A DNA stretch of 29,493 nt from positions 1 through 29,493 of the IMG/VR virus record IMGVR_UViG_3300046519_000258. One strand, given 5' to 3'. This document shows, one piece after another, positions 1 to 29,493 of this stretch. This stretch comes from a virus. Both the position numbers and the translations under genes were made by a program. Position 1 is the first letter of the stretch; every line of letters begins with the position of its first letter. The notes under the pieces are model-generated. The model was not told the DNA's origin. It searched no databases and worked only from the letters and a program-made list of their open reading frames with translations.

Positions 1-102
1 GTCCTCAAGAAGGCATGGGCCGATCCAAAAGAACCAGCAGGCGCTGCCGCCCAGGTACAGCAAAGCGCCCAGCAGGATCAGGGTGAGTTTGATTGCGAAC
101 AT
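1..102 (-). CDS. Small membrane protein, 3' end outside window
   Basis: The visible 34 codons run leftward off the window edge from an ATG at 102. They encode a hydrophobic stretch (about residues 7-31, rich in Leu, Gly, Trp and Phe) that would form a membrane segment. An AAGGA ribosome binding site lies eight bases before the ATG, which supports the start. The gene follows the zinc ribbon gene by 36 bases on the same strand and so belongs to the leftward early operon. I do not recognise the family. The C-terminus is not visible. Confidence 0.6.
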   Translation of the reverse strand, partial: MFAIKLTLILLGALLYLGGSACWFFWIGPCLLED

Positions 103-138
103 GTGGTGTCCTTGCCGCGCTGGGCGGCAGAAGGTGGG

Positions 139-396
139 TTAGTTGGTACGTTTGCCGTCGGCGCCGAGACGGAAGTAATTGCGGCAGTTGCAGCGCGGGC
201 ATGCGAGGTCGCGAACCCCTTTGATCCAACTGCTGGGCACGCTCTTGCGATCACTGTGAAGGTGCTTGTTCCGGCAGCGGGTGCACTGCACTTGGCTCTC
301 TTCGTCCACGGGAATACCTCGCCCGGCGCTCACCGGCAGGCATTTGGTGGATGGGGAGGTGTTGCCTTGACAGGAGTTAGGTTTCTGGTCGAACAT
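139..396 (-). CDS. Small zinc ribbon protein
   Basis: An 85-residue protein with two CxxC knuckles, CTRC at residues 38-41 and CPRC at 66-69. These would bind one zinc ion and give a nucleic-acid-binding ribbon. The arrangement is reminiscent of phage Com-type zinc proteins, which bind nucleic acid, but this is only a resemblance. The ATG at 396 was chosen because it follows an in-frame GTG, although neither has a clear ribosome binding site. A TTG at 450 would add 18 residues and overlap the divergent Fic gene. A perfect inverted repeat lies directly upstream of the chosen start. It belongs to the leftward early operon. Confidence 0.65.
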   Translation of the reverse strand: MFDQKPNSCQGNTSPSTKCLPVSAGRGIPVDEESQVQCTRCRNKHLHSDRKSVPSSWIKGVRDLACPRCNCRNYFRLGADGKRTN

Positions 397-422
397 CACC
401 GCAATTTTAAAAAATTGCGGTG
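397..422. repeat. 12-bp perfect inverted repeat between divergent genes
   Basis: The arms CACCGCAATTTT and AAAATTGCGGTG are exact reverse complements separated by AA. The element fills the space between the ATG of the zinc ribbon gene and the GTG of the Fic gene. It could be an operator for a dimeric regulator or an RNA hairpin masking one of the starts. No T-run follows it beyond the stem, so it is not an obvious terminator. Confidence 0.8.
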
Positions 423-427
423 AAGAT

Positions 428-1837
428 GTGGCGAAGATACTTAAACCCAAGCCTTTCAGGGTTCTGCTGAAGGAGCACGCTCAGGTTGTATTTGATTTGC
501 TTGCAGATTTTAAAGCGGTCGACTCGAAAGGCAGATATCTCCATTGGCATGAGTTTAGCCGCAGGGTTAAATCGGGGATAAATAAAGAAGCGGCATGGGC
601 GGCTGTAAAGATTGCCAGATCAAGTGGTCTGAAGGATTTATCGCTCTTTAGCGAAGATCAGCAACCCTTCAAATTATATATGACCGATTACTGTCATAAA
701 GTTATTCATGATATCGAACAGCTAAGTGGCCGGTTAGGAGGAGTTGCCGGGTCATCGGCGGGTCACGGTCAGAATACTAAGTATTTAGTGGATTCATTGA
801 TGATGGAGGAGGCGATTTCAAGTGCTCAGCTAGAAGGCGCTGCTACAACGAGAAAGGCAGCAAAGGAAATGTTGGTTAAAGAAAGAGAGCCGCAAAATGA
901 TGACGAGAGGATGATTCTTAATAACTATCTTCTTATGCGGCACGCGAAGTATAATAAAGATCAGCCTCTTTCACTTGAGCTCATATGCGAGTTTCATATG
1001 ATAGCAACCTTAGGTGTTAAGGACGAGGAAGTTACTCCAGGAAGATTTCGAGAGACAGACGATATATTCGTTGGAGGCCGAGACGACGAGGTAGCCCACC
1101 AACCTCCCAAAGCCGATTTGCTTTTAGACCGTTTGGAAAATCTCTGTGCTTTCGCCAATGAAGCGCATGACGGACAGGATGGTAGGTTGTTCATTCACCC
1201 AGTAATCAAGGCTGTAATTCTCCACTTTATGATTGGCTATGAGCATCCTTTTCGGGATGGAAATGGCAGGACGGCAAGGTGCCTGTTCTACTGGTTCATG
1301 CTGAAAAGTGGATATTGGGCATTTGAGTACATATCGATAAGTGCTCTGCTAAAGCAGGCACCTGTCCAGTACGGGGAGTCATATCTTTTTACTGAGAATG
1401 ATGATTTTGATATGACGTACTTTGTATTGTATCAGCTAAAAATTATTGAGCGGGCAGTGGCTGAATTTATACAGTATTTTGAGAGTAAGAGAAGAGAGTT
1501 TTATGAGTTGATGAGCTGGCTGGATGAGTGTGGGATTAGTAAAACACTGAACTACCGGCAGGGGCATATGCTGAAGAAAATCATCCGTAATCCTGGAAGG
1601 ATCTTCATATCTAAAGAGTTGATACATGACTATGATATTTCGGAAAATACCGCGAGGAAAGATCTCGAGGGCTTGGTCGATCTCAAGGCCCTCGCAAAGA
1701 TAAAAGAAGGTAAGAGCTTTCTATATGTCGCGAGAAGTGATGCAGCAGAGAATCTTAGGCGGGGTAACGTCGATTTGAAAACTATAATCAGGAAGACAGA
1801 TTTGGGAGGCTTGCGGTATGAGCCGCCCAAGTCGTGA
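428..1837 (+). CDS. Fic family protein (AMP transferase type) with C-terminal winged helix
   Basis: A 469-residue Fic domain protein. The signature HPFRDGNGR is at residues 273-281, with His273 the expected catalytic base; family members transfer AMP or related groups from nucleotides to hydroxyls on target proteins. An inhibitory-helix motif of the (S/T)xxxE(G/N) type, SAQLEG, is at 132-137, which places the glutamate finger N-terminal to the Fic core (class II, self-restrained). The last 90 residues look like a winged helix (around 378-437). The start is a GTG with only a weak ribosome binding site. The gene is AT-rich, on the strand opposite to the early operon, and has no separate antitoxin gene. 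It is probably cargo affecting the host or competing phages; the target is unknown. Confidence 0.93.
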   Translation: MAKILKPKPFRVLLKEHAQVVFDLLADFKAVDSKGRYLHWHEFSRRVKSGINKEAAWAAVKIARSSGLKDLSLFSEDQQPFKLYMTDYCHKVIHDIEQLSGRLGGVAGSSAGHGQNTKYLVDSLMMEEAISSAQLEGAATTRKAAKEMLVKEREPQNDDERMILNNYLLMRHAKYNKDQPLSLELICEFHMIATLGVKDEEVTPGRFRETDDIFVGGRDDEVAHQPPKADLLLDRLENLCAFANEAHDGQDGRLFIHPVIKAVILHFMIGYEHPFRDGNGRTARCLFYWFMLKSGYWAFEYISISALLKQAPVQYGESYLFTENDDFDMTYFVLYQLKIIERAVAEFIQYFESKRREFYELMSWLDECGISKTLNYRQGHMLKKIIRNPGRIFISKELIHDYDISENTARKDLEGLVDLKALAKIKEGKSFLYVARSDAAENLRRGNVDLKTIIRKTDLGGLRYEPPKS

Positions 1838-1931
1838 AATTCAATGTTTCTCAGCTTGGTTTGATCTGACCGCCTCAAGCCACCTAATCGGCATGGCCTG
1901 CTCTAGAAGTCCTATGATAAACGATGGTTGT

Positions 1932-2006
1932 ATTTGCTGAGATGAACGCGGGTTAGTGAAAGTCGAGCAGGCCCGTCATAGACCCGATAAGGTAGATGCG
2001 CTTCAT
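1932..2006 (-). pseudogene. Remnant of a DUF4406 gene with in-frame stop
   Basis: An ATG overlapping the stop of the next leftward gene (2003-2590) opens a frame reading MKRIYLIGSMTGLLDFH and then TAA at 1953-1955. The frame continues as PAFISAN before similarity fades. DUF4406 phage proteins begin much like MKRIYLAGPMTGL(P)-F-N-F-PAFH, so the match continues across the stop. What remains is the first 25 or so codons of a roughly 100-residue gene. The lost part adjoins the Fic gene, which suggests that arrival of Fic destroyed it. The comparison is from memory of the family. Confidence 0.7.
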
Positions 2007-2590
2007 GCTGCCACCTTCGGCGTGTAGGTCAGCGTGCCGGCAATGATCGCTTCCTTGATGGCCTCAAACTCCCAGGCGTAATACTGCGATTCCACGTAGA
2101 CGCGCATCTCGCCGTAGTCGTGCTGTTTACGCCGGATGAATGCCTCGGCCGCGTCTTTCGTGAAATGGCTGTTCACGATCTCCCAACGCTTGTTCCAGCC
2201 AGTAACGGCGTGATCGTCAAGCTCTCCGAGCAACTCCCACTGATCGTCGACGCTGAGCTCCGGGAAGTCGCATTCGTTGTCTGCTTGGACCCTGGCGTTC
2301 AGTTCGGCCTGGTCTTCCTCGTCGCAGTCCTCCCAGTATTCTTCATGGCTGAACCACGAGCAGTCCTCGCGGCAAACCACTAGGCCTTCCGCGTAATCCG
2401 GTTCAAAACCGTAATCAATGCGCTTGGTCTGCACGGTGAACAGCGCTGCCGCTGTGTGGTGCCATTTGACGCCGGCGCCGTTGCAGTCATGGCGAAGACG
2501 GGTCACGAAGTCGGCCCAGGTATCAGCGTCGAGGCGGTGTCCGGTTGCCAGGCTCGGCGCGGGCTCAGCGATTTGGTTTTCTGTAGGCAT
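2003..2590 (-). CDS. Hypothetical phage protein, 195 residues
   Basis: A soluble, acidic and tryptophan-rich protein with several His/Asp/Glu-rich stretches but no motif I can assign. Its high GC content and codon use match the core recombination genes. An AGGA-type ribosome binding site precedes the ATG at 2590. Its stop overlaps the start of the DUF4406 remnant, the translational coupling typical of this leftward operon. I believe similar proteins occur in other Pseudomonas prophages, but the function is unknown. Confidence 0.75.
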   Translation of the reverse strand: MPTENQIAEPAPSLATGHRLDADTWADFVTRLRHDCNGAGVKWHHTAAALFTVQTKRIDYGFEPDYAEGLVVCREDCSWFSHEEYWEDCDEEDQAELNARVQADNECDFPELSVDDQWELLGELDDHAVTGWNKRWEIVNSHFTKDAAEAFIRRKQHDYGEMRVYVESQYYAWEFEAIKEAIIAGTLTYTPKVAA

Positions 2591-2638
2591 GGGGAGTCCT
2601 CGCGGATATAGTTCGCGGTCTAAAGGGAGGGGGGTGTC

Positions 2639-3157
2639 ATGAGTTCGGCGAGTATTTTTCTATGGATTGAGCAACACCCGGGGTTGGCTTCGTGGGTTCA
2701 GGCAGTAGGCTCTATAATCGCCTTAATATTTGCTGTCTGGCTCCCTGCTCATGCCCGGTCTGCTGATAAAAAGAAGGCTGTGGACGGTCGCAAAGCACTC
2801 TTTATAGTTTTACTTGCTGATATAGAGCTGGTGATCTTGAACGATACTCCGGAAGGTCCATCTGCAAGGGTAGAAGCACTGTCAAACTTTCTAAAAAAAC
2901 TAGATGTGTTTCTTGCGAGTGAGACGAACCTCGAAATCGCCAGAGAGGTTATGGCAATCCGAGAAGGAACAAACAAACTACTAAAGAATGCTGGTACGGC
3001 ATACTTCGAAATTTTCTGGGATATCAATAGTTCGGATTTTCTTAGATTGATCCGTGAAGTGACAGTCCGAATGGTAGAAGGCTCGCCTGGTATTCTGCCT
3101 AAACCGAGTTCTCGAGCCGTTCCGATTACGCAGCCAGACGGCGGTAAAGCTCAATGA
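2639..3157 (+). CDS. Single-pass membrane protein, cargo gene
   Basis: A 172-residue protein with one membrane segment (about residues 19-36), followed by a basic stretch and a helical, probably cytoplasmic domain. A strong ribosome binding site (AAAGGGAGGGGGG) lies just upstream of the ATG. The gene is AT-rich and opposite to its neighbours. Its last 32 bases overlap, tail to tail, the end of the methyltransferase gene, so its final residues are read from the complement of that gene. This suggests it acquired its stop on insertion. The topology resembles small superinfection-exclusion or defence membrane proteins, but I do not recognise the family. Confidence 0.75.
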   Translation: MSSASIFLWIEQHPGLASWVQAVGSIIALIFAVWLPAHARSADKKKAVDGRKALFIVLLADIELVILNDTPEGPSARVEALSNFLKKLDVFLASETNLEIAREVMAIREGTNKLLKNAGTAYFEIFWDINSSDFLRLIREVTVRMVEGSPGILPKPSSRAVPITQPDGGKAQ

Positions 3158-5138
3158 TGTCGGCGGCGTTCGCCCTGACCAGGGCCTCGGCTTCGTCCGG
3201 ACAAACGCTGTTGCCGATGAGCCTGACCTGATTGGTCTTGTTGATCGGCAGCCACTGCTCGGCACCGGTGACCGGATCAACGAACAGGCCGCGGTCAATG
3301 ATGTAGTCCTTGTCGAAGCCCTGTGCGGCCTTCAGCTCTGGCGGTTGCAACATGCGTAAGGTGATGTCCACCAGCACGTACCCGCCGATCATGATCATCT
3401 CGGCCGGCTCCTTGAAATGCTCCGGCAGATGCTCGTGCATAAAGGCGGCGCAGCGGCGGGCGCCGGCCATCTGCTCTGGCGTCAGCGTGTCCGGCACCTG
3501 CACTACCTCGACCAAGGCCACCCGGTCCTTTGTCGGCAGGGTGTGCATTGGCTCTGTGAGGGATATGCCGTCCTTCTCTTTGCCGTAGTACTTCACCAGG
3601 TACGCGTTGGCCAGACGCTGATTGGCGCCCGACTGGCAGATGGTCGAGGCTGGCTGATATGCCGATCGACCGTCACCTTTGTAGAAGCCACCATTCGCCT
3701 GCTCGAAGAACGCAGCCGTTACTGCGTGGTGCCCGGTGCTGGTGGCGACCACGGCCAGAGGCCCATCAACGTCAGCCCCTACCGAGCCCTTGCGCAGCGT
3801 GACCATGTTCGCCGTGACGATCCCGTGACGCGCCGCCCCCGCCAGTACGGTCTGTGCAGGATCATCAGGCGAGCTTCCCACTGCGTTCTGCCCGAAGGCT
3901 GTCATGTGCCCACAGACAATGGCCTGTTCTCCGCGATTCGCGCCGGTGACCGTGCGTGCCGACTCGTCCGGCGAGTACCCGCTGCGCTCCCCGTGGTGAG
4001 TGAGGTGCGTCAGGTGACACGCCGCCATCGCGAAATGACCACCTTTCACCTGGGCAACCTGAGTGCGCAGTGCTTCCTGTACGTCAAAGTTACGCTGCGA
4101 TGACCCATTGGCGCATTCGGTGAGGAACGGCGCCGCCACGGGCTGCACCAGGCAGTGATGGGTGCCGCCGGCGCTGATGGTTGAAATCGATTCATCCACG
4201 CCGTGTGTGCTGGTGTGCGCTTCCGACGTCCCGCGCATCGGCACAATGAATGGCTTCTCACTGGTGATGACGTGGCGCCACATGCCCTTGGCCACCCGGC
4301 GGCGCGTATTCAGTGCCATAGGCTTGTCCCGGAAGATAGTCTTACCCAGGTTGCGCCAGTCAATGCACTCGGCTGCCGTGCGCCACGGCTGCTGTTTTGC
4401 CGTCGGATTCTTGTGACGTACGGGCTCCGGCCAAACGATCGGCAGACCGTCGCTGCGCGCAACCAGGTACAGGCGCTTGCGGATGGTTGGGGCGCCGGCG
4501 TTTGCCGCGATACGTTCGCGCCACTCGGCGTTGTAGCCCAGGCCACGCACCAGCGCTTCCTTCGGCACGAACTCGCCGATGGCTGCCACGATCTCCGGCA
4601 TGTCCGGGTGGTCGGCTGGCAACCCGGTGCTGATCGCGGCGATGAACGCCTTGAACGTGCGACCGCGCTCGGCCTTGATTGGCTGACCTTCCTCGTCGAT
4701 CGGGCCCCAGTCGCAGAACTCTTCGACGTTCTCGAGGAAGAGCAGTCGCGATTTGGTGACGAACAGCCAGCGAATGACGACCCACGCCAGCCCGCGAACA
4801 CCCCGGTCGCGAGGCGCACCGCCCTTGGCCTTACTGTGATGCCGGCAATCAGGCGAAGCCCATATGATTGCGACGGGCTGCCCACCAGTAGCTTCTCGCG
4901 GATCCACTTCGTAAACGTCAGCAACGTAGTGCGCTGTTTTTGGGTGGTTTGCTCGGTGAACGGCCAGGGCGATTGGATTATGGTTTACCGCTACGTCCGG
5001 CTCCCGGTACGCACGGGCAATCCCGGTGCTCGCTCCGCCTCCGCCGGCGAACAGATCCACCACCAGCTCTTTCTGGAATGGCAGGCCCATGCTCGGCTGG
5101 CCATGGATGAATGGGTGTTTTTTCTGTTGTGCGGACAT
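3126..5138 (-). CDS. DNA cytosine-C5 methyltransferase (phage type)
   Basis: A 670-residue enzyme that would methylate cytosine C5 using S-adenosylmethionine. Motif I is DLFAGGGGAS near the N-terminus. Motif IV is WASPDCRHHS, with SPDC in place of the usual PPC and its Cys as the expected nucleophile. Motif VI is FLENVEEF, motif VIII is RKRLYLVAR and the C-terminal GNSVCPDEA is motif X-like. The region before motif X (about 3.51-4.25 kb) contains roughly six degenerate repeats of about 30 residues instead of a normal target recognition domain. The ATG at 5138 was chosen for its GGAGG site seven bases upstream; a longer frame would run into the divergent gene. No restriction enzyme is adjacent, so self-protection of phage DNA is the likely role. 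Confidence 0.93.
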   Translation of the reverse strand: MSAQQKKHPFIHGQPSMGLPFQKELVVDLFAGGGGASTGIARAYREPDVAVNHNPIALAVHRANHPKTAHYVADVYEVDPREATGGQPVAIIWASPDCRHHSKAKGGAPRDRGVRGLAWVVIRWLFVTKSRLLFLENVEEFCDWGPIDEEGQPIKAERGRTFKAFIAAISTGLPADHPDMPEIVAAIGEFVPKEALVRGLGYNAEWRERIAANAGAPTIRKRLYLVARSDGLPIVWPEPVRHKNPTAKQQPWRTAAECIDWRNLGKTIFRDKPMALNTRRRVAKGMWRHVITSEKPFIVPMRGTSEAHTSTHGVDESISTISAGGTHHCLVQPVAAPFLTECANGSSQRNFDVQEALRTQVAQVKGGHFAMAACHLTHLTHHGERSGYSPDESARTVTGANRGEQAIVCGHMTAFGQNAVGSSPDDPAQTVLAGAARHGIVTANMVTLRKGSVGADVDGPLAVVATSTGHHAVTAAFFEQANGGFYKGDGRSAYQPASTICQSGANQRLANAYLVKYYGKEKDGISLTEPMHTLPTKDRVALVEVVQVPDTLTPEQMAGARRCAAFMHEHLPEHFKEPAEMIMIGGYVLVDITLRMLQPPELKAAQGFDKDYIIDRGLFVDPVTGAEQWLPINKTNQVRLIGNSVCPDEAEALVRANAADIIELYRRLAA

Positions 5139-5148
5139 AGATTGGCCT

Positions 5149-5162
5149 CCAATGTATATTGG
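5149..5162. repeat. 14-bp palindromic sequence upstream of the methyltransferase
   Basis: CCAAT-GTAT-ATTGG is a 5+5 inverted repeat that touches the ribosome binding site of the methyltransferase gene. It lies in the 49-base gap between that gene and the divergent membrane protein gene. It could be an operator for either gene. Its short length makes chance occurrence possible. Confidence 0.4.
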
Positions 5163-5187
5163 GACTAGGGATTTTAAGGAGTTGGGG

Positions 5188-5841
5188 ATGAGCGTTTTTT
5201 GTATGTCTATGACGGACGTTGACTGGTCTCTTACGAAAGATTTTTTTTCCGTTATTGGAGCGGTATTCACGGCGCTAGGAGTAACTATCGCTTCAATTGT
5301 TGCTGTGATCGGCCTTGCTACATGGAGAAAACAAATCAGAGGGGCAAATGATCACGAGCTATCTCGGCGAATGCTGATTGAGTTGTATAAGTTCAAAAAG
5401 GCATTTAATCATGCCCGTAATCCGGCGATTTATTCATATGAAGTTAGTGAAGAGGGGGATCCTGTTTTTTCAACTAGTCCGACAGGTCGATTCCTGCGTC
5501 AACAGCTTGGTTTCAAACGCAGAATAGAAAACTTCAACAAAGAATATTCTTCTCTGTCAGTTTCAATGTATGAAGCGGAAGCGCTTTGGGGTAAGGATGT
5601 AGTGCACGCTTTTCGTGCAATCGAGTTGATGAAAGATGAGTACGAGGAGTATGTCGGTTTAAAAATGCTGACTATAGATCCCGAAGAGCCGGCGGAAGAC
5701 CGTGAGGACCATCTTGAGTCTTTCAACACTAGACGGTCAGTTTTCAAAAGCAGGTGGGGCGCGGTGGATACGTTCGGAGTTGAATTGGAGACCTTATTAT
5801 TTAGACTTGAAAAATTGCTTAAAGCGAAACTTGTAGGGTAG
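5188..5841 (+). CDS. Membrane-anchored protein, cargo gene
   Basis: A 217-residue protein with one strongly hydrophobic segment (about residues 19-45), then WRKQIRG and a charged helical region with an ELYKF and HARNP stretch. I associate this layout with a widespread unnamed family found in prophages and islands. AAGGAG lies seven bases before the ATG at 5188, which fixes the start; the longer frame upstream is antisense to the methyltransferase. The gene is AT-rich, divergent from the methyltransferase by 49 bases and opposite to the early operon. Expression from its own promoter is likely. Function is unknown; a membrane-bound exclusion role is a guess. Confidence 0.78.
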   Translation: MSVFCMSMTDVDWSLTKDFFSVIGAVFTALGVTIASIVAVIGLATWRKQIRGANDHELSRRMLIELYKFKKAFNHARNPAIYSYEVSEEGDPVFSTSPTGRFLRQQLGFKRRIENFNKEYSSLSVSMYEAEALWGKDVVHAFRAIELMKDEYEEYVGLKMLTIDPEEPAEDREDHLESFNTRRSVFKSRWGAVDTFGVELETLLFRLEKLLKAKLVG

Positions 5842-5952
5842 CTCTGCAAAAGAATACTCAGCACTCACAAATGACTTCATGTGTCTCTGGCGTGATTCGT
5901 TGATATGGGGTATTACGGGTGACCGGCATGGAGCCGGATCAAGGAGAATCAA

Positions 5953-6210
5953 ATGGCTACCGATTTCACAAAGGGCCGATACAACGTCTACTCGGGCCGA
6001 GGCCCAGCAGCACCCCTGATTGGTCGTATCGACGAAGATGAGTTCGTACGAAGCAATACCGGCGAACTGATATACCGAATTGATGGTGATGAGGTGTACA
6101 CCGCCGGGCCCGGTGCAAAATTTGTTGGTAGCATTTCAGAAACAGAGGAAGGGCGCGCAATGGTTGTGGATGCCAACCATTACGCTCATCTCACCATTGT
6201 TCCCGCGTAA
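5953..6210 (+). CDS. Small beta-rich protein, possibly beta-flower type
   Basis: An 85-residue protein made of short repeats in which an aromatic or hydrophobic pair alternates with Gly and Asp (VYSGRG, IGRIDEDE, IYRIDGDEVY, FVGSI). This pattern suggests a small closed beta structure such as the four-fold beta-flower domain. That assignment is tentative. AAGGAG is seven bases before the ATG. The gene is on the plus strand and converges on the YejK gene 14 bases away. A CCGGC/GCCGG hairpin lies just upstream. Its GC content is closer to the core genes than that of neighbouring cargo. Confidence 0.7.
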   Translation: MATDFTKGRYNVYSGRGPAAPLIGRIDEDEFVRSNTGELIYRIDGDEVYTAGPGAKFVGSISETEEGRAMVVDANHYAHLTIVPA

Positions 6211-6224
6211 ACAACCTGCAGACA

Positions 6225-7232
6225 TCAGCCGCCTGCACGTTTTAGCTGATCGGTGAGCTGAGTCGGAAGGTTGCGCAGCGTAAGCGTGCCGCCTGCTTCG
6301 TCAAACTCGATCTTGTCGCCCAGCAGGTGCGCTTCGAAGCTGATCGACATGCCCTCAGCCCGGCCGGTGAAGCGCCGGAATTTGTTGAGGGTCTTCTTGT
6401 CCGGCGGAAGGGTCTCAGAAAGCCCATAGTCCTTGGCCTTGATGAAGTCGTAGAAGCTGCGCGGCTGGTCTTCGTCGATCAGCCCCGACAGTTCGTCGAG
6501 CGTGATCGGCTCGCCCAGCTTGGCCTGAGCCATTGAGTAGCTGACCAGGGTGTTCGTCTTCTCACGCGCCGATTCCTCGCCAAGATCCTCGCTTTCAACA
6601 AAGTCGCTGAACGCCTTCAACAGCGTCCGGGTTTCGCCTGGGCCGTCGATCCCTTCCTGGCAGCCGATGAAGTCGCGGAAATACTCGCTGAACTTCCGAC
6701 CCTGCTTACCCTTCAGGTAGGAAATGTACTGTTTCGACTGCGGGTTGTTCTTCCACTCGCTGATGTTTATGCGAGCGGCCAGGCGGATGTGATCTAGGTC
6801 CAAGCGCTTCACCGTCATCAGGTTCAGCTCTTCGGTGATGGTCACCGCTTCGGTTTCCTGTACCAAGGCGATGACCAGGTAATCGGTCAGGCCCTGCTGG
6901 TAGTGGCAGAAGAGGGCGTGCCCGCCGGTGCTGAGGTTTGACTCTTCCATCAGCTTGATCAGGTGCTCGACGGCGGTGGTGCTGAACTCCAAGAAACTGG
7001 AGCCGCCGGCCAGGTACTGGCTGAGCCAGCCGCTGAGTGGGTGGGCGCCCGACTCGGCGTGAAAGAAGCCCCAGGCCTTACCAGCGGTGGCGTTGTAGTT
7101 TTCGTTGAACTGCTGCATCAGGTCGTCACGGGCTTGGCTTTCAACCTGCTCAATTGAGGCCAGATGAAGCACCGCTGGGCTGCCGTCGGGCTTCTTGTCG
7201 ATTTTGTGGATTGCACTGTGGCGTACGGGCAT
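6225..7232 (-). CDS. yejK: Nucleoid-associated protein YejK/NdpA family
   Basis: A 335-residue protein matching the YejK (NdpA, 37-kDa nucleoid-associated) family in length and overall sequence style, including the N-terminal region starting [14 protein letters not shown] and the HFTSx-type core. Family members bind the nucleoid. In a phage recombination operon it may organise or protect replicating DNA, which is inference. A GAGG site precedes the ATG. It sits between the methyltransferase and the HTH/exonuclease genes on the same strand, with two plus-strand cargo genes on either side. The gene is intact and near normal family length. Confidence 0.85.
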
Positions 7233-7339
7233 TTTATAAACCTCGGGTCAGTTTGGCTCTACGAAAGTTGGCATAAAGCCAACAAAGTTAGTGTTATTCT
7301 CGCGGGGCTGTTATTTGCTAACCAAAATGGGGTTTCTCA

Positions 7340-8149
7340 ATGGTCAGGAATTTTTTATCAAGATTAAGATCAACGTGCGCCGCCAATGCCTTAGGTATCG
7401 GTGTGGCTATTGCGATACTAATGATTTTGTTTACGTCACTTAACTATTTTTCTAACTTTCCCAAGGTAAAATCTACCGATCAAGCAATATGGGGGCAGTT
7501 TGGTGATTACTTCGGTGGTGTTCTGAATCCACTTCTGTCTTTTATGGCTTTGGTTGGCCTGTTTTTTAATCTTCGTTCGCAACAAGAGGAGGGTAAAAAA
7601 GCAGCAAGGCGTCATGATGATGAAACATTCGAGACCCGATTATTTCAGTTGTTATCTTTGAGCCATTCATCAGTGCTAGCCGTAAAATTTGTAGATGTAG
7701 TGAATCCCCTTAAGTCGGTTGAGTATGAAGGGCATCGGGGTGTGGCTTTCTCGCTGAACAAGCTTCAAGAGGATTACCTTTATAAGGTGCCCAGGGTGAA
7801 AGCAGAGGAGATGTATGAGGCTTTGTTGCCTGCGTTTAATAAGTGGAAGCGCGATTACTGGCCGGGCGTCGCCAGTTATTTAGAGTCAATGCTTTTTTTA
7901 ATGGCTTATGTAGTTGATAACAGTCCGGCGGGTAGGGATGTAGATTTTTCGATGCGGGCAGTATTGTCTCAAATGTCTTCTGACGAGAAATTGTTAGTTT
8001 ATTATGTGATGATCTTTTCACCTCGACAAAAATTCATTTTCTCTGACTTGCTAGAGAAAGAGTTTCTTAATAGTTCTTCTTATGATGATTTGGCCCCCTA
8101 CAGAAGAGCACTTATGCATAGCGCTGTTCTATATCGGCTGACACCATAA
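7340..8149 (+). CDS. AbiC-like putative phage abortive infection protein
   Basis: A 269-residue protein with two N-terminal membrane segments (about 17-37 and 59-80). Between and after them it carries the sequence WGQFGDYFGGVLNPLLSF, which I recognise as characteristic of the putative AbiC family of phage abortive infection proteins. After the second segment comes a helical cytoplasmic domain with FETRLFQLLSL. The family is implicated in aborting infection by other phages, by an unknown mechanism. The gene is AT-rich and divergent from yejK. A GTTGGC-ATAAA-GCCAAC hairpin lies in the 107-base gap before it. The start has only a weak GGGG-type ribosome binding site. It is probably expressed in the lysogen. 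Confidence 0.82.
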   Translation: MVRNFLSRLRSTCAANALGIGVAIAILMILFTSLNYFSNFPKVKSTDQAIWGQFGDYFGGVLNPLLSFMALVGLFFNLRSQQEEGKKAARRHDDETFETRLFQLLSLSHSSVLAVKFVDVVNPLKSVEYEGHRGVAFSLNKLQEDYLYKVPRVKAEEMYEALLPAFNKWKRDYWPGVASYLESMLFLMAYVVDNSPAGRDVDFSMRAVLSQMSSDEKLLVYYVMIFSPRQKFIFSDLLEKEFLNSSSYDDLAPYRRALMHSAVLYRLTP

Positions 8150-8165
8150 TCTCCTGTTAGAATAT

Positions 8166-8414
8166 TTAAGTGAAAATCTGATATGGGCTGCCTCCTACAT
8201 CCTCATCGTCCATCTGGAGTGATTTGGCAAAGCCTGCTTGTCGCAACTTTCGCGCCACGCTCTCGGATATGTCGATTTTGTGGCGCTGGATTTTCAGCAT
8301 CGGAGAAGACTTTATGGGGCCCAGAGAGTGTGCATGCGCTATGAGCCTTTGAATCGTGCGTCGGTGCTTCGTCTCCCCCAGCTCAGCGGTGAGGCTGTAC
8401 AGCCTATCGCGCAT
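8166..8414 (-). CDS. Hypothetical protein, 82 residues
   Basis: A basic, helical protein with no recognised motif. It starts three bases after the stop of the next upstream gene, as expected for an operon. The ribosome binding site is poor (TAGGG almost abutting the ATG), so translation may depend on coupling. It converges on the AbiC-like gene 16 bases away, so its 3' end may have been altered by that insertion. Composition is intermediate between core and cargo. The call rests on operon position. Confidence 0.5.
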   Translation of the reverse strand: MRDRLYSLTAELGETKHRRTIQRLIAHAHSLGPIKSSPMLKIQRHKIDISESVARKLRQAGFAKSLQMDDEDVGGSPYQIFT

Positions 8415-8417
8415 GCC

Positions 8418-8669
8418 CTATCTGAAGTAGTGCCGAATGATCTCCGACGGGCCGGACACCTTCGGCGGCGTCGGCGGCAAGTCCTTGGGCTTTGCATTTA
8501 AAACCAGCAGCTGCACGGCCTCGCTGATTTCATTGAGCTTATGCCATTGCATCAGCTCGCTGAGCATGGCCCGTGTGCCGCACTGGACCGTGTGCCTCAA
8601 CTCTTGTTCGCCCAGCTCCTGCCGCTTCTGGGCAAGCTTGGCTGTGCGTTCCTTCTGTTCGGCTGCCAT
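8418..8669 (-). CDS. Small helical phage protein, 83 residues
   Basis: A charged protein whose first 45 residues are predicted helical (KERTAKLAQKRQELGEQEL), with a proline-rich tail. The ribosome binding site GAGGT is placed well before the ATG. High GC and position between the HTH-like protein and the 82-residue protein support a real gene in the leftward operon. I do not recognise a functional domain. The plus-strand readings of this region lack ribosome binding sites. Confidence 0.68.
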   Translation of the reverse strand: MAAEQKERTAKLAQKRQELGEQELRHTVQCGTRAMLSELMQWHKLNEISEAVQLLVLNAKPKDLPPTPPKVSGPSEIIRHYFR

Positions 8670-8738
8670 GGCCTACCTCTTCTATTCCGCTGGCCGGCAG
8701 TGCGAGCCAGGTTTGACGTTTTCGTTGCTGGATGCGGG

Positions 8739-9332
8739 CTATGCGGCGCATGAAGTGCTGCCACGTTGCGCTTTGGGGTAGTCGATGCCGTGGGCGGCAA
8801 TGATCCGCTCGAAGGCCTTGTTGCCGATCGCCAGTTTGCCGCAGCACTGGCGGCGGGTGATGCCCAGCTCCAGGAAGGCGCGAATCCGCTCGGCGTACTT
8901 CGCGTCGCGGGCCTGAACCTGTTCGCTTCGAACTGCGCCGTTGGCGCCGCCCCGGGTCGGCTTCTTGAAGGTAATGCCGTACTCCTTCGCGAAGCTGTAG
9001 AGGGTGCGCCGGCTCAGGCCCAGGGCTACCGATGCTTCCGTCTGCGTGTGCGTGGCGCCCAGTTCGCGAATACGCTCGGCGAGCTCGTCGCGTTCCTGCT
9101 GGCGAATATCTTTCGAGTGCAGGGGCAGGGGAGTCGCCTCAACCCGCCGGCGAACAAACGGCTTCGGCGCCGGCGGCATCTGGTTGCTGTAGGTGATTGG
9201 TTTGGGCTTGTAGTTGTAAGCCGGGGCCTGCTCGATCTCGCCGCCGGCTGCCACAAACTGGGCGACCTGGGCCGCCAGTTCATCCGAGGCCGGGCGCAGT
9301 GCCTCGACCAGGCTGAGGTGGTTGCTGATCAT
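8739..9332 (-). CDS. Putative DNA-binding protein with two HTH-like segments
   Basis: A 197-residue protein. Residues near 100-125 (TEASVALGLSRRTLYSFAKEYGI region) and 160-190 (TRRQCCGKLAIGNKAFERI) both have the spacing of helix-turn-helix units, so it may bind DNA as a regulator or recombination accessory. The ATG at 9332 overlaps the stop of the exonuclease gene, giving tight coupling, and was preferred over a longer frame that lies inside that gene. High GC suggests a core phage gene. No enzymatic motif is visible. Confidence 0.7.
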   Translation of the reverse strand: MISNHLSLVEALRPASDELAAQVAQFVAAGGEIEQAPAYNYKPKPITYSNQMPPAPKPFVRRRVEATPLPLHSKDIRQQERDELAERIRELGATHTQTEASVALGLSRRTLYSFAKEYGITFKKPTRGGANGAVRSEQVQARDAKYAERIRAFLELGITRRQCCGKLAIGNKAFERIIAAHGIDYPKAQRGSTSCAA

Positions 9333-9946
9333 GCTGCGATCCCCAGGACCTGGTTCATGCGCTCGTCGAGGATTTCGTAGAAGGTCGCCACACGCTCGGT
9401 GAGCTTGCGGATCATCGCTTCGTCCCGGTAGGCGCGCTTGATGAACAGAGGCATGCCTGGCCAGTAGCAAACGAAGTCGATCCACTCACGCTCGGAGATC
9501 CACAAGCCGCCTTGGCACTGAGCGACGTGCTCCTTTGGGATCTCGCCGGACAGGATCACTTCAACCTGAAACTTCGGCAGCTTGGTTTTGATCTCGGTCA
9601 GGCCTTTGGGCCCGACCAGCGAGTCTGGCGAGTAGCCGGCGCCGTGGTTGAGGATGATTGCAACCTGGTTCGTTTCAACCTCTTCGCGATCCTCGTAGAG
9701 CTTTCGGGCAACGCCTTCAAGCTCATGGCCGCGCTCGGTGTGGCGGTTGCCTTGGAAGGGGTCAGCAGCCTCGCCGGTGATGCGCTCGCCGATCAAGGTA
9801 TTCATGTAGGTGAAAGCACCGGCGCCGAATCCGGCCTCACCTTTACCGTTAACCAGCAGGCACTCCAGTTCGGAGCAGGTGACGATACCCAGGCGCAGTG
9901 CCAGCCACTCTGGCGAGCCCTGCTGTATTTCAGTGATGATCTGCAT
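9329..9946 (-). CDS. YqaJ/lambda-exonuclease family viral recombinase
   Basis: A 205-residue PD-(D/E)xK nuclease of the YqaJ type. The N-terminus has QGSPEWLALRLG (helix that contacts DNA ends). ERGHELEG at 71-78 supplies the acidic residue, SPDSLVG contains Asp108, and TEIKTK gives Glu118 and Lys120. AQCQGGLWI follows. These enzymes digest the 5' strand of double-stranded ends to make a substrate for an annealing protein. The ERF-family gene lies three bases upstream, so the two form a Red-like recombination pair. Length is normal and all catalytic residues are present. Confidence 0.92.
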   Translation of the reverse strand: MQIITEIQQGSPEWLALRLGIVTCSELECLLVNGKGEAGFGAGAFTYMNTLIGERITGEAADPFQGNRHTERGHELEGVARKLYEDREEVETNQVAIILNHGAGYSPDSLVGPKGLTEIKTKLPKFQVEVILSGEIPKEHVAQCQGGLWISEREWIDFVCYWPGMPLFIKRAYRDEAMIRKLTERVATFYEILDERMNQVLGIAA

Positions 9947-9949
9947 GGC

Positions 9950-10711
9950 TTACTCCTGTGGCCGGCTGGCGGCTTTGGTGATTCGAGCCGACACGGTGTC
10001 GAACTCGGACTTGAAGACGTTGGCGGCGCAGCCGTACTTGGCTGCGAAGTTGTCCTGCAGCACCTGGCTGCACTTTTTGAGCAGAGCGTCGAGCTGCGCG
10101 GCCTGGCCAGCGGTGATGACTGGCTCGGTCGGGGCGGCGGGTTTTTGGTTTGCGGTTTGACCGTCGTCGTCCTCACCGGTGGTCGTGAAGTTGAGCAGCG
10201 CGCCAGCGGTGTAGCGCTTGCCGTAGCTAACCGAGCTGGCGACCGCCTGAACGGCGTTTTTACTGCCCGTAGTGTCAGCAGGAAGCAAAATCGATGTGGT
10301 TTCTCGATGGCCTTCTTTGTGGCTCAGCACGCCTTCAACCTCGACACCATTCGCGCCGCGAGGTATGCGAAACGAGAGAGCAAACCCGTGCTTTGCAAGA
10401 ATGGGTTTCAGCTCCTCGTTGATGTCTTCCCAGAGGGCATAGGTCGATTGCACGTTCTTGAACTTGTCGCGGATGGCGCCACGCTCGCGAATCACCGGGA
10501 GCTTTTTCTGCATCTCGGCCATTGCGGCATCAAATGCCTGTTTCGCCAGCCTGTCCTGGTGCTGCTGATGCATCACCATCAACCTTTCCATCTTGTCGAT
10601 ATCAGCGGCCGGGTCGGTGGCCACCTGCTGAATGATCGCCATGATCGTGGCGGATTCGCTTTGCACGGCCGGCAAGCGCTCGACCTTGTCCTTCACTGCA
10701 AGATTGCTCAT
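9950..10711 (-). CDS. ERF family single-strand annealing protein
   Basis: A 253-residue protein with the ERF core: AFDAAMAEMQKKLP, YALWEDINEELKPILAKHGFAL, then the conserved SSVSYGKRYTAGALL segment. ERF proteins (P22 type) anneal complementary single strands made by the partner exonuclease, which is encoded immediately downstream. The C-terminal tail is variable and probably helps bind other proteins. A short gap of seven bases separates it from the coiled-coil gene upstream. Phage recombination, and possibly circularisation of the genome after infection, is the expected role. Confidence 0.92.
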   Translation of the reverse strand: MSNLAVKDKVERLPAVQSESATIMAIIQQVATDPAADIDKMERLMVMHQQHQDRLAKQAFDAAMAEMQKKLPVIRERGAIRDKFKNVQSTYALWEDINEELKPILAKHGFALSFRIPRGANGVEVEGVLSHKEGHRETTSILLPADTTGSKNAVQAVASSVSYGKRYTAGALLNFTTTGEDDDGQTANQKPAAPTEPVITAGQAAQLDALLKKCSQVLQDNFAAKYGCAANVFKSEFDTVSARITKAASRPQE

Positions 10712-10718
10712 GGCGACC

Positions 10719-11876
10719 TCAGTATTGAATTGAAATGGCGGGGATCTTCCGCTGGGCGATCAACTTGATGGCTTGCTTAGCGCACTCTTCTGTCATTCCG
10801 CCGGCAACAAATGCCTTCAGCGCTGCGCCGTTGATTGACCGTTGATGTTCAAGGTCAGCCTCACGCGCTGCTGCCTGGCGCAGGGCCTCGTCAGCGGCTG
10901 CGTTCGCCCTGGCTACTTCTGCCAGTCGTGCCTGCTCGACGGCTTCTTCCTGCCGTCGGATGGCCGCAAGTCGTTCCTGCTCGGCGCGCTGCTCAGTGGC
11001 GATGCGGTTCGTCTCGGCCTGTGCCGCTGCTGCGCGGGACTGTTCGGCCTGCAGCTCCAGTTGTAGGCGCTGGCGTTCGGCGGCTGCCTCGGCGTCCAGT
11101 GCTGCCTGTGCAGCGGCACGTTGAGTCGCGGCTGCCTGGTCCAGCAGTTCCTGCTCGCGACGGGCGGCAGCTTCGCGCTCGACCTGGGCCTTCTGCTCGG
11201 CTTGGAGCCGCGCCTGTTCGGCGGCAACCCTGGCAATCTCTGCGTCACGGTCGCGCTGGGCCTGTGCTTCAGCTTCGGCGCGCAACCGGACCAGTTCGGC
11301 CTGCTCCGCTTCGTACTGGGTGCGCTCGGCCAGCAGGGCGCGCAGCTTTACGAGGGTCTGGTCTTTCACCTGGGCGGCTTCAGCCAGGAACTCTTCCCAT
11401 GTTTCGCTGATTGCGACCAACTCAAGCTGGGCGATGAGGTCGGCGACATGAGCGGCGGTCGGTGTGGACTCGAAAACGGCCAGATCCTTGATCGCCTGGA
11501 TACCGTCAACATGCTTGTCGGTGCGGGCCAGTTCTGCTGCTTCCCAGTCCGTCAGCGGCTGCCGGGTGGCATCGCGCAGGGCATCCATCTTGGTCACGAA
11601 CTCGCGTAGCTCAGCTTCGACCACCTTGGGCATTTCCTTGAGGCGCTTCAGGTAATCGCGGCCGGGTGTTTCGACTGCCTTTTTGGACTTGCTCACCGTT
11701 GCGGCCAGAGAAGCAATGCGCTCTCGGCCCTTGCGGGTGGTCAGATCGGGAACCTCGGCGGTGACTTCGGCCTTCACCGCGTCGAAGAACTGGCCCAGGC
11801 CACCGGCAACGTAAATCGCCGGCGCGTTGTCGGCGCTGATGTCGTCAATGGTGATGACTTGCTGTTGTGCGGACAT
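10719..11876 (-). CDS. Long coiled-coil protein of the recombination operon
   Basis: A 385-residue protein. Residues 1-175 form a globular helical head; roughly 175-345 is an uninterrupted Ala/Glu/Arg/Gln-rich coiled coil; the last 35 residues form a small conserved-looking tail. Proteins of this design are common beside phage annealing proteins and may act as scaffolds or recombination accessories. That is inference. AAGGA precedes the ATG at 11876. The protein starts MSAQQQ, much like the methyltransferase (MSAQQKK). The extreme repetitiveness of the coiled coil makes the complementary strand look open in several frames. Confidence 0.8.
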   Translation of the reverse strand: MSAQQQVITIDDISADNAPAIYVAGGLGQFFDAVKAEVTAEVPDLTTRKGRERIASLAATVSKSKKAVETPGRDYLKRLKEMPKVVEAELREFVTKMDALRDATRQPLTDWEAAELARTDKHVDGIQAIKDLAVFESTPTAAHVADLIAQLELVAISETWEEFLAEAAQVKDQTLVKLRALLAERTQYEAEQAELVRLRAEAEAQAQRDRDAEIARVAAEQARLQAEQKAQVEREAAARREQELLDQAAATQRAAAQAALDAEAAAERQRLQLELQAEQSRAAAAQAETNRIATEQRAEQERLAAIRRQEEAVEQARLAEVARANAAADEALRQAAAREADLEHQRSINGAALKAFVAGGMTEECAKQAIKLIAQRKIPAISIQY

Positions 11877-11919
11877 GGGGATTCCTTGCCGCGATGCTCG
11901 CAGCGATTGAAGGTGTTAG

Positions 11920-12036
11920 TTATTGAGGTATTCGATCAGCGAGGGCGCTGAGCAACATCAGGAATGTGCAGACGGAGAGGGCAGAGAAGGAGCCGCGCCA
12001 GATGAGCAGGCGCCGGGTGCGCTGGCGGGTGGTCAC
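11920..12036 (-). CDS. 38-residue single-pass membrane protein
   Basis: A short gene starting at a GTG that overlaps the stop of the gene before it (GTGA). It encodes a basic N-terminus (TTRQRTRRLLIWRG) followed by a hydrophobic helix (about residues 16-32) and a short tail, with TAA at 11920-11922. The positive-inside layout and translational coupling argue that it is real despite its size. It sits between the 64-residue protein and the coiled-coil gene in the leftward operon. Function unknown. Confidence 0.6.
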   Translation of the reverse strand: MTTRQRTRRLLIWRGSFSALSVCTFLMLLSALADRIPQ

Positions 12037-12227
12037 GGCCGAACCTTCACGGCAATTCGACCGCCCTTCATCGTCGCCGCCAAGCGCTTGGGCAGCGTGG
12101 CTACGGCACGCTCACGCGGCTGGCCGATCACTTCATTGAAGGGAAGGCCGAAGCCCAGCATGATTAGCTTCGACTCAACGTCGTCGAGCTGCTCGTCGAT
12201 CAGTGATTTAACCGGTGCGGTGGTCAT
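12033..12227 (-). CDS. Hypothetical protein, 64 residues
   Basis: A small protein with an acidic N-terminal half (LIDEQLDDVESK) and a basic C-terminal half. GGAGG lies seven bases before the ATG. The gene overlaps both neighbours by four bases, so it is translationally coupled in the leftward operon. No family is recognised. The codon pattern matches the core genes. Confidence 0.7.
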   Translation of the reverse strand: MTTAPVKSLIDEQLDDVESKLIMLGFGLPFNEVIGQPRERAVATLPKRLAATMKGGRIAVKVRP

Positions 12228-12415
12228 GCGGCCTCCTTGCGCTGCCGGCTGGTCTTCAGCAGCCAGGCGCTGTAGTAGTGGAACTCTTCGGCGTTGATGG
12301 CGCCGGAAGTGAAGTGGCGGACAATCAGGCCCTCAGTCAGCGACTCGGTCAGATCTGTCGTGTCTGGATGCTCAAGAGCGAGAAGGGAGGTGGTTATCGC
12401 GACGTGCGGGCTCAC
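12224..12415 (-). CDS. Hypothetical protein, 63 residues
   Basis: A small protein with one amphipathic C-terminal helix (FHYYSAWLLKTSRQRKEAA). It starts at a GTG overlapping the stop of the gene upstream and ends overlapping the start of the next, a chain of four-base overlaps that is strong evidence of an operon. The ribosome binding site is weak, consistent with coupling. Function is unknown. Confidence 0.65.
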   Translation of the reverse strand: MSPHVAITTSLLALEHPDTTDLTESLTEGLIVRHFTSGAINAEEFHYYSAWLLKTSRQRKEAA

Positions 12416-12849
12416 AGCTCTGCATCCACGTCGTCTTCTGCCTCTTCCCGCTCTGCTGCTACCGCGTCGGCGGCATACGGCCTCAGCAGCGCTAAAGCGA
12501 TCTTCTCGACCGCCTCAATGGGCCGTTGCTGACCCAGCAGGTCAGCGGCGTGGGCCCGGGCATCGCTCTGGCTGCCGAGCATTGCCGACAGCAGCAGCCG
12601 GGCAAACGAGTCGCGCTGATCCAGGCCGTCGATCTGGCGCTGGTTCAGGTGGCCCTGCAGCACCGTACAGAACCGGTCGAACGTCACGACTTGCGGCTGG
12701 CCGTAGCGGCGCTTCCACTTGATGTCGACGCCGCACACCAGGCGCTCCGCCGAATGCTCAAGCCAGTCCGTCACCTCGTCGCTCTCGCTGACCTCTGGAG
12801 GCAACTGAGCGTCATAACGCTCCTGGCATATCTTCAATGCTGCGTTCAT
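12412..12849 (-). CDS. Hypothetical phage protein, 145 residues
   Basis: A soluble protein containing DIKWKRRYGQPQVVTFDRF, then a helical half and a highly acidic tail (EREEAEDDVDAEL). The ATG at 12849 has GGAGG five bases upstream. A GTG at 12894 also has a good site (GGGAGG, five bases) and would give 160 residues; I preferred the shorter form by appearance of the N-terminus. It leads a tightly overlapping group of four small genes. No functional motif is recognised. Confidence 0.7.
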   Translation of the reverse strand: MNAALKICQERYDAQLPPEVSESDEVTDWLEHSAERLVCGVDIKWKRRYGQPQVVTFDRFCTVLQGHLNQRQIDGLDQRDSFARLLLSAMLGSQSDARAHAADLLGQQRPIEAVEKIALALLRPYAADAVAAEREEAEDDVDAEL

Positions 12850-13073
12850 GGTCGCCTCCAAGGTGGCGGGTTGTTCACCTGTATTCGTCAACACTCATGC
12901 CTCCCGCTGGTTGCCGATGGGCGCGGGGGAGGAGTGCTGACGTAATAGAGGTGGGGAAGGGGCCGCGGGGATGCCGGCGGAAGAACGTCAACAGTCTGCT
13001 AGGATTCAGACTGCTGTCCGGGAGAAAGGCAGATCCTTTTTGCCCGCTATGAATGACTACTTAGGGAAAAGAC

Positions 13074-13592
13074 ATGTCGGTCTACACAGTTACCATCCCG
13101 TGTTTCGCGCAAATGCTGCGATCGTTATCGGCTCTTTTGTCTAAGGGTGAGGCCGCAGCTCTGGAGCGCGGTTATGACCCTCAAATTCTGCTTGGCGCTC
13201 GACTAGCACCTGATATGCACGATCTGGCCCGACAAATTCAGTACGCTTGCACTCAAGCCCAGGAGGCGGTGCAGCGACTTACACAACGGCCGGTTGGCTC
13301 GCTCACTCCTCCGGAAAATTTGGTGGCAGCGAAGGAGCTGATTGAACGCACTTTGGCTGTTCTTGATTCGGCAGACCGCGCCCGAATAGAGGAAGGGGCT
13401 GAGCGTGAAATAGCTATCGAATTACCGAATGGCATGGCTTTCGATATGACCGGCAATGAATATGCTGTGAACTGGGCAACTCCACAGTTTTACTTCCACC
13501 TGATCACCGCATACAACATCTTGCGCCATAACGGTGTACCTCTCGGGAAAGCTGATTATGTACAGCACATGTTTGCTTATCTGCGAAAGTAA
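13074..13592 (+). CDS. DUF1993 family protein
   Basis: A 172-residue protein matching the DUF1993 family along its length: it begins MSVYTVTIPCFAQMLRSLSALL, has LLGARLAPDMHDLARQIQYAC, and near the end FYFHLITAYNILRHNGVPLGK. DUF1993 proteins are small helical-bundle proteins in the DinB/YfiT-like style, of unknown role and normally chromosomal. Here it is a plus-strand gene inside a leftward phage operon. A GGGAAAA sequence precedes the ATG. A CAGTCTG/CAGACTG inverted repeat lies about 65 bases upstream. Probably captured host cargo. Confidence 0.85.
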   Translation: MSVYTVTIPCFAQMLRSLSALLSKGEAAALERGYDPQILLGARLAPDMHDLARQIQYACTQAQEAVQRLTQRPVGSLTPPENLVAAKELIERTLAVLDSADRARIEEGAEREIAIELPNGMAFDMTGNEYAVNWATPQFYFHLITAYNILRHNGVPLGKADYVQHMFAYLRK

Positions 13593-13620
13593 TCTCGTTG
13601 CCTGAAACCCGCTGAATCCA

Positions 13621-13740
13621 CATCGGATATAGCTCGATTCCCTCCGAGTGCTGCCCGTCTACGCCGCGACAAAATCCGCTCAGGCTCGGGACAAGGTGGC
13701 CACCCTGCTATCACGACAGAAGGCCGAGCTATATCCGATG
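13621..13740. repeat. 120-bp element bounded by 16-bp perfect inverted repeats
   Basis: CATCGGATATAGCTCG at 13621-13636 is the exact reverse complement of the sequence at 13725-13740. Between them are 88 bases containing a 10-base palindrome GGTGGCCACC (13695-13704). The element sits in a 200-base stretch without a convincing gene, between the DUF1993 gene and the next leftward gene. It could be a small mobile element without its transposase, an integration scar of the DUF1993 gene, or a long hairpin RNA. Confidence 0.75.
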
Positions 13741-13795
13741 CGCTCCCATAGAGAGGATCGGGCAGTTAACGACAGGCTGTCGTGGCGCTGGTTGT

Positions 13796-14032
13796 TCAGA
13801 TCACAAGCCTCAAGGCTGAAACCCTTGGCCAGTAGAGTTTTGGTTTAGCTTTTCCTGTTGAGCCCTGAGGAACGGAAACAACATAACTTTCGTGATCCCG
13901 CGGCCAGCCGGAACCCATTAAATCCGGTGCCTCCCCTATTTTTACAACCGAAACAATCGTTCCTGTTTTTTCCTTCCATGTCCCTAGCGAAGAGCTCTTC
14001 CAGGTAACGGTCTCGCCTTTTTTAAATGACAT
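13796..14032 (-). CDS. Small SH3-like beta protein, 78 residues
   Basis: A protein opening MSFKKGETVTWKSSS and continuing with alternating hydrophobic strands (TGTIVSVV, ESYVVSVP, PKLYWPRVSALRLV). This is the pattern of a small SH3-like barrel that often contacts nucleic acid or protein. GAGGA precedes the ATG at a good distance. It is on the leftward operon between the N-like region and the small-gene group. The function is not known, and the fold call is by eye. Confidence 0.7.
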   Translation of the reverse strand: MSFKKGETVTWKSSSLGTWKEKTGTIVSVVKIGEAPDLMGSGWPRDHESYVVSVPQGSTGKAKPKLYWPRVSALRLVI

Positions 14033-14057
14033 TCTGAGTTCCTCGGTTGTTTTCCCA

Positions 14058-14081
14058 ATGCACCCGGGTAACCAGGTGCAT
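14058..14081. other. Hairpin between two small leftward genes
   Basis: ATGCACC and GGTGCAT form a perfect 7-bp stem around a 10-base loop, in the 64-base gap between the 79- and 78-residue genes. No T-run follows it leftward, so it is unlikely to be an intrinsic terminator. It may be an RNA processing or stability element. Confidence 0.45.
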
Positions 14082-14096
14082 CAGTGAAAAGGTCCG

Positions 14097-14336
14097 TCAC
14101 GCCAGAACGTTGTTGTCGTACTGCCTGGCGCCTGTGTCGCAGTGGCTATGCCCTTGGGCAGCGGCGTCATAGTGGTAGAACAGCGAACCAGTAGCGCGGC
14201 ACTCTCCGCTGTCTTCATCGGCGATTACGACCGCCGTGATCCGAGTGTTTCGAGCGCTGCTAGTGAAGTGAGCGGTGTATTCGCCCAGGCGTGCGATGGT
14301 CTTCCCGTTTTCTTGAGTGCTGGTGAAATTGAACAT
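14097..14336 (-). CDS. Hypothetical protein, 79 residues
   Basis: A small protein rich in Thr, Ala and Asn with alternating strands (TIARLGEYTAHFTSS, ITAVVIADEDSG, ATGSLFYHYDAA), so probably a small beta protein. The ATG at 14336 has GGAGGG at a proper distance and was preferred over a longer frame whose upstream part is the leader RNA. It is the second gene after the PL promoter, following the N-like gene. No family is recognised. Confidence 0.7.
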   Translation of the reverse strand: MFNFTSTQENGKTIARLGEYTAHFTSSARNTRITAVVIADEDSGECRATGSLFYHYDAAAQGHSHCDTGARQYDNNVLA

Positions 14337-14369
14337 TGCATCGCCCTCCAGGGCTCGGTTGTCATCCCA

Positions 14370-14393
14370 AGCAGCCCTCGCGAGAAGGCTGCT
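14370..14393 (-). terminator. Possible weak terminator hairpin after the N-like gene
   Basis: AGCAGCC and GGCTGCT pair perfectly around a 10-base loop that itself holds CTCGCGAG. It follows the stop of the 48-residue basic gene on the leftward transcript, where lambda-type phages carry an early terminator. Only TTGGG follows instead of a T-run, so if it acts it is weak or factor-dependent. Confidence 0.3.
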
Positions 14394-14418
14394 CAGTGAT
14401 GCTTTCCGCCGTGACCCG

Positions 14419-14565
14419 CTACTGGCGTCGGTCACCGGCTTGAATCAAATGTTCTTCCAGCCGCGGGCCTTTCGGCTTGTTCTCCCGCTGGATAACTGTT
14501 CTTGGCGCTTTACGCTGCACGCCCGGGTCAGTTGCCAACCCTCTGAACCGTTTAGGCCGGTTCAT
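14419..14565 (-). CDS. 48-residue basic protein, N-like antiterminator candidate
   Basis: The first open frame after the leftward promoter. It encodes 48 residues with nine Arg, four Lys and only five acidic residues, concentrated as NRPKRFRG near the start and QRKAPRTVIQRENKPKGPR in the middle. AAAGG lies five bases before the ATG at 14565 and the stop is TAG at 14419-14421. Lambda-type N proteins are small, use an Arg-rich segment to bind the boxB RNA hairpin, and are encoded first after PL just behind the nut site. Here a boxA-like sequence and hairpin lie immediately upstream. N proteins share little sequence, so position and composition are the evidence. It is shorter than lambda N (107 residues). 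Confidence 0.55.
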   Translation of the reverse strand: MNRPKRFRGLATDPGVQRKAPRTVIQRENKPKGPRLEEHLIQAGDRRQ

Positions 14566-14583
14566 CGCTGCCTTTGAATCTGG

Positions 14584-14621
14584 GCCGGTGGTGATCCGGC
14601 AAGGGGTGAAACCAAAGAGCG
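14584..14621 (-). promoter_or_regulatory. nut-like site (boxA plus boxB-type hairpin)
   Basis: Read leftward, CGCTCTTTGGT (14611-14621) resembles boxA (lambda CGCTCTTA; ribosomal TGCTCTTTAACA). Eleven bases later GCCGG-ATCACCA-CCGGC forms a 5-bp stem hairpin (14584-14600) like boxB. It lies about 45 bases into the leftward transcript and just before the basic 48-residue gene, the order seen at nutL. The 7-base loop is larger than the lambda pentaloop. No equally good copy was seen on the rightward transcript. Confidence 0.5.
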
Positions 14622-14670
14622 GCGGGCGGTGAGGCCCTTCGCAGTGGCTGTGTATCGCTGCTATGAGTTA

Positions 14671-14713
14671 ACATTACCGTGCGGTAATAAATCTAGTCAA
14701 TACCAATGGGTAA
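14671..14713 (-). promoter_or_regulatory. Leftward early promoter PL with two operators (OL)
   Basis: On the minus strand TTGACT (14695-14700) and TAATGT (14671-14676) are spaced 18 bases and would drive the recombination operon. Operator TTACCGTGCGGTAA (14674-14687) covers the -10 and spacer. A second site, TTACCCATTGGTAT read leftward (14700-14713), covers the -35. The first operator is identical to one at PR (18346-18359) and the second closely matches 18306-18319. Repressor bound here would block the promoter. Confidence 0.82.
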
Positions 14714-14731
14714 TTAAATTGTGCCGGCCAC

Positions 14732-14756
14732 AAAAAAGCCCGCTCGATGGCGGGCT
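14732..14756 (-). terminator. Intrinsic terminator, leftward
   Basis: AGCCCGC (14737-14743) pairs with GCGGGCT (14750-14756) around a 6-base loop, followed on the minus strand by six T's. It stops leftward transcription of the periplasmic protein gene before PL. The 150 bases between it and that gene (14757-14909) contain no convincing gene. Confidence 0.88.
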
Positions 14757-14909
14757 ATCTGTAATATCTGGGGCGCCGATCCTTCAGCACCGCCAGTGTG
14801 CAATCTCGCGGATTGCCAGCTCAATGGTGGCACGACGAAGGGCAGAAATAAGAAGACCGGCGTTTTGTCAGGCTCGATGCTGGATGCCTATGATGCTAAT
14901 TCCAGGGTG

Positions 14910-15290
14910 TTACCCCTCACAAGCACCCGGATCTTTGTATGCTTCGCACCAGGCGGCCTTCAGAAGGATTCTGCATTCCGCGTCGTATTTTTCACGTAGC
15001 TTGGCAGTGCTAGCTGGCGTCATCGGCCCGGGTGTCTCTTTGTGCAAGTCCACCATTTTCTGCGCAACGTCCTCCTGAGCCTTCGGGGTATCGCCAGCAT
15101 GCACCAAAAGTGCATAGAAGGCTTTTGAGGACTGCTTGCGGCTTATGTCTGGCTGGTCACCAGCTACTGAGAGCACTTCGTAGTAGGCCGCGCAGTGGAT
15201 GTCTCTGTCATATTGAGTTTCAGCATGGGCGGCTAAAGAAATGCTAGCGAAGATGGCGAAGAGGGCCAGCGGCATCGGGGATAGGCGCAT
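14910..15290 (-). CDS. Secreted periplasmic protein with four cysteines, cargo gene
   Basis: A 126-residue protein with a clear signal peptide (about 1-23: basic start, hydrophobic core FAIFASISL, AHA cleavage motif). The mature 100 residues are helical and have Cys at 33, 106, 115 and 124, enough for two disulfides. It has its own promoter (15320-15348), placed right after the terminator of the repressor operon, and its own terminator (14732-14756). This makes a complete stand-alone unit that should be on in the lysogen. The layout fits envelope-acting superinfection exclusion or virulence cargo, but no family is recognised. The ribosome binding site is weak. Confidence 0.78.
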   Translation of the reverse strand: MRLSPMPLALFAIFASISLAAHAETQYDRDIHCAAYYEVLSVAGDQPDISRKQSSKAFYALLVHAGDTPKAQEDVAQKMVDLHKETPGPMTPASTAKLREKYDAECRILLKAAWCEAYKDPGACEG

Positions 15291-15319
15291 GAAAACGAGT
15301 CCATTCGAGAGAGGCGCAG

Positions 15320-15348
15320 ATTTTATCAGCTCGGGGACAGAGAGACAA
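15320..15348 (-). promoter_or_regulatory. Promoter for the periplasmic cargo gene
   Basis: On the minus strand TTGTCT (15343-15348) and TAAAAT (15320-15325) are spaced exactly 17 bases, about 30 bases before the ATG at 15290. The -35 overlaps the T-run of the terminator just upstream, so one transcript ends where the next begins. No repressor operator overlaps it, which predicts expression in the lysogen. Confidence 0.68.
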
Positions 15349-15371
15349 AAAGCCCGGCGTTGGACCGGGCC
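15346..15371 (-). terminator. Intrinsic terminator of the repressor operon
   Basis: GCCCGG (15352-15357) pairs with CCGGGC (15365-15370) around a 7-base loop, followed leftward by five T's. It lies 16 bases after the stop of the 302-residue gene and would end the leftward transcript that starts at the repressor promoter. Confidence 0.85.
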
Positions 15372-15386
15372 TTTGATTGGTAGAAA

Positions 15387-16295
15387 TCAAGTTTCTGTAA
15401 TGAATAGCCTATGCAGCTCCCCGTCCTTGAAGACCGGACGCGCACGCACCTTGAGGCTCGCGTGACTGCCCATAGCTTGTGTGTATGCGTTATTTGGAAA
15501 GGACAAGGCGACGTCAGTGATCTTTCCATGAACAGAACCTGAAAAACCTTCGATCTGAACGCGGCACACCCCTGTATCAACGCTAAGGGCGTAAATCCGA
15601 GAAATAACGTAGTCGCCAGGATCGCCAACAGAAACTTCGCCATTTGATCGAATGGCTAGGGCCTCCGGCTCAGTAATCTCAACTGGATGATCGGAGTCCG
15701 CAAATTGCGTGATTTGGTCGCACGACTTACCAATTGGGGCCAAGGCATTCCGCATGGGAGACCTTGCTGCCTCAACCAATAACGGGAGCGTCGCGAGCAA
15801 TTTCTCAGTCAGCCTTTCAGAGGAAAGATGGGCATTATCGTTTGCCTTGATTAACCCGTTCGCCATCACATGATTGAGGTCCGAAGACTGCTTAGCTTGC
15901 TCCCTGATGACCTCTACCAGCTCTTTCACGTCCGAGTTTCCCGATAATGCTTTCTTGACGTAGGCCAGAACCTGAGCGGTTAACCAGTCGAATGCCTTTT
16001 TATAGACATCCGCAAAAGCAGGCATCTGGTGTGTGATGCCTGTAAGTATAACCAGTGTTTGCTCAAAAGATCCTTCTTTGGGAGGTGCTGAGAAGCACCT
16101 TATGTCGGACTGTTGGCGTGATGCCAAAACCTCGCCATAAATGCAGTAATGGCTGATGAGTCTATATAGCCTGGATGCTCCATCCACCGACTTCGCATAC
16201 TGCCCGGCTTCCAGTAAATGGCGGTTGGCGTCTAGTCCCTCGTACTTCATGTTCATGTGACCGGTAACACCAGTCATCTCATTCCAACCGACCAT
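15387..16295 (-). CDS. 302-residue protein of the immunity region, possible DUF7946/7947 type
   Basis: A soluble two-part protein. Residues 1-110 contain MKYEGLDANRHLLEAGQYAKS and a PPKEGSFEQTLVILTG segment; a helical middle follows; residues from about 215 form a beta domain (SVGDPGDYVISRIYALS and strands after it). I associate this layout with a family labelled DUF7946/DUF7947, of unknown function, but cannot verify that. AAGGA sits six bases before the ATG at 16295. It is the last gene of the leftward repressor operon, in the position of lambda rex genes, and is probably made in the lysogen. It is the largest protein of the cluster and the likely effector if this is an exclusion system. 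Confidence 0.72.
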   Translation of the reverse strand: MVGWNEMTGVTGHMNMKYEGLDANRHLLEAGQYAKSVDGASRLYRLISHYCIYGEVLASRQQSDIRCFSAPPKEGSFEQTLVILTGITHQMPAFADVYKKAFDWLTAQVLAYVKKALSGNSDVKELVEVIREQAKQSSDLNHVMANGLIKANDNAHLSSERLTEKLLATLPLLVEAARSPMRNALAPIGKSCDQITQFADSDHPVEITEPEALAIRSNGEVSVGDPGDYVISRIYALSVDTGVCRVQIEGFSGSVHGKITDVALSFPNNAYTQAMGSHASLKVRARPVFKDGELHRLFITET

Positions 16296-16363
16296 TGCAC
16301 ATCCTTGAATTTGAAATGACTTATTCCGCTTGTGTTATTTCGTTCCCGCGATTCGCCCGGGCC

Positions 16364-16585
16364 TCACCTCATGCGCACGCCATAGAAGTGGTTCAGCGCT
16401 ATTAACTCGAACACAGCCACGAAAACACAGAGTACAACGAATCCAGGGCTGAATACCCGCTTGCGGCCCGAGGAGCCTCCGCCCAGTCCAGCGACGTCGG
16501 AATAGTCGGGGAGCATCATAAGGAAAGCCAGGCAAGCAATGACTCCAACCTTGCTCCAGAAGGTCTGTTCTCGCCAGGCAGTCAT
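16364..16585 (-). CDS. Small two-pass membrane protein, immunity region
   Basis: A 73-residue protein with two hydrophobic segments (about 13-28 and 49-67) joined by a Gly/Ser-rich basic loop (GLGGGSSGRKR). Its ATG overlaps the stop of the preceding small gene by four bases, so the two are coupled. In lambda the repressor operon also ends with a membrane protein (RexB), which makes this a candidate membrane partner for an exclusion system, though there is no sequence resemblance that I can see. It is likely expressed with the repressor. Confidence 0.68.
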   Translation of the reverse strand: MTAWREQTFWSKVGVIACLAFLMMLPDYSDVAGLGGGSSGRKRVFSPGFVVLCVFVAVFELIALNHFYGVRMR

Positions 16586-16809
16586 CCTTTATCTTCTACA
16601 TTCAGCCTTATAAGACCGAGCCCGACTTCATCCGCTATTGCCTTCAGCCGGTCAGCGTGCCCATTCAAAACTCGGATCTTCTCCATGGCTCCTGGATAGC
16701 TAGCGTGACTGACGTGTTTTGACGCAAGGAAGAGATCGTAGGCCGCGTCTTCGATGGCAGCCGCCGCCGCCATCAGCTCAATTTGTAGTTGCTGGTTCGT
16801 CGCTCTCAA
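16582..16809 (-). CDS. Small helical protein, paralogue of the next gene upstream
   Basis: A 75-residue helical protein. It shares with the 79-residue protein at 16825-17064 the pattern NQxLxxxL near the start, a central Ala/Leu-rich helix, and HADRLKAIADEVGLGLI against HADEDRLAGYADEVKIGVI near the end, so the two arose by duplication. The start is a TTG with GAGGGG about seven bases upstream. It overlaps the two-pass membrane protein gene by four bases. No known family is recognised. Confidence 0.66.
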   Translation of the reverse strand: MRATNQQLQIELMAAAAAIEDAAYDLFLASKHVSHASYPGAMEKIRVLNGHADRLKAIADEVGLGLIRLNVEDKG

Positions 16810-16824
16810 TTCGAGCCCCTCAAA

Positions 16825-17064
16825 TCACTGAGACTTTTCTCTGTGAATGACGCCAATCTTCACCTCATCCGCATACCCGGCTAGCCGATCCTCGTCCGCA
16901 TGGAACACGGTGCACATCCTCAGCAGGGCCTGGGCGTCAGCCTCGTTCCCGGCAAGGCTCAGTCGCTCCGCAATCCTCATCAGCTCTACGGCTGACCATT
17001 TGAGGTCGGAGGCGACGCCTTGCAGGTCGCGCTTAAGATCTTGGTTTGGTTTGGTCAGGGACAC
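16825..17064 (-). CDS. Small helical protein, first of a paralogous pair
   Basis: A 79-residue helical protein starting at a GTG with GGAGG five bases upstream. It is related to the 75-residue protein immediately downstream, chiefly in the C-terminal HAD-RL-x-ADEV-x-(L/I)G-(L/V)I block. The pair may assemble with each other and with the small membrane protein coded next. The gene follows the 147-residue protein by 29 bases in the repressor operon. Function unknown. Confidence 0.67.
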   Translation of the reverse strand: MSLTKPNQDLKRDLQGVASDLKWSAVELMRIAERLSLAGNEADAQALLRMCTVFHADEDRLAGYADEVKIGVIHREKSQ

Positions 17065-17093
17065 GGAGCCTCCAGCAAAAATCCACGCAATTT

Positions 17094-17537
17094 TTACTCC
17101 GCTTTAGCTTTGCAAAGTCGCATCGCCACGTTATGAGCACCGCCAAGTCGTTCAACAATTGACTCCCAAGACTTGCTGCTGGCAACGGAGAGAGCTGCCG
17201 CGTGCTTTCCTGTATCACGGGATTCAACAGCCTCACGGATAGTCAGCAGAAAGCGCAAGAAGTCGCCGCCACTTAATGGGATCTGGCCAATTTCGGAGGC
17301 CATCGTCGCCTCGTATTCGAAAAGGCCGGATAGCCTCGTACACGGCACCCAAATGCCCTGCCAGGACTTTTCGATAATCTTTGGCGGAGGCTGTGCACGA
17401 TCCCAGTGAGTATCGTTATGGTGCTGCAATATCCTCAGCGGCGTCCTTAGCTGCATAGTCGCGCAGAATTTGAAGTGCTGGATCAGTTCTGCATCATCCC
17501 ACTGCGGCGCTTCGCTCTTGTACGTCATCCTTGGCAT
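17094..17537 (-). CDS. Hypothetical protein directly behind the repressor, 147 residues
   Basis: A soluble protein with a Trp/His-rich N-terminal half (HHNDTHWDRAQPPPK, KSWQGIWVP) and a helical C-terminal half. It begins 12 bases after the repressor stop, so it is almost certainly co-transcribed with the repressor and made in the lysogen, as lambda rexA is. No domain is recognised. The ATG at 17537 has only a modest upstream site; an ATG three codons later is possible. Confidence 0.66.
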   Translation of the reverse strand: MPRMTYKSEAPQWDDAELIQHFKFCATMQLRTPLRILQHHNDTHWDRAQPPPKIIEKSWQGIWVPCTRLSGLFEYEATMASEIGQIPLSGGDFLRFLLTIREAVESRDTGKHAAALSVASSKSWESIVERLGGAHNVAMRLCKAKAE

Positions 17538-17549
17538 TTTGGTAATCGC

Positions 17550-18284
17550 CTAAAGCTTCCGGGCATTCCAGACAAGCAGGACGCGAGCCTGGATATGCAC
17601 TTTGGCGAGCATATCGCCCTCGATCATGATTGCCGGATACACAGGGTTATCTGAAATCATGCGCAGGGAGCCGCCTGTCAGGCGCTGAAGCCGCTTAATG
17701 AAAAGCTCGCCCTCCAACGTGAAGACATAGATCGCGTCTGTTCGAATCTCGGTGATGCCGCGATCTACCAGCAGGGCGTCGCCGTTACGGAACGTGCCCT
17801 CCATGCTGTCACCATCGCCATCGATGATGGCCAGGTTCTCTAGCTTGGAATACGACAAACCCTGAGTCTTGAGCCAGTCAAGGTGAACGGTGATATCCCT
17901 GATCACCTCGATATGGTCAGGTGGCACTCTTCCAGGCCCCATCGAGCCAGCTACATCTAGCTGGGGGATGGTGATGAAGTTGGCGTCCCGAGACTTCCTT
18001 CGCGAATCAATAGGAATCACGTTGCTCTCCCTGGCGTCGCGTTCACCAATCGGGGCATCTAGCGCGTATCTGGCAAGGCCGAATTCGCTTTCTATTTCCC
18101 GCGCGAAGTCCTCTCCAATGGTTTTTGCGCCGTTTTTTTCCGGCTCAAAAAGACATCTGGAGATGAAGTTCTGAGGCTTCTTCAGCTTTTCTGCGAGGCG
18201 CGACTGTGCGCCGCGAGCGCCAACCCCGTATTCGGTGTCCATCAGCTTTTTTAGGTTGTGCCTGCGCACTTCGCGAATATCCAT
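17550..18284 (-). CDS. CI-like repressor, HTH plus S24 peptidase domain
   Basis: A 244-residue repressor. The N-terminal 70 residues carry the DNA-binding domain (RLAEKLKKPQNFISRCL as the HTH). The C-terminal half is a LexA/S24 domain with GDGDSMEGTFRNGD containing Ser160, and GELFIKRLQR containing Lys197, the catalytic dyad. A possible self-cleavage Ala-Gly is at 112-113 in LDVAGSMGPG, so RecA-driven induction by DNA damage is expected. It diverges from the Cro-like gene across three operators and probably also acts at the two sites at PL. Five further genes follow it in the same direction up to a terminator at 15.35 kb. Confidence 0.93.
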   Translation of the reverse strand: MDIREVRRHNLKKLMDTEYGVGARGAQSRLAEKLKKPQNFISRCLFEPEKNGAKTIGEDFAREIESEFGLARYALDAPIGERDARESNVIPIDSRRKSRDANFITIPQLDVAGSMGPGRVPPDHIEVIRDITVHLDWLKTQGLSYSKLENLAIIDGDGDSMEGTFRNGDALLVDRGITEIRTDAIYVFTLEGELFIKRLQRLTGGSLRMISDNPVYPAIMIEGDMLAKVHIQARVLLVWNARKL

Positions 18285-18305
18285 CTTGCGATTCTCTACG
18301 GATCA

Positions 18306-18362
18306 TTACTCATTGGTAAATGACCATTCGGTATTGATTAAATGGTTACCGTGCGGTAATAA
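18306..18362 (+). promoter_or_regulatory. Rightward early promoter PR with three operators (OR)
   Basis: TTGATT (18334-18339) and TAATAA (18357-18362) are spaced 17 bases and drive the Cro-like gene. Three 14-base operators lie here: TTACTCATTGGTAA (18306-18319), TGACCATTCGGTAT (18321-18334) and TTACCGTGCGGTAA (18346-18359). The last overlaps the -10 and spacer. The site nearest the repressor gene probably regulates its leftward promoter, for which TTTACC and TAGAGA on the minus strand are weak candidates. Confidence 0.85.
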
Positions 18363-18387
18363 TTGCGCATCACAGAGGAGAACCGTG

Positions 18388-18621
18388 ATGCGAACTAAGC
18401 ACACCCAGCTTTTGGAGTGGCTCAAAAGCGCTTCCGACGATGCCGTCGAGCGCACCGGGACCTCTCGCGGTTACCTGAAACAAATTGCCTACGGGAACAA
18501 GCAAGCCTCCGCTGCGCTTGCGGTTTCGCTTGAGCGTGAATCGGCAGGCGCCCTAAGTCGCCGGTCGTTACGCCCTGCTGATTGGAATTTGATCTGGCCA
18601 GAGCTTGCCTCTGCCGCCTGA
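18388..18621 (+). CDS. Cro-like / YdaS-type regulator
   Basis: A 77-residue protein whose helix-turn-helix spans roughly residues 15-50 (VERTGTSRGYLKQIAYGNKQAS) and which ends with LRPADWNLIWPEL. That C-terminal signature is typical of the YdaS/Cro family of lambdoid phages. AGAGGAG is at the right distance from the ATG at 18388. It is the first gene from PR and diverges from the repressor, so it should bind the same operators and switch the phage to lytic growth. Confidence 0.88.
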   Translation: MRTKHTQLLEWLKSASDDAVERTGTSRGYLKQIAYGNKQASAALAVSLERESAGALSRRSLRPADWNLIWPELASAA

Positions 18622-18671
18622 CATCCCTGTTCGCCGTTCCATTGAAACCAGATTAGAAGAGAGCAGCCCCC

Positions 18672-19289
18672 ATGCAAACGTCCAGTTCCAGACACACCGT
18701 ACAAACCCGTGATCAGGTGCTGGTCGCCCATGCTCAAAACCAGATCGCCCGCACCAGCTTGAGCCAGGACGATTTCGCCCAGGCGCTGAGCCGTGAGCTG
18801 TATCTATCGATCCCTGATCGCGCCAAAGAGAAGGTCGTCCCGGACTTCAATTCGCCTCAACTGACCGGCGACGTGAGTGAGTTCGTGAAAGCAACCGGCC
18901 GCTGGCTCAAACGTGTACAGCGCTGGTTGAACGGCGATCAGGAAATGCCGTCCTGGCTGGAAGAGTCGTGGGTCAGCGCCCTTGAGCCTGAATACCGCGA
19001 TCACTGTGTAAACGAGCTGGCGAGCCGCCACGGCTTGACCGGCGCCCGCCAGATGACCAGCGACCAATGCGCAAACAAAAGCTTCGGCGCGCTGATCCGC
19101 GCCCTGGGCGATGTGATCGACACCGGCAGCGAAGTGTTTGACGACCAGGTGATGTGCGAACTGGATCTGCCGCACCTACCGGCATTCGCCAAGCAGTGCC
19201 GCCAGGTTGAGGCGAAGGCGGGGGAGTTAGGGCGCAAGGCTGAGCAGCTGATGAAGGACGCCCGGCCGAATTTGAAATCCATCGCCTGA
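18672..19289 (+). CDS. CII-position regulator, YdaT-like
   Basis: A 205-residue protein in the cII position, second gene from PR. Residues 25-120 (DDFAQALSRELYLS, WLKRVQRWLNGDQEMPSWLEESWVSAL) resemble the YdaT domain found with YdaS-type Cro proteins. The C-terminus is a helical region that may be coiled. I infer a regulator of the lysis-lysogeny decision or of host growth; no catalytic motif is visible. The gap to the Cro-like gene is 50 bases, and a hairpin terminator follows it. GC content is typical of core genes. Confidence 0.65.
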   Translation: MQTSSSRHTVQTRDQVLVAHAQNQIARTSLSQDDFAQALSRELYLSIPDRAKEKVVPDFNSPQLTGDVSEFVKATGRWLKRVQRWLNGDQEMPSWLEESWVSALEPEYRDHCVNELASRHGLTGARQMTSDQCANKSFGALIRALGDVIDTGSEVFDDQVMCELDLPHLPAFAKQCRQVEAKAGELGRKAEQLMKDARPNLKSIA

Positions 19290-19304
19290 ATGCCAGGCAC
19301 AAAA

Positions 19305-19327
19305 AAGCCGACGTACGAGGTCGGCTT
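19305..19327. terminator. Bidirectional hairpin terminator after the CII-like gene
   Basis: AAGCCGAC (19305-19312) pairs with GTCGGCTT (19320-19327) around 7 bases. On the minus strand it is followed by six T's, so it is strong leftward. On the plus strand only CTTC follows, so it is weak. It may attenuate rightward transcription before the replication genes and shield the control region from antisense reading. Confidence 0.7.
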
Positions 19328-19354
19328 CTTCAACAGCTTTATGCGAGAGAAATC

Positions 19355-20218
19355 ATGCCAAACATTGTTGCGTTACACAACCCTCGGGGATTCACCCGTA
19401 TGGACAATAGCCTGATGGAGGCTTTGGCTACGGTTGACCTGCCAGCGCGTGAGCTGCGCGTGCTCATGGCCATTGCACGCCAGACCATCGGCTATCAACT
19501 GGAAACCAAACGCCTGACTGCCGACGACATTGGCAAACAGACCAACTTGCGCCGCGACGTCACGTCGAAGGCGATCAGCCACCTCCTTGAGCGCCGGATC
19601 ATTTTTCGCGTTGGCGGGAGCCGTGGGGATATCGGCATCGCGCCGGTCCGCGAGTGGTCTTTCTTCGAAGAAAAACAACCGAATCTCACTGAGACCAAAA
19701 CGTCTCACTCAGGCAATATCGTCTCACTGAGACCACCTGTGAGTGAGACCAAAACTGCTCACTCCCTTCTTTATACAAAGAAAGAACCCCTATTAACTCT
19801 TTCTACGAAAGAGATTAAACCGCCCCAAGAGCCAGTCGAACCTCCGAAGCCTGATCGCAAGACTCCGTTCGGCATGGCGCAGTTGTTGGCCGACAACCCG
19901 CACAACGTTCCTGAGCAATTGCTGGCTGACTGGCTGACCCAGCGCAAGGCCAAACGTGCCGCCGTGACCGCCACCGTCTGGTCAACCGTGAACACCGAGC
20001 TGGCTAAGTGCGCCGAGGCCGGGATCACCGCTGACGAGGCCATCACCGAAGCGCTGAATTCCGGCTGGCAGGGTTTCAAGGCCTCCTGGGTGATCAAGCG
20101 CCTGGCGGAATCCGCGCCGGCCCCGGCACAGCCCGCGCAGTCCCGCCACACCGGTTTCGCTGAGCGTGATTACAAATCCGGCTTGATTGAGCGGGAGGAC
20201 GGATCGTATGCGTTCTGA
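19355..20218 (+). CDS. O-like replication initiator
   Basis: A 287-residue protein. The N-terminal 105 residues form a winged helix typical of phage replication protein O (RMDNSLMEALATVDLPARELRVLMAIARQTIGYQLETKRLTADDIG region). A low-complexity middle with repeated (L)TETKTSHS and SETKTAHS is followed by a C-terminal helical domain (MAQLLADNPHNVPEQLL and on) that should contact the helicase loader. As in lambda, the repeats reflect origin iterons inside the gene. It binds the origin and recruits the DnaC-like protein encoded next, whose start it overlaps by 11 bases. Confidence 0.88.
   Translation: MPNIVALHNPRGFTRMDNSLMEALATVDLPARELRVLMAIARQTIGYQLETKRLTADDIGKQTNLRRDVTSKAISHLLERRIIFRVGGSRGDIGIAPVREWSFFEEKQPNLTETKTSHSGNIVSLRPPVSETKTAHSLLYTKKEPLLTLSTKEIKPPQEPVEPPKPDRKTPFGMAQLLADNPHNVPEQLLADWLTQRKAKRAAVTATVWSTVNTELAKCAEAGITADEAITEALNSGWQGFKASWVIKRLAESAPAPAQPAQSRHTGFAERDYKSGLIEREDGSYAF
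19683..19821. other. Probable phage replication origin inside the O-like gene
   Basis: Five copies of CTCACT(G/C) occur within 83 bases: at 19685, 19704, 19723 and 19758 direct, and one inverted at 19739-19749. The best units form the palindrome GTCTCA-C-TGAGAC (19721-19733). An AT-rich stretch follows (19769-19821). Iterons plus an adjacent AT-rich unwinding region, within the initiator gene, is the lambda ori layout. Confidence 0.75.
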
Positions 20219-21014
20219 CAAAACCGTTTCGATGCCCAGCACTGTCCCAGCACCCCAGCAAACTACGGGAGTGTGCGAGGACCACGGCCAGTTCCCGCAG
20301 CAGGTGAACGTGATCTTTGGCCGGGAGTTCAAGACCGGATGCCCAGAGTGCAGTCGAATCCGCAACGAGGAAGAGTCCGCCCGCAAGGAAGCTCAGGAAG
20401 CCCAGGCACTGCGCATGCGCATGGCGGAAAAGCTGGGCGCCGCGCTGATTCCCAAGCGCTTCGCTGGCAAGACCTTCGCCGGGTACATCGCTGACACGCC
20501 CGAGCAGCAGAAGGCCCTGGCCACCTGCAAACGTTACGCCGCAGAGTTCAAGCAGATCGCCGCAGCCGGCCGTTGCCTGTTGCTGCTGGGCAAACCCGGT
20601 ACCGGCAAGACGCACCTGTCCGTAGCGATTGCCAACGAGATCATGGCCAAGTCGAGCGACACGGCCGTGTACCGCACGATTGGTTCGGTACTCCAGGCCA
20701 TCCGCGCCACTTACGACCATTCCGGCGACAAGTCCGAAAGCCAGATCCTGTCGAGCCTCATCAGCCCCTCGCTGCTGATCCTGGACGAGATTGGCGTGAG
20801 CAAGGAGAAGCCAAGCGACTTCGAGCTGACGACCCTGTTCGCGATCATCAATGGCCGCTACGAAGAGCTGCGACCCACCGTCATCGTTTCCAACCTCGAC
20901 GCGAAGGCCTTGGCCAGCGCTATCGGCGAGCGTTGCGCAGACAGGCTTCGGGAGGGCGGTGTGATCGTCATCCCGTTTGAATGGGAATCGCAGCGCGGAA
21001 AGGAGGGTTTTTGA
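20208..21014 (+). CDS. DnaC-like helicase loader (AAA+ ATPase)
   Basis: A 268-residue ATPase. A short zinc-binding N-terminus (Cys23, His26, CPEC at 45-48) precedes a charged helix and then the AAA+ domain: Walker A GKPGTGKTH at 128-136, Walker B LLILDEIG at 189-196, and a sensor-like VIVSNLD. Such proteins load the host DnaB helicase at the phage origin, the role of lambda P. GGAGGA precedes the ATG at 20208, which overlaps the end of the O-like gene; a further upstream ATG lacks a good site. Replication genes O-like and DnaC-like form a unit. Confidence 0.92.
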   Translation: MRSDKTVSMPSTVPAPQQTTGVCEDHGQFPQQVNVIFGREFKTGCPECSRIRNEEESARKEAQEAQALRMRMAEKLGAALIPKRFAGKTFAGYIADTPEQQKALATCKRYAAEFKQIAAAGRCLLLLGKPGTGKTHLSVAIANEIMAKSSDTAVYRTIGSVLQAIRATYDHSGDKSESQILSSLISPSLLILDEIGVSKEKPSDFELTTLFAIINGRYEELRPTVIVSNLDAKALASAIGERCADRLREGGVIVIPFEWESQRGKEGF

Positions 21015-21015
21015 C

Positions 21016-21651
21016 ATGACCGACTACACCGAACTGAAGCGGCTGGCCGAGGCTTTGCTGGCCAGTGATGACCATGCTGATTTCCCTGGCTGGATGGCAG
21101 CGAGCGATGCGTTCGACAACGCGACAGGCCCCGCCGCAGTCATGGCCCTGATCGCCGAGAACGAGCGGCTGAAGACGTTGCGTAGCACAACCGAGCGTGA
21201 TCTTGCGCAAGAGCTTGAGGTTTGGCGCCACGGCCCGTCCTGCTGGAATTGCGGCGACACTGGTGATGTGCATGACATGGTCGGCGAATGGCGCGGCCAA
21301 TGCGACTGCAATGCAGCCAAGTTGATTGATGTTGCCAGTGAGCGCGACCAGCTCAAGGCCGAGAACGAACTGGCCCGCATACGTATCAAGGAGCTGGATC
21401 TGCTGTTTGGCCGCTACATCCTCGCCATGCGTTCGGCTCTCATCGAGGAAGAGCATGGTAAGGGACCTGCCGCCGCAATGGAGTGGATCTACAACTCGCT
21501 GGCAGGACCGGGCGAGCTGCCTCCAGAGGGCGAGACCGACAGTCAGGCCTACTTCGACCGCGAGATCGTCGCAGTGGATAACGGAATGCAGGAGGTAATG
21601 GCGTTCCACGAAGGTCGACGCGCCGCCATGGGCAAGGGAGAGCAGTCATGA
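21016..21651 (+). CDS. Ead/Ea22-like phage protein
   Basis: A 211-residue protein starting MTDYTELKRLAEALL, with FDNATGPAAVMALIAENERLK in the N-terminal part, a pattern of Ead/Ea22-like accessory proteins. Central cysteines (CWNCGDTGDVHDM, CDC) may bind a metal. A C-terminal half with coiled-coil ERDQLKAENEL follows. AGGAGG sits nine bases before the ATG. It begins one base after the helicase loader stop and its stop overlaps the next small gene. The role of this family is unknown; it is dispensable in related phages as far as I know. Confidence 0.75.
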   Translation: MTDYTELKRLAEALLASDDHADFPGWMAASDAFDNATGPAAVMALIAENERLKTLRSTTERDLAQELEVWRHGPSCWNCGDTGDVHDMVGEWRGQCDCNAAKLIDVASERDQLKAENELARIRIKELDLLFGRYILAMRSALIEEEHGKGPAAAMEWIYNSLAGPGELPPEGETDSQAYFDREIVAVDNGMQEVMAFHEGRRAAMGKGEQS

Positions 21652-21764
21652 GCGCCAACCCCCTGCACCCGCTCGGACTATCCCCAAACATATGGGCCCA
21701 GGAGGTTGGCGGCGAGACTGTAGCGCTTGGCGTCTCGTCCAGCAAGGAGGCGCTCCATGGCTAA
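21648..21764 (+). CDS. 38-residue protein, small coupled gene
   Basis: An ATG overlapping the preceding stop (ATGA) with AAGGGAGAG upstream opens a 38-codon frame, MSANPLHPLGLSPNIWAQEV followed by a Gly/Ser-rich end. It runs eight bases into the next gene. Position, ribosome binding site and overlap at both ends suggest a real small gene that couples translation. It could also be only a translational bridge. No family recognised. Confidence 0.5.
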   Translation: MSANPLHPLGLSPNIWAQEVGGETVALGVSSSKEALHG

Positions 21765-22272
21765 GCCAGCTAAACCTCGCCCAATGCCCGTGTACTTGGT
21801 GCTGCGCCGCCTGGTAGATCCCGCCACAGGCAAGGATGTGGCCGCGTTCGTGCCGTCCTCCGACGCAGACCGGTCGATCCTGCGGGAGCGCGAATTCAAG
21901 ATGAACGCGAAGATCCGCGCCGACCTCAAGCAGCCGCGCAACCCACGGTTCAACGGTTTGGTTCACGGCCTGGGCCGGGTGCTGAGCCAGAACATTGATC
22001 GGTTCTCTGGCAAGCAGTCCCACGACGCGATCAAGGCCCTGCAACTGGAATCGGGCGTGTACTGCGACGAAGAGGCGTTCGACATCCCAGGCCTGGGCCA
22101 ACTCACCCGCAAGACCCCTCGAAGCCTTTCCTACGACTCGATGGGGGAGGAGACATTCCAAGACTTCTGGCGACAGTGCTGCGCTTACCTGGTGCTGCAT
22201 GATTGGCCGACGCTCACGGAAGAGCGCCTGACCGAAATGGCCGAGTTCGAAGCGTTCAAGGAGGCCGCATGA
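21757..22272 (+). CDS. DUF1367-like phage protein, 171 residues
   Basis: The protein contains MPVYLVLRRLVDP, then ADLKQPRNPRFNGLVHGLGRVL, and RKTPRSLSYDSMGEETFQDFW. This order resembles DUF1367 proteins, found among lambdoid nin-region genes; the match is from memory and moderate. GGAGG is six bases before the ATG at 21757. It overlaps the small gene before it and the KOW-like gene after it. A DNA-metabolism accessory role is likely but not shown. Confidence 0.68.
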   Translation: MAKPAKPRPMPVYLVLRRLVDPATGKDVAAFVPSSDADRSILREREFKMNAKIRADLKQPRNPRFNGLVHGLGRVLSQNIDRFSGKQSHDAIKALQLESGVYCDEEAFDIPGLGQLTRKTPRSLSYDSMGEETFQDFWRQCCAYLVLHDWPTLTEERLTEMAEFEAFKEAA

Positions 22273-22538
22273 GCCATAACTTCAAGCCGGGCGATCTGGC
22301 ACTGGTGATTTCAGGTGGGTACCTGGGCGAGACCGCGGAACTGGTGCGTTTTGTAATGCCTGGCGACCTGGTCGTCTCACCCACCACGGGCAAGGTTTAC
22401 GAATTCAGGCCGGCCGCCAGAGTAGGTGGATGGTTGTGCAAATTCAGATGCAGTCATGCGGTAAAGCACGAAAAGAACCTGATGCCCCTGCGCGGCCGAT
22501 TCACCCCAGAGCAGCAGAAAGCCAAGGAGGCTGTATGA
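22269..22538 (+). CDS. Small SH3/KOW-like protein, 89 residues
   Basis: The N-terminus MSHNFKPGDLALVISGG then LGETAELVRFV is the pattern of a KOW/SH3-like barrel, such as occurs in proteins that sense or bind nucleic acid. The start overlaps the upstream stop by four bases and the stop overlaps ninG by four bases. It is part of the rightward nin-like block. Specific function unknown. Confidence 0.68.
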   Translation: MSHNFKPGDLALVISGGYLGETAELVRFVMPGDLVVSPTTGKVYEFRPAARVGGWLCKFRCSHAVKHEKNLMPLRGRFTPEQQKAKEAV

Positions 22539-23164
22539 AGCGCACCCCGCTGCAACGCAAGACTCCGCTCGCGTTCGGCAGGCCACGCCGCCGGCGCTGC
22601 CCAGAGTGCCGGGTGATGTTCGTGCCATTGCGCGATTCGCAGGCTGTGTGCGGTGAGATCGACTGCGCGATCGCACACGGCAAGTCCGAGAAGGGCCGGG
22701 CGATCGCCGGCAAGGCCCTGGCCGAAGTAGGGCGCCGCGACATCAAAGTCCGCAAGGAGAAGCTGAAAAGTCGCGGCGATCACATGCGCGAAGCCCAGCA
22801 GGCGTTCAACGAGTACATCCGCACCCGGGACCAGGCCGCCGGTCACCTCTGCATATCCAGCAGCAAGCCATTGGACTGGAGCGGCAACGCAGTAGATGCA
22901 GGTCATTACCGCAGCGTCGGCTCTGCGCCACACCTGCGCTTCGACGAGCGCAACTGCCACGCACAGAGCAAGCAGGACAACCGGTTCCTGTCTGGCAATG
23001 CCGTGGACTACCGGATCGGCCTGATCGCGCGCATTGGCCAGGAGGCCGTCGACGCGCTGGAGGCCGATCAGAGCGTGCGCAAGTACACCGTGGAAGAGAT
23101 CAAGGGCATCAAGACCTACTACCGGGCAAAGACAAGAGAACTGAAAAAGGGGATCGCAGCATGA
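22535..23164 (+). CDS. ninG: NinG recombination protein
   Basis: A 209-residue NinG (Rap) family protein. The N-terminus is MKRTPLQRKTPL, with a zinc knuckle CPEC near residues 22-25 and a later Cys pair (VCGEIDC). The C-terminal half has GNAVDAGHYRSVGSAP and NCHAQSKQDNRFLSGN, an HNH-like metal-binding arrangement characteristic of NinG. Lambda NinG/Rap is a structure-specific nuclease acting on branched DNA in Red-mediated recombination, so it would work with the YqaJ/ERF pair. AAGGAGG precedes the ATG. The gene overlaps its neighbours on both sides by four bases. Confidence 0.9.
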   Translation: MKRTPLQRKTPLAFGRPRRRRCPECRVMFVPLRDSQAVCGEIDCAIAHGKSEKGRAIAGKALAEVGRRDIKVRKEKLKSRGDHMREAQQAFNEYIRTRDQAAGHLCISSSKPLDWSGNAVDAGHYRSVGSAPHLRFDERNCHAQSKQDNRFLSGNAVDYRIGLIARIGQEAVDALEADQSVRKYTVEEIKGIKTYYRAKTRELKKGIAA

Positions 23165-23838
23165 AACTGATCAACGCAAGGCAGGTATGGACTGAGGCTC
23201 AGCACGAATCGAACGCGTCGATCAGCGCTGTGGCCATCGACAAAGCACAATCGGCACCGATCAAGAAAGGGCAGCGCATGCGCCGCGCCGAGGCTGTGTT
23301 CGCTGCGCTTGGGGAAGACAAGGAGGAGCGCATTCAAGTTGTGCGCCAGAAGATCAGCATCAGCGAGACCCGCGGTACGCCGGCCGGCCGCTCCACCGCT
23401 CGCGCCGCGCACCTGGCCACCATCGGCAAAGTACTGCGCGCCATCGACACCTTGCCGTTCCAGGTGCAGCAGTTCGGGCACTACCTGTACCACCCGGCTA
23501 TGAACATGAAGCACCTGTTGAATGCGGTGCTGCTGATCACCGCCAAAGCGGCGCTGCCTGACCTGACATCGGCCAAGCGCGTGAAGGCGCAGTACCTAGT
23601 GACCCTGGCCCTGCAATCGTACAAGGGGGAGGCCGCCGGATCGGCAGAGTGGGGGCCGGCGCGGGTAGCTGCCGAGATGATGGCCTTCTTCGGCGCGTCA
23701 GTTGATCAGAACAACTGGAACCGGGACTGGCGTGACCTGTGGATTTCCCTGAGAAAAGAAATTGAGGAAGTGGATATTCAGGCCCAGCAGCCTATTTGGC
23801 AGGTGATTCATTCGGAAAAAGACCAAGAGGCGGCATAA
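23161..23838 (+). CDS. Q-position protein, probable late antiterminator
   Basis: A 225-residue, basic, helical protein at the end of the early rightward operon. The sequence itself shows no family I can name with certainty. Context points to late gene control: it is followed by a strong promoter and, within about 45 bases of the likely start site, an intrinsic terminator, the arrangement of lambda Q, pR' and tR'. A Q protein loads at that promoter and lets polymerase read through into lysis and morphogenesis genes. Its ATG overlaps the ninG stop. Confidence 0.6.
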   Translation: MKLINARQVWTEAQHESNASISAVAIDKAQSAPIKKGQRMRRAEAVFAALGEDKEERIQVVRQKISISETRGTPAGRSTARAAHLATIGKVLRAIDTLPFQVQQFGHYLYHPAMNMKHLLNAVLLITAKAALPDLTSAKRVKAQYLVTLALQSYKGEAAGSAEWGPARVAAEMMAFFGASVDQNNWNRDWRDLWISLRKEIEEVDIQAQQPIWQVIHSEKDQEAA

Positions 23839-23843
23839 TTATA

Positions 23844-23872
23844 TTGACACGAATGAATAATGTGGGTACTTT
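23844..23872 (+). promoter_or_regulatory. Late promoter (pR'-like)
   Basis: TTGACA (23844-23849), 17-base spacer, TACTTT (23867-23872), six bases after the stop of the Q-position gene. The -35 is consensus. Transcription would start near 23879 and make a leader of about 60 bases ending at the terminator at 23914-23940. No repressor operator is present, so it would be constitutive, as pR' is. Confidence 0.75.
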
Positions 23873-23913
23873 TCCCATAGTGCACAAGTAACGCGAAACG
23901 CACACGAAACCCT

Positions 23914-23940
23914 AAACCCGGCCCATGTGCCGGGTTTTCT
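23914..23940. terminator. Intrinsic terminator (tR'-like)
   Basis: AAACCCGGC (23914-23922) pairs with GCCGGGTTT (23929-23937) around CCATGT, followed by T-rich sequence. It lies directly downstream of the late promoter and would block late transcription until antitermination. Confidence 0.9.
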
Positions 23941-23993
23941 ATTTGCGGCATGTCATTTCGCTACTTATGCTGGGCACCCACTTAATCGAGACA

Positions 23994-24500
23994 ATGGTGC
24001 ACTTCATGGATCAGGAAGATTTGCCGGTAGCAAGCCTATACGAGACCCAGGCTGAGTTTTTAGCTGACCCTGTTAAAAATGCCTACGGGCACCAGGGGAC
24101 CGATGTTGATTACCATCTTCAATCCTTAATTCGAATGGTCAATGATTCGACATCGAAGCTCACGTTTGGCATCACCTTGTTTACTCCTACTGGAGCAATC
24201 ACTGGTCAGTTGATAAGTCGGCGAGACTATTTCGAAAAGTTTGGCGCCGCCTTTCAGGGCGGATTTGAGCGAGCATTTCCAAGCGAAGACTGGTCTCACG
24301 TTTCGAAAAATTATGCTGATAGTGGCACCTATGGTGACGATCTTCGCAAGGAGGGCGAATACCTTTCACCTCCTCAATTCATCCACTTGGAAAACGCTAA
24401 ATTAATCGGTGGGAATGGAAGCTCGCTCTTTAAGGATGGAATGCTCTGGCGGGGGAAAGTGAAGTCCATAGACGGTTTTGTCTTGGGTTCTATTTCGTAA
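23994..24500 (+). CDS. Cargo protein, possibly GvpU-like fold
   Basis: A 168-residue, AT-rich gene between two terminators (23914-23940 and 24517-24546). The middle reads LIRMVNDSTSKLTFGITLF, then TGQLISRRDYFEKFG, and later QFIHLENAKL. This strand-helix order reminds me of the gas vesicle accessory GvpU family, without any gas vesicle genes here. Confidence in that is low. The start is uncertain: an ATG at 24006 and one at 23967 are alternatives, and none has a strong ribosome binding site. Being between tR' and the holin it could be late-expressed or cargo. Confidence 0.65.
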   Translation: MVHFMDQEDLPVASLYETQAEFLADPVKNAYGHQGTDVDYHLQSLIRMVNDSTSKLTFGITLFTPTGAITGQLISRRDYFEKFGAAFQGGFERAFPSEDWSHVSKNYADSGTYGDDLRKEGEYLSPPQFIHLENAKLIGGNGSSLFKDGMLWRGKVKSIDGFVLGSIS

Positions 24501-24516
24501 CATTGAAGCTTTTGTC

Positions 24517-24546
24517 AAGCCCAGCCCTCGAGCTGGGCTTTTTCGT
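24517..24546 (+). terminator. Intrinsic terminator before the lysis genes
   Basis: AAGCCCAG (24517-24524) pairs with CTGGGCTT (24533-24540) with CTCGAG in the loop, followed by TTTCGTTTT. It ends the cargo gene and, like the one at 23.9 kb, must be read through for late genes. Confidence 0.88.
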
Positions 24547-24631
24547 TTTCGGCCCCGCCACACCCTTCGCACTGAGCAGGGAGTGCCGCCGGGGCTGACC
24601 TATTTCAAACATGCCCCACGGAGTCGAGCGC

Positions 24632-24970
24632 ATGGAGTATCTACAGCGCCTGCTCGACAAGATCGACAGGTTCGAATTGCTAATCGCAGGACTGGTCGGC
24701 GCCGTGATCGCGAGTTGGTGGCACAAGGACGACTTGAACGACTGGCGCGCCTGGATGATCTTCCTCATCACCGGCATGGCCTGCTCGATCTACCTGACGA
24801 GCATGGTCAGCACCTACCTGGGCGTGACCGAGCCAAAGATCGTCGCCGGCATCGGCTTCCTGCTGGGGGCATTCGGCGGCTCACTTCTGGCGGCCATCAA
24901 TCGAGCCATCAAATCCGCTGACCTCTGGGCGCTCATTCGCCAGCGGTTCGGGGGAGGCAATCCACCATGA
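24632..24970 (+). CDS. Holin, three membrane segments
   Basis: A 112-residue protein with three hydrophobic segments (about 15-30, 41-62 and 70-90) and a charged N-terminus MEYLQRLLDKIDRFE. This size and topology fit a class I phage holin, which permeabilises the inner membrane at the set time of lysis. The ATG at 24632 has GGAG about nine bases upstream; an ATG at 24611 lacks one. It overlaps the second membrane protein gene by four bases and is the first core late gene after the terminators. Confidence 0.78.
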   Translation: MEYLQRLLDKIDRFELLIAGLVGAVIASWWHKDDLNDWRAWMIFLITGMACSIYLTSMVSTYLGVTEPKIVAGIGFLLGAFGGSLLAAINRAIKSADLWALIRQRFGGGNPP

Positions 24971-25311
24971 ATCTTGAACTGATCAACTCCATCGCCTGCG
25001 GCCTTATCGCGCTGTGGGCAGCCTGGTGCGTACTGAGCGGGAAGGTGAGGGACGGCATCCTTGGGAAGCTGATCTACTCGGCCATCGCCATCAGTGGTTT
25101 CGTCGTCATGGCGCGCAGCCAGAACATCTTCTTCGGCCCGACCAGTGCCGGCCTGACGCTGCACGTCTCCCTGGCCCTGGCCGGTGCCCGGCACATCTTC
25201 ATGGTCACGTACTGGCAGCGGGTGAAGGTCTGGTTGTGTCGGACGCTGAACTGCGAGCACTGCCTGCACTGTGACAAGGCGCCAGGTGGTGTCGAGCGCC
25301 GGGGTAAGTAA
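24967..25311 (+). CDS. Second holin-like membrane protein
   Basis: A 114-residue protein with hydrophobic segments at about 5-24, 34-48 and 60-78 and a cytoplasmic tail holding CRTLNCEHCLHCDK, a possible metal-binding cluster. GGAGG lies eight bases before the ATG, which overlaps the holin stop. Paired small membrane proteins of this kind are common in phage lysis blocks, as holin and pinholin or antiholin. The exact role is inference. It is followed by a 9-bp inverted repeat and a leftward gene cassette. Confidence 0.68.
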   Translation: MNLELINSIACGLIALWAAWCVLSGKVRDGILGKLIYSAIAISGFVVMARSQNIFFGPTSAGLTLHVSLALAGARHIFMVTYWQRVKVWLCRTLNCEHCLHCDKAPGGVERRGK

Positions 25312-25313
25312 TC

Positions 25314-25349
25314 CGCGCCACGTTTTCGAATGTGCCAAATCGTGGCGCG
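25314..25349. repeat. 9-bp inverted repeat at the cassette boundary
   Basis: CGCGCCACG (25314-25322) and CGTGGCGCG (25341-25349) are exact reverse complements with an 18-base spacer. It lies between the rightward lysis gene and the convergent leftward cassette. No T-run follows the stem on either strand. It could mark an insertion boundary or form a hairpin protecting the converging transcripts. Confidence 0.6.
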
Positions 25350-25374
25350 AGGCTGATTGAGCTACAGGAGCGTC

Positions 25375-25863
25375 TTAAAACTTTCCTTGAGTTTTGAGTC
25401 TGCTTAGAAGCTGGTAGAGCGTGTCAAAGCGTGCCTTCAGGTCGTCTTCGTACTTTTCCAGGAAGTTATCAAAGCGGTCTTGCTCACTGGAGGTCACAGA
25501 CTCTTGCTTAACCAGAAAGCCGTTCTTCTGATCAACGAAAAGGTTGCGTTCTATTTCCACGCTTTGGTTTTCTCGGTCCAATAAAACCTTGGCTAAAAAA
25601 AGCGTTGAATCAATGACTCGGTGGAGTGGTAACTCCTCTGATTGGGGAGACCATTGTTTGTCATGGCGCATAATTTTCAGAGAGAGATCTGTGTCACCCC
25701 ACTGAGACAAACCAACGGAGAGGTATTTTGCATCAGTATTTTTTTTGTGCATGCCATCGAAGTGCCAATAGGGCATCGCGTATACGGGCTTGTGCGCAAG
25801 GCTATGTGACAGCGGGGGGTTGACCTTGTATTCAGTCTTGGCGTCGAACTCTTGAATGGGCAT
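25375..25863 (-). CDS. DUF6530-like protein, cargo gene
   Basis: A 162-residue AT-rich gene on the strand opposite to the late operon. The segment DAKYLSVGLSQWGDTDLSLKI and SPQSEELPLHRVIDSTLFL match what I recall of DUF6530, a family of unknown function in scattered bacteria and islands. The ATG at 25863 has no strong ribosome binding site. It is the last of three leftward genes that interrupt the late operon between the lysis and packaging genes. An antiphage or host-modulating role is only a guess. Confidence 0.7.
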   Translation of the reverse strand: MPIQEFDAKTEYKVNPPLSHSLAHKPVYAMPYWHFDGMHKKNTDAKYLSVGLSQWGDTDLSLKIMRHDKQWSPQSEELPLHRVIDSTLFLAKVLLDRENQSVEIERNLFVDQKNGFLVKQESVTSSEQDRFDNFLEKYEDDLKARFDTLYQLLSRLKTQGKF

Positions 25864-25921
25864 GCAGTGCTGGTCCTTTGCGTGTTTTACGTGAGCTTCT
25901 GAGACGTGAGAATTGAGCAGC

Positions 25922-26122
25922 CTACAACCAAGTGACCAGGACGTTAGTGAAGCGCATTCGCGCGAGAGATTCCTTGATCGTGTGGGCCCCTACGATCTGA
26001 CCACCTTTTCCGCCAAGCTTCAGCTCCATCAGTAGCTCATGAGCATCTATGCGCTCAGGGGATTCTCCGTGCACTGTCTGCGGGGAATTCATGTACTCGT
26101 AGGTCAGTTCGTATTTATACAT
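25922..26122 (-). CDS. Hypothetical protein, 66 residues, cassette
   Basis: A small protein starting MYKYELTYEYMNSPQTVHGESPERIDA, which suggests two beta strands then a helix. The ATG at 26122 with GAAG upstream was chosen over a longer frame. It lies between the 65- and 162-residue genes of the leftward cassette with gaps of about 58 bases on each side. No family recognised. Confidence 0.55.
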   Translation of the reverse strand: MYKYELTYEYMNSPQTVHGESPERIDAHELLMELKLGGKGGQIVGAHTIKESLARMRFTNVLVTWL

Positions 26123-26180
26123 CGTTCTTCTATACCAGTTGCGGAGTGGGTGTGCCGCAGGTGAGTACGGCACGGGTGGG

Positions 26181-26378
26181 TCATTTGACTTTAACTGCTT
26201 CCTGAATTTGATCGGCATACTGGGATAGGCGATTCATTTCACCTTCAAGATCTGCCCCTTCTGTACTAACGCGAGCAACAATCAAGTCGATTGCCGCTTC
26301 AACCGCTACAAGTCGTTTTCCTTCCGCACCCGATTGGGCGTATGCCGTTGCGCGGAAGGTATTGTTGAGCTCTGCCAT
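26181..26378 (-). CDS. Small helical protein, 65 residues, first gene of cassette
   Basis: A helical protein (RLVAVEAAIDLIVARV, then EGEMNRLSQYADQIQEAVK), with AAGGA seven bases before the ATG. It heads the three-gene leftward cassette. Its size and helix pattern loosely recall the paralogous helical pair at 16.6-17.0 kb, but I see no clear sequence match. A candidate promoter lies 33 bases upstream of the ATG. Confidence 0.6.
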   Translation of the reverse strand: MAELNNTFRATAYAQSGAEGKRLVAVEAAIDLIVARVSTEGADLEGEMNRLSQYADQIQEAVKVK

Positions 26379-26410
26379 TTTTCATTCCTTGTAATGAGGA
26401 GGGGGATCCA

Positions 26411-26439
26411 CCAATACCGGCAACGAGCCACTATTTCAA
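26411..26439 (-). promoter_or_regulatory. Candidate promoter of the leftward cassette
   Basis: On the minus strand TTGAAA (26434-26439) and TATTGG (26411-26416) are spaced 17 bases, upstream of the 65-residue gene. The -10 is a poor match to consensus. It lies beside the metallopeptidase start. Confidence 0.35.
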
Positions 26440-26453
26440 GCTCAAGGTGATCC

Positions 26454-27077
26454 ATGGACAGACCATACCCTCCATCGGTCCTGCTTGAGCTGTCTGATCT
26501 TTCCGACTTCGCTATCCGCCTAACTCCAGCGCCAGAGGTGTGGGAGTGGGCCCAGATCGAGATCCTTGCCGACACCGGCAGCATTCACAACGAAGACCAT
26601 GCCCACCTACTGGATGCAGACATCCGGATCATGTGGGCGTCGTCGAGCTTCGAGAAACAGGGCCGCACAGTCCTAGGCCAGGCCGAGCAGGTAGCGTTCC
26701 GCGCTGGAGGTTGGCAGAAAGCCCGGATGGAGCAACAGATGCGTGATTGGTTCGGCGATGTGCCGGCCTTCATCATCACGTTGGCTGCTGACTACTGCGC
26801 CCGGTGCAGTGACCTTGAGTTCTGCGCGTTGATTGAGCACGAGCTTTATCACCTGGCTCACGCGACCGACAAGTACGGTCAGCCAGCATTCACCCAAGAC
26901 GGTGCACCGAAGATCAAGCTACAAGGCCACGATGTCGAGGAATTCGTCGGCGTCGTCCGGCGCTACGGTGCGAGCCCTGACGTTCAAGCGTTGGTGGATG
27001 CTGCAAACAGTCCTGCTGAGGTGGGGAAATTGAACATATCGAGGGCCTGCGGAACCTGTCTGCTCAAGTCGGCCTGA
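26454..27077 (+). CDS. Putative phage metallopeptidase
   Basis: A 207-residue protein with the zinc-protease motif HELYH (His129, Glu130, His133) in IEHELYHLAH, and a likely third ligand at GHD (His159 or Asp160). This is the phage metallopeptidase family often coded just before the terminase genes. Substrate is unknown; roles in head maturation or host targets are possible. CAAGGTG precedes the ATG at 26454. Two Cys pairs (CARC near 115-118, CGTC near the end) may add structural metal binding. It resumes the rightward core after the cassette. Confidence 0.85.
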   Translation: MDRPYPPSVLLELSDLSDFAIRLTPAPEVWEWAQIEILADTGSIHNEDHAHLLDADIRIMWASSSFEKQGRTVLGQAEQVAFRAGGWQKARMEQQMRDWFGDVPAFIITLAADYCARCSDLEFCALIEHELYHLAHATDKYGQPAFTQDGAPKIKLQGHDVEEFVGVVRRYGASPDVQALVDAANSPAEVGKLNISRACGTCLLKSA

Positions 27078-27109
27078 TTCCATGACAGGTATTGACGGAT
27101 GACAACCAT

Positions 27110-27625
27110 ATGGCAGTACTACGAAGCGAGGTCAAAGCCTTCATCGTTCAGGCTCTGGCCTGCTTCGATACGCCATCCCAGGTGGTAGCAGCGGTCAAGA
27201 CAGAATTCGGGATTGAGATCACCCGCCAGCAATGCGAAACGCACGACCCGACAAAGTTTGCCGGGCAGAAGCTCGGCAAGACCTGGGTGGACCTGTTCCA
27301 CGCTGCTCGCAAGCGATTCCGTGAAGAGACAACCGATATCCCCATTGCCAATCGTGCGTACCGACTTCGCGGCCTTGGGCGGCTGGCCGAGAAGGCCGAG
27401 AACATGCGCAACCTGGCGCTGACTGCCCAGCTTTACGAGCAAGCAGCCAAAGAGACGGGTGACGTCTATGTCAATCGCCGCGTTGAGCCGGACAAGTCGC
27501 TGGATGAAGAAATCAAACTGCTTGAGATCGAGAAGCGTAAGGCCGAGCTCAAGCTGATAGAGAAGGGCGGCGGCAACTCCAACGCCCAACTGCTGGCCGA
27601 TCTAATCGCGAGGCTGCCGTCATGA
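27110..27625 (+). CDS. Terminase small subunit, DUF2280 family
   Basis: A 171-residue protein beginning MAVLRSEVKAFIVQALACFD and TPSQVVAAVKTEFGI, the conserved opening of DUF2280 phage proteins. An HTH-like N-terminus is followed by a helical oligomerisation region. These proteins act as small terminase subunits that recognise the packaging site. The ATG at 27110 was chosen because family members begin here; a TTG at 27092 is an alternative. Its stop overlaps the large subunit start. Confidence 0.85.
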   Translation: MAVLRSEVKAFIVQALACFDTPSQVVAAVKTEFGIEITRQQCETHDPTKFAGQKLGKTWVDLFHAARKRFREETTDIPIANRAYRLRGLGRLAEKAENMRNLALTAQLYEQAAKETGDVYVNRRVEPDKSLDEEIKLLEIEKRKAELKLIEKGGGNSNAQLLADLIARLPS

Positions 27626-28959
27626 TCGCGAACACCGGCAACCTGATGCTTGATCGCCAACTGTCCCGCTGGTACCCACTGAAGGATCACCCGGTGCAAC
27701 TCGCCCTGGTGGCAGCGGTGTCGGAAGGAATTCGCTTTCCACTGGTGCCCGCAGGCCGTCGTAGCGGAAAGACTGAGCGGTTCAAGCGCTTCGTGGTGAA
27801 GCAGGCATCGGCGTACAGCGGCATGTATTTCGCGGCAGCGCCAACGCATGCCCAGGCGAAGAAAATCTTCTGGGATGACCTCAAGGCTTTCACGCTCTGC
27901 TGCATGCACAGTCGCCGGCCGTCCGAGTCCGACCTGATCATCTACCTGGACAACGGTAGCGAGATTCACGTCATCGGCCTGGACAAGCCGCAGCGGATTG
28001 AGGGTATCCCCTGGACCGGCGGCGGCATCGACGAATTCGCGGACATCAAGCCGGATGCGTGGGAGGCAAACATTCTACCGGCGCTGAACACCGTCAACCC
28101 AACCATGCCGGATTACCGGGCCTGGTGCTGGTTGCTCGGCGTACCTGACGGCCTGAACCACTACTACGACCTGTGCATGCAGGCTGAGTCGGGCAATGAC
28201 CCAAACTTCCGAGTGTTTCATTGGAAATCGGCCGAGATTCTTCCGGCTGACGTAATGGACGCAATGAAGCGGGCCATGTCGGCCAAGCAGTTCAAGCAGG
28301 AATTTGAAGCATCGTTCGAAACGGCGTCTGGACGGATATACGAGGACTACAGCAAGGCGAACACCACGGATGCAGCCATTGAGCCGCATGAGCAGCTGAT
28401 GTGGATGCACGACCAGAACTTCACGCCTCTGTCGTCTGCCATCGGTGTTCGGCGCAACGATGGCAAAGACCTTTATCTGCTGGATGAGATTGTGCTGATC
28501 AGCGCCGTTTCGAAGCAGTCGGCTGCGGAGTTCGTGGACAAGTTCAAGGATCACAAAAACAAGCACGTCCTGATCTACGGCGACCCCGCCGGCAAGGCAG
28601 GCGAGAAGCACGGTCACGCGTCTGATTACACCGACATCGAGGGCGTGCTGAAGGCCAATGGCTGGACGTACACACGCAAGGTCAAGCCGGCGCACCCGTC
28701 CATCAAGGACCGGCAGAACGCCGTACGGGCGAAGATCCTGACCGCCTCTGGCGAAACAAGCCTGTTCATCAACCCAGTTACCGCGCCCTGGTGCCACAAG
28801 GGCTTGAGTACGGTCCAGCTTCAAATGGGTTCGACCTTCCAGGAAGACCAGAAAAACGACTACCAGCACATCACCACGGCGATCGGCTATTGCATAGACG
28901 TTGAGTGGCCGTGCATCAAACGCACAGGCGGAACACGCCGAATTGGAGGCTTGGCCTGA
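27622..28959 (+). CDS. Terminase large subunit
   Basis: A 445-residue packaging motor and nuclease. Walker A is GRRSGKT at 45-51 and Walker B ends IDEF at 136-139. The C-terminal nuclease has candidate acidic residues at Asp264 (HDQN) and Asp321 (YGDPAG), plus a late DYTDIE. The ATPase drives DNA into the procapsid and the nuclease cuts concatemers. It overlaps the small subunit and portal genes, forming the packaging unit. Length is normal. Confidence 0.94.
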   Translation: MIANTGNLMLDRQLSRWYPLKDHPVQLALVAAVSEGIRFPLVPAGRRSGKTERFKRFVVKQASAYSGMYFAAAPTHAQAKKIFWDDLKAFTLCCMHSRRPSESDLIIYLDNGSEIHVIGLDKPQRIEGIPWTGGGIDEFADIKPDAWEANILPALNTVNPTMPDYRAWCWLLGVPDGLNHYYDLCMQAESGNDPNFRVFHWKSAEILPADVMDAMKRAMSAKQFKQEFEASFETASGRIYEDYSKANTTDAAIEPHEQLMWMHDQNFTPLSSAIGVRRNDGKDLYLLDEIVLISAVSKQSAAEFVDKFKDHKNKHVLIYGDPAGKAGEKHGHASDYTDIEGVLKANGWTYTRKVKPAHPSIKDRQNAVRAKILTASGETSLFINPVTAPWCHKGLSTVQLQMGSTFQEDQKNDYQHITTAIGYCIDVEWPCIKRTGGTRRIGGLA

Positions 28960-29493
28960 TGCCAGTGCAATCGACAAACCCCGACTACGACGCGCACATC
29001 GCGGAGTGGGAGATGATGGACGACGCGCTCGAGGGTGAGTGCGCCGTGAAGCGCAACGAGCGCAACCTGCCCAAGCCGAGCGGTATGGTCGAGGCGGAAA
29101 AGCTCGACGGCGCCGGCAACAAGTACCTCTACGAGAACTACACGAACCGGGCTCAGTACGAGCATTGGGTACGCGACTCTTTGCGCTCGATGATGGGCCT
29201 GGTCTCACGGCTTATTCCTGAGATTGAGCTGCCCGCCGGCCTGAAGGGGTTGGAGGACAACGCCACAGCCGACGGCTTCGGCCTGAAGCAGCTTTTCTTC
29301 CGCATGGTGCGCCAGGCGATCTCTCACGGCCGAGTGCCGCTGGTGGTGAACATCGATGAAAGCAGCGAGCCGTACTTCTCGACGTACGCCACACGCAACG
29401 CAATCAACTGGGACACTGCTGATCAAGGCGGCCGGCAGGACCTGGTCCTATCGGTGTTCCGCGAGTTCCGCAAGAAGGGCGGCGATCGATACA
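28959..29493 (+). CDS. Portal protein, DUF4055 family, 3' end outside window
   Basis: The first 178 codons of a portal-type protein. It has NYTNRAQYEHWVRDSLRSMM, GLVSRLIPEIELP, then DGFGLKQLFFRMVRQAI and GRVPLVVNID, which follow the DUF4055 pattern seen next to terminase genes. The portal forms the ring through which DNA is packaged. The ATG shares a base with the terminase stop (TGATG) and GGAGG lies ten bases upstream. The gene continues past the window end. Confidence 0.85.
   Translation, partial: MPVQSTNPDYDAHIAEWEMMDDALEGECAVKRNERNLPKPSGMVEAEKLDGAGNKYLYENYTNRAQYEHWVRDSLRSMMGLVSRLIPEIELPAGLKGLEDNATADGFGLKQLFFRMVRQAISHGRVPLVVNIDESSEPYFSTYATRNAINWDTADQGGRQDLVLSVFREFRKKGGDRY

Follow-up and report, generated by a model that had tools for sequence, protein, structure and literature searches.

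The window, i.e., the whole stretch of 29,493 nucleotides that was analysed, belongs to a temperate Pseudomonas phage and has a lambda-like arrangement. Its leftward operon includes genes for an Erf-type annealing protein (9950-10711) and a YqaJ-type exonuclease (9329-9946), which together occupy 9329..10711 on the minus strand and were assigned by profile match, as well as the phrog_5439 and NA37/NdpA genes. From the ORF translations, the gene at 17550-18284 is presumably of the repressor type, the rightward genes from about 19.3 kb are taken to be replication-type genes, and a gene near 27.6 kb is taken to be terminase-like. Between the phrog_5439 and NA37 genes, on the opposite strand, lies the ORF 7340-8149 (plus strand), which starts with ATG and encodes a product of 269 amino acids. 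This placement against the recombination genes had been recognised in the first-pass annotation of the locus, and it holds, with 7340 on the plus strand and the YqaJ-type and Erf-type genes running leftward. The ORF is a genuine gene, far beyond chance, and was assigned to the AbiC/putAbiC superfamily of membrane proteins on the basis of homology and a structural model. The closest relative of the protein shows 66% identity, with a dN of 0.27 versus a dS of 2.7, the latter being near saturation.

Hydropathy places the two membrane segments that had been annotated earlier at about residues 13-31 and 58-76, and the AlphaFold2 model (mean pLDDT 92, pTM 0.75) is consistent with them in having two N-terminal helices. 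In the model, a helix at residues 17-39, which corresponds to the predicted first membrane helix (7388..7456), is followed by a short loop, a long helix at 48-113, a beta hairpin and a helical domain. Residues 36-79 (7445..7576) form a conserved YxxxF...WGQFGDYFGGVLNPxLSF anchor, delimited from the homologue alignment and the model, which consists of the motif and the beginning of the second membrane helix; WGQFGDYFGGVLNPLLSF, which had also been pointed out before, is present in the translation. The near-invariant stretch of the family extends from about W51 to Q81, and the residues G55, D56, G59, G60, L62, N63 and P64 are unchanged across 61 homologues. According to the model and the alignments, the remaining part (7577..8146) encodes the long helix leaving the membrane, the beta hairpin and a helical cytoplasmic domain, and its product aligns with the putAbiC region (RAxxxQxSxxE). 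Since positive charges are found at the N-terminus and behind the second membrane segment, the sequence suggests that both ends of the protein are cytoplasmic. A fold comparison of the model with the PDB and with viral models produced no hit that reached E 0.001, and its middling Z values, which are typical of helix bundles, make it uninformative. No relative turned up either when the family profile was searched against the sequences of proteins with a known structure.

The gene is flanked on the left by the NA37/NdpA gene for a nucleoid-associated protein (6225..7232, minus strand), identified by profile matches, and on the right by the phrog_5439 gene (8166..8669, minus strand, about 167 codons), identified by phrog_5439 matches and by its relatives. 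In the latter, an in-frame stop occupies 8418-8420 and leaves two ORFs in the same frame, of which 8418-8669 matches the first half of phrog_5439 and 8166-8414 the second. Two related loci, L001 and L019, carry the gene as one uninterrupted ORF, and the internal stop is absent from the other closely related copies examined. The shared frame, the single in-frame stop and the intact copies in related phages together indicate one broken gene, and the ORF 8166-8414 with its 82 residues is, by this comparison, its 3' half and no separate gene. The 16 bases between 7340-8149 and the opposite-strand ORF ending at 8166 were counted correctly in the first-pass annotation, which misread this half of a stop-split gene as an 82-residue gene in its own right. 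Programmed recoding of the split gene was considered and rejected as a general rule, the related copies examined being without the stop.

With a GC content of 41.7% and a GC3 of 41.5%, where the neighbouring NA37 gene has 59% and 80%, 7340-8149 is foreign-looking in composition and unlike the phage core; leftward genes in the stretch 2003-12894 range from 53 to 64% in GC and from 62 to 80% in GC3. The counter-oriented genes at 428, 2639, 5026 and 7340 all lie between 41.7 and 46.4% GC. The first of them (428..1837, plus strand, GC 44.4%) encodes a Fic-domain protein according to a domain match and its composition. A third counter-oriented gene (5026..5841, plus strand, GC 43.5%), recognised by its ORF, its hydropathy and its composition, has one predicted membrane segment, probably starts in reality near 5188-5203, and occupies the methyltransferase junction of the window. 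The fourth (2639..3157, plus strand, GC 46.4%) encodes a predicted membrane protein by the same three lines of evidence. These low-GC genes to the left of the repressor (428-1837, 2639-3157 and 5026-5841) are candidate cargo. Across NA37 from 7340-8149, a second slot is occupied by a counter-oriented gene of 85 amino acids (5953..6210, plus strand), which was recognised by its ORF and by the match to a shared leader described below.

Relatives of the 7340-8149 protein were found at 28 loci in viral contigs and at 80 loci in genomes ranging from Pseudomonas to Betaproteobacteria and Chryseobacterium. In every related locus with a recognisable operon gene (about two dozen), the AbiC-like gene opposes the leftward operon. 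Its exact position varies: it adjoins phrog_5439 in the window, L001 and L019, lies on the far side of NA37 in L004, and stands beside a cytosine methyltransferase gene in L007, L015, L017, L018 and others.

The relationship to AbiC depends on the level at which it is examined. Direct scans of the single protein against Pfam, NCBIfam and PADLOC gave no usable match: putAbiC (PF16872, curated cut-off 22 bits) returned nothing up to E 10, so that the protein is not filed under PF16872, the PADLOC AbiC model did not match, and PADLOC AbiP (PDLC02351) matched only weakly (12.3 bits, E 0.032). Among the 28 viral relatives, putAbiC is matched by 13 (best E 1.2e-11), with L022, L011 and L023 exceeding the curated cut-off; PADLOC AbiP gives weak matches in 13 (best 2.8e-7), and PADLOC AbiC is matched by two. 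As a yardstick, the AbiC of the Lactococcus plasmid p275A was used, i.e., the AbiC named in PMC6458302, which scores 441 bits against PADLOC AbiC and is above the putAbiC cut-off as well. A profile of the phage relatives (A1) detects this protein at E 1.6e-6, the best of 200 shuffles reaching 4.2. Because hhalign with AbiC as a single sequence was weak (9%), profile-profile comparison was adopted, in which a profile restricted to the eight sequences closest to the 7340-8149 protein (A3) was aligned with a set of six putAbiC proteins (A5), namely p275A AbiC and five plasmid-encoded proteins whose annotation is that of a putative phage abortive infection protein. This gave a probability of 99.2% and E 6e-20 over 188 columns, reaching from the anchor to the QLSxxE region, while the controls (one reversed, 20 column-shuffled) remained at or below 0.3%. 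On these sequence profiles, the 7340-8149 family is homologous to AbiC at the superfamily level, a distant but firm relationship, and the protein itself is a divergent AbiC relative. The earlier designation as an AbiC-type protein can therefore be kept in the superfamily sense, given the profile-profile result with its controls and the 13 of 28 relatives that match putAbiC, and not in the sense of the curated model; the lack of a match to an AbiC profile applies to the single protein, while its relatives and the profile-profile comparison do match.

PF14355, which goes by the name AbiC in PMC8649781, was set aside as a similarly named family, with no match in the protein or in any of the 28 relatives. 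Two outlying loci are also worth recording. In the Z region of Enterobacteria phage P2-EC45 (L111), the family occurs in a two-gene form, the anchor being encoded by one ORF and a putAbiC-like domain by the ORF next to it, both of which carry an annotation as lysogenic conversion proteins. On a plasmid of Cupriavidus pauculus (L116), a putAbiC relative has a DUF3375 gene on one side and a HEPN-domain gene on the other, surroundings that are possibly a defence island.

The interval between the NA37 and phrog_5439 genes (7233..8165) is a cargo slot, or hotspot, as is apparent from a comparison of 53 phage contigs, which were collected by both anchor proteins (NA37 and phrog_5439) and in which the interval between them was measured. 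Its length varies between 58 bp, which was measured in two slots, and 2309 bp. When the longest ORF of each interval was compared with dinucleotide-preserving shuffles of that interval (p <= 0.02), it was significant and antisense to the operon in 34 of the 53 contigs and significant and sense in none, a ratio that overstates the number of events, since the contigs share ancestry and are not independent. The direction of the slot cargo, counter to the operon, is nevertheless clear. Of the occupants, 47 have a length of 80 amino acids or more and fall into about 30 groups (blastp, E 1e-3), a rough count because some of the ORFs take in shared leader sequence. A Pfam and PADLOC scan of 40 proteins, namely that of the window and 39 other occupants, revealed matches to putAbiC (3.7e-16), TIR-TM (4.2e-52) and RelA/SpoT (2.5e-18), and further to 8xMP, DUF4145, a lambda ea8.5-like domain and a PD-T7-4-like protein; some of the occupants scanned are without a defence-like match.

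Judging from their sequences, AbiC-type proteins appear to have entered the slot more than once, as the type of the window and L001, as that of L019, and as that of L127 and L128, whose slot proteins have an FGDAFG anchor and an LLSDYE region. The occupants of L139, L146, L179 and L220 carry an N-terminal LNELGDFxAGxFxPxAFLWLVLG anchor with another C-terminal domain. The comparison of this anchor with that of the 7340 family reached a probability of only 41.7%, and an anchor module common to both families is possible at the sequence level. In the isolated phages phiAH14a and PseuP_222, this operon likewise contains single genes in counter-orientation, and in PseuP_222 such genes lie on either side of the NdpA gene.

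Slot cargo genes that are otherwise unrelated share a sequence upstream, referred to here as the leader. Its core comprises GGGGTATTACGGGTGA and a hairpin CCGGC-N5-GCCGG, which is followed after a few bases by AAGGAG and then by the start codon. In the window it precedes the ORF 5953-6210 (5892..5954, plus strand; E 3.7e-17, with the core exact and 0 expected) and comprises GGGGTATTACGGGTGA, the hairpin CCGGC-ATGGA-GCCGG, AAGGAG and the start codon of that ORF. A scan of viral contigs for the exact 40-base form yielded 93 stretches. Behind 92 of 94 leader copies there is an ORF of at least 35 amino acids, these falling into about 46 unrelated groups of small proteins, and the distance from AAGGAG to the start codon is mostly 5-7 nt. 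In this wider set, the longest ORF flanking the leader is antisense to it in 67 of 91 cases on the upstream side and in 58 of 90 on the downstream side, so that counter-orientation is common in this set and not universal. The hairpin shows 96% standard pairs over 39 copies and three double-sided changes, which exceed all 500 shuffles; as the remaining measures are weaker, the sequence comparison makes the hairpin likely rather than proven. The leader also occurs in named Pseudomonas phages such as phiAH14a, PseuP_222 and UFJF_PfDIW6. Some slots contain two copies, as in L155 (3385-3497 and 3876-3988), L141 (2600 and 3929) and L127 (3610 and 3929), and these tandem copies suggest that cargo is added together with its leader, one such unit at a time.

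With a covariance model, significant leader copies were detected in many loci of the AbiC family, always on the strand of the AbiC-like gene, and in L003, L004, L010 and L019 the leader is located directly before it. The region upstream of 7340 in the window (7233..7339) is divergent, as seen by slot alignment and covariance model, with only its NA37-proximal end conserved. A leader ahead of 7340 was rejected, as this region gives a hairpin-only match with E 0.64 and no recognisable copy of the core. TATTCT in 7233..7339 is a candidate -10 element, as TATTAC may be in the leader.

Taking these observations together, we consider 7340-8149 to be probably prophage-expressed cargo (a moron) of the AbiC superfamily in a lambda-like Pseudomonas phage, by which rival phages are excluded or aborted. 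This is the reading that best accommodates the single counter-oriented genes, the repressed operon, the foreign composition and the defence-type content of the slot, and strong expression in lysogeny has often been described for prophage accessory genes (PMC7067206). A rightward promoter of its own would drive the gene in lysogens, and the cytoplasmic domain may, by analogy with AbiC- and AbiP-type proteins, sense a component of the infecting phage, whereupon the anchor would oligomerise or perturb the membrane, so that phage growth is halted and the cell is lost. At induction, the leftward early transcript would be antisense to 7340-8149, because it must cross the gene to reach NA37. A scan for minus-strand terminator-like sites found none within 7340-8149, the nearest following NA37; this is weak evidence, the simple promoter and terminator scan giving counts near chance.

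The arrangement resembles that of SieB in lambda and P22, a lone counter-oriented exclusion-type gene inside the leftward early operon. In lambda, a plus-strand ORF, which we take to be sieB, lies between the minus-strand genes ral and N and ends against N. In P22, sieB is controlled by the sas antisense RNA (PMC7067206, PMC12197685), and in the same manner the leftward transcript may silence 7340-8149, whereby self-exclusion would be avoided. The family profiles A1 and A2 did not report lambda SieB, so that no sequence relation was found with them, and unlike in sieB, no Esc-like product from an internal start was identified in 7340-8149. More tentatively, the same may apply to lambda-like phages of Pseudomonas in general, in that a portable leader makes the cargo active in lysogens and counter-orientation provides antisense shut-off at induction, as a general form of self-immunity. 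The leader would then combine promoter, 5' hairpin and ribosome-binding site, a proposal we advance with equal reserve.

Rather unlikely, although the strongest of the alternatives, is superinfection exclusion, in which the protein blocks the injection of related phage genomes and the cell survives, which would make it a Sie and not an Abi protein. The prophage cargo context is compatible with this, and the most conserved residues are located in the two-helix anchor and not in the cytoplasmic domain; however, the AbiC homology spans the cytoplasmic domain, which would be superfluous in a pure entry blocker. We regard as improbable a lysogenic conversion gene that serves host fitness apart from phage defence, which could account for the slot occupants without a defence-like match, but agrees poorly with the AbiC homology and with the several defence-type domains among the others. 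Still less probable is the model of the first-pass annotation, according to which rightward transcription of 7340 reduces the phage's own leftward recombination operon. It can draw on convergent genes only 16 bp apart with no terminator-like site found between them, but selection acts on the protein (dN well below dS) and unrelated genes are swapped through the slot, which together suggest that the protein matters rather than one antisense RNA. No evidence for such interference was obtained, and the direction is probably the reverse. In every case that could be judged, slot cargo, like this protein family in other slots, runs counter to the operon, which agrees with prophage-expressed cargo, and the P22 precedent of sieB and sas runs from the lytic transcript to the exclusion gene. 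A lytic-cycle gene of the phage itself, for a membrane-associated replication or lysis factor, would explain a membrane protein encoded by a phage genome and is very improbable for a gene that is missing from most relatives with the same slot, opposes the early operon and is low in GC.

Prophages need to protect their host without hindering their own induction, and the avoidance of self-exclusion is known in few cases. The consistent counter-orientation of unrelated cargo offers a testable general answer if the preferred reading as prophage-expressed defence cargo applies, namely that the lytic transcript silences the cargo. Slot and leader also provide a sequence handle by which new defence genes that do not yet have a name can be found in phages of Pseudomonas. 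In addition, a widespread phage family of Gram-negative bacteria is now tied to lactococcal AbiC. In the open-access literature, neither such a hotspot nor such a leader was found to be described for phages of Pseudomonas, a scope within which silence does not prove novelty, and no close relative was found to have been examined in a protection assay.

Lactococcus AbiC (PF16872) and the 7340-8149 protein have in common two N-terminal membrane segments, visible in the p275A sequence as two hydrophobic stretches, a TLxxQ helix by which the chain leaves the membrane, and a cytoplasmic domain with an RxQLSxxE region. In contrast to 7340-8149, the lactococcal gene is located on a plasmid in a Gram-positive host, and p275A AbiC is without the WGQFGDYFGG motif of the phage family. 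AbiP of Lactococcus is a similar case of a membrane-anchored Abi protein, described as nucleic-acid binding (cited in PMC10127798), although the AbiP model reaches the window's protein only with the weak score given above. As a fixed slot with interchangeable and often defence-type cargo, the interval resembles the hotspots of P2-like phages and P4-like satellites (PMC9122126), which belong to another phage group, whereas here the slot is situated within the leftward early operon and the cargo opposes it. The leader is comparable to the SAS/ESAS of cluster K mycobacteriophages (PMC3203893), a repeated element right before the start codons of unrelated genes, but differs from it in sequence and host, in its 5-bp hairpin before AAGGAG and in its location mostly on counter-oriented cargo.
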